This document shows, one piece after another, positions 1 through 64,000 of a DNA stretch of 64,000 nucleotides; the stretch's first letter is position 1, and every line of letters begins with the position of its first letter. The stretch is from Lutibacter citreus (lineage in GTDB: Bacteria > Bacteroidota > Bacteroidia > Flavobacteriales > Flavobacteriaceae). The DNA lies in assembly GCF_003260195.1 (NCBI RefSeq), contig NZ_QEIH01000001.1, forward strand, positions 682,001 through 746,000, written 5' to 3'. Below the pieces are notes generated by a model. The model had not been told where the DNA came from. It saw only the letters and a list, made by a program, of their open reading frames with translations, and did not search any database. A program made the position numbers and the translations under genes.

Positions 1-36
1 AAATAAAACACCAACAATTAAAAGAAAAATATCCAT
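1..36 (-). CDS. N-terminal fragment of a membrane protein, DUF456-like
   Basis: Reading leftward from an ATG at 36, the frame stays open to the window edge and gives MDIFLLIVGVLF. This is a hydrophobic N terminus of the kind that opens DUF456-type small membrane proteins. A perfect -7 element on the same strand lies 14 bases upstream of the ATG, which argues that the start is real. Only 12 residues are visible, so the family is a guess by resemblance and the function cannot be stated. The gene is divergent from the BlaI-type repressor gene. Confidence 0.45.
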   Translation of the reverse strand, partial: MDIFLLIVGVLF

Positions 37-50
37 ATGTAACTTTTTAT

Positions 51-58
51 CAAATTTA
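51..58 (-). promoter_or_regulatory. -7 promoter element TAAATTTG for the leftward membrane gene
   Basis: Exact match to the Bacteroidota -7 consensus TAnnTTTG on the minus strand, ending 14 bases before the ATG at 36. No convincing -33 element was identified. Confidence 0.5.
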
Positions 59-97
59 AATTATAGGAATTTAATTGCAACAATCGTGCAATTTTAT

Positions 98-161
98 AAC
101 TAATAAATTAGTTTAAACTAAATATTTAGTTATATTTGTCTTTTAAACTAAAAACTTAGTT
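98..161. promoter_or_regulatory. Three AACTAA-N4-TTAGTT operators before the blaI-type gene
   Basis: Copies lie at 98-113, 116-131 and 146-161; all three have the form AACTAA-N4-TTAGTT, and the middle one is a perfect 16-base palindrome. Starts are 18 and 30 bases apart. They bracket the -7 element at 131-138 and the predicted transcription start near 142. This is the layout of an autoregulated BlaI/MecI-family operator array, although the half-site differs from the classical TACA/TGTA core. That the downstream repressor binds here is inferred. Confidence 0.75.
131..138 (+). promoter_or_regulatory. -7 promoter element TATATTTG of the blaI-blaR1 operon
   Basis: Exact -7 consensus, 29 bases before the ATG at 168. 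It abuts the middle operator and lies just upstream of the third, so repressor binding would block the polymerase. Confidence 0.7.
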
Positions 162-167
162 GGTAAT

Positions 168-539
168 ATGAGTAAACAATTAACAAAAGCAGAGGAGCAG
201 TTAATGCAAGTTTTATGGAATTTGGAAGAGGCTTCCGTAAAAGAAATTATTGAAGAATTACCCTTGCCAAAACCAGCGTATAATACTGTATCTACGATAA
301 TTAGGATTTTAGAAACAAAAAAATTTGTAGACCATAAAGCTAAGGGGAGAGGGCATATTTATTTTCCTCTTGTTAAAAAAACAGCTTATAGTAATCAAAG
401 TTTACACAAGTTAATGGATGGTTATTTTGGAGGTTCTTTTAATAATATGGTGTCTTTTTTTATGAAAAAAAATGATGTTAATATCAACGAATTGGAATCA
501 ATTTTAAAGCAAATTAACGACAAAAAGACAGAGAAATGA
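168..539 (+). CDS. BlaI/MecI/CopY-family transcriptional repressor
   Basis: This 123-residue protein matches the BlaI/MecI family in length and layout. It has an N-terminal winged helix (about residues 1-75, beginning LTKAEEQLMQVLW, with the recognition segment PAYNTVSTIIRILE) followed by a C-terminal dimerization tail. Family members bind palindromic operators as dimers and are cleaved after a partner BlaR1-type membrane protease senses a signal. Its stop overlaps the start of the BlaR1-like gene by four bases (ATGA), so the two are translationally coupled. Three palindromes in front of it suggest autorepression. In Bacteroidota such pairs are widespread and most are not beta-lactam sensors, so the signal is unknown. 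Confidence 0.9.
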   Translation: MSKQLTKAEEQLMQVLWNLEEASVKEIIEELPLPKPAYNTVSTIIRILETKKFVDHKAKGRGHIYFPLVKKTAYSNQSLHKLMDGYFGGSFNNMVSFFMKKNDVNINELESILKQINDKKTEK

Positions 540-2044
540 TAAATTATATTATTCAAGTACTATTTTTTCAAACTATATTTTTGGCAGTTTACGATTTGTT
601 TTTACAAAAGGAAACGTTTTTTAACTGGAATAGATTTTACCTTTTAATGACTCCTTTAATTTCATTTATAATTCCTTGGGTAAGATTGGAAAGGATTAGT
701 AATGATGTTGTAAACCAGCAATTAAATAGATTACCTGAAGTAATAATTAATCCTGAAAGTATTTTTGTGTTGTCAAATTCAAATGTTGCTCATATTAATT
801 ATTTTCAAATTGTATTTTTTGTTGGAGCAATAATTATCTCAATTGTTTTTATAAAAAGATTGGTTAAAATATTTAAGTTAATTAATAGTAGTAAGGTTGT
901 GAAAAAAGAGAAGTATAATTTGGTTATTTTAAAATCTAAACAATCTGCTTTTTCATTTTTCAACTATATTTTTATAAATAAAGAATTATTTGATCGTAAT
1001 GAATTAGTTATAATTGAACACGAACTTATTCATTGTAAACAACGTCATACTCTAGATTTACTTTTTTTTGAGATTCTAAAGATTGTAATGTGGTTTAATC
1101 CGTTGGTTTATATATATCAAAAAAGAATTACGGTATTACACGAGTTTATTTCTGATGCTGAGGTAGTTAAGAATAGTACTAAAGAAACATATTTTAATAA
1201 ATTATTATCAGAAACATTTAATGTAGAAAATATTTCATTTATAAATCAATTTTATAAACATTCATTAATTAAAAAAAGAATAACTATGATTTCAAAAAGT
1301 AAATCTCAAAAAGTAAATCAACTTAAATATTTATTATTAGTTCCTATATTATTAGGCATGTTAATGTTTAGTTCATTTTCAAAAAATAATTCAGAAATAG
1401 AATCTTTTTCTATAAGTACTAACTCTTTAGAATTTCCTGAAGCTAATAACTTAAAATTAGACTCTATTAAAGATGTCTCTTTTGCAACTATTGATGAAGT
1501 TCCAATCTTTGAAGGTTGTAAAGGCTCACAAGATGAATTAAGAAAATGCTTACAGGAAGGAATAACAAAGCATGTTGCTTCTAATTTTAATTCTGAGTTA
1601 GGTGATAACCTAGGTTTAAATCCTGGTATTTCTAGAATTTTTGTATTGTTTAAAATAGATTATGAAGGAAATATTATAGATGTTAAGGCAAGAGCAGCTC
1701 ATGAAAAATTAGTTGAAGAAGCTATAAGAGTTGTTAAATTAATTCCTAAGATGAAACCAGGAAAGCATAAAAACAAATTTGTAAATGTTAAGTATAGTTT
1801 ACCAATTGCTTTTAAAGTGAAAGGTAAAAAAAGTGAGAAAACATTGTTAGATCTTGATAATATGAGCACTGAAGATAAACCATTGTTTATTTTAGATGGT
1901 AAAGAAATTACCGAGGAAGAACAAAAAAATATAAAACCAGATGAAATTAAGAGGATTGATGTACTAAAAGGTGAGGCAGCAATAAAAAAGTATGGTGTAA
2001 AAGGTGAAAATGGAGTTGTTGAAATTACAAGTAAGGTTGAATAG
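536..2044 (+). CDS. BlaR1/MecR1-like M56 membrane metallopeptidase with TonB-like and plug-like tail
   Basis: A 502-residue protein with hydrophobic segments near residues 5-22, 35-55, 90-110 and 265-280. The zinc-protease motif HELIH is at 162-166, and E203 in HEFISDAE is a plausible third ligand, as in family M56. Instead of the penicillin-binding sensor of BlaR1, the C-terminal half carries a TonB C-terminal-like domain (about 320-430, with GNIIDVKA and MKPG) and a short segment resembling the plug of TonB-dependent receptors (about 447-500, LFILDGKEIT and GENGVVEI). By family analogy it should cleave the co-transcribed repressor. The periplasmic tail suggests it senses something at the outer membrane or TonB machinery; that is inference. 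Confidence 0.85.
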   Translation: MINYIIQVLFFQTIFLAVYDLFLQKETFFNWNRFYLLMTPLISFIIPWVRLERISNDVVNQQLNRLPEVIINPESIFVLSNSNVAHINYFQIVFFVGAIIISIVFIKRLVKIFKLINSSKVVKKEKYNLVILKSKQSAFSFFNYIFINKELFDRNELVIIEHELIHCKQRHTLDLLFFEILKIVMWFNPLVYIYQKRITVLHEFISDAEVVKNSTKETYFNKLLSETFNVENISFINQFYKHSLIKKRITMISKSKSQKVNQLKYLLLVPILLGMLMFSSFSKNNSEIESFSISTNSLEFPEANNLKLDSIKDVSFATIDEVPIFEGCKGSQDELRKCLQEGITKHVASNFNSELGDNLGLNPGISRIFVLFKIDYEGNIIDVKARAAHEKLVEEAIRVVKLIPKMKPGKHKNKFVNVKYSLPIAFKVKGKKSEKTLLDLDNMSTEDKPLFILDGKEITEEEQKNIKPDEIKRIDVLKGEAAIKKYGVKGENGVVEITSKVE

Positions 2045-2109
2045 TTAGTTCAAAGTTAATTATGCATTTTGAAATTGTTGACTAAACGAAAAAGTTGTAT
2101 TTTCACATT

Positions 2110-2598
2110 GTGAATTTAAAACTTATTTTGAAGCAATTAATTGCATTGTTAATTTTAAGTGTACTTGTTTTATCTTGTACTTATTTTGTGAATAATACAG
2201 AGAAAACAACTATACCAGTAATAGACACTATTATAGATTTTAATAGCGTTGACGTTTTTCCGTTGTTTCCGAGTTGTGATAGTATTCCTTCTGAAGAAAA
2301 ACAACGAATTTGTTCTCAAATAAAACTTTCGGAACATTTATATGCAACTTTAGATTCAAATAAATTGATTATTGCTGAAAAGGTAAACGATACTATTTTG
2401 GTGAAACTACTTGTTGATAATAAAGGGAATGTGTCTCTTGTAAATATAAATTCTTCTGAAATAATTAAAAACCAAATTCCTAAATTGGATAGTTTAATAA
2501 AAAAAGGAATTGATGTATTGCCAAAAATGGAACCTGGTATAAAAAGAGGAATGCCTGTATCTATTGAATTTACATTACCAATTATTTTTAAAAACTAA
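2110..2598 (+). CDS. Small lipoprotein with TonB C-terminal-like domain
   Basis: A protein of about 162 residues with a lysine-bearing hydrophobic leader and a lipobox-like VLSC, pointing to an envelope lipoprotein. The rest resembles the TonB-like region of the preceding BlaR1-like protein: a cysteine-containing opening (FPLFPSC against VPIFEGC), DNKGNVSLV, PKMEPG and SIEFTLPIIFK. It looks like a stand-alone relative of that domain. There is no ATG. GTG at 2110 was chosen because it gives a normal signal peptide; TTG at 2095 and 2128 are alternatives. It follows blaR1 by about 65 bases and probably shares its control. Function unknown. Confidence 0.65.
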   Translation: MNLKLILKQLIALLILSVLVLSCTYFVNNTEKTTIPVIDTIIDFNSVDVFPLFPSCDSIPSEEKQRICSQIKLSEHLYATLDSNKLIIAEKVNDTILVKLLVDNKGNVSLVNINSSEIIKNQIPKLDSLIKKGIDVLPKMEPGIKRGMPVSIEFTLPIIFKN

Positions 2599-2632
2599 AA
2601 AGCTCAAGTAAAATTTTTACTTGAGCTTTTTA
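2597..2632 (+). terminator. Rho-independent terminator after the blaR1-lipoprotein operon
   Basis: The inverted repeat AAGCTCAAGTAAAA / TTTTACTTGAGCTT is followed by a T run and begins at the stop codon of the lipoprotein gene. Confidence 0.85.
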
Positions 2633-2707
2633 GTTTTTAAATCTTGTTTTAATTAAAGTGTTTTATTTAAAAGCACCCTATAAGAAAAAATAGTTTTAGT
2701 GTTTAAT

Positions 2708-3700
2708 TTAAGCATTAATCATTTTCCAAAGATCATCTTTTAATTCAACCAAACCTTGTTGCGCTACTGAAGAAATAAATAGGGTTTTAATACCTTCTGG
2801 AAGTTCCTTTTTTAATTCATCTATTAATTCGTCATCTAGCATATCACTTTTTGAAATAGCTAATAAACGCTCTTTATCCAGTAATTCTGGATTGTGTTGT
2901 TTTAACTCATTTAGTAAAATAGCATATTCCTTTTTAATATCATCAGAATCTGCTGGAATAAGAAATAATAAGATTGAATTACGTTCAATATGTCTTAAAA
3001 ATCTATGTCCTAAACCTTTCCCTTCAGCAGCACCTTCAATAATACCAGGAATATCTGCAATTACAAAAGTTTGAAAATCACGGTATTCAACTATTCCTAA
3101 ATTAGGTTTTAAAGTAGTAAAAGCGTAATCAGCTATTTTTGGTTTTGCTGAAGTTAATACTGAAAGTAATGTAGATTTACCAGCATTTGGAAATCCTACT
3201 AAACCAACATCCCCTAATAATTTTAATTCAAATTGAAACCAAGCGTCTTTTCCTTCAATACCAGGTTGTGCATATCTAGGTGTTTGATTTGTTGAAGATC
3301 TAAAATTCCAATTTCCAAGTCCACCCATACCACCTTCTAATAAGATTTGCTCTGTATTTTCAGTTGTAATTTCAAAAAGTACTTCTTGAGTTTCAGCATC
3401 TCTAATTATTGTACCTAAAGGTACTTCAATATATACATCGCCACCATCTTTACCCGAACTTCTAGATTTTGCTCCATGACCACCGTGGTCAGCTCTAAAA
3501 TGTTTGTTGAATTTTAAGTGGTATAAAGTCCATAAATTAGAGTTTGCACGAACAATAATATGACCACCACGTCCTCCATCACCACCATCTGGACCACCTT
3601 TTGTAATGTACTTTTCTCTGTGTAAATGAGTAGATCCACCACCACCACTACCAGAACAGGCATATACTTTTAAATAGTCTACAAAATTTCCTTCAGTCAT
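2708..3700 (-). CDS. obg: Obg-family GTPase (ObgE/CgtA)
   Basis: A 330-residue Obg GTPase, which associates with the 50S ribosomal subunit and takes part in ribosome assembly and the stringent response. Visible are the glycine-rich Obg fold (about 1-160, with GSGGGGS and [12 protein letters not shown]), G1 GFPNAGKS near 170, G3 DIPGIIEGA and a G4 variant SKSD. It ends soon after the G domain, so the C-terminal OCT domain of some Gram-positive homologs is absent, as is usual in this phylum. It lies 70 bases downstream of hpt-adk on the same strand with no clear promoter of its own, so co-transcription is likely. Confidence 0.95.
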
Positions 3701-3770
3701 TGTTATAATTATTCCTTCAAAGGGAGGAATTTTTTAATGTTGTTAACCTAATTTATTTAAACCTTAGTTA

Positions 3771-4886
3771 TTAAAGTTTATCAAAAACTTCACTTAACCT
3801 AACAGTAATATCTTCAATACTTCCAACGCCATTAACTCCAAAATATTTATTTTGAGCTTGGTAGTAATCTTTTAATATAGCTGTTTTGGTATTATATTCG
3901 TTAAATCTGTTTCTAATTTTACTTTCATCTTGGTCATCAGATCTACCACTAGTTTTTCCACGTTCTAATAAACGATCAACTAATAAGTCTTCTGGAACTT
4001 CAAGAGCAACCATACCACTAATAGCTTCTCCTTTTTCTTCTAAAAAGGTATCTAAAGCTGCAGCTTGAGATTCAGTACGAGGAAAACCATCAAAAATAAA
4101 TCCGTTTGCATCTGAGTTTCTTTCAACTTCTGCTTTTAACATATCAATTGTTACTTCATCAGGAACTAAATCACCTTGGTCCATGTAAGATTTTGCTAAT
4201 AAACCAAGTTCAGTTTCATTTTTAATATTAAATCTAAAAACGTCACCTGTAGAGATATGTTTTAAGCTATATTTTTCTTTTAATGAATCTGCTTGAGTTC
4301 CTTTTCCTGCACCTGGAGGGCCAAATAATACAATGTTTTTCATGGTTGGTTTTGTTGTAAGTTGATATATGCTAGCAAAATTTCTTCCTATTCCGTCAAA
4401 ATCTAAACCGTACCCTACAATAAATTTGTCTGGTATTGAGATTCCAATATAATCAATTGGAAGTTCTTTTTTAAACACATCAGGTTTAAAGAATAAAGTT
4501 GCTATTTTAAGTTGTTTTAATTTTTTGTTTTCAAAGATTTTATAAATTTCTTGAAGAGTGTTACCAGTATCAATTATATCTTCAAGAATAACAACAGTTC
4601 TTCCTTCTAAGTCTTCATTTACTCCAACTAGTTGTTTAATTTTCCCTGTAGATTCAGTACCTTGATAAGATGCTAGTTTAACAAATGACACTTCACAATC
4701 TCCATTATACTCACGTACAAAATCTGCTACAAACATAAAGCAGCCATTTAAAATACCAATAAATATTGGAGTCTCACCTTTACAATCATTTTCTACTTGT
4801 TTAACTAAAGATTGTACTGCTTGTTGTATTTCATTTTCCGAAATATACGATTTGAAATATTTGTCGTGTAGTTTTATTATGCTCAT
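3771..4886 (-). CDS. hpt-adk: Fused hypoxanthine phosphoribosyltransferase-adenylate kinase
   Basis: A 371-residue in-frame fusion of two purine enzymes. Residues 1-180 are a hypoxanthine phosphoribosyltransferase with PRPP loop VVILEDIIDTGNT (about 98-110). Residues 182-371 are a short-type adenylate kinase beginning MKNIVLFGPPGAGKGT with its P-loop at 189-197, the GFPRT segment and no long zinc-type LID insert. The first domain salvages hypoxanthine or guanine to the nucleotide; the second equilibrates AMP, ATP and ADP. The adk part begins with its own ATG at 4343, so separate translation of the kinase is conceivable. No stop or frameshift separates the halves, and this fusion is known in flavobacteria. 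Confidence 0.93.
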   Translation of the reverse strand: MSIIKLHDKYFKSYISENEIQQAVQSLVKQVENDCKGETPIFIGILNGCFMFVADFVREYNGDCEVSFVKLASYQGTESTGKIKQLVGVNEDLEGRTVVILEDIIDTGNTLQEIYKIFENKKLKQLKIATLFFKPDVFKKELPIDYIGISIPDKFIVGYGLDFDGIGRNFASIYQLTTKPTMKNIVLFGPPGAGKGTQADSLKEKYSLKHISTGDVFRFNIKNETELGLLAKSYMDQGDLVPDEVTIDMLKAEVERNSDANGFIFDGFPRTESQAAALDTFLEEKGEAISGMVALEVPEDLLVDRLLERGKTSGRSDDQDESKIRNRFNEYNTKTAILKDYYQAQNKYFGVNGVGSIEDITVRLSEVFDKL

Positions 4887-4901
4887 TGTTTCTGTTTGTT
4901 A

Positions 4902-4909
4902 CAAATGTA
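4902..4909 (-). promoter_or_regulatory. -7 promoter element TACATTTG of hpt-adk
   Basis: Consensus match on the minus strand, 15 bases upstream of the ATG at 4886. Confidence 0.6.
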
Positions 4910-4966
4910 ATAATCAATAAATAATTATCAAAGATGTTGATAATTTAAAATGCTAATTTGAAATAG

Positions 4967-4998
4967 AAAAACCGTCTTGAATTTTCAAGACGGTTTTT
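4967..4998 (-). terminator. Terminator of secDF
   Basis: Hairpin AAAAACCGTCTTGAA / TTCAAGACGGTTTTTT, directly downstream of the leftward secDF and upstream of the hpt-adk promoter. Confidence 0.85.
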
Positions 4999-5022
4999 TA
5001 TGTATTAAATTCTTTAAAAATA

Positions 5023-8019
5023 TTATTTTTTAGAATCTACTTTTTTTACTGTATCATACATTAAAGGTGATGCAATAAATAGTGATGAATAAGTACCAAC
5101 TACAACACCAACTATTAATGCAAACATAAATCCTTTAATAGAATCTCCACCAAATAAGAAGATTGCCATTAACACAACTAAAGTTGTTAAAGATGTATTT
5201 ATTGTTCTACCTAAAGTGCTACTTAAGGCTGTATCAACAATTTTAGAAAATTTCCATCCAGAGTGTATTCCTGTAAATTCACGAATTCTATCAAAAATTA
5301 CCACGGTATCATTCAATGAATAACCAACCACCGTTAATATTGCGGCAATAAATGATTGTCCAATTTCCATATCAAATGGTAAAATTTTATAGAATATAGA
5401 GAATATTGCTAATACAATTAAAACATCGTGGAATACTGCTATTACAGCACCTAAACTGTATTGCCATTTTCTAAATCTTAAAAGGATGTATAAGAATACA
5501 ACTAATAATGAACCAAAAATAGCCCAACCTGCAGCAGTTTTAATATCATCTGCAATAGTAGGTTCAACTTTAACAGTACTCATTATACCTGCAGTTTTCT
5601 TTCCGTCAAAACCAGGTTTAAATTCATCCATAGTTAATCCAGCAGGTAAATAACTTTTTAAGTTTTTAAATAATAGGTTTTGAACTTCGTCATCTACATG
5701 ATTTCCTTCTTCTTCTATTTTAAATTTTGTTGTAATTTTTAATTGAGTAGCTTCACCATAAGTTTTAACTTCAGGAGCACTTCCAAAAGCATCTTTTAAT
5801 GTTGCGGCAACGTCTGTAGGGCTAACAACTTTGTCAAATTTAACAACGTAGTTTCTACCTCCAACAAAATCAACACCATAATTTAATCCATTTGTAAATA
5901 AAGATCCAAGACCTACAATAATTACTATTCCTGAAATTGCATATGCAATTTTACGTCTTTTTAAGAATTCAATATCAATTCTATGAAACCATTTTTTGGT
6001 AATATTAGTATTGAATGTAAATAATTTTCCTTTAGCAGCATACCAGTCAATTAACAATCTAGTAATAAAAACTGCGGTGAATAAAGAAGTAACAATACCT
6101 ACCATTAATGTATAAGCAAAACCTTTTACTGGTCCTGTTCCAAATACATATAAAATAATACCTGTAAGCATTGTAGTAATGTTAGCATCTATAATTGCAG
6201 ATAAGGCACCTTTAAAACTAAATCCGTGTTCAACGGCTCCTTTTAAACCTTTTCCTTTATCAAGTTCTTCTTTAATTCTTTCAAAAATAATTACGTTGGC
6301 ATCAACCGACATACCTATTGTTAAAATAATACCTGCAATACCAGGTAAAGTTAATACAGCTCCGAAGGCCGTTAAAATACCAAAAATAAATAATAAGTTA
6401 ACTAATAAAGCAACATCAGCAAATACTCCAGCTTTACCGTAGTAAAAGATCATCCAAAGTAATACTAATAATAAGGCTAAACCAAATGAGCTCATACTAC
6501 TATTAATTGCTTTTTGACCAAGTGATGGTCCAACAACTTCAGATTGAATAATATGTGCAGCAGCAGGTAATTTACCAGCTTTTAAAACGTTTGCAATATC
6601 TTGAGCTTCTTCAACTGTCATACTTCCACCTGAAATAGAAGTTCTACCAGTTGTAATAGCTGTATTTACAGAGGGAGCAGTGTGTACATTATCATCTAAA
6701 ACAACAGCAACAAATTTCCCTACATTTTCTGTAGTCATTTTCCCCCATTGTCTTGTACCACTAGCATTCATAGTCATACTAACCTCAGGTTTTCCTGTTT
6801 GTCCAAATTCTTGACTCGCATCATCAATAACATCTCCTTCAATTGTAGGAGCATCTTCTCTGTTAGATTTTATTCCGTATAAGTAGATTAATTCAGTAGC
6901 ATCACTTCCATCAACTGAAGCAGTTGTAAAAGATTTAGCATCCCAAAGAAACTTAGCGTACTTCATATCATTTGAAAGTAAAGCTCTAACTTCTTTCATT
7001 GCTAAGTAAGAATTTACTTTAGCAGTATCAATAACTTTAGCAGTCCCTATTACAGAAGAAATTTGATTTTGTGATTGAGGAATACTTGGTGATAAATAAG
7101 TAAATAAATTTTCAGCAGGTTTTGCAGCAACTGAATCTGAAACTTCACCTAATAAATCTTCTAAATCATCTTTTGCAGTTGTTGCATCTTCATCCGTTTC
7201 TGGAGCTTCATCTTTTAAGTATTCACCTATAACGGCATTTGCTTGAAAAAAGAAATTTGAAGTTTCTTGGTTTGTGTAAACTTCCCAAAACTGCAATTCA
7301 GCAGTACTTTGTAATAATTTTTTTACACGGTCAATATCTTTTGCTCCTGGTAATTCAATTAAAATACGACCAGAGTTTCCAATACGTTGAATGTTTGGTT
7401 GAGTAACACCAAATTTATCAATACGACTTCTTAATACTTCAAAAGCAGTATTTACAGAACCAGTAACTTCTGCTTCAATAATAGGAAGCACTTCTTTGTC
7501 TGAAAGTTTAAAGTTGATTTTTTCTCTTAGAGATTTATTTCCAAAGATACTAGGATCGCTTAATTTAACCGTTCCAGCACTTGCTTTTTCAAATTCATTA
7601 AAGAATAAATCTAAAAACCGATCATCACTACTTCTTTGCGCTTCTGTTGCTTTAGCAATAGCTTCGTTAAATACTGGGTTTTTAGATTCGTTTGATAAAC
7701 CAATTAAGATATCTTTTACAGATACTTGTAAAATAGCATTAATACCTCCTTTAAGGTCTAATCCTAAATTTAGTTCTTTGTCACGAATGTCATTGTAGCT
7801 AAATTTAGCAAAACCTAAATCAATAACTGGTTTGTTGGCGATTGAGTCTAAATAAACTCTTTCTAATTTTGCCAATTCTTTTCCGTCTTCAGATTTAGAT
7901 TCAGCATATATTTTTGCTTTATCTTCAACACCATTTGTAAACCATGTAAATGATAATTGGTATAAACTAACTAACCCAAATAGGATAGCGAATAACTTTA
8001 TAAGTCCCTTGTTCTGCAT
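5023..8019 (-). CDS. secDF: SecDF, fused protein translocase subunits SecD and SecF
   Basis: This 998-residue protein joins SecD (about 1-640) and SecF (about 660-998). SecDF is an inner-membrane, proton-driven helper of SecYEG that pulls exported proteins out on the periplasmic side. Visible are the N-terminal membrane segment, the D1 motif LDLKGGINAILQV, the P1-head elements SRIDKFGV and RILIELPG, the membrane block with GMSVDANVIIFERI, and in the SecF half NYGVDFVGGRNY and VGYSLNDTVVIFDRIRE. The SecD P1 head contains an acidic, serine- and alanine-rich insertion near residues 270-300. The fused form is standard for Bacteroidota. Monocistronic by its promoter and terminator. Confidence 0.96.
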   Translation of the reverse strand: MQNKGLIKLFAILFGLVSLYQLSFTWFTNGVEDKAKIYAESKSEDGKELAKLERVYLDSIANKPVIDLGFAKFSYNDIRDKELNLGLDLKGGINAILQVSVKDILIGLSNESKNPVFNEAIAKATEAQRSSDDRFLDLFFNEFEKASAGTVKLSDPSIFGNKSLREKINFKLSDKEVLPIIEAEVTGSVNTAFEVLRSRIDKFGVTQPNIQRIGNSGRILIELPGAKDIDRVKKLLQSTAELQFWEVYTNQETSNFFFQANAVIGEYLKDEAPETDEDATTAKDDLEDLLGEVSDSVAAKPAENLFTYLSPSIPQSQNQISSVIGTAKVIDTAKVNSYLAMKEVRALLSNDMKYAKFLWDAKSFTTASVDGSDATELIYLYGIKSNREDAPTIEGDVIDDASQEFGQTGKPEVSMTMNASGTRQWGKMTTENVGKFVAVVLDDNVHTAPSVNTAITTGRTSISGGSMTVEEAQDIANVLKAGKLPAAAHIIQSEVVGPSLGQKAINSSMSSFGLALLLVLLWMIFYYGKAGVFADVALLVNLLFIFGILTAFGAVLTLPGIAGIILTIGMSVDANVIIFERIKEELDKGKGLKGAVEHGFSFKGALSAIIDANITTMLTGIILYVFGTGPVKGFAYTLMVGIVTSLFTAVFITRLLIDWYAAKGKLFTFNTNITKKWFHRIDIEFLKRRKIAYAISGIVIIVGLGSLFTNGLNYGVDFVGGRNYVVKFDKVVSPTDVAATLKDAFGSAPEVKTYGEATQLKITTKFKIEEEGNHVDDEVQNLLFKNLKSYLPAGLTMDEFKPGFDGKKTAGIMSTVKVEPTIADDIKTAAGWAIFGSLLVVFLYILLRFRKWQYSLGAVIAVFHDVLIVLAIFSIFYKILPFDMEIGQSFIAAILTVVGYSLNDTVVIFDRIREFTGIHSGWKFSKIVDTALSSTLGRTINTSLTTLVVLMAIFLFGGDSIKGFMFALIVGVVVGTYSSLFIASPLMYDTVKKVDSKK

Positions 8020-8060
8020 TTTAAATTATTTTAATAAAAAATTCTTTTGTAATAAACGTG

Positions 8061-8068
8061 CAAATATA
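8061..8068 (-). promoter_or_regulatory. -7 promoter element TATATTTG of secDF
   Basis: Exact consensus on the minus strand, 41 bases before the secDF ATG. It is divergent from the fhs promoter about 95 bases away. Confidence 0.6.
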
Positions 8069-8162
8069 TAATTTCAAATAGAGACTGACAATACTTTTTT
8101 GCCTTTTTATGGGTATTAATTTAAGCTTTACTGTTTAAATTTATTTCGTACGGTGGAATTTA

Positions 8163-8170
8163 TATATTTG
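8163..8170 (+). promoter_or_regulatory. -7 promoter element TATATTTG of fhs
   Basis: Exact consensus ending 20 bases before the ATG at 8191. Confidence 0.65.
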
Positions 8171-8190
8171 TTGTCATAAATATTAAAAAT

Positions 8191-9867
8191 ATGAAGCATT
8201 TAACTGATATTGAAATAGCGCAAGGCAAGGAGCTGCAGAAAATTAAAAAAATTGCAGAAAAAATAAATATTGATGAAGATGATTTGGAATTATATGGAAA
8301 ATATATAGCGAAGTTACCATTAAGTTTAATAGATGAAGAAAAAATAAAGAAAAACAACCTAATACTAGTAACGGCAATGACTCCCACTCCTGCAGGAGAA
8401 GGGAAAACGACTGTTTCAATTGGGTTAACGGAAGGGTTAAATGAAATAGGAAAACAAGCAACAGTAGTTTTAAGAGAGCCTTCTTTGGGACCTGTTTTTG
8501 GAATGAAAGGTGGAGCAGCTGGAGGTGGATATTCACAGGTTTTACCAATGGAAGATATTAATTTACACTTTACAGGAGATTTTAATGCAGTTGAAAAGGC
8601 TAATAATTTACTCTCTGCTTTAATAGATAATAATTTACAAAGTAGCTGTTGTAATTTAAATTTAGACCCCAGATCTATTTTATGGAAGCGCGTAATTGAT
8701 TTAAATGATAGAGCATTGCGTCATGTTACGATTGGGCTTGGTGGAACTGCACATGGAATTCCCCGTGAAGATGGTTTTAATATTACACCTGCTTCTGAAG
8801 TGATGGCTATTTTGTGTATGGCTAAAGATTTAAAAGATTTAAAACAGCGTTTAGGGAATATATTAATTGGTTTTACCTTTGATAAAAAGCCAATTTTTGC
8901 GAGAGACTTAAAAGCAGAAAGTGCAATGACCATTCTTTTAAAGCATGCTATTCAACCTAATTTAGTTCAAACTTTAGAAGAGAACCCAGCAATTATTCAT
9001 GGAGGTCCTTTTGCAAATATTGCTCAAGGTACTAATACAATTATTGCTACAAAAATGGGACTTTCACTTTCTAACTATGTTGTTACTGAAGCTGGTTTTG
9101 GAGCTGATTTAGGAGCTGAGAAATTTTTAAATATTAAATGTGTCGCTTCTGGGTTAAGCCCAAAAGCAGTGGTGTTGGTATCAACAATTAGAGCGTTAAG
9201 ACATCATGGTGGTGCTAGTAAAGATGTATTGAACCAACCAAATTTAGACTGTGTGAAATCTGGGTTTTGTAATTTAGAAAAACATATTGAAAATATTAGA
9301 AAGTTTGAAATTGAGCCAGTTGTTGCAATTAATCATTTTATGGGGGATTCTCAAGATGAGATTAATTTTATTATAAATGAGTGTGAAAAAATTGGTGTTC
9401 AGGCTGTGGTTTCAGATGGTTGGGCGAATGGAGGTAAAGGCTGCGTAAAATTGGCTGAAGCAGTTGTAAATGTAGTTGAGAATAATAATTCTCATTTTAA
9501 GCCATTATATGATTGGGATTTACCTATTAAAGAAAAAATAGAAATAATTGCAAAAGAAATTTATGGAGCTGATGGTGTTGATTTTGATAAGAAAGCAAAA
9601 CTTAATTTAAAAAGAATTGAAAGATTAGGTTTTAATAAGTTTCCAATTTGTAATGCTAAGACTCAAAAATCATTTACTGATAATGAATTTTTAAGAGGTA
9701 GACCTAAGGGATTTGTAGTAACAGTGCGTGAAATTAGTATTTCTGCAGGTGCTAGATTCATTATTCCAATATTTGGACAAATGATGCGTATGCCTGGTTT
9801 GCCATCTGTACCTGCTTCAGAAAATATGCAAATAGACGATAATGGTGTTATTTCAGGATTATCTTAA
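8191..9867 (+). CDS. fhs: Formate-tetrahydrofolate ligase
   Basis: A 558-residue formyltetrahydrofolate synthetase, which makes 10-formyl-tetrahydrofolate from formate, ATP and tetrahydrofolate in the cytoplasm. The family signature runs from the nucleotide-binding TPTPAGEGKTT (64-74) through REPSLGPVFGMKGGAAGGG to ENPAIIHGGPFANIAQG, and length is normal. PurU, which runs the opposite step by releasing formate from 10-formyl-tetrahydrofolate, lies 41 kb away in this window, so both directions of formate exchange are encoded. The gene stands alone between its own promoter and a bidirectional terminator. Confidence 0.97.
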   Translation: MKHLTDIEIAQGKELQKIKKIAEKINIDEDDLELYGKYIAKLPLSLIDEEKIKKNNLILVTAMTPTPAGEGKTTVSIGLTEGLNEIGKQATVVLREPSLGPVFGMKGGAAGGGYSQVLPMEDINLHFTGDFNAVEKANNLLSALIDNNLQSSCCNLNLDPRSILWKRVIDLNDRALRHVTIGLGGTAHGIPREDGFNITPASEVMAILCMAKDLKDLKQRLGNILIGFTFDKKPIFARDLKAESAMTILLKHAIQPNLVQTLEENPAIIHGGPFANIAQGTNTIIATKMGLSLSNYVVTEAGFGADLGAEKFLNIKCVASGLSPKAVVLVSTIRALRHHGGASKDVLNQPNLDCVKSGFCNLEKHIENIRKFEIEPVVAINHFMGDSQDEINFIINECEKIGVQAVVSDGWANGGKGCVKLAEAVVNVVENNNSHFKPLYDWDLPIKEKIEIIAKEIYGADGVDFDKKAKLNLKRIERLGFNKFPICNAKTQKSFTDNEFLRGRPKGFVVTVREISISAGARFIIPIFGQMMRMPGLPSVPASENMQIDDNGVISGLS

Positions 9868-9870
9868 ATA

Positions 9871-9906
9871 AAAAAAACTCCTCAATTTTAAAATTGAGGA
9901 GTTTTT
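9871..9906. terminator. Bidirectional terminator between fhs and mdh
   Basis: The inverted repeat AAAAACTCCTCAATTTT / AAAATTGAGGAGTTTTT has an A run before and a T run after, between two convergent genes. Confidence 0.9.
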
Positions 9907-9929
9907 AAATTATATGTTTTAAACTATAA

Positions 9930-10853
9930 TTAGTCTAATAAAGCGTTAGTAGCTTTTACACCAACTGCACTTTCTTGAATTTTAGCAAGTTCAGCGTCAG
10001 ATAATTCAATCTCAACAATTTTTTCAATTCCATTTTTACCAATAATACATGGTACACCTATTGAAATGTCAGATAATCCGTATTCACCATCTAATAAAGC
10101 AGAACAAGGGAACATTTTTTTAGAATCCAAAGCAATTGCTTGAACCATTGCAGAAACAGCTGCACCTGGAGCATACCAAGCACTAGTTCCTAATAATTTA
10201 GTTAATGTAGCTCCACCAACTTTAGTATCTTGAACAACTTGTTGCATTCTTTCTTCTGATAAGAATTCAGAAACTTTTACGCTATTACGAGCTGCTTTAC
10301 CAATTAAAGGTACCATTCCAGTATCACTGTGACCTCCAATTACCATTCCATCAACATCAGATGAAGGACATCCTAAAGCTTCAGCTAAACGGAATTTAAA
10401 ACGAGCGCTATCTAAAGCACCACCCATACCAATAATTCTATTTTTTGGTAATCCTGTAGATTTATGAGCTAAATAAGCCATAGTATCCATTGGGTTACTA
10501 ACCACAATAATAATAACTTCAGGAGAGTGTTTAATTAAATTTTCAGATACAGATTTTACAATTCCTGCATTAATACCAATTAATTCTTCACGAGTCATTC
10601 CTGGTTTTCTAGGAATACCACTTGTAATAACGGCTACGTTACTACCTGCTGTTGCAGTGTAATCATTTGTTACACCAGTAATTTGAGTGTCAAACCCATT
10701 TAATGATGCACATTGCATTAAATCCATTGCTTTACCTTCGGCAAAACCTTCTTTAATATCAATTATTGTTACTTCGTCTGCGAAATTCTTAATGGCTATG
10801 TACTCAGCACAACTTGCACCAACTGCACCAGCACCTACTACTGTTACTTTCAT
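9930..10853 (-). CDS. mdh: Malate dehydrogenase, NAD-dependent (LDH-like type)
   Basis: A 307-residue malate dehydrogenase of the tricarboxylic acid cycle, interconverting malate and oxaloacetate. The N-terminal Rossmann motif GAGAVGASCAEYIA is followed by the substrate loop GIPRKPGMTREELI, with arginines in the positions expected for malate, then SNPMDTMAYL, GMGGALDSARF and the catalytic histidine in GGHSDTGM. Its promoter has a TGACA-type palindrome at the activator position (10922-10933), shared with the norC and porin promoters. This suggests control by the same oxygen- or NO-responsive regulator, which would be unusual for mdh. Confidence 0.96.
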   Translation of the reverse strand: MKVTVVGAGAVGASCAEYIAIKNFADEVTIIDIKEGFAEGKAMDLMQCASLNGFDTQITGVTNDYTATAGSNVAVITSGIPRKPGMTREELIGINAGIVKSVSENLIKHSPEVIIIVVSNPMDTMAYLAHKSTGLPKNRIIGMGGALDSARFKFRLAEALGCPSSDVDGMVIGGHSDTGMVPLIGKAARNSVKVSEFLSEERMQQVVQDTKVGGATLTKLLGTSAWYAPGAAVSAMVQAIALDSKKMFPCSALLDGEYGLSDISIGVPCIIGKNGIEKIVEIELSDAELAKIQESAVGVKATNALLD

Positions 10854-10891
10854 ATTTTTATTATTGTATTAATATTCATTTTTTGATGTAA

Positions 10892-10899
10892 CAAAAATA
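10892..10899 (-). promoter_or_regulatory. -7 promoter element TATTTTTG of mdh
   Basis: Exact consensus on the minus strand, 38 bases before the ATG at 10853. The centre of the palindrome at 10922-10933 is about 40 bases upstream of the predicted transcription start. Confidence 0.6.
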
Positions 10900-10921
10900 C
10901 TAATTTTATATTATATAATTA

Positions 10922-10933
10922 TGACATATGTCT
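10922..10933. promoter_or_regulatory. TGAC-N4-GTCT palindrome at the mdh promoter
   Basis: TGACATATGTCT matches the TGAC-N4-GTCA form with one mismatch and sits at about -40 of the mdh start. That is the class II site position of CRP/FNR-family activators. The regulator is not identified. Confidence 0.55.
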
Positions 10934-10996
10934 TAATTTACGAAATCGTTATTTACTTTAAAAAAAAGTTAAAACACCCTATTTTCAATGGCTTAT

Positions 10997-11010
10997 ATGA
11001 CATATGTCAT
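10997..11010. promoter_or_regulatory. Perfect palindrome ATGACATATGTCAT upstream of mdh
   Basis: A perfect 14-base palindrome centred 76 bases from the promoter-proximal mdh site, just beyond the stop of the DUF6588-like gene. It is stronger than the proximal site and may be a distal site for the same regulator. Confidence 0.55.
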
Positions 11011-11014
11011 TGTT

Positions 11015-12049
11015 TTATCGGATGCTAATTGCTATTCCTGCAGTAACTGTATTGTATTCTTGTAATGTGTAATCTCCATAAATTTTTATAGGACCTAAAC
11101 TTAATCGAGCACCAAGAGTAGTTCTTATTCCTTTTGCATCAAAATCTAAAGAAAACGGGTCTGTAATTTCTTTAGTTATTGTGTCATTTGGAGCTGGAGC
11201 ATTGGTATTGTATTTTAATTCATAAGTTCCCTTCATATTAAGTTTTGAGGTTCCTCCGTTATATCCAATTCCTCCATAAAGGTTAAATACAGGAAAGTTT
11301 AAAGATGCAATAGCTTGAACGGTATATGAATTTAATTTAAATTCAGCTTCTTGATTTGTTCCTGAAATTGAACTATCATTTTGAATATCATAGTTTACAT
11401 TCATTTTTGTAAAAGCGCCGAGCAATGAAATATTTAAAGGGAGTTTTTCAAATTGGCCAAAAATATTAGTGATATCTTTTTTTAATCCTAAACCATATAA
11501 TTTACCTTTTACATTATCTGAGCCAACTTCTGGGACAAGGCGTATAATAATATCCATTTTTTTTGGTAATCCAACTGATAGTTGAATATTGGGAGAAGGC
11601 ATTGCGCTTAAAGGTAGATCGTCTTTAACTCCACCTGGCATATTAAATGAAGTAGTAACTTCTTGACCTTCTACGGTCCCCTTAAAAGTGACTGGAGCCT
11701 TTAAAGAGTTTTCTCCTGCTACAGTTGCTCCTGAAGTGGAGGTTGATGTTGTTGATGATGATAATCCTAATTCTGCAAATTTAAATATTTCATCTTCTGT
11801 TGGAATTAGTGCAGTATTTAATCCAAAGGAAATATCAAAACCAAATGTTTTATGAGTTTTAGCGGTGTGATACCATCCATTATTCATTCCATAAATTAAT
11901 CCTTTCATAGCGGGTTTTATGTATGCTTTTGTTAATATAGAGGCATCTTCTGTTCCTGTAAGCAATATAGCTTCAAAACCATTTGGGCTTTGTGCTTTTG
12001 TTGAAAGAGTTAAAATTAGGGCGACTGTTAAAAAAAATGTAGTTTTCAT
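11015..12049 (-). CDS. Exported beta-barrel-like protein, DUF6588 type
   Basis: A 344-residue protein with a signal peptide (about 1-19, cleavage after TKAQ). The mature part is rich in alternating hydrophobic strands and ends with YTLQEYNTVTAGIAISIR, like an outer-membrane barrel. The segments AMKGLIYGMNNGWYHTAKTHKTFGFDISFG and PNIQLSVGLPKKMDIIIRLVPEV fit the DUF6588 family of Bacteroidota, to which it is assigned by memory of the family. A serine/threonine-rich stretch lies near residues 97-107. It has its own promoter and no partner genes. Function unknown. Confidence 0.8.
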   Translation of the reverse strand: MKTTFFLTVALILTLSTKAQSPNGFEAILLTGTEDASILTKAYIKPAMKGLIYGMNNGWYHTAKTHKTFGFDISFGLNTALIPTEDEIFKFAELGLSSSTTSTSTSGATVAGENSLKAPVTFKGTVEGQEVTTSFNMPGGVKDDLPLSAMPSPNIQLSVGLPKKMDIIIRLVPEVGSDNVKGKLYGLGLKKDITNIFGQFEKLPLNISLLGAFTKMNVNYDIQNDSSISGTNQEAEFKLNSYTVQAIASLNFPVFNLYGGIGYNGGTSKLNMKGTYELKYNTNAPAPNDTITKEITDPFSLDFDAKGIRTTLGARLSLGPIKIYGDYTLQEYNTVTAGIAISIR

Positions 12050-12075
12050 AGATTATATTGTGGGGTTATATTTTT

Positions 12076-12083
12076 CAAATATA
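12076..12083 (-). promoter_or_regulatory. -7 promoter element TATATTTG of the DUF6588-like gene
   Basis: Exact consensus on the minus strand, 26 bases before the ATG at 12049 and immediately beyond the gyrB terminator. Confidence 0.6.
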
Positions 12084-12090
12084 TGAAAAA

Positions 12091-12119
12091 AAAAAGACCA
12101 CTTTTCAGTGGTCTTTTTA
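12091..12119 (-). terminator. Terminator of gyrB
   Basis: Hairpin AAAAAGACCACT / AGTGGTCTTTTT with a four-base loop, just beyond the gyrB stop. Confidence 0.85.
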
Positions 12120-12141
12120 TATGTATAATTAAAAGCTATGG

Positions 12142-14091
<1,950 letters not shown>

Positions 14092-14118
14092 TTAGTTTTT
14101 ATGTAAATTTCTAACACA

Positions 14119-14126
14119 CAAATATA
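14119..14126 (-). promoter_or_regulatory. -7 promoter element TATATTTG of gyrB
   Basis: Exact consensus on the minus strand, 33 bases before the gyrB ATG. The rest of the 300-base divergent region to guaA (14127-14383) is A/T-rich; I see no further gene or RNA in it. Confidence 0.6.
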
Positions 14127-14383
14127 ACAATAAGTGAAGGTAAAAGAAAAGGTTAGAAGCCGGGTTGGTTTTAAGTTATTAACAATTTATTAATTGCGTA
14201 AAAGTGTCTTAAAAAGCTTAAAAATTGCGTTAAATTAAAAAATAGGTGTTTTTATTTATAAAGAAATATTTAAAATAGATAAAAATGCATTAAAAGTAAT
14301 TTATGGAAGCCTTATAAATTGGCTGTTTGTTGTAAAGTTGGGAAAAAAAATCTCAAAGCTTTAGTGTATAATTAATTAAATAT

Positions 14384-14391
14384 TATTTTTG
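14384..14391 (+). promoter_or_regulatory. -7 promoter element TATTTTTG of guaA, only three bases before the ATG
   Basis: Exact consensus. The next ATG starts at 14395, where transcription itself is expected to begin, so the guaA mRNA is predicted to be leaderless. The in-frame TTG at 14389 lies inside this element and cannot be the start if this promoter is used. Confidence 0.6.
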
Positions 14392-14394
14392 CGG

Positions 14395-15927
14395 ATGCAA
14401 CATCAGGTACTTATTTTAGATTTCGGTTCGCAATACACGCAGTTGATTGCCCGAAGAGTTAGAGAATTAAACATTTTTTGTGAAATTTTCCCATATAACA
14501 GTAAAAGTTTTAACGTAGAAGATTACCAAGCCGTGATCCTTTCAGGAAGCCCATATTCAGTAAGAGCTGAAGATGCACCACATCCAGATTTGTTTGGTAT
14601 TAAAGGAAAAATACCTTTATTAGGTGTTTGTTATGGAGCGCAATATATGGCTCATAATTTTGGGGGTGAAGTAGGAGCTTCTAATACACGTGAGTATGGT
14701 AGAGCAAATTTATCTTTTATTAAGGAAGATGAAGTGTTTTTTGAAAACGTAAATATTGGGAGTCAGGTTTGGATGAGCCATAGTGATACAATTATAAATT
14801 TACCTGATACTTTTGAATTAATAGCGAGTACTCATGATGTACATAAAGCAGCTTTTAAAATTAAAGATGAACAAACTTATGGAATTCAATTTCATCCAGA
14901 AGTTTATCATACAAAAGATGGTTTAACAATTTTAAAAAATTTCCTTGTTAATATAGCTGGTTTAAAGCAAACTTGGACGCCAGATTCATTTGTTGAAACA
15001 ACTGTAGCTGAGTTAAAGAAAAAACTAGGTAATGATAAAGTTGTATTAGGATTATCAGGAGGTGTAGATTCTACAGTTGCTGCAACTTTAATTTCAAAAG
15101 CCATTGGTAAAAACTTGTATTGTATTTTTGTGAATAATGGGTTGTTACGTAAAAATGAATTTGAAAGCGTATTAGACCAATATAAACATATGGGGCTTAA
15201 TGTAAAAGGAGTTGACTCTTCGGCACGTTTTTTGAAAGAACTGGCAGGAGAATCTGATCCTGAAGGAAAACGTAAAATAATAGGTCGTGTGTTTATTGAG
15301 GTTTTTGATGATGAAGCAAATGAAATTCAAGATGTTAGCTGGTTAGCACAAGGAACAATTTACCCTGATGTTATTGAATCAGTTTCAGCAACAGGAGGAC
15401 CTTCAGCAACTATTAAATCACATCATAATGTTGGTGGTTTACCTGATTTTATGAAGTTGAAAATTATTGAACCTTTAAATACGTTATTTAAAGATGAAGT
15501 AAGAAGAGTTGGACGTTCAATGGGAATTGATGAAGAATTATTAGGTCGCCATCCTTTTCCTGGTCCTGGTTTAGGAATTAGAATTTTAGGTGATATTACA
15601 GCTGAAAAAGTAAGAATGTTACAAGAAGTTGATCATATTTTTATTAAAGGCTTAAAAGAAGACGGTTTATACAATAAAGTTTGGCAAGCTGGAGCAATGT
15701 TATTACCCGTAAATTCAGTTGGTGTTATGGGAGATGAAAGAACATATGAGAAAGCAGTTGTTTTAAGAGCAGTTGAATCTACAGACGGTATGACCGCTGA
15801 TTGGGTAAATTTACCATATGAGTTTTTACAAAAAACTTCAAATAAAATAATAAATGGCGTTAAAGGCGTTAATAGAGTAGTATATGATATTAGTTCTAAG
15901 CCACCAGCAACTATTGAGTGGGAATAA
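14395..15927 (+). CDS. guaA: GMP synthase (glutamine-hydrolysing)
   Basis: A 510-residue enzyme converting XMP to GMP with glutamine as nitrogen donor. The N-terminal class I glutamine amidotransferase has the triad C79 (GVCYGAQ), H168 and E170 (QFHPEV). The synthetase half has the PP-loop SGGVDS at 222-227 and the C-terminal dimerization domain with [12 protein letters not shown]. The ATG at 14395 was chosen because family proteins begin M[20 protein letters not shown]; an upstream TTG would lie in the promoter. It joins the hpt-adk protein as the second purine gene of the window. Confidence 0.96.
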
Positions 15928-15973
15928 GAACCACTTAAATTAAATATATTTATGAAACGAGCATTTCCAATTT

Positions 15974-16042
15974 TGACACGTAAGAAAATGACTAATAGCA
16001 AAAATCATGTGTCACCTATTAAAATAAAAATGTAGACACATG
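15974..16042 (+). promoter_or_regulatory. Competing hairpins over the start of the LysM gene
   Basis: CATGTGTC (16006-16013) can pair with GACACATG (16035-16042), which contains the ATG of the next gene. The same strand can instead pair upstream, as 15974-15981 with 16007-16014 (eight pairs, one G-U). The two pairings exclude each other, as in a translational attenuator. No ligand class is recognised. Confidence 0.35.
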
Positions 16043-17755
16043 AGAATAATAAAATTTGTTTTTTCAATTTTAATGTTGTGCACTATTACATTAGTAGCTC
16101 AGCAAAAAAAGTATGTACCTTACACTGTTCAAAAAGGTGAAACAATAAAAAGTATTGCAAAGGTTTATAAGATTTCAAGAAGGGATTTAATGAAATTAAA
16201 CCCTGATGTTGGAAGAAAACCAAAAGCAAATACCGTTATAATTGTACCAAATATAAATTATGGTAAAATTATTGAAGTTAAAGATGATTTTAAAGGAGAG
16301 TACCATATTGTAAAGCCAAAAGAAACTTTATATGGTATTTCAAAAAAGAATAATGTAACTATTGAAGAATTAAAAGCTTTAAATCCTCAGTTAGCAACAG
16401 GTTTAAAGATTGGGATGAAAATAAAAATTCCTATTCAAGAAGAAATCAACAAAGACTTAACAGAGGTAACTTATGTTTTACATACTGTTGTAAAAGATGA
16501 TACCGTTTATAATTTAACTAAACGATTTGAGGTAACGGAAGATGAACTGTTAAAACTAAATCCTACTTTAAAGGAAGGGTTGAAGTTAGGAATGGTATTG
16601 AAAATTAGACTTAAAGAAGGATTAGAATTAACTGAAGGAGATGAATTACTTGATGAATCTAGTCTGTTTGTTGAAAATTTAAATTTTAATAAAACACTTA
16701 ATGTAGCAATAATGTTACCTTATCAAATAGATAAGTACACAGATTCTACAAGAGCTAGAAGTTTTGGAAATAATAATAGTATTTTAAGTATTGCTACTGA
16801 TTTTCATATGGGTGCAGAAATTGCAATTGATTCATTAAAAAGAAAAGGACTTAAAATTAATGTGAGTTATTTTGATACTGAAAAATCAAATTATAAACTT
16901 AAAACTATTGTTGATAAGAATGATTTTAGAGCTACAGATGTTATAATTGGACCTTTATTTTATGAAAAAGCCCATTGGCTATCAAAACAGGTAGATGTGC
17001 CTGTTATTGCTCCAGTGTATTCAAAAAAGCAAAAAGATTTATCAGGATCTAATTTAGTTAAATCAGACTCTAATGATTTAGAAAGTATTTTATTAGATTA
17101 TATGAAAAAGATATATGCAGGTGAAAATGTAATAATAATTAATGATGGGAAAGCAGATTCTCAAAGTAATTTATGGAAAGCAGTAAGTACTTTAAAGTCT
17201 TTTGATTCTATTCAAAATGTATCTGTTATTAAATCTAATGATGGATATATTAATAATTCTAATTTTGCTGAAAAGCTAAGCCTTGATTCTAATAATTGGA
17301 TATTCTTAATTAGTGATGAAAATGTTACAACAGCGGCTGCTATTAATAACCTAAAAGGTTTTAAGGAAGAATATAATATTACGTTGTTTTCTGTTAATAA
17401 GGGGAAAAATTTTGATACTATTGATAATAGTTTTTTAGGGCAATTGAACTTTATTTTTGCATCTAAAGATTTTATAAATGTAGAGGATGCGAATGTTAAA
17501 AGATTTTACAGTCACTTTCGTTCAGAAAATAATAGTAATCCATCTAAATTTGCTGTTAGAGGTTTTGATGTTACTTACGATGTTTTAGCAAGATTGGCTA
17601 GTAAAGAAAGTTTTGAAGAAGCACTTAAAGCTGGTAAATCATCAAGAATTTCTTCTAAGTTTAATTATAGCAAGAAACAATTTGGAAGTTTTGAAAATAA
17701 TGCAGTTTATATTGTTCACTACAATAGTGATCTTTCATCAATTATTTTAAAATAG
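16040..17755 (+). CDS. LysM-repeat protein with a periplasmic-binding-like domain
   Basis: A 571-residue exported protein with a signal peptide (about 1-20). Three LysM domains follow: about 26-72 (YTVQKGETIKSIAK), 88-135 (HIVKPKETLYGISK) and 148-193 (HTVVKDDTVYNLTK). From about 225 to the end comes a type 1 periplasmic-binding-like domain (VAIMLPYQ, GAEIAIDSL, DVIIGPLFYEKA, PVIAPV). LysM modules bind peptidoglycan; the second domain resembles amino-acid receptor folds found in cell-wall-linked proteins such as LpoA. It lies 112 bases after guaA, where a start-codon hairpin is seen. A role in cell-wall sensing or synthesis is inference. Confidence 0.85.
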   Translation: MRIIKFVFSILMLCTITLVAQQKKYVPYTVQKGETIKSIAKVYKISRRDLMKLNPDVGRKPKANTVIIVPNINYGKIIEVKDDFKGEYHIVKPKETLYGISKKNNVTIEELKALNPQLATGLKIGMKIKIPIQEEINKDLTEVTYVLHTVVKDDTVYNLTKRFEVTEDELLKLNPTLKEGLKLGMVLKIRLKEGLELTEGDELLDESSLFVENLNFNKTLNVAIMLPYQIDKYTDSTRARSFGNNNSILSIATDFHMGAEIAIDSLKRKGLKINVSYFDTEKSNYKLKTIVDKNDFRATDVIIGPLFYEKAHWLSKQVDVPVIAPVYSKKQKDLSGSNLVKSDSNDLESILLDYMKKIYAGENVIIINDGKADSQSNLWKAVSTLKSFDSIQNVSVIKSNDGYINNSNFAEKLSLDSNNWIFLISDENVTTAAAINNLKGFKEEYNITLFSVNKGKNFDTIDNSFLGQLNFIFASKDFINVEDANVKRFYSHFRSENNSNPSKFAVRGFDVTYDVLARLASKESFEEALKAGKSSRISSKFNYSKKQFGSFENNAVYIVHYNSDLSSIILK

Positions 17756-17763
17756 TAAAACTT

Positions 17764-17811
17764 TAATCATAAAAAAAAGCGCAACAATTGTTGCGCTTTT
17801 TTTTATGATTA
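17764..17811. terminator. Bidirectional terminator, 48-base perfect palindrome
   Basis: The core GCGCAACAATTGTTGCGC is flanked by A8 and T8 and extended by matching arms TAATCAT / ATGATTA, with no mismatch over 48 bases. It lies between convergent genes. Confidence 0.9.
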
Positions 17812-17822
17812 TTTTTAAGGAA

Positions 17823-18338
17823 TTAGATCTTTTTCAATTGATCTTTCATCATTTTAATTTGATCGGTTAAAACACCTTGAGAATCTAATTTTTTAGCTTC
17901 ATTTATAAGCATAGTTGCTTCTCTTTTTCTTCTTTTAGACATTGCTATTCCACCCAGTTGTAGTTTAGCCATTGCTTCATCGTGCTTCATATTTAACCCT
18001 AAACTTAAAGCTTTTTTAAAGAATTTTTCAGCCTGAGTAAGGTTTGTTTGGGAAACCATAATTCCTTGTAAAAAATTATAATATCCTTGTTGTTTTTTAA
18101 TTAAAGCACTGCTTGGGTTTTTTATATAAGTTAACCATTTACTTGCCCCAGCAAAATTTTGTTTTCTTAATTGTAAAAAGGCCAATAATATAAATTCATT
18201 TTTAAAGTAGAACAATACAAATATTCCAGCCAATAGAGTTATTGAAATTCCATTCATAATGTTTCCATCAACAAATTGAAAAATTGCCCAAACTAAAATT
18301 ACTGCCGCTATTACTAATTTTATATACTTATTAAACAT
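17823..18338 (-). CDS. Membrane-anchored TPR-like protein
   Basis: A 171-residue protein with two hydrophobic segments near residues 7-23 and 28-53. Behind them is a helical region with tetratricopeptide-like spacing (YYNFLQGIMVSQTNLTQAEKFFKKALSLGL and the following helices). Such proteins usually scaffold other proteins at the membrane. It lies 49 bases downstream of ccsBA on the same strand with no terminator between, so it may be co-transcribed with the cytochrome c synthetase. Specific function unknown. Confidence 0.75.
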   Translation of the reverse strand: MFNKYIKLVIAAVILVWAIFQFVDGNIMNGISITLLAGIFVLFYFKNEFILLAFLQLRKQNFAGASKWLTYIKNPSSALIKKQQGYYNFLQGIMVSQTNLTQAEKFFKKALSLGLNMKHDEAMAKLQLGGIAMSKRRKREATMLINEAKKLDSQGVLTDQIKMMKDQLKKI

Positions 18339-18387
18339 TGATTTTTATTTTTTAAGATGCAAAGTTACATTTTTGCTTTGAGTTTAA

Positions 18388-21300
18388 TTATTTTTTGTAA
18401 TGTTTTTTATACTGAATAAAGGCAAAAATTGATAGAACAGATACAACCAAAATTGCATAATAAACAAATGTAGGAGTTATTGCTTTATCTCCACTAGCAT
18501 AAGAATGCAACCCAGAAAGGTAAAAGTTAACACCAAAATAGGTCATTAAAATAGATGCAAATGCAGCAACAGATGCAACATTAAAAATAAACCGTCCTCT
18601 TAATCCAGGAACTAATCTTAGGTGTAAAACAAAAGCATAAATCATAATACTTATTAATGCCCAAGTTTCTTTTGGATCCCAACCCCAGTATCTACCCCAA
18701 CTTTCATTAGCCCACTGACCACCTAAAAAGTTACCAATAGTAAGCATTATTAAACCAACGGTGATAGACATTTCGTTAATTATAGTTATTTCCTTAATCA
18801 TTAAACCAACTTTAGCTTTATTTTTTGAAGTAGTTAAAATCATAAGAATTAATGCAATTAATCCTAAAATCATACCTAAGGCAAACGGACCGTAACTAGC
18901 TACAATTATAGCAACATGGATCATTAACCAATAAGAATTTAATACCGGTTGAAGATTTGCAATTTCAGGATCCATCCAATTCCAATGTGCAACCATTAAA
19001 ATAAATGCCGTTAAAAAAGCAGTTGCAGCAATTGTCATAGAAGATTTTCTTCCAAAAATTAATCCAAAAAGCATTGTTGCCCAACCAACATAAATCATAG
19101 ATTCATAAGCGTTACTCCAAGGTGCGTGACCACTAACTATCCAACGTGCTATTAAACCACCAGTATGCATTATAAATAAGCCTATAATAATAGCAATACT
19201 CCCTTTTATTAAATAGTTGATTGTTTTATTGTTGTTGAAAATTTGAAATATTACAAAGAAAAACATTAAAGTACCTATGTACATATAGTAACTAAAGAGC
19301 TTTTTAAATACATCGTATTTATTATATGCAATTTCTAATTCAATTTTATCATCTGAAGGATAAACACGACTTCCAAATTTCTTTTGAAAATCAGACAATC
19401 CTTTTAATAATTGATTGGCGGTTGTATAATCATTAGATTTTGAAGCTTCTGAAAGTGTTTGAACGTATATTGGTAATAATTGACGAACAAATAAAGAGTC
19501 TTGTCCTTTAAAATGAGCGTCATTTAATTTGTTTTGCGAAACCCAAGTGTTTTTTGGGTCATTTGGAATAGGGAATATTCGTAAGATATCTCCCGTTATT
19601 GCAGAGTAGAATAAGTTCACTCTTCTGTCTACATTTATAATATCTTTTTCAAACTTACTTTTAATATTACTTTTCTGAGCTTTTTGTTGATACTCTGAAA
19701 TTTTATACATTCCTTTAGTATCAAAAAAGTTAGCTAGTGTAGCAAATTTTTGTTCGTGAGGAATTCCAATAATATCTCTTAATTTAGTATTTCCTTTTTC
19801 AACATAGATAATAGGAACTTGAAACCATAATCGTGGATTTTGTTGAATAGATAAAAATACTTGAGAAGCATTCATATCATTATAGGTGTCATCTTTACTT
19901 ACTTTTCTCAATAATTGAGAAGCGTAGGTATGCACTGGTTTCATTCTCCCTCCGGCATCCTGAATAATTATTTTACTAAATGCTTCAGCATGATTTGCAT
20001 CAATAACATTGGCAACCAAAGCAGAGTCAATTTGTGTTGCTGTTAAATTATGATTATGTTGTTGAGAAAAACTTACTGATGAAATAAGAAGTAATATTAA
20101 AATAGCAATTGAACTCTTTTTCTTTCTCATTTTTTGAAGACTTTTTCTTAATGAGTCAAAACGAGTGTTTTTCATAAATATTATTAAAATAAGACATGTA
20201 TAAAGTAAGAAATAACCAATATAAGTTATTAGGGTTCCCCAAAAATCGTGATTTACAGAAAGATGTGTTTCTTCATATTCAGAGGTAATATTGTAACTAG
20301 ATTGAAAGAATTTATACCCTTTATAATCTAAAATATGATTCATGAAAATTCTAAAATCAAAAGTTTCACTAGGGTCAATTACAGTAATTTCACTAGCAAA
20401 AGACATGGCACTTTCTGAACCTGGATAATTATCTAATTGAAAATCGTTTAGTTTTATACTAAAAGGTAATTCCATTTGTTTTGAACCATAACTCATATTG
20501 AAATTTAAATTTCCAACAGAAAATTGTGTTGCTGGTTGAATTGCAAATTTACCTCCATTAAGTTTAATATGTTTGGTTTCATTTCCAACGGAAACATCAA
20601 AATTTAATTGAGCTAAAGAATTTTGATCTTTGTCACCAGAAACAGTTTTGTAACTTCCTTTCACTGGGTTTTTAGGAATTACAAATTGTAAACCAGCTAA
20701 ATTATGAACTGCTAATATTGAAAAATCTTGTACAGAATCTTTGGTGATTGAACCCTGAAAGCTATCTGCCATTCTAAAGAAATTTCCATCTACGGCCGAT
20801 TTTATTTTTAGTTTATTATCAATAAAATTAAAGTCAACTGTGTTTATTGTTGGAGCATCAAATCCTACCAAAACACCATGAACTAATTCAGATGTACCTT
20901 TTTTAATATAATGGTTATGTCTTCCGCCATTACTAGATTCAACAAAAAGAATGTATTCTTCTCCATTTTCACTTTCTTCAAAAACGTCTGAAGCATTTGG
21001 TATGTAATTAGTTAACTTTACAGAAACATCAGTTCCTTTAAAGTCTGTTTTATAATTATATGAGTTGTTTCCTAAGGCAGATAGTAAAATTGGGTGTTGA
21101 ACAGGTGTTTTTTGTTCTTTCCCGTCATTTATAGTAATACTAATATAGTTTTTTTCAGAAAGAAATTTATTAGTTGCAGTGCCTTCTTTAATTGGCATTA
21201 TTCCTTCATAACTAATATACCTTGTTATTCCAGCACCTATTATAATTAATAAAAAAGCTAAATGAAAAGATAAAACAACAAGCTTCTCTTTTCTAAATAG

Positions 21301-21507
21301 TTTATATTTAAAAATATTACCAAAGAAATTTAAAACAAAAAGTAGCATAATTCCTTCAAACCACCAAGTGTTGTAAACTAAAGCCTTTGAAGTTTCAGTA
21401 CCGTAATCATTTTCAATAAAAGTTGCTACTCCCATTGCAATTGCAAATACAAGAAACAAAACGGCCATTAATCTGGTTGAATAAATAAGTTTAAGAAATT
21501 TGTTCAT
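18388..21507 (-). CDS. ccsBA: CcsBA, fused cytochrome c synthetase (ResB-CcsA)
   Basis: A 1039-residue fusion. The ResB/CcsB-like half (about 1-440) has four membrane segments and a large periplasmic domain. A linker with a further hydrophobic segment leads to the CcsA half (about 720-1039) with the heme-handling WWD-type segment WANESWGRYWGWDPKETWAL and conserved histidines (MHTGG, HAPWSN, MIHV). System II synthetases export heme and attach it to CxxCH motifs. Clients in this window include NorC and the cytochrome tail of NirK. Promoter at 21541-21548. Confidence 0.92.
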   Translation of the reverse strand: MNKFLKLIYSTRLMAVLFLVFAIAMGVATFIENDYGTETSKALVYNTWWFEGIMLLFVLNFFGNIFKYKLFRKEKLVVLSFHLAFLLIIIGAGITRYISYEGIMPIKEGTATNKFLSEKNYISITINDGKEQKTPVQHPILLSALGNNSYNYKTDFKGTDVSVKLTNYIPNASDVFEESENGEEYILFVESSNGGRHNHYIKKGTSELVHGVLVGFDAPTINTVDFNFIDNKLKIKSAVDGNFFRMADSFQGSITKDSVQDFSILAVHNLAGLQFVIPKNPVKGSYKTVSGDKDQNSLAQLNFDVSVGNETKHIKLNGGKFAIQPATQFSVGNLNFNMSYGSKQMELPFSIKLNDFQLDNYPGSESAMSFASEITVIDPSETFDFRIFMNHILDYKGYKFFQSSYNITSEYEETHLSVNHDFWGTLITYIGYFLLYTCLILIIFMKNTRFDSLRKSLQKMRKKKSSIAILILLLISSVSFSQQHNHNLTATQIDSALVANVIDANHAEAFSKIIIQDAGGRMKPVHTYASQLLRKVSKDDTYNDMNASQVFLSIQQNPRLWFQVPIIYVEKGNTKLRDIIGIPHEQKFATLANFFDTKGMYKISEYQQKAQKSNIKSKFEKDIINVDRRVNLFYSAITGDILRIFPIPNDPKNTWVSQNKLNDAHFKGQDSLFVRQLLPIYVQTLSEASKSNDYTTANQLLKGLSDFQKKFGSRVYPSDDKIELEIAYNKYDVFKKLFSYYMYIGTLMFFFVIFQIFNNNKTINYLIKGSIAIIIGLFIMHTGGLIARWIVSGHAPWSNAYESMIYVGWATMLFGLIFGRKSSMTIAATAFLTAFILMVAHWNWMDPEIANLQPVLNSYWLMIHVAIIVASYGPFALGMILGLIALILMILTTSKNKAKVGLMIKEITIINEMSITVGLIMLTIGNFLGGQWANESWGRYWGWDPKETWALISIMIYAFVLHLRLVPGLRGRFIFNVASVAAFASILMTYFGVNFYLSGLHSYASGDKAITPTFVYYAILVVSVLSIFAFIQYKKHYKK

Positions 21508-21540
21508 TTCAATTGTTTAATCGTTAAAATAAATATTTTG

Positions 21541-21548
21541 CAAAAATA
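21541..21548 (-). promoter_or_regulatory. -7 promoter element TATTTTTG of ccsBA
   Basis: Exact consensus on the minus strand, 33 bases before the ccsBA ATG. Confidence 0.6.
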
Positions 21549-21704
21549 GTGATAAATGTCAGATAATGGTCTTATTAACTAATTTTAACTTGTTTAAAAT
21601 TTTGTTTTAAGTAGAATTGTAACCTTTATTGTTAATATTGATGATTGTAGCATATAATATGGAATAAATATATCTGAAAAATAGATAATTTTAAGAAATG
21701 TTTA

Positions 21705-21712
21705 TAAATTTG
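21705..21712 (+). promoter_or_regulatory. -7 promoter element TAAATTTG of tnaA
   Basis: Exact consensus 145 bases before the tnaA ATG, giving an untranslated leader of roughly 140 bases that holds a 21-codon reading frame. The rest of the 350-base divergent region (21549-21704) shows no feature. Confidence 0.55.
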
Positions 21713-21732
21713 TATAGAGTGACTTACTAAAT

Positions 21733-21798
21733 ATGAAAGCATATACTAATATAAACCTATTTTTAAATATAAAGCGACCTGAATGCTTTATTAAATAG
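21733..21798 (+). CDS. Possible 21-residue leader peptide before tnaA
   Basis: ATG at 21733 and stop at 21796-21798, encoding MKAYTNINLFLNIKRPECFIK within the predicted tnaA leader. The position recalls TnaC of enterobacteria, whose arrest peptide induces tryptophanase. However, it has no tryptophan, so the known TnaC mechanism does not apply. It may be a chance frame. Confidence 0.2.
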   Translation: MKAYTNINLFLNIKRPECFIK

Positions 21799-21857
21799 TT
21801 TCTTCACATTAATTAGTATCAATTTTATTAGGCTTTTTAAATTAAAAATTATATTTC

Positions 21858-23234
21858 ATGGAATTACCATATGCAGAACCGTATAAAATTAAAATGATTG
21901 AACATATAAAACGTTCAACAAAAAATCAACGCTTAAAATGGATTAAAAAAGCTCATTACAACCTCTTTAACTTAGCATCTGAAAATGTATTTATTGATTT
22001 GTTAACAGATTCAGGAACTGGAGCAATGAGCGATAGACAGTGGGCTGAAATGATGGTTGGAGATGAAAGTTATGCAGGGTCATCATCTTTTAAAAAACTT
22101 AAAAAAACAGTTAGAAAAATAACAGGTTTTAAATATTTTTTGCCAACTCACCAAGGTAGAGCAGCTGAGAATGTATTATTTTCGGCTATGGTGAAAGAAG
22201 GTGATGTTGTTCCTGGAAATTCACATTTTGATACAACAAAAGGACATATAGAATTTAGAAAAGCTTCAGCTATTGATTGTACTATTGATGAAGCTTTTGA
22301 CACATCAAATATGCACCCTTTTAAAGGGAATATTGATATAAATAAATTGGAAGTAGTTTTTAAAAAATACCCAAAAGAAAGAATTCCGTTTGTTATTTTA
22401 ACAATTACTTGTAATAGTGCTGGAGGACAACCAGTTTCAATTAAAAATATTTCTGAAGTATCTAAATTGTGTAAACAATACGATATACCATTATATTTTG
22501 ACGCAGCTCGTTTTTCAGAAAATGCTTACTTCATAAAAAAAAGAGAAGTAGGCTATGAAAACAAAACAATAAAGGAAATTGTAAAAGAAGTTTTTTCATA
22601 TGGTGATGGAATGACTATGAGTGCAAAAAAGGATGGTCTTGTAAATATGGGAGGCTTTATAGCTTTAAATAATAAAAAAGTATATAAAGAAGCTACTGTT
22701 TTTAATATAATGTTTGAAGGTTTTATAACTTATGGAGGAATGAACGGTAGAGATATGGGAGCGTTAGCTGTAGGTTTAGAAGAATCTACGGAATTTAATT
22801 ATTTAGAGAGTAGGGTAGAGCAAATAGCATATTTAGGGGAAAAGTTAGTTGAATATGGGGTGCCGGTTCAGCAACCGTTTGGTGGTCATGCTATCTTTTT
22901 AGACGCAAATAAATTTGTACCAACAATTCCAAGAGAAGAATTTCGAGCTCAAGCTTTAGCTTTGGAGTTATATGTTGTTGGAGGGATTAGAGGTGTAGAA
23001 ATTGGAACGATATTAGCAGATAGAGATCCTATTACTCGTGAAAACAGATATCCAGAATTGGAACTGGTAAGATTAGCTGTTCCAAGACGTACTTATACAA
23101 ATAATCATATGGATTACGTTGCAGCAACATTAAAGATGATTTATAATACAAGGGAAGAAGCAAAATCTGGGTATAAAATTATTAATGAAGCACCAATAAT
23201 GAGACATTTTACAATTGAATTTGATAAAATATAA
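21858..23234 (+). CDS. tnaA: Tryptophanase (tryptophan indole-lyase)
   Basis: A 458-residue PLP enzyme that cleaves tryptophan to indole, pyruvate and ammonia. The fold-type I beta-eliminating lyase signature is clear: DLLTDSGTGAMSDRQWAEMMVGDESYAGS, FLPTHQGRAAENVLF, and MSAKKDGLVNMGG with the PLP lysine probably K258. Tyrosine phenol-lyase is the close relative, so tryptophan specificity is likely but not proven. The long leader suggests regulated expression. Indole production could serve signalling or nitrogen recovery. Confidence 0.9.
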   Translation: MELPYAEPYKIKMIEHIKRSTKNQRLKWIKKAHYNLFNLASENVFIDLLTDSGTGAMSDRQWAEMMVGDESYAGSSSFKKLKKTVRKITGFKYFLPTHQGRAAENVLFSAMVKEGDVVPGNSHFDTTKGHIEFRKASAIDCTIDEAFDTSNMHPFKGNIDINKLEVVFKKYPKERIPFVILTITCNSAGGQPVSIKNISEVSKLCKQYDIPLYFDAARFSENAYFIKKREVGYENKTIKEIVKEVFSYGDGMTMSAKKDGLVNMGGFIALNNKKVYKEATVFNIMFEGFITYGGMNGRDMGALAVGLEESTEFNYLESRVEQIAYLGEKLVEYGVPVQQPFGGHAIFLDANKFVPTIPREEFRAQALALELYVVGGIRGVEIGTILADRDPITRENRYPELELVRLAVPRRTYTNNHMDYVAATLKMIYNTREEAKSGYKIINEAPIMRHFTIEFDKI

Positions 23235-23293
23235 TACTTATTTATCTTTTTTTGTTAATTTTACAGCATTGAAATTGAAAAATAAGTGTTATG

Positions 23294-23761
23294 ATGTTAT
23301 CTAGGGCAAGTAAATATGCAATTTTGTCAACTTTATTTTTGGCAGAACATGTAGAAGAAAAGAAAAAAATTAGTGTAAAAGTTATTGCAGAAACTATAGA
23401 TGTTCCTAGTCCTTTTTTGGCTAAATTGTTTCAACAGTTGGTAAAAGGGAAAATAATTTCGTCTACAAAAGGACCAAATGGAGGTTTTTACTTAACAAAG
23501 AGTAATCAAAAGAAATCTGTTTTAGATATTATTGAAAATATTGATGGCTTAAACAGGCTAAATGAATGTTTTTTGGGTTTAAATGAGTGTGATGGGGCAA
23601 ACCCTTGTCCAGTTCATTTTATTGTAGAACCATTTAAACAAAGTATTTTAGGAAAGTTTAGAGATAAAACTATCATGGAGTTTTCTGAAGAGATTGTAGC
23701 TCAAGGTCGTAAATTAACACTGAAAGATATTATTCCTGGAGAAATAAAAGACTCTAAATAG
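23294..23761 (+). CDS. Rrf2-family Fe-S regulator, NsrR-like
   Basis: A protein of about 155 residues with the Rrf2 winged helix at its N terminus (MLSRASKYAILSTLFLAEH; VPSPFLAKLFQQLVKGKII; STKGPNGGFYL). Three cysteines follow in NECFLGLNECDGANPC, at 93, 100 and 106 counted from the first ATG. This is nearly the cluster spacing of NsrR, the NO-sensing [4Fe-4S] repressor. It sits 119 bases upstream of norC, so NO sensing for the island is a reasonable inference, but IscR- or RsrR-like roles remain possible. Two ATGs lie in tandem at 23291 and 23294; the second was chosen because family proteins begin M-L-S. Confidence 0.85.
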   Translation: MLSRASKYAILSTLFLAEHVEEKKKISVKVIAETIDVPSPFLAKLFQQLVKGKIISSTKGPNGGFYLTKSNQKKSVLDIIENIDGLNRLNECFLGLNECDGANPCPVHFIVEPFKQSILGKFRDKTIMEFSEEIVAQGRKLTLKDIIPGEIKDSK

Positions 23762-23770
23762 TTTTTATAA

Positions 23771-23782
23771 TGACATTTGTCA
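23771..23782. promoter_or_regulatory. Palindrome TGACATTTGTCA upstream of norC
   Basis: Half-sites TGACA/TGTCA centred at 23776.5, about 41 bases before the predicted start of norC transcription. This matches class II sites of CRP/FNR-family regulators such as HcpR, NnrR and DNR, whose cores are TTGAC/GTCAA-like. The same core recurs before the porin and mdh. Confidence 0.7.
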
Positions 23783-23806
23783 TTTGTTTGTAAAATTAAA
23801 TATTTA

Positions 23807-23814
23807 TATATTTG
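23807..23814 (+). promoter_or_regulatory. -7 promoter element TATATTTG of norCB
   Basis: Exact consensus, with TTTG runs at 23783-23786 and 23787-23790 as -33 candidates (20 or 16 bases spacing). The leader starts with a small hairpin AAAGG/CCTTT (23822-23840). Confidence 0.7.
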
Positions 23815-23880
23815 CATCTATAAAGGATAAAAAGACCTTTTAATATTATGTAATAATATAACAACTAAACAAACAAACAA

Positions 23881-24360
23881 ATGTTATCTAAAAAACAAGC
23901 AAGAGCATTCTTTTTAGGTGGAACATTAGTAACATTCCTTATTTTCATAGGACTTACTATTTTTTCGCTTTCAAAAGATGTTGATCAAACAAACCACGAG
24001 AATATTACTCCTGCTGTGGTAAGGGGGAAAGAAATTTGGGAAACTAATAATTGTATGGGCTGCCATACTATATTAGGAGAAGGAGGTTACTATGCTCCTG
24101 AATTAACAAAAGTTATTGATCGTTTAAACTTAAAGTACAACGGACAAGGAGAACAAGTTATTAAAAGTATTTTAATGTCTGAAGGACCTTGGCAACCCAA
24201 TGGTAGAAAAATGGTGGCTTACGGAATGACAGAAGCCGAAGCTTCTGATGTAGTAGCTTTTTTCAAATGGATAGGTGAAATTGATTTAAACGGTTTTGGT
24301 GACGTAGTAGGTGTAGATAGAAAAATATCTCCATTAGCAAAAGATAAAAATAACAAATAA
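23881..24360 (+). CDS. norC: Nitric oxide reductase subunit C (membrane cytochrome c)
   Basis: The 159-residue electron-entry subunit of cytochrome c-type nitric oxide reductase. It has one N-terminal membrane anchor (about 10-30) and a periplasmic heme c site C58-M-G-C61-H62 followed by TILGEGGYYAPELT, as in NorC. Methionines in the segment RKMVAYGMTE are candidates for the axial ligand. It passes electrons to NorB, encoded 11 bases downstream. Heme attachment would need CcsBA. It is preceded by a TGACA palindrome and a strong -7 box and starts the norCB unit. Confidence 0.95.
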   Translation: MLSKKQARAFFLGGTLVTFLIFIGLTIFSLSKDVDQTNHENITPAVVRGKEIWETNNCMGCHTILGEGGYYAPELTKVIDRLNLKYNGQGEQVIKSILMSEGPWQPNGRKMVAYGMTEAEASDVVAFFKWIGEIDLNGFGDVVGVDRKISPLAKDKNNK

Positions 24361-24371
24361 GAAAAGACATT

Positions 24372-25709
24372 ATGAAATATAAATCACAAAAAGTAGCCTA
24401 TTGGTTTTTTGCCCTTTCAATGTTATTGTTTGGTTTGCAAATAGTTTACGGTTTTATTATGGGTTTTGCACATGCCGGATATGACGGGTTACATGAAATT
24501 ATACCTTTTAACACTGCAAAAGCAGTACATTTAAATCTTCTAGTAGTTTGGTTACTATCTGGTTTTATGGGAGCAGCTTATTATATTATTCCTGAAGAGT
24601 CTCAGCGAGAATTGGTAAGTGTTAAATTAGCTTATGTTCAATTAATTAGTTTAGCATTAGTAGGTGTTGCTGCAATTATTGGTTTTCACTTTAATATTTG
24701 GGAAGGACGTAAATTTTTAGAAATACCTAGAGGTCTTGATTACCTAGTAGTAGTTAATGTGCTTTTATTTTTAGGAATAATTTTATTAACCTTATTTAAA
24801 TCAAAACGAAGAACTACAACATCATTGGTACTTTCAATGGGGCTTTTATTTGCTGCATTGTTATACTTACCAGGTATGTTACCTTTTGATAGCCAAGTAA
24901 CAGATTCATTTTTCAGATGGTGGGTAGTTCACTTATGGGTAGAAGGTGTTTGGGAATTAATTATGGGTGGTATTTTATCATTCTTATTAATAAAATTAAC
25001 TGGTGTAGATAGAGAAGTTATTGAAAAATGGTTATATGTAATTGTTGGTTTAACTTTCTTATCGGGAGTTTTAGGAACAGGACATCACTATTACTATATT
25101 GGTGTAAATAAAATTTGGTTAGTTGTTGGTGGTATATTCTCAGCATTAGAGCCTTTAGCATTTTTAGCAATGGCATTATTTGCTGTAAATATGTACAGAA
25201 AAGGTGAGAAAAAACACCCAAATAAATTAGCCTTATATTGGACTCTTGGAGCTGCAATTGTATCTTTTGTTGGTGCAGGATTGTTAGGTTTTGCACATAC
25301 ATTACCTCAAACAAATTTATACACACACGGTACTTTAGTTACAGCAATGCATGGACATTTAGCATTTTGGGGAGCGTATGCAATGATAGTTTTAGCTATT
25401 ATTAGTTATAGTTTACCAAATATGACAGGGAGAAAATTATACGATAGTACAATAGGAAGAATGGCTTTCTGGTTTTCAAATATTGGAATGATCGGTATGA
25501 CGGTTGCTTTTGGTGTAGCGGGTGTTGCACAGGTGTATTTAGAGCGTATTATGAAAATAGACTTTATGGAAGTACAAAAATTAACCGAAGTTCATTTTAT
25601 GGTTTTAATTGTTTGTGCTACGTTATTTACAACAGGTGTTATTTTATACATGATAGATTTTTACAAGCACGGTACACCAACCGATGAAGCTTTAGAGATT
25701 CATAATTAG
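24372..25709 (+). CDS. norB: Nitric oxide reductase subunit B
   Basis: The 445-residue catalytic subunit, a heme-copper oxidase relative that reduces two NO to N2O at the membrane. About twelve hydrophobic segments. Expected ligands are present and spaced as in Pseudomonas NorB: H53 and H329 for heme b, H327 for heme b3, H187, H238 and H239 for the non-heme iron, and E191 and E195 near it (HLWVEGVWE; TGHHYYY; MHGHL). It lacks the N-terminal quinol-oxidase extension of qNor, in keeping with a separate NorC. Followed by a structured 187-base gap before nirK. Confidence 0.96.
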   Translation: MKYKSQKVAYWFFALSMLLFGLQIVYGFIMGFAHAGYDGLHEIIPFNTAKAVHLNLLVVWLLSGFMGAAYYIIPEESQRELVSVKLAYVQLISLALVGVAAIIGFHFNIWEGRKFLEIPRGLDYLVVVNVLLFLGIILLTLFKSKRRTTTSLVLSMGLLFAALLYLPGMLPFDSQVTDSFFRWWVVHLWVEGVWELIMGGILSFLLIKLTGVDREVIEKWLYVIVGLTFLSGVLGTGHHYYYIGVNKIWLVVGGIFSALEPLAFLAMALFAVNMYRKGEKKHPNKLALYWTLGAAIVSFVGAGLLGFAHTLPQTNLYTHGTLVTAMHGHLAFWGAYAMIVLAIISYSLPNMTGRKLYDSTIGRMAFWFSNIGMIGMTVAFGVAGVAQVYLERIMKIDFMEVQKLTEVHFMVLIVCATLFTTGVILYMIDFYKHGTPTDEALEIHN

Positions 25710-25728
25710 ATATTTTATAGATTGATAT

Positions 25729-25779
25729 CCAGAGTTTAAATTAATGTGTAGGTCTCTACATTATAAATGAAGACTCTGG
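25729..25779 (+). promoter_or_regulatory. Two-tier hairpin between norB and nirK
   Basis: Outer arms CCAGAGT / ACTCTGG enclose an inner stem TAATG(TG)TAG / CTACATTA with a four-base loop. There is no T run directly after it, so it is more likely an mRNA-processing or stability element than a simple terminator. No good -7 element precedes nirK, so nirK may depend on read-through from norB. Confidence 0.4.
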
Positions 25780-25896
25780 TTATTTTAAATTTAAGTCCTG
25801 AATTTGGGATTTAATTTCTCCATTTTTTTTCAAATATTATAAACTCAAAATTTTAATATATTTTGAAAAATGAAACTATAACTAAAACTCAAAAAA

Positions 25897-27348
25897 ATGA
25901 AAAAACTAAACAAACTAACTAGCACAATTTTATTAGTGCTAGTGCTACTTGTAGTCTCGAGTTGTTCTAAATCAGAAAAAAAGAAAATTGTTGATTCTTC
26001 AAAAATACAGGTGTCTGGAACAATGGATGCCGAATTAACAGCTCCGCCTTTTGTACCATCTCCGGTTGGTGATAGACCTGCAAAAAAATTAATTGTTAAT
26101 TTGGAGATATTGGAACAAGAAGGAACAATGACTGATGGTGTAAAATATATGTATTGGACTTTTGGAGGTTCTGTTCCTGGAAGTTTTATTAGAACAAGAG
26201 TTGGGGATGAAGTAGAATTTACATTATCAAATCACCCAGATAATAAATTACCACATAATATAGATTTACATGCGGTAACTGGCCCTGGTGGAGGTGCAAC
26301 TTCTTCATTTGTAGCACCAGGTCACGAAAAAACATTTTCTTTTAAAACATTAAACCCAGGATTGTTTGTATACCATTGTGCAACAGCACCTGTAGGTATG
26401 CATATTGCTAATGGAATGTATGGTTTAATTTTAGTAGAACCAGAAGGAGGTTTATCTAAAGTAGATAAGGAATACTACATTATGCAAGGTGATTTTTATA
26501 CAAAAGGAGAAAATGGAGAGCCAGGTTTACAACAGTTCGATATGCAAAAAGCAGTTGATGAAGATGCTGATTATGTTGTTTTTAACGGATCTGTTGGGGC
26601 ATTAACTGGTGATAATGCAATAACTGCAAATGTTGGCGAAACAGTTCGTTTATATATAGGAAATGGTGGTCCAAATTTAACTTCATCTTTCCATGTTATT
26701 GGTGAAATTTTCGACAGAGTTCATATTGAAGGAGGTTCATCTATTAATACAAATGTACAAACAACCTCAATACCGTCAGGTGGTGCAGCAATTGTAGAGT
26801 TTAAAGTTGAAGTTCCTGGAACATTTATTTTGGTTGATCACGCTATTTTTAGAGCCTTTAATAAAGGTGCTTTAGGAATGCTAAAAGTAAAAGGAGAAGA
26901 AGACAAACAACTTTATTCTGGTGTAAAACAAGAAGGAATTTATAATCCTGAAGGTGGAACTATACAAACAATGCCAAATGGAGCTGATAAAAAAGAAGTT
27001 AACCCAAATAAATCGTTAGCTCAAAAAATTGAATCAGGAAGCCAAATTTATACAAAAACTTGTTTTGCTTGTCACCAAGCAAATGGAGAAGGTATTGCAA
27101 ATGCATTTCCTCCTTTAGCAAATTCAGATTATTTAAATGCAGATGTAAAACGAGCAATAGGTATTGTATTACACGGTAAAACAGGTGAAATTACTGTAAA
27201 TGGAGCTAAATATAACAGTGTTATGACTAAACAAACGTTAACTGATGATGAAGTTGCTGATGTATTAACCTATGTTTACAATTCTTGGGGAAATAACAAA
27301 ACCGAAGTTACTCCAATGATGGTTACTGAAGTTAAAAATTCTCACTAA
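25897..27348 (+). CDS. nirK: Copper nitrite reductase with C-terminal cytochrome c domain
   Basis: A 483-residue lipoprotein (lipobox VVSSC at 19-23). Two cupredoxin domains carry type 1 copper ligands H120, C161, H169 and M174, type 2 ligands H125, H160 and H315, and the catalytic residues D123 and H266. It therefore looks fully active in reducing nitrite to NO. A C-terminal cytochrome c domain (about 375-465) has C389-F-A-C392-H393 and a likely axial M443, allowing direct electron delivery. Fused NirK-cytochrome forms are known in several phyla. NO would be consumed by NorBC next door. Confidence 0.95.
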   Translation: MKKLNKLTSTILLVLVLLVVSSCSKSEKKKIVDSSKIQVSGTMDAELTAPPFVPSPVGDRPAKKLIVNLEILEQEGTMTDGVKYMYWTFGGSVPGSFIRTRVGDEVEFTLSNHPDNKLPHNIDLHAVTGPGGGATSSFVAPGHEKTFSFKTLNPGLFVYHCATAPVGMHIANGMYGLILVEPEGGLSKVDKEYYIMQGDFYTKGENGEPGLQQFDMQKAVDEDADYVVFNGSVGALTGDNAITANVGETVRLYIGNGGPNLTSSFHVIGEIFDRVHIEGGSSINTNVQTTSIPSGGAAIVEFKVEVPGTFILVDHAIFRAFNKGALGMLKVKGEEDKQLYSGVKQEGIYNPEGGTIQTMPNGADKKEVNPNKSLAQKIESGSQIYTKTCFACHQANGEGIANAFPPLANSDYLNADVKRAIGIVLHGKTGEITVNGAKYNSVMTKQTLTDDEVADVLTYVYNSWGNNKTEVTPMMVTEVKNSH

Positions 27349-27358
27349 AATTTATATA

Positions 27359-28123
27359 ATGAATACTATTTTTAGATTGATATTTGGGATGTTATTATTT
27401 TTTACAATTCATGTTAATTGTCAATCTAAAATGGTATTAATTAAAGGAGGTACTTATATTCCTTTATATGGAAGAGATTCGTTAACAGTAACAATTGGTG
27501 ATTTTCAAATGGATGTATATCCAGTTACTAATGAAGAATATCTTCAGTTTGTTAAAAAATATCCTAAATGGAGAAAATCCAACGTTAAAAGTTTATTTGC
27601 TGATGCCAATTATTTAAGAGGTTGGAAATCAGATACAATTTTAGGTGATAATCAATTATTAAAAGCACCAATAACAAATATTTCTTGGTTTGCGGCAAAT
27701 GATTATTGTGAATGTCAGGGAAAAAGATTGCCAACTATTGATGAATGGGAATATGTAGCAATGGCAAATGAGGATATTCCAGATGCTAGAATCTTAAAAA
27801 ACTATAACGATTTTATTTTAGCGTGGTACGAAAAACCAAAAACATTTAATAATGAAATAGGTTCCACATTTAAAAATTATTGGGGTGTTTACGATTTGCA
27901 CGGACTTGTTTGGGAATGGACTTCAGATTTTAATTCAGTATTAATTTCAGGTGAATCTCGTAAAGATGTTGATACCGATAGTAATCTGTTTTGTGGAAGC
28001 GCTGCACTTGGTGCTACAGATTTAATGAATTATGCGGCTTTTATGCGTTATGCAATTCGTGGAAGCAGTAAAGCAAAATACACAATGAAAAACCTAGGTT
28101 TTAGATGTGTAAAAGATTTATAA
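27359..28123 (+). CDS. nirV: NirV-like formylglycine-generating-enzyme family protein
   Basis: A 254-residue exported protein (signal about 1-22, ending NCQS) with the SUMF1/FGE fold: MVLIKGGTYIPLYG, DVYPVTNEEYLQFV, PITNISWFAANDYCECQGKRLPTIDEWEYVA, GLVWEWTSDF and RGSSKAKYTMKNLGFRCV. It begins 10 bases after nirK, the position of nirV in Rhodobacter-type nirK clusters. NirV-like proteins are linked to nirK by context but their biochemical role is not settled. Two cysteines in CECQ lie at a different place from the catalytic pair of true formylglycine enzymes, so sulfatase activation is not implied. Confidence 0.85.
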   Translation: MNTIFRLIFGMLLFFTIHVNCQSKMVLIKGGTYIPLYGRDSLTVTIGDFQMDVYPVTNEEYLQFVKKYPKWRKSNVKSLFADANYLRGWKSDTILGDNQLLKAPITNISWFAANDYCECQGKRLPTIDEWEYVAMANEDIPDARILKNYNDFILAWYEKPKTFNNEIGSTFKNYWGVYDLHGLVWEWTSDFNSVLISGESRKDVDTDSNLFCGSAALGATDLMNYAAFMRYAIRGSSKAKYTMKNLGFRCVKDL

Positions 28124-28152
28124 AATGAAATCAAGATGCTAAAAAGTTTATC

Positions 28153-28217
28153 TCGCTATACGTTCATATAGCGAACAAAACAATTAGGACGTGCTGAACT
28201 GAGACGAAGTATGACCT
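28153..28217 (+). repeat. Hairpin and repeat remnant between nirV and the SCO gene
   Basis: Stem TCGCTATA / TATAGCGA (28153-28174), then GTGCTGAACTGAGACGAAGT (from 28191). The latter resembles the ACTGAGCGGAGTC segment between norQ and norD and looks like a decayed copy of a dispersed intergenic repeat. Confidence 0.4.
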
Positions 28218-28236
28218 TTAAAAAAATAATAATCAC

Positions 28237-28950
28237 ATGAAAATATTAAAATACATAGTAGTTATTTTACTTGTTGTAATTGGATTTCAATCTTGTAAAA
28301 ACACTTCAAATAAAAAAGCTGAAGTAGTTTATCAATGTCCAATGAAATGTGAAGGTGAAAAAACATATACAGAACCTGGAAGTTGCAGTGTTTGTAAAAT
28401 GGATTTGAAACCTATTTCAGAACAAGTTTTAAAAAAAATAGCAACAGATGAAATTTCGGATAATTCCATATTTAACTTAACATCTAAGTGGAATACAGAA
28501 GAAGGTAAAACTATTCAATTAGAGGATTTAAAAGGTAAAACTTTGGTAATGGTAATGATCTATACCACGTGTAAAGCTGCTTGTCCAAGATTGGTTGCCG
28601 ATATGAGAAATATTGAAAAAGAGATTCCAAGAGGTTTATTAGGCAATATTAATTTTGTACTGGTTAGTATAGATCCGGAAACGGATACACCTGAAAAATT
28701 AAAAGCATTTGCAATTGAAAATTATATGGATGATGAACAATGGACATTTTTACAAGGTTCTGTTTCTGGAGTTCGTGAATTTGCTAATGTTTTAGCCGTA
28801 AAATACAAACAAATTTCACCGTTAGATTTTTCACATTCTAATATAATTAGTGTGTTTAATGCTGGTGGAGAATTAGTACATCAGCAAGAAGGATTAGGAG
28901 TTGATAATAAAGAAACCATTTCAAAAATTATTGAAATAACAACAAAATAA
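28237..28950 (+). CDS. SCO1/SenC copper chaperone lipoprotein with heavy-metal-binding domain
   Basis: A 237-residue lipoprotein (lipobox near GFQSC). A short heavy-metal-binding module follows (about 32-62: YQCPMKCEGEKTY, GSCSVCKMDL), then a thioredoxin-fold SCO domain with the copper pair in TTCKAACP and a distal histidine in FSHSN. SCO proteins deliver copper to, or reduce thiols in, copper enzymes. Lying between nirV and norQ, it probably serves NirK rather than a cytochrome oxidase; that is inferred from position. Its stop is two bases before the norQ start. Confidence 0.88.
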   Translation: MKILKYIVVILLVVIGFQSCKNTSNKKAEVVYQCPMKCEGEKTYTEPGSCSVCKMDLKPISEQVLKKIATDEISDNSIFNLTSKWNTEEGKTIQLEDLKGKTLVMVMIYTTCKAACPRLVADMRNIEKEIPRGLLGNINFVLVSIDPETDTPEKLKAFAIENYMDDEQWTFLQGSVSGVREFANVLAVKYKQISPLDFSHSNIISVFNAGGELVHQQEGLGVDNKETISKIIEITTK

Positions 28951-28952
28951 GT

Positions 28953-29732
28953 ATGAGCAAACAATTACCATATTATCATCAAATAGGAAAAGAAGTAGAG
29001 GTGTTTGAACATGCTTATAAAAACAAAATTCCGTTTTTATTAAAAGGTCCTACAGGAACTGGTAAATCTAGATTTATTGAGTATATGGCTCATAAATTAG
29101 ATAAAAAACTAATTACAATTTCTTGTCACGAAGAAACATCTTCAACGGATTTAGTTGGAAGATATATTATAAAAGGGGCCGAAACTATTTGGTCTGATGG
29201 TCCTTTAACAACCGCTTTAAAACAAGGAGCAATAATTTATTTAGATGAAATTGCAGAAGCAAGACCAGATGTTATTGTTGCCATTCACTCATTAACCGAT
29301 CATAGACGAGAATTATTTATTGATAAATTGGGTGAAACTGTAAAAGCTCACGAAGATTTTATGTTGGTTGCATCCTTTAATCCTGGTTATCAAAAAGGAT
29401 TTAAAGAATTAAAACCATCTACTCGTCAGCGATTTATAGCAACTTCATTTGCATATCCTGAAGCTAAAATTGAAGCTGAAATATTAGTAAATGAAACTAA
29501 GGTAGATAAGGATATTGCTAAAAAACTAGTAAATATTGCTGCTAAGATTAGAAATTTAACAGAGCTTGGTTTGGCAGAAACTGTTTCAACACGTTTGTTG
29601 GTTGATGCTGCTAAATTAATTCATAGCGGATTACCAAAACGTTTATCCGTTGAAGTTGCAATTGTAGAACCTTTAACCGATGATTTAGATGTGCTTGAAG
29701 CGTTAAAAGATTTATGTAACTTAATGATTTAA
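28953..29732 (+). CDS. norQ: NorQ, MoxR-type AAA+ ATPase
   Basis: A 259-residue cytoplasmic ATPase with Walker A GPTGTGKS at 32-39, Walker B IIYLDEIAEARPDV and a sensor asparagine in VASFNPGYQKG. NorQ works with the VWA protein NorD to activate nitric oxide reductase, probably by inserting the non-heme iron. It reads through from the SCO gene (two-base gap). NorD follows after an unusual 214-base spacer filled with repeats instead of the usual tight junction. Confidence 0.93.
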   Translation: MSKQLPYYHQIGKEVEVFEHAYKNKIPFLLKGPTGTGKSRFIEYMAHKLDKKLITISCHEETSSTDLVGRYIIKGAETIWSDGPLTTALKQGAIIYLDEIAEARPDVIVAIHSLTDHRRELFIDKLGETVKAHEDFMLVASFNPGYQKGFKELKPSTRQRFIATSFAYPEAKIEAEILVNETKVDKDIAKKLVNIAAKIRNLTELGLAETVSTRLLVDAAKLIHSGLPKRLSVEVAIVEPLTDDLDVLEALKDLCNLMI

Positions 29733-29735
29733 GGA

Positions 29736-29805
29736 AGTCAGAAGTGAGAAGTCAGAAGTCAGAAGTTGGAAGTGAGAAGTTGGAAGTCAGAAGTCAGAAG
29801 TTGGA
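29736..29805 (+). repeat. Ten tandem heptamers AGTnnGA between norQ and norD
   Basis: Exactly 70 bases made of ten 7-base units: AGTCAGA, AGTGAGA or AGTTGGA. The array begins three bases after the norQ stop. It has no spacers, so it is not a CRISPR. Copy number may vary between strains. Confidence 0.9.
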
Positions 29806-29850
29806 ATTTGACGGTTACTGAGCGGAGTCAACACTATAATTAGTTCGTCA

Positions 29851-29882
29851 CGTCATTCTGAACTTGTTTCAGAATCTCATCA
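29851..29882. repeat. Dispersed repeat, 32 bases, copy 1 (intergenic)
   Basis: Begins CGTCATTCTGAACTTG and ends CAGAATCTCATCA; identical over 32 bases to 49361-49392 inside icmF. The inverted motif TTCTGAAC-TTG-TTTCAGAA makes it hairpin-forming. Confidence 0.85.
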
Positions 29883-29946
29883 ACATAAAAATACACACAA
29901 CAACAAATAGCAATTAACCAAAAACTAAACTCAATAACTAAAAGTA

Positions 29947-31716
29947 ATGTTTGAACCAGATGAATATCTTTTTACAAAACTTGCCTATTACTTTAAACGG
30001 AAAAGTAAAAAAAGGCAGGCAGATATTTTACATGCTGTAAATTTAAACGATTTAAAACCTCGTTTAACTATTTTGGCGCGTGCTATTACTGGTGAATCTA
30101 TTGAAATTTATGAAGCTGAACGAGAAGGAGGTTATAAAAATAATAACTTTTTTCTTCCGGGTCGTTTTGTTGAATTTTCTTCTGTTGATGAAAATATTTC
30201 ATTTTATTTATTTCGAATTTTATATCTGTCAGTTCAAAAGAATTTAGAGTTAAATTGGAATGATAATCAAGAACACGAGTTGGCAGAGAGTCAGCAGAAA
30301 GCCAAAGAAAATTCTAATAAAGTTTTGGATTCATTGTTTGAACAATTTCCAGTAACGGAAAAATATCATAACAAATTTGTTCAATTTTATTCTGAAAAAC
30401 AAAAAAGTAACACTGCTAAAGACTTTTCATTTATCTACGGAAAATGGATGCGGAATAATCCTGAAGAAGCTTCAGAAGAAAAATTACAGAATTTTACAGA
30501 AAAGGTTAAAAAAGCAGATGAAGAGAAGCCAAAAACTATTTTAAAATCTAATGCTGTTGAAGAAATTATTTCTGTTCAGGTAGATATTAAACAACAGGAA
30601 GATGCTGTTTTGCAACATCAGTTTGAAAAAGTAGAAACTGCTGAAGAATTTGGTGGGAAATTCCGTGATTTTGATGGTGAAGATGAATTAGATGATCATT
30701 CCAATGCGTTAGAAGATATTAATATGAAATATACAGTTCGTGTTGATGATACTGCGCATTCTGTTTATCAGGCTGATTTTATTGAAAACACAACGGTTTC
30801 AGAAAGTTCAGAAATTGATGAGAAAGGGTATTGTATAAAATATGATGAATGGGATTATAAAAAGCGAAGCTATAAACCTGATTTTTGTAAAGTGTACCCA
30901 AAATCATTATTAAAAACAGATGTTCCATATTACAAAAAAACATTAAACGATAACCGTTCAACTTTAAATGGTTTGCGAAAAATGTTAACTACGGTTAATA
31001 ATAAATACCAACAACAACGCAGACAAACACAGGGTGAGGAGTTTGATATAGATGCTATTACAGATTTATTTGTTGATGTAAAAACTGGACATACACCTTC
31101 GGAAAAAATATATATTTCAAAAAGAAAAAAAGAAAAAGATTTATCCATTTTATTATTGTTAGATGTTAGTTTGTCTAGTGATGGTTACGCGGCAGGAAAC
31201 CGAGTGATTGATGTTGAAAAACAAGTTTCAATATTATTTGGAGAAATTTTGGAAGAGTTTAATATAGATTTCTCTATTGATTGTTTTTACTCAAAAACAC
31301 GAAATCATTCTTCATATATAACAATTAAAGGTTTTGATGAAGATTGGAATAAAGCCAAATTTAAAGTTGGTGCAGTAGAACCTAGTGGATATACAAGAAT
31401 TGGAGCTGCATTGCGTCATTCAGGTGCTATGTTAGATAAGAGAGACACAAAAAATAAATGGGTAATTTTAATTTCGGACGGAAAACCAAACGATTACGAT
31501 AAGTATGAAGGGAAATACGGAGTTAACGATGTTAAGCAAGCACTTCGTGAATTGAACGAACGAAATATTAATTCTTATGCTCTTGCAATTGAAGCTCAGG
31601 CAAAATATTATCTGCCACAAATGTTTGGTCAAAACCACTATCAAATTTTAACTACACCAGTAGAATTACTAAAATCTTTAGTTCAGTTGTACGAAAAAAT
31701 CAAGCATCAATCTTAA
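29947..31716 (+). CDS. norD: NorD, VWA-domain protein for nitric oxide reductase activation
   Basis: A 589-residue cytoplasmic protein. The first 390 residues are charged and helical. The C-terminal von Willebrand A domain (about 398-580) has the MIDAS motif D406-V-S-L-S410, a distal TRIGAALRHSG and an aspartate in LISDGKPNDYD. NorD partners NorQ in maturing NorBC. The low-complexity acidic region near 225-260 (DFDGEDELDDHS) is typical. The gene ends the nor/nir block; 138 bases separate it from ric, which has its own promoter. Confidence 0.92.
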   Translation: MFEPDEYLFTKLAYYFKRKSKKRQADILHAVNLNDLKPRLTILARAITGESIEIYEAEREGGYKNNNFFLPGRFVEFSSVDENISFYLFRILYLSVQKNLELNWNDNQEHELAESQQKAKENSNKVLDSLFEQFPVTEKYHNKFVQFYSEKQKSNTAKDFSFIYGKWMRNNPEEASEEKLQNFTEKVKKADEEKPKTILKSNAVEEIISVQVDIKQQEDAVLQHQFEKVETAEEFGGKFRDFDGEDELDDHSNALEDINMKYTVRVDDTAHSVYQADFIENTTVSESSEIDEKGYCIKYDEWDYKKRSYKPDFCKVYPKSLLKTDVPYYKKTLNDNRSTLNGLRKMLTTVNNKYQQQRRQTQGEEFDIDAITDLFVDVKTGHTPSEKIYISKRKKEKDLSILLLLDVSLSSDGYAAGNRVIDVEKQVSILFGEILEEFNIDFSIDCFYSKTRNHSSYITIKGFDEDWNKAKFKVGAVEPSGYTRIGAALRHSGAMLDKRDTKNKWVILISDGKPNDYDKYEGKYGVNDVKQALRELNERNINSYALAIEAQAKYYLPQMFGQNHYQILTTPVELLKSLVQLYEKIKHQS

Positions 31717-31828
31717 TTTAATTGTTGAAAATCAGCTAGTTTTATTCATTTAATTACTTACCTAAAACGTTGTAGTATAGTTTATTGTGTTATTTAAATA
31801 AAAAAGGATAACTTTGTCTTTTATTATG

Positions 31829-31836
31829 TATATTTG
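31829..31836 (+). promoter_or_regulatory. -7 promoter element TATATTTG of ric
   Basis: Exact consensus. It covers a TTG at 31834 that would otherwise be a possible start, and supports the ATG at 31855. Confidence 0.65.
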
Positions 31837-31854
31837 TACTCTAAATATATGATT

Positions 31855-32565
31855 ATGGATATAACAAAAGAAAATACAGTTGCTGAGGTAGTATCAAAAA
31901 ACCTTGGGTCTGATCACGTTTTTAGCAAATATAAAATTGATTTTTGCTGTGGAGGTGGAGATACGTTAGAGAAAGCTTGTAATGAAAAGGGAATTGATTT
32001 TGAAGTTTTAAAACAAGAAATTGAAGCTTTAAATAATAAAATTTCTGGAGGTGTTGCTATTGAAGAATTGGATATACCAACATTAATTGATCAAGTAAAA
32101 GAGGTGTATCATATAGTAATTAGCGATGCTTTTTATGAAATATCACCTTATGCTGAAAAAGTTGCAAATGTTCACGGTGGAGCACATAAAGAATTAGTTG
32201 AAATTAATGATTTATATAAAAATGTTGAATTAGTAATTAATGAAACGTTTAGAAATTCACTTATGAGTTTGTATCCAATTATTAATGAAATTGTGGATGC
32301 AAATGAAAAATCTGAGGAGGTTTCAATAGATACATTGCAAGCCTTTCAAAAAGCCATTGAAAGAAATGAAATTGCTCAAAAATTAATTGGAGATTCTTTT
32401 AAAGAAATAGCTAGTTTATCATCAAATTATCAAGTTCCGGAAGACGGTTGTAATTCATACAAATTCCTGTATAAAAATTTAAAACAACTTGAGCACGAAG
32501 TTCATAAATACATGCATTTTGAAAAAAATGTATTAATACCAAAAGCTTTAAATATTATTGAATAA
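31855..32565 (+). CDS. ric: Ric (ScdA/YtfE) iron-sulfur cluster repair di-iron protein
   Basis: A 236-residue protein with the N-terminal ScdA domain (MDITKENTVAEVVSKN; FCCGGGDTLEKAC with C31-C32) and a hemerythrin-like domain with histidines in VKEVYHIV, NVHGGAH, LEHEVHKYMHFE. Ric repairs Fe-S clusters damaged by NO and releases NO or iron; it fits a denitrification island. The ATG at 31855 was preferred over 31849 and the upstream TTG because family proteins begin M-x-I-T-K-E and because the promoter lies across the TTG. The stop overlaps the next start by one base (TAATG). Confidence 0.92.
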   Translation: MDITKENTVAEVVSKNLGSDHVFSKYKIDFCCGGGDTLEKACNEKGIDFEVLKQEIEALNNKISGGVAIEELDIPTLIDQVKEVYHIVISDAFYEISPYAEKVANVHGGAHKELVEINDLYKNVELVINETFRNSLMSLYPIINEIVDANEKSEEVSIDTLQAFQKAIERNEIAQKLIGDSFKEIASLSSNYQVPEDGCNSYKFLYKNLKQLEHEVHKYMHFEKNVLIPKALNIIE

Positions 32566-33542
32566 TGAATTCATTTTTACCAACTGTTGAAAAATTACCA
32601 GAAGGACATCCTATAAAAGTTTATTACCAGGAAGGAGCCTTAATACAAAATATATTATTAGAATTATATGATGCTGATCCTGTTGAAGATTTTCAAAAAT
32701 ACTTCAATATTTTTAATCAATTAACCACCATTGAAAAACGTTTTGCACGTAAAGAAAATCAATTATTTCCATATTTAGAAAAACACGGTTGGGAAGGTCC
32801 AAGCCAAGGTATGTGGTCTTTTCATGATAATTTACGTGATCAAATTCGTTTGTTAAATGGATATAATACAGAAAAAAATACAGAAAAAATTGTTGATAAT
32901 ATTCCATATTTAATTGAAGGTGTTAAGCGATTAATGTCTATTGAAGATACACGTCTGTTTCCAAATTCAATGGATTTGTTGAGTGAAGATGAATGGAAAG
33001 AGTTTTACCAAGGTGATGAAGAAATAGGTTGGATGTTATTAGAGAAACCGGTACCATTTCCGGCAATTGAAAAGGAAGAATATGTTCACCCGAGTCAAGA
33101 TTTTAAAAAGCGTGAATTATCTTTTTCATTAGATAATACTTTTCATTATGATGAGGGATATATGACACCTGAACAAGTAAATTTATTACTTCGTTTTTTA
33201 CCAATAGATATTACGTATGTTGATGAAAATGATAAAGTAATATTTTACAACAGGGGAGATGATCGTGTTTTTCCTAGAAGTAAAGGAATTATTGGAAGAG
33301 AGGTTCGTTTTTGCCATCCTCCAAAAAGTGTTGATATGGTTTTACGTATTGTTGAAGAATTTAAAGCAGGAACAAAAGATGTTGCTGAGTTTTGGTTTAA
33401 TTTTAAAGGACGCATAATTCATATTAGATATTTTGCAATAAGAAATGACAAAAAAGAGTACAAGGGTGTAATTGAAATGTCGCAAGATATTACAGAAATT
33501 CAAAAACTTGAAGGTCAAAAAAGATTGTTAGACTGGGATTAA
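32565..33542 (+). CDS. Hemerythrin-like/DUF438 protein with C-terminal PAS domain
   Basis: A 325-residue protein with a hemerythrin-like four-helix part (about 1-140: EGHPIKVYYQEGALIQNIL, RKENQLFPYLEKHGW, SFHDNLRDQIRLL, EDTRLFP). A PAS domain follows (about 205-315: PIDITYVDENDKVIFYNRG, FCHPPKSVDMV, GVIEMSQDITEIQ). The combination suggests an O2- or NO-binding sensor or scavenger without an output kinase domain. It is translationally coupled to ric, so a role in NO stress is likely; the activity is not known. Confidence 0.85.
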   Translation: MNSFLPTVEKLPEGHPIKVYYQEGALIQNILLELYDADPVEDFQKYFNIFNQLTTIEKRFARKENQLFPYLEKHGWEGPSQGMWSFHDNLRDQIRLLNGYNTEKNTEKIVDNIPYLIEGVKRLMSIEDTRLFPNSMDLLSEDEWKEFYQGDEEIGWMLLEKPVPFPAIEKEEYVHPSQDFKKRELSFSLDNTFHYDEGYMTPEQVNLLLRFLPIDITYVDENDKVIFYNRGDDRVFPRSKGIIGREVRFCHPPKSVDMVLRIVEEFKAGTKDVAEFWFNFKGRIIHIRYFAIRNDKKEYKGVIEMSQDITEIQKLEGQKRLLDWD

Positions 33543-33551
33543 ATTTATAGT

Positions 33552-34133
33552 ATGCAAACACAAAAAATAAATCATAAAAGTCTTTATTATCCACCAGGTG
33601 GAATCTTAATGTGGATAGTAATTTTTTTGGAGCTAATTACTTTCGGAATGGCTTTAATAGCTATGGTGTTTTATAGTAAAGATGAGCCTGTAATATTTCA
33701 TAATTCACGTTTGTTATTAAACTCAACTTTTGGAGCAATAAATACTGTATTCTTAATTACAAGTGGTTTTTTTATGGCAAAATCTGTTGAAAGCTATAAA
33801 GAAAATAATACAACTAAAACTTCATTGTATTTAAAACTAACAATGTTAGGAGGAGTTTTATTTTTAATACTAAAAAGTATTGAGTATTATGGAAAAATAG
33901 GTGCGGGATTAACTATTGGGTATAATATTTTTTTCTCGTTTTATTGGATGCTAACCTTGTTCCATGTAATTCATGTTATTGTTGGTTTGGTTATTTTAAT
34001 TTCTATTTTCTATGGAATTAAAAAAGGAAAAAACTCAACAAATATTGAAGATTTTGAAGCAGGTGCAGCCTTTTGGCATATGTGTGATTTAATTTGGTTA
34101 TTACTATTTCCTATAATTTATTTAATATTTTAA
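33552..34133 (+). CDS. norE: NorE-like cytochrome c oxidase subunit III-family protein
   Basis: A 193-residue protein with five hydrophobic segments and the subunit III pattern (PPGGILMWIVIFLELITFGMALI; MLTLFHVIHVIVGLVIL; GAAFWHMCDLIWLLLFPIIYLIF). Stand-alone subunit III proteins beside nitric oxide reductase genes are named NorE and support NorBC activity in some species without being essential. It follows the hemerythrin-PAS gene by nine bases and is followed after one base by the small norF-like gene. Confidence 0.82.
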   Translation: MQTQKINHKSLYYPPGGILMWIVIFLELITFGMALIAMVFYSKDEPVIFHNSRLLLNSTFGAINTVFLITSGFFMAKSVESYKENNTTKTSLYLKLTMLGGVLFLILKSIEYYGKIGAGLTIGYNIFFSFYWMLTLFHVIHVIVGLVILISIFYGIKKGKNSTNIEDFEAGAAFWHMCDLIWLLLFPIIYLIF

Positions 34134-34134
34134 C

Positions 34135-34374
34135 ATGAAGAATTCTAAGTTTTTAGGAGTGTGGATTGCTTTAATAGTGTTAACCGTTATTTCTGCTTTA
34201 GTTTCAAATTCTAGTTTATATTATGCTTCATCAATAATTATAATTCTTGCAGTTGTAAAATTTATTGGAATTTCATTTTATTTTATGGAGCTTAAAAAGG
34301 CACATATATTTTGGAAAGCAAGTGTGCTGTTTTATTTAGTTCTGTTTTCAATTATAATTATATCTTTTTTATAA
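34135..34374 (+). CDS. NorF-like / cytochrome oxidase subunit IV-like small membrane protein
   Basis: A 79-residue protein made almost entirely of three hydrophobic segments (about 8-26, 28-49, 56-79), with YYASSIIIILAVVKFIGISFYFMELKKAHIFWKA. This fits the subunit IV/NorF family that pairs with NorE. It is the last gene of the ric-norE unit. Confidence 0.75.
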   Translation: MKNSKFLGVWIALIVLTVISALVSNSSLYYASSIIIILAVVKFIGISFYFMELKKAHIFWKASVLFYLVLFSIIIISFL

Positions 34375-34389
34375 AAAAATATAAAAAGT

Positions 34390-34401
34390 TGACAAAAGTC
34401 A
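34390..34401. promoter_or_regulatory. Palindrome TGAC-AAAA-GTCA upstream of the porin gene
   Basis: Centred at 34395.5, about 40 bases before the predicted transcription start, the same geometry as at norC and mdh. Confidence 0.65.
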
Positions 34402-34424
34402 GTGATTAAATCTATTAATGCATG

Positions 34425-34432
34425 TATTTTCG
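34425..34432 (+). promoter_or_regulatory. -7 element TATTTTCG of the porin gene
   Basis: One mismatch to TAnnTTTG, as is usual for activator-dependent promoters. Transcription is expected to start near 34436. Confidence 0.5.
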
Positions 34433-34436
34433 CTTT

Positions 34437-34462
34437 ATATAAAGATAAAAAGGTCTTTATAT
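34437..34462 (+). promoter_or_regulatory. 5' end hairpin of the porin mRNA
   Basis: A perfect nine-pair stem ATATAAAGA / TCTTTATAT with loop TAAAAAGG at the predicted 5' end of the transcript. A similar hairpin with compensating base changes (AAAGG/CCTTT) lies at the norC 5' end (23822-23840). Confidence 0.5.
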
Positions 34463-34495
34463 TTATAAATTTCAACAAAATTAAAATTATTTAAA

Positions 34496-35764
34496 ATGAA
34501 AAAATTTTTCTTTTTAACAGTATTAGTAACGCTATTAGTAACAACTTTATCTGCTCAACAATTTGATTTGTCTGCTGAAATTAGACCTCGTTATGAAAAT
34601 CAACATGGAGTTAAGTCTCTGTTACCAACTAACGCTGATGGATCAAATTTTGTTTCTCAACGTACACGATTAAACTTCAATTTTACACAAGATAAAATTA
34701 AATTAGGAGTTTCTTTACAAAATGTTCGTGTTTGGGGTGATGTTAGTACATTGGCTTCAGATGATAAATCTACACAATTACACGAAGCTTGGGCTGAAGC
34801 TTTATTGTCTGATGTTTTTTCTTTAAAATTTGGTAGACAAGAGATTGTTTATGATGATAGTAGAATTTTTGGTAACGTAGGTTGGGCACAGCAAGCTAGA
34901 AGTCATGATGCTTTGCTAGCTAAATTTAAAATTTCAGAGAATAGTAAACTTGATTTAGGGTTTGCATTAAATTCTGATTCTCAAGCAGCATTAGATAATT
35001 TATATTCAAATGTAGCTGGTTATAAAACGTTTCAATATGCTTGGTACAATAGTAAGTTAAATGATAATTTTGGATTAAGTTTATTGGCTTTAAATAATGG
35101 TATTGAATTTTTAGATGGAGCTGATCAAAAAGTTGATTACACTCAAACTTTAGGAGGTAGATTAACTTATGGAAAAAATAAAATTGCTGCGGATGCTGCT
35201 GCATACTTGCAAAGTGGAGAGAATAGTAATAATGATGTTAGTGCAAGTTATTTAACTGCAAACTTAAAATATAAAGCTTCAAATGAATTTACAGTAGGTG
35301 TTGGAGCAGAATACTTATCAGGTTCAGATATTGATTTTGCAACAAATACAAATCTAGATTCTAAAAATAAATCTTTCTCACCTTTATATGGTACTAACCA
35401 TAAATTTAATGGTTGGATGGATTATTTTTATGTTGGTAATCACGGAGCAAATGTTGGTTTAGTTGATTTAAATGCTGTTGTAACTTATAAAAAAGATAAG
35501 TTCTCTGCTACTTTAATGCCTCATTTCTTTTCTTCTGCAGCTGATATTTATATTGGTTCTGTGAAAAAAGACAACAATTTAGGTGCTGAAATAGATCTTA
35601 ATTTAGGATATAAAATTTCCAATGATATTACGGTAAATGCAGGTTATTCTTTATTATTTGCTAATGATTCTATGGAATTAATAAAAGGAGGTGACAAGGA
35701 TGAAAACAACTCTTGGGCTTGGGTAATGTTTACCTTTAAACCAAAATTATTTTCTTCAAAATAA
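34496..35764 (+). CDS. Outer-membrane porin, alginate-export-like family
   Basis: A 422-residue exported barrel protein. The signal peptide (about 1-20) ends TLSAQQ. The mature part is a chain of amphipathic strands opening with AEIRPRYENQHG and containing RQEIVYDDSRIFGNVGW, in the style of alginate_export/OprD-like channels, and ends in aromatic-rich strands (WAWVMFTFKPKLF). The promoter carries the same palindrome as norC. It may therefore admit nitrite, nitrate or copper during denitrification; this is inference from control and position. Alginate export is unlikely given the absence of alginate genes. Confidence 0.8.
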   Translation: MKKFFFLTVLVTLLVTTLSAQQFDLSAEIRPRYENQHGVKSLLPTNADGSNFVSQRTRLNFNFTQDKIKLGVSLQNVRVWGDVSTLASDDKSTQLHEAWAEALLSDVFSLKFGRQEIVYDDSRIFGNVGWAQQARSHDALLAKFKISENSKLDLGFALNSDSQAALDNLYSNVAGYKTFQYAWYNSKLNDNFGLSLLALNNGIEFLDGADQKVDYTQTLGGRLTYGKNKIAADAAAYLQSGENSNNDVSASYLTANLKYKASNEFTVGVGAEYLSGSDIDFATNTNLDSKNKSFSPLYGTNHKFNGWMDYFYVGNHGANVGLVDLNAVVTYKKDKFSATLMPHFFSSAADIYIGSVKKDNNLGAEIDLNLGYKISNDITVNAGYSLLFANDSMELIKGGDKDENNSWAWVMFTFKPKLFSSK

Positions 35765-35877
35765 ATTATTTGAATAAATGTTTGAAAAACTGGTGCCTTA
35801 CTTTTGTAAAGTGCTGGTTTTTTTATTTTTAAAAATAGGTTACTACTATTATTAAATAGAATAAATAACTACTTCTA

Positions 35878-36255
35878 TTATCCTAAAACGTTATAAGTTA
35901 ACAAACACCATCCTAAAACTAATAACAATCCTCCCAAAGGTGTTATTGGGCCTAAAAATCGCAATTTTTTATTCTTAGCTGAAGAAATAACTAAGCCATA
36001 AATACTAAAAGAAAATAGTATAATTCCTAGTATAAATGAATAAACCATATATTTTTCAGAGGCAGACTCTAAATTGAAATTGAACCCAATAAGTAATAAA
36101 ACAACAACATGATACATTTGGTATTTTACACCAGTTTCAAAACTTTTTAATTGTTCTTCTGAAAGTATCTTTTTTAAAGCGTGCGCTCCAAAAGCACCGA
36201 AAATTACAGCTAATCCTCCTAAAATACTTGCAATTACTAATGTTATTTGTGGCAT
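35878..36255 (-). CDS. DUF423 family small membrane protein (YgdD type)
   Basis: A 125-residue protein with four hydrophobic segments and the family opening GLAVIFGAFGAHALKKILSEEQLKSFETGVKYQMYH. DUF423 proteins are widespread inner-membrane proteins of unknown function. It lies downstream of the GatB-AspRS gene beyond a terminator, so it is probably transcribed alone. Confidence 0.9.
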   Translation of the reverse strand: MPQITLVIASILGGLAVIFGAFGAHALKKILSEEQLKSFETGVKYQMYHVVVLLLIGFNFNLESASEKYMVYSFILGIILFSFSIYGLVISSAKNKKLRFLGPITPLGGLLLVLGWCLLTYNVLG

Positions 36256-36435
36256 AAAGTTTATTTATTAAGGCGTAAATTTACTATAATAAATTTAGCT
36301 AATTGCAAAATATAGTTTTGAGATGCGCAAGTAGGGTAAATTAATAAATGATAGTTTATTGACTATTTAAAATGTTATTACTAATTAAGGAAACTGTTAT
36401 AAAAGTATTAATGTTTACTATTGGATTTAATTTAT

Positions 36436-36548
36436 AAAAAAAGGCTGATAAAAAAGTAAAATATTCGTCAATCTGAACTTAATCAGCTATGCTGAATCTT
36501 CAATTTCAGAATGACGGTTTTAATTCCTTTTTATTCAGCCTTTTTTTT
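36436..36548 (-). terminator. gatB/aspS terminator with a dispersed repeat in its loop
   Basis: Outer arms 36436-36456 and 36526-36548 pair (AAAAAAAGGCTGA / TCAGCCTTTTTTT) and precede a T run on the minus strand. The loop contains a 51-base inverted element (36466-36516) with ends CGTCAATCTGAA / TTCAGAATGACG, related to the 32-base repeat at 29851 and 49361. The remaining bases between 36256 and 36564 show no gene. Confidence 0.7.
36466..36516. repeat. Dispersed inverted repeat, divergent copy 3
   Basis: CGTCA-at-CTGAACTT at one end and TTCAGAATGACG at the other. It shares the CGTCATTCTGAA end with the 32-base repeat but has a different centre. Confidence 0.65.
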
Positions 36549-36564
36549 AATATTAAAAGTAGAA

Positions 36565-39500
36565 TTACTTTTTTAGAACCCTAACATTTTGTTCTTCAAT
36601 TTTTTTATCTGATAACATTGAAGGAGCTCCGAAAAGTAAATCATCACTTGTTCCTGTTTTAGGGAAAGCCATTACTTCTCTTATAGAAGCTTTTTTCTCT
36701 AAAATCATCATTAATCTATCAACTCCCCAAGCAATTCCTCCGTGTGGTGGTGCTCCGTATTGGAAAGCTTTATACATAGCTCCAACACTTTTAATCATTT
36801 CATTTTTATTGTAACCCATATTTCTATAAGTTGCCTCTAATATTTCAGCTTTGTGCGCACGAACAGATCCTCCACCAATTTCAAAACCGTTTAAGATTAA
36901 ATCATATTGCTGAGCTATAATAGTTCCAATTTCGTCCTCTTTACCACTCATATGTTTCTCTAAATCGTAAATAGCAGGCATTGAGAATGGATTGTGAGTA
37001 AATGTCCATCTACCTTCATCAGTTTTTTCAAACATTGGGAAATCTACAACCCAAGCAGGGCGTAATTCTTTAGGGTTAATTAAATTTAATATTTTTCCCA
37101 TTTCCTGACGAACAGCATCTAAAGCTTTGTTTGCTGTTTCATAATCTGCGGCAGAGAAAAATACAATATCACCAACTTCAGCATTTGTTTCATTAATAAT
37201 TCCTGCAGCAATTTCTGCACCTAAAAACTTAATAATAGGAGATTGTAAATCATTCTCATTTACAATAATATAAGCTAAACCACCTAGTCCGTTTTGTTGT
37301 GCAATTGCAGTCAAGTTTTCAATCTGACCTTTAGACATACGCTTGCTTCCTTGCTCTTTTGCAGTAACTTTAATACATTTTACAATTCCCCCTTGTTCAA
37401 TAGGCTTGCTAAATACTTGGAACGTTGTATCTTTTACAATGTTGGTAATGTCTTGCATTTTCAATCCAAAACGTAAATCAGGTCTATCACAACCGTAAAA
37501 GTCCATAGCTTCTTTGTAGGTAATTACTTCAAACGGATGTAAAATCCATTTTTTACCATATATTTTTTTCACTATTTCATTAAACATTTTGGTGTTTAAA
37601 TCTATAATCTGCTGCATACTTGCGTATGCCATTTCAATATCTAATTGCGTAAATTCTGGCTGACGATCTCCACGAGAATCTTCATCTCTAAAACAACGTG
37701 CAATTTGAAAATATTTTTCATAACCACTAACCATTAACATTTGTTTAAATTGTTGAGGTGCTTGTGGTAAGGTGTAAAAAGAACCTGCTTGTTTACGTGT
37801 AGGAACAATAAATTCTCTAGCTCCTTCATCGGTTCCGGCTGTTAAAATTGGTGTTTCAATTTCTAAGAATTCCTCTTCATCTAAAATATCACGCATTAGT
37901 TTAATAACCTTATGGCGATTTACAATTGCTCTTCTAACATCATCATTTCTGTGATCTAAAAATTTGTATTGAAAACGAACAGTTTCACTAGTTTTTGTGG
38001 CTCTTTTTATTTCAAAAGGAAGCGTTTTAGATAAATTTAAAATTTCTAATTCAGAAGTTTCTAATTCAATTTTACCAGTTCTTAAACTAGCATTATAATC
38101 ATCTTCATTTCTTTGAACCACAATTCCAGTTACAGAAATTACAGTTTCAGGTTTTAGTTTTACCAATTCATCTAAATTAGGAAATGATTCTCTACTTAAA
38201 CGTACTTGAAAAATTTCCTGACTAGAGTCTCTTAAATCAATAAACATTAATTCACCGTGGTCACGAACACTAGAAACCCAACCTGCTAAAGTTACTTTTT
38301 CTGAGATTGTTTTTTCAGATAATTGAGAGGCTTTATGTGTTCTATAATTATCTTTTATAATAATAGGAATCTCGGGTAAGCTTTCATCATGATCTTTTTT
38401 TTCTGAAGTATGATCTGTAGATGTGTCTTTGTCTGAATCACTTTTAGTTTGCTTAGTCCCAACGGAACTTAATTCATCTAAAATACCTTTTCTAATAACC
38501 TTTCCTGAAGCTCCTTTTCCAATAATTCCAATAATTTTACCAACTAAAATACCAGCTTTACCTTGGTTTCCAGCTTTTATATCATTTGCAATAGCTTCAT
38601 TTTCTGAAATTACTTTTTGAATAGCTTCTTTAATTTTTTCTTCTGAAATAGTATTGTCTTCAAAATACTTGTTATAATCAAAAGTTCTATCTTTTAAGTA
38701 AGAAGTAATTCCGTTTTGAGCTAAAACAGCAGTGATTTTTTCAGCTTTAAACAACTGAAAAATTTCAATTAAACTGTCTATATTATTAATAGCAACATAA
38801 TCATCTGGCTTAATATTATTTACCAAAGTTTTTGCAACAAAAGAAGGATCTTTCAATTCATTATTGATATCCATAAATACTTTTGAGCGAACAGCATCTG
38901 CAGTAAAGAATTTAGCGTCTTGTGGTAAAACTCCACCTTTAATTAAAACAGTTTCAACAGCAAAAGGCAATGCGCTTGTATCAACAGAAATTGCTTTAAT
39001 TTCATTTTTAATACTTACAAAAGGTAAATCTGGTTCAGAAATGAAACGATAATCAGCTTCAAATTCTTTTTTACGCATTGTTTTGGTTTGCTTTAAATCT
39101 GCATCCCAAAGTACTGTTGTTTGATCTGGTCTAAACTCTTTATGTTCAACGTAATAATTAAGTTGTTTTTCAATTTCTTCCTTTAAAGCATCCACCATAA
39201 ACTTAAACGAATTCAAGTTTTTAATTTCAGTTCTAGGGTTTAAATCGTAACTTCTTCTTTTACGTAAAGAAACAGAAACATCTGATTTAAACTCTCCTTT
39301 TTCAAGGTTTGCTTCAGAAATTCCTAAATTTTGAACAATACGTTGAATGTATTGTGCATAAGTTGAGGCATCTTCAATATTTCTAATACAAGGTTCAGTA
39401 ACAATTTCAATTAATGGCACACCAGCTTTGTTAAAATCTACTAACGAAACTTTTTTCTCGTGCATTAATTTTGCAGCATCTTCCTCAATATGAACTTGAG

Positions 39501-39897
39501 TTAAGTTCACGGTAAATTGTGATCCATCATTTCGGTAACAAGATACGTGTCCGTCTGGAATGATTGGATTATGAAACTGCGTAATTTGAATATTTTTAGG
39601 ATTATCTGGGTATTCATAATGTTTTCTATCCCAGGATATTACTTCATTATCAAATGAAGATTCTACTGCTTTTCCAAAATAAATAGCTTTTGTAATAGCT
39701 TCTTTATTTATTGCCGGTAAAATTCCCATTTGTCCTGTACAAACTGAACAAATGTTGTGGTTTGGTGTTTCTATTTCTTGATTTGGACAAGAACAAAACA
39801 ACTTTGTTTTGGTATTTAATCGAACATGTGTTTCCAGTCCAATTACCAATTCTAAATCGTTGGCTTTTATAGCCGCATTTAACTGTTCCAATTCCAT
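36565..39897 (-). CDS. gatB/aspS: Fused amidotransferase subunit GatB-aspartyl-tRNA synthetase
   Basis: An 1110-residue fusion. Residues 1-480 are GatB: kinase-like core (LVIGLETHVRLNTKTKLFCSC; FDNEVISWDRKHYEYPDNPK) and the YqeY-like tail (GKASGKVIRKG-like segment near 460). A charged linker spans about 481-507. From about 508 to the end is a bacterial-type AspRS: anticodon fold, class II motifs (FRDEDSRGDRQPEFTQLDIEM; GGGSVRAHKAEI; GGIAWGVDRLMMIL) and a GAD insertion. H547 in VRDHGELMFIDLRD is the histidine associated with non-discriminating AspRS, so the fusion probably makes Asp-tRNA(Asn) and amidates it. The fusion is known in flavobacteria. TAATG overlap with gatA. Confidence 0.93.
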   Translation of the reverse strand: MELEQLNAAIKANDLELVIGLETHVRLNTKTKLFCSCPNQEIETPNHNICSVCTGQMGILPAINKEAITKAIYFGKAVESSFDNEVISWDRKHYEYPDNPKNIQITQFHNPIIPDGHVSCYRNDGSQFTVNLTQVHIEEDAAKLMHEKKVSLVDFNKAGVPLIEIVTEPCIRNIEDASTYAQYIQRIVQNLGISEANLEKGEFKSDVSVSLRKRRSYDLNPRTEIKNLNSFKFMVDALKEEIEKQLNYYVEHKEFRPDQTTVLWDADLKQTKTMRKKEFEADYRFISEPDLPFVSIKNEIKAISVDTSALPFAVETVLIKGGVLPQDAKFFTADAVRSKVFMDINNELKDPSFVAKTLVNNIKPDDYVAINNIDSLIEIFQLFKAEKITAVLAQNGITSYLKDRTFDYNKYFEDNTISEEKIKEAIQKVISENEAIANDIKAGNQGKAGILVGKIIGIIGKGASGKVIRKGILDELSSVGTKQTKSDSDKDTSTDHTSEKKDHDESLPEIPIIIKDNYRTHKASQLSEKTISEKVTLAGWVSSVRDHGELMFIDLRDSSQEIFQVRLSRESFPNLDELVKLKPETVISVTGIVVQRNEDDYNASLRTGKIELETSELEILNLSKTLPFEIKRATKTSETVRFQYKFLDHRNDDVRRAIVNRHKVIKLMRDILDEEEFLEIETPILTAGTDEGAREFIVPTRKQAGSFYTLPQAPQQFKQMLMVSGYEKYFQIARCFRDEDSRGDRQPEFTQLDIEMAYASMQQIIDLNTKMFNEIVKKIYGKKWILHPFEVITYKEAMDFYGCDRPDLRFGLKMQDITNIVKDTTFQVFSKPIEQGGIVKCIKVTAKEQGSKRMSKGQIENLTAIAQQNGLGGLAYIIVNENDLQSPIIKFLGAEIAAGIINETNAEVGDIVFFSAADYETANKALDAVRQEMGKILNLINPKELRPAWVVDFPMFEKTDEGRWTFTHNPFSMPAIYDLEKHMSGKEDEIGTIIAQQYDLILNGFEIGGGSVRAHKAEILEATYRNMGYNKNEMIKSVGAMYKAFQYGAPPHGGIAWGVDRLMMILEKKASIREVMAFPKTGTSDDLLFGAPSMLSDKKIEEQNVRVLKK

Positions 39898-41294
39898 TAT
39901 ATTGTATCTTTTAAGAAGTTAGCAAACTTCAGTACCAATTCTTCATTATTTTTTGCTGCAGAAATTTGCAAGCCAGTAACCGTTCCTTGAGGAACCGTAA
40001 GTGTAGGTAATTGACCTAAACTAAACCCTACGGTATATGCATCTGATAAATACATTGCATGTGGATCTTTTAAACTTTCACCAATTTTTGGAGGTGAACT
40101 AGGAGTTACGGGAGATAAAATCACATCTACTTCTTGAAAATCTTTTCTAAAATTTTCAGAAATTTGATCTCTTAAAGCTAATCCTTTTAAGTATATTTCA
40201 TCAGAAAATCCTTGGGATAATACTTGATTTCCCCCAACAATTCTTCGTTTTGATTCTTCTGAAAAGTTTTCAGAACGTGTAACGGCATAGGTTTCAATTA
40301 AGTTTTCAGCTTCAATTCTATTACCATAATTAGTTCCATCTAATCGAGATAAGTTAGAAGCTGTTTCAGCCATTGCCAAAGTATAATATGTTGAAACTAA
40401 AATATCAGATTTAAAAAAATCTAATTCTTTTATTTTAATTCCGGTTGCTTTAATTTTTTCAATACTAGCTAAAAAATCAGCTTTTACATCAGGATCAATA
40501 GCTTTACTTTCAATAAAGTTTTTAAAATAACCAACGGTTTTAATTGTGTTTGTTGAAATTTCTTTTTCAGAAATACTTTTTGAATTATAAGAAGTTTGAT
40601 CTTTAGAATCTTTTCCACTCATTACATTCAAAATAATACGAATATCTTCAACCGTTTTTGCTAATGGACCAACACAATCAGTTGATGAAGCATATGCCAT
40701 TAATCCGAAACGAGAAATTTTTCCGTAAGTTGGTTTTAAACCATAAATGTTATTGTATCCTGCTGGTTGACGAATGGATCCTCCAGTATCTCCACCAATT
40801 GAAAATACAGTATAATCTTTGGCTACATTTACAGCAGATCCACCACTTGAACCTCCTGCAACCAATTCTGGATTGATTGCATTTTTTACAGCTCCAAAAA
40901 TAGTATTTTCACTAGATGATCCGTGACCAAAACTGTCACAATTTTCTTTTACTAAAGGAATTGCCCCAGCATCTAATAATTTTTGAATAGCTGTTGCTGT
41001 ATAAGGTGATTTGTAATTTTTTAACAAATTTGAACTAGCAGTTGTATATGTTCCTTGAACCATATATACATCTTTAATTCCAAAAGGAATTCCTTCTAAC
41101 AGACCAATTTTTTCGCCTTTTTGAATTTTAGCATCTACTTTAGCTGCTAATTCTAGAGCTGTAATTTCAAGCAAGGAATTTACAGTGTTATAAGTGTTTT
41201 CTTTAAGTAAATCTAATCTTTCTTGTACCAAAGCTGTACAAGTTATTTCTTTAGACACCAGTTGTTGGTGTATGTGTTTTATTTGAGAATCCAT
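39897..41294 (-). CDS. gatA: Asp-tRNA(Asn)/Glu-tRNA(Gln) amidotransferase subunit A
   Basis: The 465-residue amidase subunit that frees ammonia from glutamine for GatB. The amidase-signature triad is visible as K74 (GIPFGIKD), S149 (AGGSSGGSA) and S173 (GGDTGGSIRQPAG), spaced exactly as in characterised GatA proteins. Its stop overlaps the GatB-AspRS start by one base and its start is one base after the gatC stop, so the three are one operon with fixed stoichiometry. Confidence 0.95.
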   Translation of the reverse strand: MDSQIKHIHQQLVSKEITCTALVQERLDLLKENTYNTVNSLLEITALELAAKVDAKIQKGEKIGLLEGIPFGIKDVYMVQGTYTTASSNLLKNYKSPYTATAIQKLLDAGAIPLVKENCDSFGHGSSSENTIFGAVKNAINPELVAGGSSGGSAVNVAKDYTVFSIGGDTGGSIRQPAGYNNIYGLKPTYGKISRFGLMAYASSTDCVGPLAKTVEDIRIILNVMSGKDSKDQTSYNSKSISEKEISTNTIKTVGYFKNFIESKAIDPDVKADFLASIEKIKATGIKIKELDFFKSDILVSTYYTLAMAETASNLSRLDGTNYGNRIEAENLIETYAVTRSENFSEESKRRIVGGNQVLSQGFSDEIYLKGLALRDQISENFRKDFQEVDVILSPVTPSSPPKIGESLKDPHAMYLSDAYTVGFSLGQLPTLTVPQGTVTGLQISAAKNNEELVLKFANFLKDTI

Positions 41295-41295
41295 T

Positions 41296-41565
41296 TTAAC
41301 CTTCTATAACTTTCGCAACTACTAAATATCCATTTTTCTTGTTCGGGAAGTTTTCTATAATTAGTTGTTTTTCTATAGCCGAACTCTCTATTACAACATC
41401 TTCTCTTAAATTATTTATAGACACGCAATTATTATTAACATTATTTAAAGAATTATTATTTGTTAAATTTGCATTTTTTATTACATCAAATAATTTGTTC
41501 ACAGACTCAGATGGCTGTGCTCCTTTAATACTCGACAAAATGTCGACTGTCATAATTTTGCTCAT
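41296..41565 (-). CDS. gatC: Amidotransferase subunit C, divergent
   Basis: An 89-residue protein recognised by its C-terminal signature LREDVV, then S-A-I-E-K-Q and GYLVVAKVIEG, which is the part of GatC that wraps GatA and GatB. The N-terminal helix pair is poorly conserved and replaced partly by an asparagine-rich stretch (about 33-47). The position directly upstream of gatA supports the call. The divergence may reflect adaptation to the fused GatB-AspRS partner. Confidence 0.82.
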   Translation of the reverse strand: MSKIMTVDILSSIKGAQPSESVNKLFDVIKNANLTNNNSLNNVNNNCVSINNLREDVVIESSAIEKQLIIENFPNKKNGYLVVAKVIEG

Positions 41566-41605
41566 GTCTTTTTATTTTAATTTATAAGTCATTCATTCAA
41601 GTTTG

Positions 41606-41613
41606 CAAAATTA
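41606..41613 (-). promoter_or_regulatory. -7 promoter element TAATTTTG of the gatCAB/aspS operon
   Basis: Exact consensus on the minus strand, 40 bases before the gatC ATG. Confidence 0.55.
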
Positions 41614-41796
41614 CGAAAGTTTTATGAGGGTAACACGATTTTTTTTAAAGAACAAGAGCGTAAAATAACAGATTTCTATACTATTGGTACTATAATTTAG
41701 GATATGTTAAATGTATCTTCATATCATTGGTGTATATATAAATTAAGGATTGATATGCGCTTGGAAATTCAATTTTTTCTAATTTGTTAATTAACG

Positions 41797-41804
41797 TACT
41801 TTTG
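41797..41804 (+). promoter_or_regulatory. -7 promoter element TACTTTTG of recQ
   Basis: Exact consensus, 15 bases before the ATG at 41820. Confidence 0.6.
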
Positions 41805-41819
41805 TCAAAAATTTGTTAA

Positions 41820-43943
41820 ATGCTATCATTAGAAATAAAAGAAAAATTAATACCCACATTAAAAACCTATTTTGGATATGATAGTTTTCGTGATCAACAA
41901 GAAAAAATTGTTGAATCGGTACTTTTAAAAAAGGATAATTTAGTAATAATGCCAACAGGAGGAGGGAAGTCTATTTGTTTTCAATTACCCGCATTGTTAT
42001 TAGATGGTTTAACCTTGGTTATTTCGCCATTAATTGCTTTAATGAAAGATCAGGTTGACGGTTTAAAAGCTAACGGTATTGCAGCTGATTTTTACAATAG
42101 TAGTCAGGAAAGTTTTGAACAAGAAGAAATTTTTGAGAAAATTTATAACAAACAATTAAAACTGCTATATGTTGCACCAGAGAGTTTGCAATTGCTAGAA
42201 AATATATTAAATGAAAAGTTTATTAGTTTAGTTGCTATTGATGAAGCGCATTGTATTTCATCTTGGGGACACGATTTTAGACCTTCATATCAACAACTAG
42301 GTTTTTTAAAACAATCTTTACCAAATACACCAATTATTGCATTAACTGCAACTGCAGATAAAGCAACTAGAGCAGATATTGTAGAGCAATTAAAAATACC
42401 AGCGGCAACACAATTTATTTCTTCTTTTGATAGAAAAAACATTGAGCTAGAAGTTAGAACGGCAAATGATAGAATTTCACAAATAATTAAGTTTATTAGA
42501 AAACAGCCTAATGAATCTGGAATTATTTATTGTTTAAGTAGAAAGGGAACTGAGCAAACTGCTAATAAATTAAAGCAAAATGGAATTAATGCAGCGGCGT
42601 ATCACGCAGGTTTAAATTTTGCTGAACGTTCACAAACACAAGAGGATTTTATATATGATAAAACAAAAGTTGTTTGTGCTACTGTAGCTTTTGGAATGGG
42701 AATTGATAAATCTAATGTTAGGTGGGTAATTCATTATAATATGCCTAAAAATATTGAAGGCTATTATCAAGAAATAGGCAGATGTGGTAGAGATGGTTTA
42801 AAGGCAAATGCTTTGTTGTTTCATAGTTATGCAGATGTAATTCAGTTGAAGAAGTTTATAAGTGGAGCTTCAAATGAAGAAGTTCAATCAGCAAAATTAG
42901 ACAGAATGAAACAGTTTTCTGAAGCTACTACTTGCCGAAGAAAAATATTGTTAAGTTATTTTGGGGAATTACTGGCAGAAGATTGTGGAAATTGTGATGT
43001 TTGTAAAAACCCACCACAGTTTTTTAATGGAACAATAATAGCTCAAAAAGCACTTTCTGTTATTACTCGTTTAAAGGAGTCTGAAGCCATGGGTACTGTT
43101 ATAGATGTACTTCGTGGAGCTCACAATGCAACAATTTTAGAAAAAGGTTATGATAAATTAAAATCTCACGGAGTAGGAAGTGATATTTCTTGGAGAGATT
43201 GGCAACAATATTTAATTCAACTTACAAATCAAGGGTTTTGTGAAATAGCTTTTCATAAAAATAACGCATTACAATTAACAAGTTTTTCGAAAAAAGTATT
43301 GTTTGAAAAAGAAACTGTTAATTTAACACAGCCTATTGATGTTACTGAGCAGCCAGCTGTTCAAAAAACAGCTAAAACAGTTAAAAGTAAAAAAGCGGTG
43401 AAAGATTCATTGTTTGAAAGACTTAGAAAATTACGTCAGGAAATTGCCATTGCTGAAAATATTCCTGCATATTTAGTTTTTAGCGACGCTGCTTTAAAAG
43501 AAATGGAAAGAGCCAGACCAATGAGTGAATCTGATTTTTTAGAAATAAGTGGTGTAGGACAGCGAAAGTTAGAAGTTTATGGAGAAGATTTTATAGCCGA
43601 AATTGTGAAGTTTTCTAATGAGAAAATAAAAACGAGAAAAAAGAAAGATACGCATAAAGTAACTTATGACCTATATAAGGAGGGTTTAAATATTGATGAA
43701 ATTGCCGAAAAAAGAAATTTAAAATCTACAACCATTTTTTCTCATTTAGCATTATTATATACAGAAGGAAAAGATATTGAAATTTATGATTTTGTAACTA
43801 AAGAAGAAGTTGAAAAAATAAGAAAAGCAAAAGAAGAATTGAAAAGTCCACCTGCCTTAAAACCTTATTACGAGCATTTGAATTCAGAAATAGAGTATTT
43901 TAAAATTAGATTGGGCTTAACTATTATTGATAAGGAGAATTAA
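41820..43943 (+). CDS. recQ: ATP-dependent DNA helicase RecQ
   Basis: A 707-residue 3'-5' helicase for recombination and fork repair. Walker A is MPTGGGKS near 42, the DEAH box with its aromatic loop is DEAHCISSWGHDFRPSY near 140, and motif VI is YYQEIGRCGRDG. The zinc-binding RQC part has CRRKILLSYFGE...CGNCDVC near 370-400. An HRDC domain (about 530-605) and a short extra helix-turn-helix tail (LYKEGLNIDEIAEKRNLKSTTIFSHL, about 620-660) resembling the YpbB-type DNA-binding domain follow. Such tails are common in Bacteroidota RecQ. Confidence 0.95.
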   Translation: MLSLEIKEKLIPTLKTYFGYDSFRDQQEKIVESVLLKKDNLVIMPTGGGKSICFQLPALLLDGLTLVISPLIALMKDQVDGLKANGIAADFYNSSQESFEQEEIFEKIYNKQLKLLYVAPESLQLLENILNEKFISLVAIDEAHCISSWGHDFRPSYQQLGFLKQSLPNTPIIALTATADKATRADIVEQLKIPAATQFISSFDRKNIELEVRTANDRISQIIKFIRKQPNESGIIYCLSRKGTEQTANKLKQNGINAAAYHAGLNFAERSQTQEDFIYDKTKVVCATVAFGMGIDKSNVRWVIHYNMPKNIEGYYQEIGRCGRDGLKANALLFHSYADVIQLKKFISGASNEEVQSAKLDRMKQFSEATTCRRKILLSYFGELLAEDCGNCDVCKNPPQFFNGTIIAQKALSVITRLKESEAMGTVIDVLRGAHNATILEKGYDKLKSHGVGSDISWRDWQQYLIQLTNQGFCEIAFHKNNALQLTSFSKKVLFEKETVNLTQPIDVTEQPAVQKTAKTVKSKKAVKDSLFERLRKLRQEIAIAENIPAYLVFSDAALKEMERARPMSESDFLEISGVGQRKLEVYGEDFIAEIVKFSNEKIKTRKKKDTHKVTYDLYKEGLNIDEIAEKRNLKSTTIFSHLALLYTEGKDIEIYDFVTKEEVEKIRKAKEELKSPPALKPYYEHLNSEIEYFKIRLGLTIIDKEN

Positions 43944-44028
43944 TAGTCCTTTTTTTAGATTAATGTTAAAATTGTTGTAAATCTAGTCTCAATTGCTATT
44001 TTGTTGTAGCATTAAAAAAAATAATTGT

Positions 44029-44036
44029 TATTTTTG
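44029..44036 (+). promoter_or_regulatory. -7 promoter element TATTTTTG of the VTT-family gene
   Basis: Exact consensus, 30 bases before the ATG at 44067. Confidence 0.55.
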
Positions 44037-44066
44037 CAATTCAGCTAAAATTATCAATAAGTAAGT

Positions 44067-44687
44067 ATGAAAGATCGAGTGAGGACCCAAAGAAAATCAA
44101 AAATAGCATTGTTACATCAATACTATTCATATACTGGGTTTTATTCTTTTTTAGGAAGTAGTTTAAAAAAAGCATTATTACCAGCAACAATTATAGTAAT
44201 TAGTTTGGTGCTTTTTAATAAATATGTTTATAGTATAAATGAAGGGTTACAACAAATAACTACGGTATTTACAGACCTTCAAATTTTAATAGTATTTTTT
44301 GCGTCAGAATCTTTATTAGGTTTAATTCCGCCAGAAATTTTTATTGCTTGGACTAAAAAAACTTCAAATCCGATTGTTAATTTAAGCATTCTGGCTTCAC
44401 TTTCATATATTGGTGGTGTTGTATCTTATTTTATTGGTAAAAGTATCTTAACTATTGAAGTTGTTAAAAATTATTTTGAAACAAAATTGTCTAAACACTT
44501 AAAAAACACAAGTAAATGGGGTGGTTTTTTAATTGCTGTTGGCGCATTATTACCAATTCCATTTTCTATAACTTGTATGGCAGGTGGTATGATTAAATAT
44601 CCTTTAAAAGGTGTGTTATTATTTGGATTATTGCGTTTCGCTAGGTTTGCTATTTACGGTGTTGCTATATTTCATTTAGTGAGTTAA
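44067..44687 (+). CDS. VTT/SNARE-associated (DedA-like) membrane protein
   Basis: A 206-residue protein with about five hydrophobic segments and the VTT-domain hallmarks: a re-entrant PPEIFIAWTK region near 90, SYIGGVVSYFIGKS near 120 and the late GGFLIAVGALLPIPFSITCMAGGM with its glycine/proline pattern. Relatives such as DedA and YqaA act in lipid-carrier or undecaprenyl phosphate flipping and envelope homeostasis. Family assignment is firm; the substrate is unknown. It is monocistronic. Confidence 0.82.
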   Translation: MKDRVRTQRKSKIALLHQYYSYTGFYSFLGSSLKKALLPATIIVISLVLFNKYVYSINEGLQQITTVFTDLQILIVFFASESLLGLIPPEIFIAWTKKTSNPIVNLSILASLSYIGGVVSYFIGKSILTIEVVKNYFETKLSKHLKNTSKWGGFLIAVGALLPIPFSITCMAGGMIKYPLKGVLLFGLLRFARFAIYGVAIFHLVS

Positions 44688-44920
44688 CCAAAGATTTCTT
44701 TCTTTAACGATCGGTTTAAATAGTCTTTAATAATATTATATTTTCATTTCCTGTAATTCTATAATTTCAAGCAAGTTATTAATTTGTTAGTTGTTTATAT
44801 TTTTTTTAGAAAGTTTAGTGTTTAAATTTTATAGCATCAATTTTTATAATTGTAAGTGTTGTTGGTTAACAAATATTAAAATTTAAATTAAATTATAGTA
44901 TTTGCTTTAAATTTTAGAAG

Positions 44921-44928
44921 TAAATTTG
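44921..44928 (+). promoter_or_regulatory. -7 promoter element TAAATTTG of the small helical protein gene
   Basis: Exact consensus with TTTG at 44901-44904 as a -33 candidate (16 bases spacing), 19 bases before the ATG at 44948. The remaining 230 bases back to the VTT gene show nothing else. Confidence 0.6.
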
Positions 44929-44947
44929 AGTTAGATTAATTTATAAA

Positions 44948-45346
44948 ATGCCAGAATCACCAGAAAATAGATTAAAACAATCAAGGATTTATCAAAAATC
45001 TATTGATATTTTTCGTTTGACAAGACGTATTGCTGCGTATGTTACAAATGAAAAAGATATTAATTCTATGCATATTTCTAAATTAAAATCGGATAGGTAT
45101 GCAGATAATTTAGTAATGGATTCTTTAGGTTTAGTGCCAAAAGTTGCTGAAGCTGAAATTCAACAAAACCCAGTATTAAAATTAAAGTATGCAATGTCAT
45201 TGCAATATATAATTGATAGGTTGTATATAAATTGTGTGAAATTAGAAGATTCTAAAATTCAAGGAAAAGATTTTGTTCGTTTACTCAGAAAAGAATTAAA
45301 AAGTCTTAGAAAAATGCATAGACTTTACTTGAATTCTATGTTGTAA
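44948..45346 (+). CDS. Small four-helix-type protein of unknown function
   Basis: A 132-residue soluble, basic and almost wholly helical protein. The amphipathic pattern (SRIYQKSIDIFRLTRRIAAYV; LKLKYAMSLQYIIDRLYINCVKL; FVRLLRKELKSLRKMHRLYL) suggests a four-helix bundle, loosely like the proteins found in 23S rRNA intervening sequences, but I do not recognise a specific family. Good promoter, normal codon use and separate transcription argue that it is a real gene. Confidence 0.6.
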   Translation: MPESPENRLKQSRIYQKSIDIFRLTRRIAAYVTNEKDINSMHISKLKSDRYADNLVMDSLGLVPKVAEAEIQQNPVLKLKYAMSLQYIIDRLYINCVKLEDSKIQGKDFVRLLRKELKSLRKMHRLYLNSML

Positions 45347-45391
45347 GCTTTTTATAAATCGCTCATTTATTGGATGGTTTAATAATATAAT

Positions 45392-45399
45392 TATATTTG
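45392..45399 (+). promoter_or_regulatory. -7 promoter element TATATTTG of the histidine kinase gene
   Basis: Exact consensus, 17 bases before the ATG at 45417. Confidence 0.6.
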
Positions 45400-45416
45400 T
45401 CAAAAATATTTTTATA

Positions 45417-46655
45417 ATGGTAGTTAAAAAATCTACATCTTATGATCTTGAAAATAGGATATTAGAATTAGAGTCTGAAATTAGTGAACTCAAAAATAAT
45501 GAATCCAAAAGTCAAATTATTAAGGCAGATTATACTCATTTATTGGATATAAATAAAAACGATTTTTATAAAAATATTTTAGAGGCTACACCATATATTT
45601 ATGTAGTAAAAGATATTAACTCGGTATATATTGAGGCAAACAAATCTTTTTGTGACTTTTTAGGGAAAAAAAAAGAAGAAATTATAGGTAAAACAGATTA
45701 TGATTTTTTTCCTAAAAAAGAAGCTGAGGAATATATTAAAGGAGATAAAGAAGTATTGGCTGGAAGGATTCATGGAAAAGAAGAATGGGAAGTTTTAGGT
45801 GGTGAAGGTTTAAAATGGTTAAAAGTTGCTAAGACTGTAATTTATAATGAAGATGATAAGGATAGTCCAATTGGAGTGCTTTGTTCAGTAACAGATATAT
45901 CATTTCAAAAAAGAACGGAAACTTCTTTAATTAAAAGTAAAAGAAAGCTCAAAGAGTTAAATGCTATGAAAAATAGCTTTTTTTCGATTATTGGTCATGA
46001 TTTAAAAACACCATTAAGCAATATAATTGGTTTTAGTAAATTGTCAATTGAAAATATTGAAAATTCTAATTTAGAAAAAGTTAAGGAATTTCTTAAAATA
46101 ATCCACTCTTCTGCAAATAAATCGTTTTTACTACTTAGTGATCTTCTTGAGTGGTCTAGATCTCATTCAGATAAAATTCAAATTAATGAAGAATCTATTA
46201 ACTTAAATAGTGTTATAGCTAATGCAATGGATATAACTTTTAAAAGTACAATAGATAAAAAGATAAAATTCAACATAATTTGCAATGAAGAATTGACTAT
46301 TAAATCAGATAAATATATTCTTTCTACAGTAATAAGAAATTTACTTTCTAATGCCTTAAAATTCTCATATATAGGAGGGGAAATAAAAATAGTTTGTTTA
46401 GAAGTAATAGAAAACAAAGTTAATAAAGGAGTTAAAATAATAGTTGAAGATGCTGGAGTTGGAATTAGTAAAGATAGTTTAAGCACATTATTTAAAATAG
46501 ATAAAACAATTTCTACAAAAGGTACAAATGGAGAAGTAGGTACAGGGTTAGGACTTATTTTATGTAAAGAATTTGTTGAAAAGATAGGAGGTAATATTAA
46601 AGTTGAAAGTGAACTAGGGAAGGGAAGTAAATTTATAGTAACCTTAAATAAATAA
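45417..46655 (+). CDS. Soluble PAS-domain sensor histidine kinase
   Basis: A 412-residue cytoplasmic kinase with no membrane segment. A coiled coil (about 8-35) is followed by a PAS domain (about 48-165: NILEATPYIYVVKDINSVYIEANKSF), a HisKA domain with H194 in SIIGHDLKTPLSNIIGFS, and a HATPase domain with N box VIRNLLSNALKFSY, G1 EDAGVGIS and G2 GTGLGLIL. No response regulator is encoded nearby, so it is an orphan kinase; the PAS ligand is unknown. Confidence 0.9.
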   Translation: MVVKKSTSYDLENRILELESEISELKNNESKSQIIKADYTHLLDINKNDFYKNILEATPYIYVVKDINSVYIEANKSFCDFLGKKKEEIIGKTDYDFFPKKEAEEYIKGDKEVLAGRIHGKEEWEVLGGEGLKWLKVAKTVIYNEDDKDSPIGVLCSVTDISFQKRTETSLIKSKRKLKELNAMKNSFFSIIGHDLKTPLSNIIGFSKLSIENIENSNLEKVKEFLKIIHSSANKSFLLLSDLLEWSRSHSDKIQINEESINLNSVIANAMDITFKSTIDKKIKFNIICNEELTIKSDKYILSTVIRNLLSNALKFSYIGGEIKIVCLEVIENKVNKGVKIIVEDAGVGISKDSLSTLFKIDKTISTKGTNGEVGTGLGLILCKEFVEKIGGNIKVESELGKGSKFIVTLNK

Positions 46656-46685
46656 TTTCATGAACCTTTTTATAAAACAATGAGT

Positions 46686-47228
46686 TTATAAATTACAAAC
46701 GGTACAATCTTTTTTAGCCCTTAATTCACCTTGTAAAACACCTTTTTCATTAATTACATAACCACAGCAATCCATAAAACCTTTCGCAATTAGTTTACGA
46801 GCGCGTTGTATTTGAGATTTTACGGTTGGTAAGGGTAAGTTTAACGAGTCGGCAACTTCCTGTTGTTTAAGCCCTTTTATATCCGATAAAAATAAAGGGT
46901 CTCTATATTTTTTTGGTAGGTTTTTTAAAATACCTCTTAAACAATCTTTTTCGGAGTGATCTTGTTCTTCTAATTCATAATTTATTTCCAATTCAGGTAA
47001 ATCAAAAACAAGATTTTTAGATTTAAAATAATCCATAATAGAATTTCTAGCTATTGAGAAAACCCAAGGTTTAAGCTTATCTAAATCTTTTAATCTATGA
47101 ATATTTGTGTGAATTTTAATAAAAGTATCCTGCAAAATATCATCAGCAATAGTAGTATCTTTTACTTTGCTGATGATAAATTGTTTTAAATCTGTTGAAT
47201 ATTTATTCCAAACTTGATTTGTTGTCAT
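46686..47228 (-). CDS. sigZ: SigZ-type ECF sigma factor with cysteine-rich C terminus
   Basis: A 180-residue ECF sigma factor. Region 2 (about 8-75: ADDILQDTFIKIHTNIHRL, KPWVFSIARNSIMDYFK) and region 4 (about 95-150: LPKKYRDPLFLSDIKGLKQQEVADSL, PTVKSQIQRARK) are intact. After region 4 comes a 30-residue tail with C154, C155, C175 and C178 (MDCCGYVINEKG, KKDCTVCNL) that could bind a metal or form disulfides. No anti-sigma gene is adjacent. Instead the gene follows a 34-residue peptide with 11 cysteines by three bases, in the same frame, so they form one operon. Confidence 0.88.
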   Translation of the reverse strand: MTTNQVWNKYSTDLKQFIISKVKDTTIADDILQDTFIKIHTNIHRLKDLDKLKPWVFSIARNSIMDYFKSKNLVFDLPELEINYELEEQDHSEKDCLRGILKNLPKKYRDPLFLSDIKGLKQQEVADSLNLPLPTVKSQIQRARKLIAKGFMDCCGYVINEKGVLQGELRAKKDCTVCNL

Positions 47229-47231
47229 ATT

Positions 47232-47336
47232 TTAACAGTTACAATTTGTACAGTTACAATTATCGCAAGTACAGTTTTCACAGTTTCCAGTTTTGCAACC
47301 ATCACAGTTACAAGTGCATTCATTTTTATCTTTCAT
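47232..47336 (-). CDS. 34-residue cysteine-rich (metallothionein-like) peptide
   Basis: An ATG at 47336 (minus strand) opens a 34-codon frame ending in TAA at 47232, with 11 cysteines in repeated C-x-C and C-x-x-C spacing, finishing DNCNCTNCNC. There are no aromatic residues, as in metallothioneins. Only three bases separate its stop from the sigZ start, so the two are almost certainly co-expressed. Its cysteine pattern complements the CC and CxxC tail of SigZ, suggesting a metal or thiol sensor, buffer or anti-sigma-like partner; that is inference. It is too short for ordinary gene finders and is easily missed. Confidence 0.72.
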   Translation of the reverse strand: MKDKNECTCNCDGCKTGNCENCTCDNCNCTNCNC

Positions 47337-47405
47337 AATATTAAATTTTAAATTCACTTAGTAGACTGTGAAAAGACTAAAAAGATGCATTTAAAATAAA
47401 ATATT

Positions 47406-50400
47406 TTACATATTCCTTCTGTATTGTCCTCCAACTTCAAATAAAGCTTCTGTAATTTGACCAATAGAGCAAACTTTACAAGCTTCCATTAATTGTTCAA
47501 AAATGTTTTCATTATTAATAGATTTTTCTTTTAATAATTGAAGTTGTTTCGCTGTTTTTGATTTATTTCCTTTGTTTAAATTTTCAACAACAGCAATTTG
47601 ATATTGTTTTTCCTCTTCTGTAGCTCTAATAACTTCTTGAGGTAAAATTGTTGGTGAACCTTTACTGCTTAAAAAAGTATTTACACCAATAATTGGGAAT
47701 GCACCATTGTGTTTTAAAGTTTCATAATACAAACTTTCTTCTTGTATTTTACTGCGTTGGTACATAGTTTCCATAGCGCCTAAAACTCCTCCACGATCTG
47801 TAATTCTATCAAATTCAACATAAATTGCTTCCTCAACCAAATCTGTTAGTTCTTCAATAATAAATGATCCTTGAATTGGATTTTCATTTTTGGTTAACCC
47901 TAACTCCTTATTAATAATTAGTTGAATAGCCATTGCTCTTCTTACGCTTTCTTCGGTTGGCGTTGTAATTGCTTCATCATATGCATTGGTGTGTAAACTA
48001 TTACAGTTGTCGTAAATTGCATACAAAGCTTGCAGTGTTGTTCTAATATCATTAAAATCTATTTCTTGCGCATGTAAACTTCTTCCAGATGTTTGAATAT
48101 GATATTTTAACATTTGAGCTCTTGGGTTTGCTCCATATTTATGTTTCATGGCTTTTGCCCAAATTTTACGAGCAACTCTTCCAATTACAGCATATTCTGC
48201 ATCAATTCCGTTAGAGAAAAAGAATGATAAGTTTGGACCAAATTTATTTATGTCCATTCCTCTTGAAAGATAATACTCTACATACGTAAAACCGTTTGCT
48301 AAGGTAAATGCTAATTGTGAAATTGGATTTGCTCCAGCTTCCGCAATATGATATCCTGAAATGGAAACAGAATAGAAATTTCGAATGTTGTTTTTAATAA
48401 AATATTCTTGAACATCACCCATTAACCTCAATGCAAATTCAGTAGAAAAAATACACGTGTTTTGAGCCTGATCTTCCTTTAAAATATCAGCTTGTACAGT
48501 TCCTCTTACTTTTGAAATAGTTTCGTTTTTTATTTTATTATAAATTTCTGAAGGTAAAACTTCATCTCCAGTAATACCTAATAAAAGCAGTCCTAAACCG
48601 TTATTTCCTTCTGGTAAATCTCCTTGGTATTTAGGTCTTTCAACTCCTTTTTTACTGTAAATAGCAGCTATTTTTTCTTCAATTTCTTTTTCTAAATTAT
48701 TTTCAATAATGTATTTTTCACATACCTGGTCAATGGCAGCATTCATAAAATAACCTAGCATCATTGGTGCTGGACCGTTAATTGTCATTGAAACAGAAGT
48801 CGTAGGATTTGTTAATTCAAAACCAGAATATAATTTTTTTGCATCATCTAAACAGCAAATTGAAACACCTGCATTTCCTATTTTACCATAAATATCTGGA
48901 CGTATATTTGGGTCGTTTCCATATAATGTTACAGAGTCAAAAGCTGTTGATAATCGTTTAGCAGGTAAGCCTAAACTTACATAATGAAATCTTCTGTTGG
49001 TACGTTCTGGACCACCTTCACCGGCAAACATTCTTGTTGGATCTTCACCTGTTCTTTTAAAAGGAAAAAGACCAGAAGTATATGGAAATTCTCCAGGAAC
49101 ATTTTCTTCTAAATTCCATAATAACAAATCTCCCCAGGCTTCATATTTTGGTAAAGCTATTTTTGGAATTTGAGTGTGAGAAAGTGATTCGCTATGTGTT
49201 TTAATATTTATAACTTTATCTCGTACTTTATATGAATACAATTCATTTTTATACGATTGTTTTTTAGCTTCCCAGTTTAAAATAATATTCCAATTATGAG
49301 GATTTAAATTTAGTTTAACCTTTTCAAATTGTGCTAAAAGTAATTTTATAAACGGAATTTCGTCATTCTGAACTTGTTTCAGAATCTCATCATTATCTAA
49401 TCCAGATGTTATAATAAGAGATTGCTTTGTTTCATTCGCAAAGACAGAAAGAATTGTTTTATAAATACCATATAATTTTTGAGCAATTTCTTTTTGTGCT
49501 ATACTTGCTTTGCTATAAGCTCTATTGTTTTCAGTAATTTCTGATAAGTAACGGGTTCTGTTAGGAGGAATAATAAATTGTTTTTTACTTAATTTATCAT
49601 CTAATATAAAAGAACTTTTAAAATTGCTTGCTGTTTTTTCGTTCAGTTTTTTAATAAGAACAGTGTATATTTCATTGGTTCCTGGATCGTTAAATTGCGA
49701 AGCAATAGTTCCATAAACGGGCATAGTTTCAACATCATTTTCCCATAAATTATGATTGCGTTGGTATTGCTTTTTAACATCGCGCAAGGCATCTAAAGCA
49801 CCACGTTTGTCAAATTTATTTAAAGCAATAACATCGGCAAAATCAATCATGTCAATTTTTTCTAATTGCGTTGCAGCACCATATTCTGGGGTCATTACAT
49901 ATAAAGAAACATCAGAATGATCTAATATTTCTGTATCACTTTGCCCAATTCCAGAGGTCTCTAAAATAACCAAATCAAAACCAGCAACTTTTAAAATATC
50001 AACGGCATCATTTACATGTTTTGATAGCGCTAAATTTGCTTGTCTGGTAGCCAAAGAACGCATATAAACACGTTCGTTTTTAATAGAATTCATTCTAATT
50101 CTATCACCTAATAGTGCTCCTCCAGTTTTTCTTTTTGAAGGATCAACAGAAACAATTGCTATTGTTTTTTTAGGGAAATCAATTAAAAAACGTCTAACAA
50201 TCTCATCAACTGTAGATGATTTCCCTGAACCACCAGTTCCTGTAATTCCTAAAACAGGAATTTTAGATTGTTTTGATCGTTTTCTAATTTCAGAAATAAA
50301 ATTAATATGTTTTTCTGAAAAATTTTCAGCTCCCGAGATTGTTTTTGCTATTTGATGGGAGTTTTTATTTGCTAACTCTTCAATATTAAAATCAATAAAC

Positions 50401-50846
50401 TCACCGGTTGCAAAATCACTTTTTTCAACCATATCATTAATCATACCTTGCAAGCCCATTTCTCTGCCATCATCTGGAGAATAAATACGAGTAATTCCGT
50501 AATCCATTAATTCTTTAATTTCTTCAGGAAGAATTACACCGCCTCCTCCTCCAAAAACTTTAATGTTTGAAGCTTCTTTTTCCTTAAGTAAATCATACAT
50601 ATATTTAAAATACTCGTTATGACCTCCTTGGTAGGATGTTAGTGCAATTGCATTTGCTCCTTCTTCAATAGCGCAGTTTACAACTTCTTCAACACTTCTG
50701 TCGTGACCCAGATGGATTACTTCAACTCCTGTTGCCTGAATAATACGTCTCATTACGTTAATTGATGCATCATGCCCATCAAAAAGTGAGGCTGCAGTAA
50801 CAATTCGTATTTTATTTTTGGGTTTATATGGTTTAATTTTGTTCAT
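47406..50846 (-). CDS. icmF: IcmF, fused B12-dependent acyl-CoA mutase with G-protein chaperone
   Basis: An 1146-residue fusion: B12-binding domain (about 10-140; H25 in FDGHDAS as cobalt ligand), MeaI-type GTPase (about 180-410; P-loop GTGGSGKS 203-210, [27 protein letters not shown]), a linker region, and the mutase barrel (about 560-1110; [36 protein letters not shown]). IcmF interconverts isobutyryl- and n-butyryl-CoA, sometimes other branched acyl-CoAs. Odd point: residues about 485-496 ([12 protein letters not shown]) are encoded by an exact copy of the intergenic repeat found at 29851, inserted in frame in the linker. Confidence 0.92.
49361..49392. repeat. Dispersed repeat, 32 bases, copy 2 (inside icmF)
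   Basis: Identical over 32 bases to 29851-29882, but inside a coding region. Read on the minus strand it encodes [10 protein letters not shown] with no frameshift or stop. Confidence 0.9.
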
Positions 50847-50962
50847 TCTGTAATTTTAGCTAGTATTGGTAATGCAATTTATGAATATTTTAAAAATATT
50901 TCATATTTAATAATAAATAGATAAAGATTTAAATTATAATAAATTCACATTCATTTTTTGAG

Positions 50963-50970
50963 TATTTTTG
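50963..50970 (+). promoter_or_regulatory. -7 promoter element TATTTTTG of purU
   Basis: Exact consensus, 20 bases before the ATG at 50991. Confidence 0.6.
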
Positions 50971-50990
50971 ATGCCTAATTTTATAGGGAA

Positions 50991-51845
50991 ATGAAAAGAA
51001 TAACCATTCTAATAAATTGTAACGATAGAAAAGGTATCATAGGTTCTGTAACCAATTTTATTCATCAACAAAATGGTAATATTGTATATATAGATCAGTA
51101 TGTTGCTAGGGAAGAGAACATGTTTTTTATGCGTTTAGAATGTGAGTTCTCTAAAGAAGTATTTTCTTTAAAGGTATTCAAAAATATTTTTGCTGAAGTA
51201 ATTGGTAAGAAATTTGAAATGAATTGGCAGTTACACGATTCAGACTTAAAACCTAAAATGGCTATTTTTGTATCTAAATATGAACATTGTTTGTATGATA
51301 TTTTAAGTAGATACAATTCAAATGAACTAGACGTTGAGATTCCATTAATAATAAGTAATCACCCAGATCTAGAGTATATTGCAAAATCTTTTGATATCCC
51401 GTTTCACTGTATTAAAGTAACAAAGGACACTAAGCAAGAAGCGGAAGCAGCTCAATTAAAATTGTTAAAGGAAAACAATATAAATTTTATTGTTCTAGCT
51501 CGTTATATGCAAATTATTTCAGCTAATTTAATTGCTGAATATCCAGATCAAATAATTAATATTCATCATTCATTTTTACCAGCTTTCCCCGGGGCAAAAC
51601 CTTATCATTCAGCATATAAAAGGGGTGTGAAAATTATTGGAGCAACAAGTCATTATGTTACAGAAGATTTAGATGAAGGACCAATTATTGAGCAGGATAT
51701 TACTCGTGTTTCTCATTCAAATACAATAAATGATTTTATTTTAAAAGGTAGAGATTTAGAGAAAATAGTTTTGTCTAGAGCTTTAAAACTGCATACAAAA
51801 CGCAAAGTTATGGTGTATAATAATAAAACCGTTGTATTTAACTAG
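50991..51845 (+). CDS. purU: Formyltetrahydrofolate deformylase
   Basis: A 284-residue enzyme that hydrolyses 10-formyl-tetrahydrofolate to formate and tetrahydrofolate, balancing the one-carbon pool. An N-terminal ACT domain (about 3-80, ILINCNDRKGIIGSVTNFI) precedes a formyltransferase-like catalytic domain with the INIHHSFLPAFPGAKPYHSAY segment and the catalytic aspartate in TSHYVTEDLDEGPII. It is divergent from icmF and alone. It counterbalances Fhs, which runs in the opposite sense. Confidence 0.95.
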   Translation: MKRITILINCNDRKGIIGSVTNFIHQQNGNIVYIDQYVAREENMFFMRLECEFSKEVFSLKVFKNIFAEVIGKKFEMNWQLHDSDLKPKMAIFVSKYEHCLYDILSRYNSNELDVEIPLIISNHPDLEYIAKSFDIPFHCIKVTKDTKQEAEAAQLKLLKENNINFIVLARYMQIISANLIAEYPDQIINIHHSFLPAFPGAKPYHSAYKRGVKIIGATSHYVTEDLDEGPIIEQDITRVSHSNTINDFILKGRDLEKIVLSRALKLHTKRKVMVYNNKTVVFN

Positions 51846-51876
51846 AGTTAAATATTAAGGTAGGTTAAGTTTTTTA

Positions 51877-52203
51877 TTATTTAAAATAGTTGATAAAATT
51901 AAAGTTTTTTCTATTTAAAAGGTAATTTAAATTTTCCTCATTTTTGTAAGCTTCCTTCTCAAAACTTATATTTTTATAAGCTTTATTATGATTTTTATAT
52001 TGAATTAAGAGAATTAAATATTCACTACCATACCATATAAAGAAGAAAATCCACAATAATTCTTTTTGTTGTTGTAAATGAATATTTTCATGATTTAATA
52101 AAAACTGATTATTTATGAGTTTCTTATTTTTCAGGAAGATGAAAGGATAAATTGTAAGGCCTATATAATTTTTTGGTACAATGTATTTGGATATTATTAT
52201 CAT
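51877..52203 (-). CDS. Small protein with an HExxH zinc-protease-like motif
   Basis: A 108-residue protein I cannot place in a family. It has hydrophobic segments near 14-24 and 50-66 and, between them, HENIH in LLNHENIHLQQQKELLW, followed at a distance by FEKEAYKNEENL, which could give the third zinc ligand. The layout recalls a minimal integral-membrane peptidase or a truncated M56/M48-like core. It is A/T-rich, convergent with purU, and lacks a clear promoter. A catalytic role is inference. Confidence 0.55.
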   Translation of the reverse strand: MIIISKYIVPKNYIGLTIYPFIFLKNKKLINNQFLLNHENIHLQQQKELLWIFFFIWYGSEYLILLIQYKNHNKAYKNISFEKEAYKNEENLNYLLNRKNFNFINYFK

Positions 52204-52374
52204 AACATTATTATGTAAATCAAATTTTATTCCATTTTAATCAAATATTCAAAAGTTATAAGTTTTGAATGGATTAATTATCAGTTTTTTGGTATGGTTA
52301 TTGATGTTTATTTGATGAATCTTGAATTGAATTATTTTGAGATTAAGGGTTGATTAATTTAAAAATATATAGAA

Positions 52375-52908
52375 ATGAAAGCGATAAAAATATTACCGTT
52401 AATATTACTTTTTTTAGTAGCTTCTTCTTGTGGTACAGTAAATGTTACTTCTGATTATGATACTAAAACTGATTTTTCAAAATATAAAACATTTGCTTTT
52501 TATAAAAAAGGAATTGACAAGGCTGAAATTTCGGACCTAGATAAAAGAAGAATATTGAAAGCTATTGAAAATGAAATGTTAGCAAAAGGATTTACAAAGT
52601 CTGATAATCCAGATTTATTAGTTAATATTTTTACGAAAGCAAGACAAAAAGTAGATATATATAATAACAATCAGTTTTATATGGGATGGCATCCTTGGTA
52701 CTATGGGCCAAATTTTGGAATGCAGATTTCTAAATATACTGAAGGTACTTTGTTTATTGATTTGATTGATGCCGAAAAGAAAGAGTTAGCTTGGCAAGGA
52801 ATTGGAAGTGGTTTTTTAAATACATCACGTAATGTTGCTAAAAAAGAAGAAAGAATTAAGGAGTTTGTTTTTGAAATTATTTCGGAATATCCTCCAGAAA
52901 AAAAATAA
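52375..52908 (+). CDS. DUF4136 lipoprotein
   Basis: A 177-residue lipoprotein (lipobox VASSC at 15-19) followed by the DUF4136 pattern: VTSDYDTKTDFSKYKTFAFY, IENEMLAKGFTKSDNPDLLVNIF and ELAWQGIGSG. Members are periplasm-facing lipoproteins of unknown function, abundant in Bacteroidota. It has its own terminator and no informative partner. Confidence 0.88.
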   Translation: MKAIKILPLILLFLVASSCGTVNVTSDYDTKTDFSKYKTFAFYKKGIDKAEISDLDKRRILKAIENEMLAKGFTKSDNPDLLVNIFTKARQKVDIYNNNQFYMGWHPWYYGPNFGMQISKYTEGTLFIDLIDAEKKELAWQGIGSGFLNTSRNVAKKEERIKEFVFEIISEYPPEKK

Positions 52909-52922
52909 TAAGTTAGATAATT

Positions 52923-52958
52923 AAAAAAGCGTTCTTATAATTAAGAACGCTTTTTTTT
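52923..52958 (+). terminator. Terminator of the DUF4136 gene
   Basis: AAAAAAGCGTTCTTA / TAAGAACGCTTTTTTTT, with the next promoter beginning five bases later. Confidence 0.88.
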
Positions 52959-52962
52959 ATGC

Positions 52963-52970
52963 TATTTTTG
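52963..52970 (+). promoter_or_regulatory. -7 promoter element TATTTTTG of the DUF5522 gene, four bases before the ATG
   Basis: Exact consensus. The ATG at 52975 coincides with the predicted transcription start, so the mRNA is probably leaderless, as at guaA. Confidence 0.6.
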
Positions 52971-52974
52971 CGCT

Positions 52975-53145
52975 ATGGAATTTACACAACCAATTTCTCC
53001 AACAGAAGGAGATTTTTATGTAAACGAACAAGGTTTTCGAGTTTTTACAGAACAATATCATTTAAAAAGGGGATATTGCTGCAAAAACGGATGTAAACAT
53101 TGTCCGTTTGAATACGATAAAAAAACAGATTCATTTAAAAAATAA
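52975..53145 (+). CDS. DUF5522 small cysteine protein
   Basis: A 56-residue protein (MEFTQPISPTEGDFYVNE... to SFKK, stop at 53143-53145) with the DUF5522 hallmark GYCCKNGCKHCPFEY: two adjacent cysteines and a CxxC that probably bind a metal. Proteins of this family are nearly universal in flavobacteria but uncharacterised. The promoter, ending four bases before the ATG, and the DUF4197 start eight bases after its stop indicate a two-gene operon. Too short to be called by many gene finders. Confidence 0.85.
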   Translation: MEFTQPISPTEGDFYVNEQGFRVFTEQYHLKRGYCCKNGCKHCPFEYDKKTDSFKK

Positions 53146-53153
53146 AAAAAATA

Positions 53154-53864
53154 ATGATAAAAAGAATAATTTTAATAGTTGCAATTTTTCAATTTACAGC
53201 TTGTTCAGAATTACAACAAGTAATAAATCAATTACCTACCACTGGAGGTGTAATTACAAATGATCAAATAGGAAGTGGGCTTAAAGAAGCATTGAATGTT
53301 GGAATTACCAAACAAGTTTCTAAATTAGCAATTAAAGATGGTTTTTATAAAAATAATTTAACTAAGATTTTATTGCCAGCAGAATTACAAAAGGTAGATA
53401 ATACTTTACGAAAAATAGGGTTATCTAAATTAGCAGATGAAGGATTGAAAGTTTTAAATAGAGCAGCTGAAGATGCTGTTGGTGAAGCTATTCCAATTTT
53501 TGTAGATGCCATAAAAGGAATGTCATTTAATGATGCAAAGGATATACTATTAGGTGATAAAAATGCAGCAACAAATTATTTAAAAACATCAACAACACAA
53601 GCTTTAACAGCTAAATTTAGACCTATTATTCAAAACTCTTTCCAAAAAGTTGGAGCAGATGAAATTTGGAGTAATTTAATTACAAAATATAATACATTAC
53701 CTTTAACAAACAATGTAAATTCAGACTTAACAGAATATGTTACAAGTGAAGCGTTAAAAGGGGTTTTTACAATGGTTGAAGTTGAAGAACTTAAGATTAG
53801 AACTAAAGTAAGTGAAAGAAGTTCTGATTTATTAAAGAAAGTTTTTGCCTTGCAAGACAAATAA
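53154..53864 (+). CDS. DUF4197 lipoprotein-like protein
   Basis: A 236-residue exported protein with a short signal sequence and a lipobox-like FTAC at 14-17, then a helical DUF4197 domain (LKEALNVGITKQVSKLA, LPAELQKVDNTLRKIG, AVGEAIPIFVDAIKGMSFNDAKDIL). The family is periplasmic and uncharacterised. It probably shares a transcript with the DUF5522 gene. Confidence 0.88.
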   Translation: MIKRIILIVAIFQFTACSELQQVINQLPTTGGVITNDQIGSGLKEALNVGITKQVSKLAIKDGFYKNNLTKILLPAELQKVDNTLRKIGLSKLADEGLKVLNRAAEDAVGEAIPIFVDAIKGMSFNDAKDILLGDKNAATNYLKTSTTQALTAKFRPIIQNSFQKVGADEIWSNLITKYNTLPLTNNVNSDLTEYVTSEALKGVFTMVEVEELKIRTKVSERSSDLLKKVFALQDK

Positions 53865-53881
53865 AATAGTTTAAATACAAT

Positions 53882-53925
53882 AAAAAAGCCTTTCAGTTTA
53901 AATTTAAATTGAAAGGCTTTTTTTA
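53882..53925. terminator. Bidirectional terminator
   Basis: AAAAAAGCCTTTCA / TGAAAGGCTTTTTTT enclosing a self-complementary A/T loop, between convergent genes. Confidence 0.88.
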
Positions 53926-53964
53926 TTTATTATTCTTGAATCTGAATAAGAAAGTGATTTTTAT

Positions 53965-54771
53965 TTAAAAATGACTTTCTAGTTTTTTATGTAACTCTTT
54001 AAAATAATCAAAGGCTAAAAGCATTCTTGCACCTGGCCAACTGAACATTTCACCATCTGCAAAAACAGTTATAGAACGGTTTGTAAAAGAGCCAATTTCC
54101 ATAGCATGCTTGTCTTCAAATTTATAAGGTTCAGAAGAGAAAATAAGTACTTCAGGATCACCATCATGTCTAATATTGTTGATTACAATTTTTGGGTAGC
54201 GACTCATGTGATCATAAATGTTTTCAAATTTATTTAGTTTTAACATCTCATTAATATAAGTATCGTTTCCTGCAACCATCCAAGGTTCAGCCCATATAAA
54301 ATAAGCAACCCTTCTTGAGGGTTTGTCCATTATAAATTGTTTAAAATCAGCTAATTTATATTCTATTTTATGAGCAAGGTTATCGCTTTCAGTTCTTCTG
54401 TTTAAAAAAGAGCCTAAGTGTAATATTAAATCTATTGAATCATTTATAGTATTTACATCAGAAAAATAAGTAGGTGCAATTTTTTCTAATTCAGGAAGCA
54501 TTTCATAAGAATTTTCTTCCTTATTACATAAAATAAAATCGGGTTTTAATTCCTTTATTTTTTCATAATCTACTTTCTTTGTTCCTCCAACTATTGGTTT
54601 TGTAGATTTTAAATGAAACGGGTGAACACAAAAATTAGTGATTCCTACTATTTCATTTTCTAATGCTAAATCACATAATAATTCTGTTTGTGAGGGAACT
54701 AGTGAAACTATTCTTTTAGGAATTGATTTTAATACAATTTCTCGTCCTATTTGATCTTTAATTGTTTTCAT
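53965..54771 (-). CDS. Helical-backbone metal-receptor (BtuF-like) protein without signal peptide
   Basis: A 268-residue protein with the class III solute-binding fold of BtuF/FhuD ([77 protein letters not shown]). No signal peptide or lipobox is present, so it is predicted to be cytoplasmic, unlike true transport receptors. Its start overlaps the end of pyrF by 14 bases, so the two are coupled, and no ABC transporter genes adjoin it. It may be a cytosolic cobalamin or metal binder; IcmF, 3 kb away, is B12-dependent, but a link is speculative. Confidence 0.8.
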
Positions 54772-55579
54772 TTAAAATATGTGCCATTTCTTGTTGTAAC
54801 TTCAGTGCTTCTTCTTGTGCTTTTTTTGCAAAATTTTCATCTTTTCCTGCATAAATAATTCCTCTTGAAGAATTAATTAACAAACCACAATCTTTATTTA
54901 ACCCATATTTACAAACATCTTGAAAATTACCACCTTGAGCACCAATACCGGGAACTAATAAAAAGTGATTTGGAACTATTTTTCTGATGTCTTTAAAATA
55001 TTCAGCTTTAGTGGCTCCAACTACAAACATTAAATTTTCAGAATTTTTCCAAGTAAGAGCTGTTTCTAAAACCTCTTTATATATTTCTTGTTTTTCGGTT
55101 TTTAAACCTTGAAAATCCAAGCCTCCTTTATTAGATGTTAATGCTAATAAAATAGTAGTTTTGTTCTTAAAAGCTAAAAATGGTTCAACTGAATCACTTC
55201 CCATATAAGGGGCAACCGTTACGGAATCAAAATTTAAATCTTCAAAAAATGCTTTTGCATACATGGTTGAAGTATTTCCAATATCTCCACGTTTTGCATC
55301 GGCTATTGTAAAAACTTCAGGATAATTTGAGTTTATATAATTGATGGTTTTTTCTAAAGATTGCCAACCTTTAATACCATAAGCTTCATAAAAAGCAGTA
55401 TTTGGTTTGTAAGCAACGGCTAAGTGATGTGTTGCATCAATTATTTGTTTGTTGAATTCAAAAATTGGATCTTCTTCAGAAAGTAAATACGTTGGGATTT
55501 TGGTTAAATCAACATCTAAACCAATGCATAAAAACGATTTTTTTTTCTGAATTTGAGCTATAAGTTCTTGTTTGTTCAT
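54758..55579 (-). CDS. pyrF: Orotidine 5'-phosphate decarboxylase (type 2)
   Basis: A 273-residue enzyme making UMP from OMP. The type 2 signature is seen as [13 protein letters not shown], the catalytic [23 protein letters not shown], and a late GIGAQGG. The ATG at 55579 ([15 protein letters not shown]) was chosen; an in-frame TTG at 55603 lies inside the -7 element. The next start overlaps its end by 14 bases. Confidence 0.95.
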
Positions 55580-55600
55580 AGTTTTGAATAAAGAATTACG

Positions 55601-55608
55601 CAAAAGTA
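55601..55608 (-). promoter_or_regulatory. -7 promoter element TACTTTTG of pyrF
   Basis: Exact consensus on the minus strand, 21 bases before the ATG at 55579. It lies back to back with the permease promoter 20 bases away, so the two promoters overlap. Confidence 0.62.
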
Positions 55609-55628
55609 GTAATTTTAATAGTTTAAGC

Positions 55629-55636
55629 TATATTTG
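55629..55636 (+). promoter_or_regulatory. -7 promoter element TATATTTG of the orphan permease gene
   Basis: Exact consensus, 18 bases before the TTG start at 55655. This is the usual distance in this window and supports a TTG initiation codon. Confidence 0.6.
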
Positions 55637-55654
55637 TTCAATAAATAATCTGTA

Positions 55655-56731
55655 TTGTTTAACTATATAATAAATAAAATATTTTACGGGATTTTAACAC
55701 TTTTTGGGGTTGTTACGGTCATATTCTTTTTGTTTAATATTTTGCCTGGTGATCCTGCTCGTATGATGCTTGATCAGCGAGAAGATACTGAACAACTTCA
55801 AAATATTAGAAAGAAATATGGTTTTGATCAGCCAATTTCTACACAATATTTATATTATTTAAATGATTTGTCTCCAATTTCTATTCATAGTACAAATCCT
55901 GAAAATTATACTTACTTAGATAATCAGAAATATTCTTTTTCGAAAGTGTTTTCTTCTAGTGAAAAAACTATAGTTGTAAAATATCCTTATTTGCGTAAAT
56001 CATTTCAAATGAACGATAAAAATGTTTCAGAAGTAGTTAGAGAAACATTACCAAATACTGCAATTTTGGCTGTTTCGGCTATTACAATTGCCATTATTAT
56101 TGGGATCTTTTTTGGAATACTATCTGCGTTATACAAAGATTCTTTTTTCGATAGAATTATTTCAATTATTAGTACATTAGGTATGAGTGTTCCATCGTTT
56201 TTTTCTGCTATTTTATTTGCTTGGTTGTTTGGTTTTGTATTGCATAAATACACAAATTTGAATATGACAGGAAGTTTGTATGAGGTAGATGATTTTGGTG
56301 ATAAAGTATACATTGAATGGAGAAACTTGTTGTTACCTTCAATAGTATTAGGAATTCGCCCGTTGGCTGTTGTAATTCAATTAATGAGAAATTCATTGCT
56401 AGAAGTATTAAATCAAGATTATATAAGAACTGCAAAAGCGAAAGGACTTTCAACCTTTAAAATAATAAAAACTCACGCATTAAAGAACTCTTTAAATCCG
56501 GTTGTAACTGCAATAAGTGGTTGGTTTGCTTCATTATTGGCAGGAGCTGTTTTTGTAGAGTATATTTTTAATTGGAATGGACTGGGAAAAGAAATTGTAA
56601 ACGCCTTAAATACATTGGATTTACCTATAATTATGGGAAGCGTTTTAGTGATAGCATCAATGTTTATTGTAATTAATATTTTGGTGGATATTATCTATGG
56701 ATTATTAGATCCTAAAATAAGAATTAAATAG
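55655..56731 (+). CDS. ABC transporter permease, DppB/OppB family, orphan
   Basis: A 358-residue inner-membrane permease with six hydrophobic segments. The opening MFNYIINKIFYGILTLFGVVTVIFFLFNILPGDPA and the EAA loop LLEVLNQDYIRTAKAKGLSTFKII near 260 identify the dipeptide/oligopeptide/nickel family. The first periplasmic loop (about 45-130) is longer than usual. It starts at TTG, with no ATG nearby. The partner permease, ATPases and binding protein are absent here, so it must pair with subunits encoded elsewhere. Confidence 0.88.
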   Translation: MFNYIINKIFYGILTLFGVVTVIFFLFNILPGDPARMMLDQREDTEQLQNIRKKYGFDQPISTQYLYYLNDLSPISIHSTNPENYTYLDNQKYSFSKVFSSSEKTIVVKYPYLRKSFQMNDKNVSEVVRETLPNTAILAVSAITIAIIIGIFFGILSALYKDSFFDRIISIISTLGMSVPSFFSAILFAWLFGFVLHKYTNLNMTGSLYEVDDFGDKVYIEWRNLLLPSIVLGIRPLAVVIQLMRNSLLEVLNQDYIRTAKAKGLSTFKIIKTHALKNSLNPVVTAISGWFASLLAGAVFVEYIFNWNGLGKEIVNALNTLDLPIIMGSVLVIASMFIVINILVDIIYGLLDPKIRIK

Positions 56732-56809
56732 CCTTTTTACTTCAAAAATTAATCGAAAACGATTGCGCAATCCAGACTTGTTTTAAGCTAGTTTTTAGGC
56801 TTTTAATTG

Positions 56810-56817
56810 TAAATTTG
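56810..56817 (+). promoter_or_regulatory. -7 promoter element TAAATTTG of tpiA
   Basis: Exact consensus, 40 bases before the ATG at 56858. Confidence 0.6.
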
Positions 56818-56857
56818 TAGGGTTAATTTAGAACAATAATATCAAAAATATAATATC

Positions 56858-57616
56858 ATGAGAAAACAAATTGTTGCAGGTAACTGGAAAATGAACAAAA
56901 ACGTTCAAGAATCGGTACAATTAGCTGGTGAAATAGTTAATAATGTTAAAGATTTAGCTTTAGATAACACAAGAGTAATTATTACTCCAACTTTTGTAAA
57001 TATTAGCGAAGTTGTTAAAGTTGCAAAAGGTTCTAATGTTGAAGTTGCTGCACAAAATATGCACCAAGCAAAAAGTGGTGCTTATACAGGAGAAATTTCT
57101 GCTGAAATGTTAACTTCATTAGGTTTAAAAAGTGTTATTTTAGGTCACTCAGAAAGACGTGAATACTTTGGTGAAACTGATGCTATTTTAGCTGAAAAAG
57201 TTGATGCTGCATTAGCAAATGGATTAGAGATAATTTTCTGTTTTGGTGAAGTTTTAGAAGATAGAAAATCTGGTAACCACTTTAATGTTGTTGAAAGTCA
57301 AATTAAAAATGGTTTATTCCATTTACCAGCAGATGCTTGGAAAAACATAGTTTTAGCTTATGAGCCAGTTTGGGCTATTGGTACAGGTGAAACTGCATCT
57401 CCAGAACAAGCGCAAGAAATGCACGCTTTTATTAGAAAAATTGTTGCTGCTAAATACAATGCAGAAGTAGCTGAAAACGTATCAATATTATACGGAGGAA
57501 GTGTAAACCCTAAAAACGCTAAAGAAATATTTTCTAAAGAAGATGTTGATGGTGGTTTAATTGGTGGAGCTGCATTAAATGCTGATAACTTTATTGCTTT
57601 AGTAAAATCTTTCTAA
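56858..57616 (+). CDS. tpiA: Triose-phosphate isomerase
   Basis: A 252-residue glycolytic enzyme interconverting dihydroxyacetone phosphate and glyceraldehyde 3-phosphate. The catalytic residues are visible in order: N and K in VAGNWKMNK, H in ILGHSERREYFGET, E in VLAYEPVWAIGTGETAS, with the phosphate loop YGGSVNPKN and GGLIGGAAL. Codons look biased toward those of highly expressed genes. Monocistronic. Confidence 0.97.
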   Translation: MRKQIVAGNWKMNKNVQESVQLAGEIVNNVKDLALDNTRVIITPTFVNISEVVKVAKGSNVEVAAQNMHQAKSGAYTGEISAEMLTSLGLKSVILGHSERREYFGETDAILAEKVDAALANGLEIIFCFGEVLEDRKSGNHFNVVESQIKNGLFHLPADAWKNIVLAYEPVWAIGTGETASPEQAQEMHAFIRKIVAAKYNAEVAENVSILYGGSVNPKNAKEIFSKEDVDGGLIGGAALNADNFIALVKSF

Positions 57617-57636
57617 AGAAATTAGAACAATAAAAT

Positions 57637-57679
57637 TTAAATACGGTTTTCTTTTATGTTAAAAGGAAACCGTATTTTT
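57637..57679 (+). terminator. Terminator of tpiA overlapping the prmA promoter
   Basis: AAATACGGTTTTCTTTT / AAAAGGAAACCGTATTTTT; the T run is part of the TATTTTTG -7 element of prmA. Confidence 0.75.
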
Positions 57680-57680
57680 G
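57673..57680 (+). promoter_or_regulatory. -7 promoter element TATTTTTG of prmA
   Basis: Exact consensus formed by the end of the tpiA terminator. It is 19 bases before the ATG at 57700, so the ATG at 57682, only one base beyond it, is not the likely start. Confidence 0.6.
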
Positions 57681-57699
57681 TATGCTGAAAAATAAGATT

Positions 57700-58536
57700 A
57701 TGGATTTAAAATATATTGGATACAATTTTACGGTTTTACCTAAAGAACCAGGAACAGAAATATTAATTGCTCAATTAGGTTTTGCAGGTTTTGAAAGTTT
57801 TGTTGAAAATGAAGACGGAGTTACCGCTTATATTCAAGAGGTAGATTGGAATGCAGAGATATTAGAAGATATTCAAATATTAAATTCTAAAGAGTTTGAA
57901 ATTTCTTATGTAGAAGAAGTTATTGCGCAAACTAATTGGAATAGTGAATGGGAAAAGAATTTTAACCCAATTCAAGTGGATGATATGGTAAGTATTAGAG
58001 CGCCTTTTCATGAGAACCCTAATTTAAAATACGATATTGTTATTGAGCCAAAAATGAGTTTTGGAACAGGACATCATGAAACTACTCATATGATGGTGCA
58101 ACATTTGTTGGAGATGGATTTAACCAACAAAAAAACGTTAGATATGGGCTGTGGAACTGGGATTTTAGCAATTTTTGCAGAAATGAAAGGTGCGCAACCA
58201 ATTGATGCTATTGATATTGATAATTGGTGTTATGAAAATTCAATGGAAAATGTTGAGCGTAATAATTGTAGCCAAATATCAGTTTATGAAGGTGATGCTT
58301 CTTTATTATTAAACAAAAAATATGATGTAATTATAGCAAATATTAATAGAAATATTTTACTTAATGATATGCAATCATATATGAGTTGTTTAAATGAAAA
58401 TGGAACAATTTTATTTAGTGGTTTTTATGAAAATGACATTCCAATTTTAGACGCTGAAGTTTCTAAATACGGAATGAAAATAGATAAAATAATTGAACGT
58501 AATAATTGGGTATCTTTAAAATATATTTTTGAATAA
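57700..58536 (+). CDS. prmA: Ribosomal protein L11 methyltransferase
   Basis: A 278-residue SAM-dependent enzyme that methylates ribosomal protein L11. An N-terminal substrate-binding domain (about 1-100, with TNWNSEWEKNFNPIQV) precedes a Rossmann methyltransferase with EPKMSFGTGHHETT, motif I LDMGCGTGILAIFAE and a catalytic-loop NIN (IIANINRNIL). The start at 57700 was chosen from promoter position. TAATG overlap links it to the next gene. Confidence 0.93.
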   Translation: MDLKYIGYNFTVLPKEPGTEILIAQLGFAGFESFVENEDGVTAYIQEVDWNAEILEDIQILNSKEFEISYVEEVIAQTNWNSEWEKNFNPIQVDDMVSIRAPFHENPNLKYDIVIEPKMSFGTGHHETTHMMVQHLLEMDLTNKKTLDMGCGTGILAIFAEMKGAQPIDAIDIDNWCYENSMENVERNNCSQISVYEGDASLLLNKKYDVIIANINRNILLNDMQSYMSCLNENGTILFSGFYENDIPILDAEVSKYGMKIDKIIERNNWVSLKYIFE

Positions 58537-59576
58537 TGATTTTATATGGTGGTTCTTATACTGAAGATGTTGGACCTGGCCTATTTGGAACAGGAAAGGG
58601 AATCTATTGTTTTGATTTTAATGAAACTACAGGAGCTTTAAAATTACTCCATGTTTTTTTAGGAAGAAATACAAGTTATATTGCTATTTCAAACAATAAA
58701 AAATATTTATTTAGTTTTGAAGAGGTTTCAAAAGATAAGAAACCAGTGGTTCTTTCGTTTATAATTAATAAGGATTATTCATTAAAATTAATTAACCAAC
58801 AATCTATTGAAGGTGGGTTACCTTGTCATTTAAATTTAGTAAATGATGTAACTTTAGGTGTGGTGTGTTATGAAACAGGAAGTACTCATTTATACCCAAT
58901 AAACAAAGATGGTTCATTAGAACCAACTTCTCAAACAATTAATAATGTTGGAACAAGTGTAAATGTAGAAAGACAAGAATGTGCACATTCGCATATGATT
59001 GAAAGCAATGGGAATCAAATTTTTGTTCCAGATTTAGGTATCGATAAAGTTGTTGTTTATAATTTAAAAGAAAACAAATTAATTGAAGATTATAAAATTA
59101 GTATCCCTTTAGGTGAAGGGCCACGGCATATTGTTTTTCATCCTTTAGGTAAATTGGGGTTTGTTATAAATGAGCTAACAGGAGGAGTTTCAATATTAAA
59201 AAAAGAGAATTCTAAATTTAAAGTAGTTGAAACAGTAAGTTCTTTGCCCGAAAATTATGAAGAAACACCTTCTGCAGCTGGTATTAAAATGAGTTCAGAT
59301 GGGAAATTTTTATATGTTTCAAATAGAGGGGGTAATACAATTGCCGTTTTTAATTTTAATATAGAAAATGAAAAGTTAACATTATTAGATCAGAAAGATT
59401 CTGGGGGAGAAACTCCAAGAGATTTTACCATTTCACCAAATGAAAAATGGTTGATAGTTTCAAATCAAGATTCAAATAATATAACAGTTTTTAAAAGGGA
59501 TTTAAACGCTATAAAATTAACAGAAGTGTTTAAAATTAAAACGGCAGAATCTATAGTTTGTTTGAAATTTTTATAA
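58536..59576 (+). CDS. Lactonase-family seven-bladed beta-propeller protein
   Basis: A 346-residue cytoplasmic protein of the YbhE/Pgl family, with propeller repeats such as GTGKGIYCFDFNETTGALKLL, GEGPRHIVFHPLGKLGFVINE, SSDGKFLYVSNRGGNTIAVFNF and ISPNEKWLIVSNQDSNNITVF. Family members hydrolyse 6-phosphogluconolactone, but homologs with other or no activity exist. No pentose-phosphate genes adjoin it. It is translationally coupled to prmA. Confidence 0.87.
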   Translation: MILYGGSYTEDVGPGLFGTGKGIYCFDFNETTGALKLLHVFLGRNTSYIAISNNKKYLFSFEEVSKDKKPVVLSFIINKDYSLKLINQQSIEGGLPCHLNLVNDVTLGVVCYETGSTHLYPINKDGSLEPTSQTINNVGTSVNVERQECAHSHMIESNGNQIFVPDLGIDKVVVYNLKENKLIEDYKISIPLGEGPRHIVFHPLGKLGFVINELTGGVSILKKENSKFKVVETVSSLPENYEETPSAAGIKMSSDGKFLYVSNRGGNTIAVFNFNIENEKLTLLDQKDSGGETPRDFTISPNEKWLIVSNQDSNNITVFKRDLNAIKLTEVFKIKTAESIVCLKFL

Positions 59577-59589
59577 ATTAGTAGAAATT

Positions 59590-59865
59590 ATGAGTACGGA
59601 AAGAAAAATACAGGAAGAAGTTGATACTCTTGAAAAAGAAGTAAATCAATACGAATTAGTGCTTTTTAATGATGAGGTTAATACTTTTGATTTTGTAATT
59701 GATTCATTAATTGAAGTGTGTGAACATACTTTAGAGCAAGCAGAACAATGTACTATTTTAGTTCATTATAAAGGAAAATGTACTGTGAAAACAGGAGAAT
59801 ATAAAGACCTTGAACCTAGGTGTTCAAAATTATTAACAAAAGGTTTGTCTGCAGAAATAATTTAA
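59590..59865 (+). CDS. clpS: ClpS, ATP-dependent Clp protease adaptor
   Basis: A 91-residue N-degron adaptor for the ClpA or ClpC chaperone. The pocket motif YELVLFNDEVNTFDFVIDSL and the EQCTILVHYKGKCTVKTG segment are typical. It is 13 bases after the lactonase gene and likely the third gene of the prmA transcript. Confidence 0.93.
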   Translation: MSTERKIQEEVDTLEKEVNQYELVLFNDEVNTFDFVIDSLIEVCEHTLEQAEQCTILVHYKGKCTVKTGEYKDLEPRCSKLLTKGLSAEII

Positions 59866-59895
59866 AAAGGTCACCATTAAAATGCTGACCTTTCC
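59864..59895 (-). terminator. Possible terminator of the carboxylase operon
   Basis: AAAGGTCA / TGACCTTT, with a T run only in the leftward direction. It therefore suits the leftward carboxylase operon better than clpS, although it lies 140 bases beyond pccB. The region 59896-60032 holds nothing else recognisable. Confidence 0.45.
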
Positions 59896-60032
59896 AAAAA
59901 AGAGTTATTATAATTAACCAAAAGAACATTATTAATTTAAAAAATGAAAAACTAACTCTTTTAATGTTAGACGTAAGATACAACATCTTCTTACAATATT
60001 TTTATATTTAGTGGTTTTTCTAAAGTATAATT

Positions 60033-61586
60033 TTATAAAGGAATATTTCCATGTTTTCTTTTTGGGGTATTAATTTCTTTTCCTTCAAGCATTTTAAACG
60101 CTTTAATTAATTTTCTTCGTGTGTTTTTAGGGTAAATTACTTCGTCTATAAAACCACGCCTAGCAGCTTTGTAAGGGTCAGCAAACAAAGAGGCGTATTC
60201 AGCTTCTTTTTCTTTTAGTTTTTCTTCAGGATTTTCTGCGTTTGCTATTTCTCGTTTAAAAATAATTTCGGCGGCTCCTTTAGCTCCCATAACTGCTATT
60301 TCTGCTGTAGGCCAGGCAAAATTCATATCTGCACCAATATGTTTAGAATTCATTACGTCATAAGCGCCTCCATATGCTTTTCTGGTAATAACCGTAATTT
60401 TAGGAACGGTAGCTTCGCTTAAAGCATATAGTAGTTTAGCACCGTTTTTAATAATTCCATTCCATTCTTGATCGGTACCTGGTAAAAAACCGGGTACATC
60501 AACTAATACTAATAGAGGAATATTAAAGCAGTCACAAAAACGAGTAAATCTTGCTGCTTTTATGGAGCTGTTAGAGTCTAAACAACCCGCAAGTTGCATT
60601 GGTTGATTGGCAACTATTCCAATACTTCTTCCCGCAAGTCTTGCAAAGCCAACTATAATATTTTCTGCATAATCTTTCTGAATTTCAAAAAATGTATCTT
60701 CATCAATAATTCCACCAATTACAGAATGCATATCATATGGTTTGTGAGCATCTGTAGGAATTAGATTAATAAGATGTTCACGTAATTCTTCACCAACAAC
60801 ATAATGAAGCTTTTTAGTTGTTTCTTTATTGCTTTGCGGTAAGTAGCTTAATAGTTTTTTAATATCATTTAAGCAAGTTATATCATTTGCAGAAGTAAGA
60901 TGTGCAACTCCAGATTTGGTAGAGTGTGTGCTTGCTCCACCTAACTCTTCAGAAGTAACTTCTTCATTTGTTACAGTTTTAACAACATTTGGGCCTGTGA
61001 CAAACATATAACTGGTGTCTTCAACCATTATTGTAAAATCAGTCATTGCAGGAGAATATACAGCACCACCAGCACATGGTCCCATAATTGCGGATATTTG
61101 AGGTATTACTCCAGATGCCTGAACATTTTTATGAAAAATATCTGCATAACCACCTAGGGAGCGAACTCCTTCTTGAATTCTTGCACCTCCAGAATCATTT
61201 AAGCCAATACAAGGAGCTCCAACTTTTACTGCAGCATCCATAATTTTGCAAATTTTTTCAGCATGAGTTTCAGATAAAGCACCTCCAAAAACAGTAAAAT
61301 CTTGAGCAAAAACATAAACTAATCTATTATCTATGGTTCCATAACCAGTTATAACACCATCTCCAAAGAAAATTTGGTCTTGCATACCAAAATCAGTAGT
61401 TCTATGGGTTACTAATACTCCCATTTCTTCAAAGGAACCCTCATCTAGTAAATAAGCTACTCTTTCTCTAGCTGTTAGTTTCTTTTTAGAATGTTGTTTG
61501 GCTATTCGTTTTTTACCACCACCTAAATGAGCTAACGCAACTCTTTTATCTAATTTTTCAATTTTAGTGTTCATTTCTTTATCCAT
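60033..61586 (-). CDS. pccB: Acyl-CoA carboxylase carboxyltransferase subunit (propionyl-CoA type)
   Basis: A 517-residue carboxyltransferase that transfers the carboxyl group from biotin to an acyl-CoA, most likely propionyl-CoA giving methylmalonyl-CoA. The two crotonase-like halves show [64 protein letters not shown] and AYGGAYDVM. Its start follows the biotin carboxylase stop by two bases. Methylcrotonyl or acetyl specificity is less likely from these motifs but not excluded. Confidence 0.92.
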
Positions 61587-61588
61587 AA

Positions 61589-63046
61589 TTATTTATTTAG
61601 GTAGTTTGCGCCAGGTATTTTTAATATTTTCTGCTCATCTAAATGAATTTTTAAAGCAATTAAAGCGGCTAATTGGGCTTCTTCTTTAAGTTCTTTTTCG
61701 AGTTTATCAGGAGTGTAGTAATTTTCAACAAAATGAGTATTGAAAGCACCTGATCTAAAAGCTTCATGTTTGCAAACAAATTTTCCAAAAGGCAAGGTTG
61801 TCATTGCACCAACTACTTTATAGTTTTCAATGGCGTCAATCATTAATTGAATGGCCTCATCTCTTGTTTTGCCGTAAGTTATTAATTTGGAGAGCATTGG
61901 GTCGTAATAAATTGGAATTTCCATTCCTTCTTCAAATCCGTTATCAACTCTTATATTTTTACCAGTAGGAATTTTATAAGTAGTTAATTTACCAACACTT
62001 GGTAAAAAATTATTTAAAGGATCTTCAGCATAAACTCTAAGTTCTAGTGCATGACCATTAATTTTTAAATCTTCTTGTTTAATTGTGATTTCTTGTCCTC
62101 TTGCAATTAAAATTTGTTGTTCTACAAGATCTACATCAGTAATTAGTTCAGTAACAGGATGTTCAACTTGTAAGCGAGTATTCATTTCAAGAAAATAGAA
62201 ATTTAACTTATCATCAATTAAAAACTCAACAGTTCCAGCACCTAAGTAGTCACATGATTTAGCAACCATAATTGCTGCTTCTCCCATTTTATTTCTTAAT
62301 TCTTCAGATAGGATACTTGAAGGAGCTTCTTCTAATACTTTTTGATGTCTTCTTTGAACGCTGCACTCTCTTTCAAAAAGTTGAAGTACATTCCCATAAC
62401 TGTCTGCTAAAACTTGAATTTCTATATGTCTTGGAGATGTAATATATTTTTCAATAAAAACAGATCCATCACCAAAGGCTGAGGTTGCTTCTGAGATTGC
62501 ACGTTGCATTTGTTCTTCTACATTTTCAGCTTTTTGAACTACTCTCATTCCTTTTCCACCACCACCAGCAGCAGCTTTAATTAAAATTGGAAATCCTATT
62601 TTGTGTGCAATTTCTATTGCTTCTTGAGGGTTGGAAATAGCTCTATCTATTCCTGGTACCATTGGAATTTTGTAGTTTTTTACAGCATCTTTAGCAGCTA
62701 ATTTATCTCCCATCATTTTTATTGATTTTGATTTTGGTCCGATAAATATGATGTTATTTCTCTCACATAATTCAGCGAAATTTGCATTTTCACTTAAAAA
62801 TCCATAACCTGGATGAATTCCATCTGCGTTTAATTTTTTGGCTACTTCAATTATTTTATTTCCGTTTAAGTACGATTTGCTTGAAGGGGCTTCACCAATA
62901 CAAACAGATTCATTTGCATATCTTACGTGTGGTGCATTTCTATCTGCTTCAGAATAAATAGCTATTGTTTTTATCCCCATTTTACGGGCGGTTTTCATAA
63001 CTCTAATGGCTATTTCACCTCTGTTTGCGACTAATATTTTTTTCAT
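61589..63046 (-). CDS. accC: Biotin carboxylase subunit of acyl-CoA carboxylase
   Basis: The 485-residue ATP-grasp enzyme that carboxylates biotin. The N-terminal [21 protein letters not shown], the glycine-rich ATP loop [31 protein letters not shown] and [14 protein letters not shown] are all present. It is a little longer than housekeeping AccC, and the operon (carrier, carboxylase, carboxyltransferase) identifies it as the subunit of the propionyl-CoA-type enzyme rather than acetyl-CoA carboxylase. Confidence 0.93.
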
Positions 63047-63081
63047 AATAGATTTTTAATATAAATAAGGAGGCTATAATT

Positions 63082-63567
63082 CTAATCCATTTCAATCATT
63101 AGTTCGCCTTTTTCAACCGTTTCGTTACATTTAATGTTTACAGCCTTAATAATTCCATCCTTGGGAGCTAAAATAGAGTTCTCCATTTTCATTGCTTCTA
63201 AAATTAAAAGCGTGTCACCCTCTTTAACTTGTTGATTTTTGATAACGTTAACTTTTAGGATCATACCGGGCATAGGAGCTTTTATAAGATTTATCTTTTT
63301 TGAGATGCCACTAGATAATCCTAACTCATTAATTAATTGATCTAATTGATTTGAAATATTAACATTGTAAATGTGCTCATTTATTGTGATTACATAATTT
63401 CTTTTGTAAAAATGAGCTTCATTTAAATGAACGTTAAAAGATTTGTTATTGTTGATAACATGAATTTTCTTTTTTGATAGTTTGATTAAATCTAATTGAT
63501 CTATATCAGAAGTTTTTAAATTGAATTCAAAAGACTCGTCTACTTTTACTTTGAATTTTTTCCCCAT
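63082..63567 (-). CDS. Biotin carboxyl carrier protein
   Basis: A 161-residue carrier. The C-terminal biotinyl domain (about 95-161) has APMPGMI and the biotinylation site EAMKMEN with K127. The N-terminal 90 residues are a lysine- and asparagine-rich region that probably contacts the other subunits. It heads the operon, 35 bases before the biotin carboxylase. No standard -7 element was found upstream. Confidence 0.9.
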   Translation of the reverse strand: MGKKFKVKVDESFEFNLKTSDIDQLDLIKLSKKKIHVINNNKSFNVHLNEAHFYKRNYVITINEHIYNVNISNQLDQLINELGLSSGISKKINLIKAPMPGMILKVNVIKNQQVKEGDTLLILEAMKMENSILAPKDGIIKAVNIKCNETVEKGELMIEMD

Positions 63568-63807
63568 AAATTTTAAATTGACAGATATTCAATTAATTAA
63601 GTTTTTAAATTACGAGATTTTTTGAAATATAAAAAATAAATTAATTTTATAATTTTTAGAGATTTTGTTTTTCATTATTTTTAAGTGCGGAGAAAATATG
63701 ATTAAACCATTTTTTTATGATGTGATTTATGTGTCAGTTTAAAGTGGAAAATGAATTTAAGTGAAAAGATGTGTTTTTAGCCAAAAAATCAGATGAATAA
63801 ACTTATT

Positions 63808-63896
63808 GGTTAATATAGAATTGAAACTTTTTTAAAAATTAGTATTTTTGGTTAATAATTAACCTAAAAATTTAAAAATTATTAATTTGGGTTAAT
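63808..63896. promoter_or_regulatory. Cluster of GGTTAAT motifs in the region after 63568
   Basis: GGTTAAT occurs at 63808, 63850 and 63890, and inverted (ATTAACC) at 63858, making the perfect palindrome GGTTAATAATTAACC (63850-63864). A -7-like TATTTTTG at 63843-63850 abuts the palindrome. This may be an operator cluster for the rightward gene at the window end. The stretch 63568-63807 shows nothing else. Confidence 0.4.
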
Positions 63897-63938
63897 TTAG
63901 AATATTAATTAGGAAATAGAGTTGTAAAATAACAAGGA

Positions 63939-63964
63939 ATGATACTGTAAATTTGTAGTATCAT
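63939..63964 (+). promoter_or_regulatory. -7 element TAAATTTG inside an inverted repeat
   Basis: The arms ATGATACT (63939-63946) and AGTATCAT (63957-63964) flank an exact -7 element at 63948-63955. A protein bound to the arms would block the promoter. It is 27 bases before the ATG at 63983. Confidence 0.5.
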
Positions 63965-63982
63965 ATTAAAAATTAGAATATT

Positions 63983-64000
63983 ATGAGTTTGAAAAAACAA
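63983..64000 (+). CDS. Start of a gene cut by the window end
   Basis: ATG at 63983 followed by codons for SLKKQ up to the edge. The promoter and operator-like repeat directly upstream support a real start. Nothing can be said about function from six residues. Confidence 0.45.

Follow-up and report, generated by a model that had tools for sequence, protein, structure and literature searches.

The locus lies on the minus strand of the window, the whole 64,000-nucleotide stretch of Lutibacter citreus DNA analysed here, where a gene for a very small cysteine-rich peptide precedes a gene for an ECF sigma factor. The features are as follows:

47406-50846, minus strand: gene for a 1146-aa protein, which we take to be mutase-like, directly upstream of the operon.
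47362..47389, minus strand: ECF-type promoter, with the -35 element TGCATC at 47384-47389 and the -10 element GTCTA at 47362-47366.
47232..47336 (stop codon included), minus strand: gene for a putative metallothionein-like peptide of 34 aa with 11 Cys.
46686..47228, minus strand: sigZ, ECF sigma factor gene, 180 aa (assigned from curated models, Pfam and PDB folds).
46941..46943, minus strand: Cys96 of SigZ, located between regions 2 and 4 (invariant in an alignment of 57 SigZ).
46764..46769, minus strand: Cys154-Cys155 of SigZ, where the last helix of the model ends (likewise invariant in the 57 SigZ).
46695..46706, minus strand: C175-x2-C178 in the SigZ tail (C175 is invariant in this alignment, and C178 is present in at least 90% of the 57 sequences).
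45417-46655, plus strand: convergent histidine kinase gene, downstream of sigZ.

The peptide frame starts with the ATG at 47334-47336 and ends with the TAA at 47232-47234, and it is the frame of 34 residues and 11 cysteines with C-x-C and C-x-x-C repeats that had been described in a sequence-only reading of this DNA. When 47232-47336 is read on the plus strand, no cysteine richness is seen. One 30-residue open stretch in the window reaches 11 cysteines; when the 64 kb were dinucleotide-shuffled 20 times, the maximum per shuffle lay between 5 and 7. Three nucleotides separate the stop codon from the sigZ start at 47228, and this short gap, together with the promoter upstream, points to co-transcription of the two genes.

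Relatives of this gene pair were collected from several samples. In a sample of 38 genomes from the same genus, a SigZ with at least 44% identity was found in nine, and in all nine loci the peptide stands directly upstream. No SigZ match better than E 9.5e-31 was obtained from the other 29 genomes, and the system is therefore dispensable. One genus genome lacking a peptide match carries a partial SigZ match of 41% identity with four stops (G005:C3:81485-81781), which is perhaps another decayed copy. The family sample comprised 397 genomes from 237 genera of what is presumably the Flavobacteriaceae. The peptide was matched in 65 of these genomes, once in each, and in 45 of the genera. A search of the same 397 genomes with SigZ gave matches at E 1e-35 or better in 93: 51 genomes reached 6.6e-57 or lower, G093 followed with 5.9e-48, and the remainder began at 2.1e-46. 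G093 was counted into the SigZ clade (n = 52) on account of its peptide; in the scores themselves the clear gap comes before this genome. Peptide matches were absent from all 41 genomes in which SigZ was matched only more weakly.

Conservation of a cysteine-rich frame upstream of sigZ, on which the sequence-only reading had staked its case, is borne out by these samples. The peptide adjoins SigZ upstream in 51 of the 52 family genomes of the clade, and in the exception (G224) the promoter is kept while the peptide frame is broken and SigZ has two stops, a case of joint decay. It also precedes sigZ in each of the 80 best loci from named genomes, among them genomes of Tenacibaculum, Polaribacter, Winogradskyella, Lutibacter, Lacinutrix and Algibacter; the scan behind these loci was seeded with SigZ and the best 80 of 531 relatives were taken, so that it is biased to the SigZ clade. 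The distance is within 450 nt in 79 of the 80, and in the remaining locus, L125, a methyltransferase-like gene stands between peptide and sigZ. The set of 137 linked loci used below combines 79 from the named genomes, 51 from the family sample and 7 from the genus; these loci overlap in species and hold 127 distinct peptides. Wider samples gave matches in 5 of 395 (phylum) and 6 of 296 genomes (order), all from the same family, with the share of other families in these samples unstated. On a SigZ tree (n = 153) the linked label needs two changes, or one in 75% of bootstrap trees; these label changes are unsure because of the long branches of L017/L018, L110 and L082. When phage and plasmid records were searched with SigZ (38 and 1593, respectively), all were below 60% identity.

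The cysteine spacing of the peptide, C-x-C-x-C-x2-C-x4-C-x2-C-x-C-x2-C-x-C-x2-C-x-C, is exact in 136 of the 137 linked copies, the exception being L166 with 10 Cys. Cysteine accounts for 32.8% of residues over the linked copies, arranged in CxC and CxxC motifs. None of 136 cores contains F, W or Y, and His occurs in seven. Constraint extends to other residues: among the 123 distinct cores with this spacing, Gly is found at position 11 in 111, Thr at position 17 in 109 and Asn at position 27 in 118. In the nine genus copies all 11 cysteines are invariant, even though both TGT and TGC are used in 10 of the 11 columns, and omega ranges from 0.05 to 0.47 in the 17 printed pairs (of 36 genus pairs, with about 15 synonymous sites each). 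The frame thus shows the purifying selection that was to be expected if the first description had picked out a true gene. A chance open reading frame of low complexity would likewise be short, repetitive and free of significant matches to curated families; given conservation in 45 genera, purifying selection, a fixed promoter and a cysteine density above that of shuffled sequence, this explanation has a negligible probability.

When 69 members were compared with Pfam and NCBIfam, the only matches had E values of 0.04 or worse and were to unrelated families; no model of a known metallothionein family or of an anti-sigma family matched. A PDB sequence-profile search with the peptide gave no match up to E 10, and its structure model (pLDDT 66.5) is too weak for a fold search. 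Fixed CxC/CxxC spacing without aromatic residues is the metallothionein pattern, and judged by its sequence the peptide looks like a small protein of this kind. It is much shorter than SmtA or MymT. Like the bacterial metallothioneins of the cyanobacterial SmtA/NmtA type and mycobacterial MymT, it is small and cysteine-rich with CxC and CxxC motifs; unlike theirs, its gene, for which no metallothionein model gives a match, lies at a sigma factor promoter, whereas the SmtA, NmtA and MymT genes are controlled by repressors. MymT is described as metal-regulated (PMC10141476), and NmtA as being under an SmtB/ArsR-family repressor (PMC8790569).

In the SigZ protein, Pfam regions 2 and 4 are detected and the best PDB folds are ECF sigma factors. 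The best curated matches are to the models of Bacillus subtilis SigZ, NF007215 (171.6 bits against a cut-off of 212) and TIGR02959 (157.9 against 168.65). They cover the full length including the tail, yet both stay below the cut-off, and the name SigZ is used here as a convenience label. The CC at 154-155 and the C-x2-C at 175/178 that had been noted behind region 4 are present, forming the tail pattern CC-x19-C-x2-C. In the SigZ model (pLDDT 82.5, pTM 0.44) the CC pair ends the last helix and is followed by a short hairpin and then by the C-x2-C end; neither this model nor that of the peptide gives the cysteine geometry. The absence of an adjoining anti-sigma gene in the window is likewise confirmed, the neighbours being the 1146-aa gene and the convergent histidine kinase gene.

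A short cysteine tail behind region 4, a cysteine in or near the linker, the lack of a neighbouring anti-sigma gene and a metal context are features that SigZ shares with CorE and CorE2 of Myxococcus xanthus (ECF44, now ECF238). In CorE, a CxC is reported in the linker and four conserved cysteines (181, 184, 192 and 194) in the cysteine-rich domain (PMC8999054; PMC3107203), and the cysteine-rich tail is reported to sense copper without an anti-sigma factor (PMC3107203). SigZ differs in having a single linker cysteine (C96) rather than a CxC, and its tail does not follow the 181/184/192/194 pattern; the linker CxC is, according to the same source, missing from most ECF238 members too (PMC8999054). 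The targets also differ: a multicopper oxidase and copper ATPases are named for CorE, and the small cysteine-rich peptide and sigZ itself are predicted for SigZ. A full-text literature search on SigZ returned passages in which no metal role for it was found.

The promoter in the window has a 17-nt spacer that starts with TTTTT. Its general form, TGCRTC-N17-GTCT, is located approximately 27 nt before the peptide start and occurs exactly in 130 of the 137 linked loci, in none of the 14 loci where the peptide is unlinked to a clade SigZ, and in no mononucleotide shuffle (50 per locus). This match between site and SigZ clade leads us to infer that SigZ reads TGCRTC-N17-GTCT. A strict form, TGCRTCTTTT-N13-GTCTW, has 59 matches in 60 genomes, against two for the reversed pattern. 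Fifty-two of these are at the operon, one per genome (the broken G224 included), seven are elsewhere, and 8 of the 60 genomes have none; the operon promoter is nearly unique in each genome. Of the strict sites away from the operon, those in G119 and G167 lie before CDF cation-efflux genes and that in G345 before a DUF3703 gene. The site in G236 precedes a gene for a flavoprotein with weak matches to ArsO and YpdA models, behind a second SigZ. The three others, in the window's own genome (G000; L038), G026 (L043) and G334 (L219), have no gene in sense and were taken as chance. Because the L038 site is the sole other strict site of the window's genome, the link to DUF3703 and CDF genes rests on relatives.

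In the surroundings of the 80 named loci (652 kb in all), the N17 form gave 94 matches and the reversed pattern one. The 94 comprise 77 operons, the L125 operon, 15 DUF3703 genes and an interrupted DUF3703-like frame (L155). DUF3703 genes are present in 23 of the 80 loci, 8 of which lack the exact site, and all 10 of the 15 promoter-bearing genes that were run against Pfam are DUF3703. No account of DUF3703 was found in a full-text literature search. Of 39 plasmid records that contain DUF3703, four were inspected, and in each the gene lies amid metal-resistance genes: CzcA and CDF; CzcA and a heavy-metal P-type ATPase; mer, CadR and CDF; and CadR and a cation transporter. The CDF gene was rejected as a general target, as the promoter site is found at only 4 of 30 CDF loci with up to one mismatch, including those in G167 and G119 (L245).

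The promoter type is not restricted to loci with the peptide. In 19 of the weaker family SigZ loci (L197-L214 and L216) there is no N17 site, and with spacings of 16-18 allowed 17 still have none; the other two, L208 and L213, have N16 sites at two places, upstream of sigZ and upstream of a gene for an ArsM-type methyltransferase. Similarly, L016 has an N17 site before sigZ and an N16 site before arsM. TGCGTC-N16/17-GTCT thus precedes both genes in L016:600-2094, L208:1400-2900 and L213:640-2060, and in L213 one more site, the third, stands ahead of a membrane-type open reading frame that contains cysteine. For the methyltransferase genes of L208 and L016 the score exceeds the cut-off set for the arsenite methyltransferase model, and that of L213 was judged by eye. 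Two extra sites found with spacings of 16-18, at 2532 on the plus strand of L016 and on the minus strand of L208, were taken as chance. In L017 and L018 (minus strand), an N17 site precedes a peptide of 42-43 residues that ends in SRRYC and lies between sigZ and a gene that, by eye, resembles arsM; this peptide might be a second small partner belonging to a SigZ clade. A CC pair with a later tail cysteine is present in all 19 sibling SigZ proteins and in L016, while L017 and L018 lack the CC pair. Judged from these sequences, promoter type and metal(loid) context reach beyond the peptide-linked clade, though not to all SigZ.

The sequence-only reading had proposed a metal- or thiol-responsive system, and it is to metal that the neighbourhood of the promoter sites points. 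If the signal were instead disulfide, electrophile or NO stress, SigZ would act as a thiol switch, with the peptide serving as a buffer or scavenger of thiol type. The conserved ligands are all cysteines, and cysteine tails could act as redox switches; in addition, 17 of the 80 named loci have a gene for a YpdA-like thiol reductase at a distance of up to 4 kb, which may be plain synteny, and the G236 flavoprotein has its weak YpdA and ArsO matches. The other sites, at CDF and DUF3703 genes, and the sibling SigZ at arsenite methyltransferase genes speak against thiol stress, and a redox buffer would not need fixed CxC/CxxC spacing without aromatics. We consider this alternative unlikely, and the metal reading, itself circumstantial, is preferred.

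In the region between peptide and sigZ, the gap modulo 3 is 0, 1 and 2 in 40, 53 and 44 of the 137 loci, respectively. The 3-nt, in-frame junction of the sequence-only reading is therefore accurate for the window, but the shared frame is not conserved, and a readthrough fusion of peptide and SigZ was rejected on the same grounds. A stem of at least 14 pairs, with one mismatch allowed, is found in 85 of 117 distinct intergenic regions of at least 35 nt, compared with 1.7% of mononucleotide shuffles; a laxer criterion was dropped as uninformative (104 of 125 observed against 49% of shuffles). Such a hairpin suggests partial termination or processing that would leave the peptide as the main product. 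The window's clade, with a gap of 1-3 nt, has no intergenic hairpin, and peptide and SigZ may thus be made more evenly there. The motif GTANNTTTA, expected in 3.4 of the 117 intergenic regions, is present in 35; it frequently lies 10-14 nt ahead of sigZ (for example, in L123 and L132) and might be a vegetative promoter that supplies basal SigZ. No enrichment in these 117 regions is seen for the classical TANNTTTG (5 against 8.5 expected).

A short cysteine-rich frame with a hairpin behind it, as in 85 of the 117 intergenic regions, is also what a leader peptide would look like, with ribosomes stalling at the cysteine codons in cysteine shortage and so controlling a terminator before sigZ. Cysteine-responsive attenuation exists in mycobacteria, where a short cysteine-rich frame likewise lies upstream of a gene; the polycysteine short frames described there have contiguous cysteine codons (PMC9031893). 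Here, in contrast, between 1 and 4 other residues stand between successive cysteines in all but one of the 137 linked copies, and the conserved Gly, Thr and Asn of the core are non-cysteine residues. Moreover, the gap in the window's clade is too small for a hairpin, a whole gene separates peptide and sigZ in L125, and peptide copies persist without SigZ. A leader function is thus highly improbable.

With respect to its wider surroundings, the 1146-aa neighbour is 77% identical to that of L174, and the same neighbour is present in 38 of the 80 named loci, which indicates a common home site for the operon. Four loci of the same genus (L012-L015) have a different sequence upstream. On the other side, the window encodes at 44948-45346 a 132-aa protein with no significant Pfam or NCBIfam match, and a relative of it (33% identity to that of L179) adjoins the operon in 27 of the 80 named loci.

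The peptide might also act on SigZ itself, as an anti-sigma factor that binds its cysteine tail, perhaps through a shared metal. The strict pairing and joint decay of the two genes would fit, and ECF factors often have a partner encoded alongside. The 14 of 65 family peptides that have no clade SigZ downstream bear on this question. Ten of them keep the exact 11-cysteine spacing; of the rest, L100 retains all 11 Cys but one is out of place, L078 lacks three, L103 is interrupted and L109 is atypical. These unlinked peptides, none with the promoter site, suggest that the peptide is used without a clade SigZ, although convergence could also account for them. By eye, the unlinked peptides of L092, L100 and L106 adjoin a metallo-hydrolase-like gene (of the TVLGxAQDAGYPHIGC type), and a His-rich CDF-like gene is also nearby in L092 and L106. 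The retention of the spacing in copies without SigZ downstream argues against an anti-sigma role, as does the lack of a match to any anti-sigma class, and CorE-type factors are reported to function without an anti-sigma factor (PMC3107203). We regard such a role as improbable. The sequence-only reading had given the peptide as one option control of the sigma factor through the cysteine tail; this part of its proposal is disfavoured, both by the unlinked copies and by the hairpin, which suggests that the peptide is the main product.

The explanation that we favour, and hold to be somewhat probable, is an autoregulated metal-response operon with a self-sensing SigZ, a metallothionein-like effector and feedback by sequestration. 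SigZ, with no adjoining anti-sigma gene, would sense a thiophilic metal through Cys96, Cys154-155 and C175-x2-C178, and in this it would operate in the manner of CorE. SigZ itself is the likely sensor because of the conserved promoter, the sites at DUF3703 and CDF genes, and the sibling clades at arsenic genes, none of which had featured in the sequence-only reading. Metal-loaded SigZ would direct RNA polymerase to the TGCRTC-N17-GTCT promoter, from which the 11-cysteine peptide would be transcribed first and sigZ second, and in most relatives the hairpin would keep sigZ output under that of the peptide. The peptide would then sequester the metal, lowering the signal and switching SigZ off. 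As in some species the promoter stands at DUF3703 and CDF exporter genes, divalent metals of the Zn/Cd type would be somewhat more probable than copper.

A broader reading is put forward more tentatively, as one that may well prove wrong. SigZ-type factors of the Flavobacteriaceae could be self-contained metal(loid) sensors that act through their own cysteine tail and are distinct from CorE. One promoter type would then control clade-specific detoxification genes, arsenite methyltransferase in some clades and a metallothionein here. The peptide could strip metal directly off the sigma tail, giving a minimal homeostat of one sigma factor, essentially one promoter and one 33-residue effector.

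Among the literature matches listed, the titles and abstract openings describe no pairing of SigZ with a metallothionein. Both halves have known analogues, and the arrangement would therefore be new while its parts are of known kinds. From its sequence, this combination of a tiny cysteine-packed protein with its own sigma factor looks like a self-regulating metal-mopping kit of many marine bacteria. If this is correct, the Flavobacteriaceae would possess a widespread metallothionein-like gene that is absent from Pfam and NCBIfam, and this group of SigZ factors would gain a likely signal and a promoter. The operon would also be a compact case of a ligand-sensing sigma factor that devotes nearly all of its output to one tiny effector and to itself.
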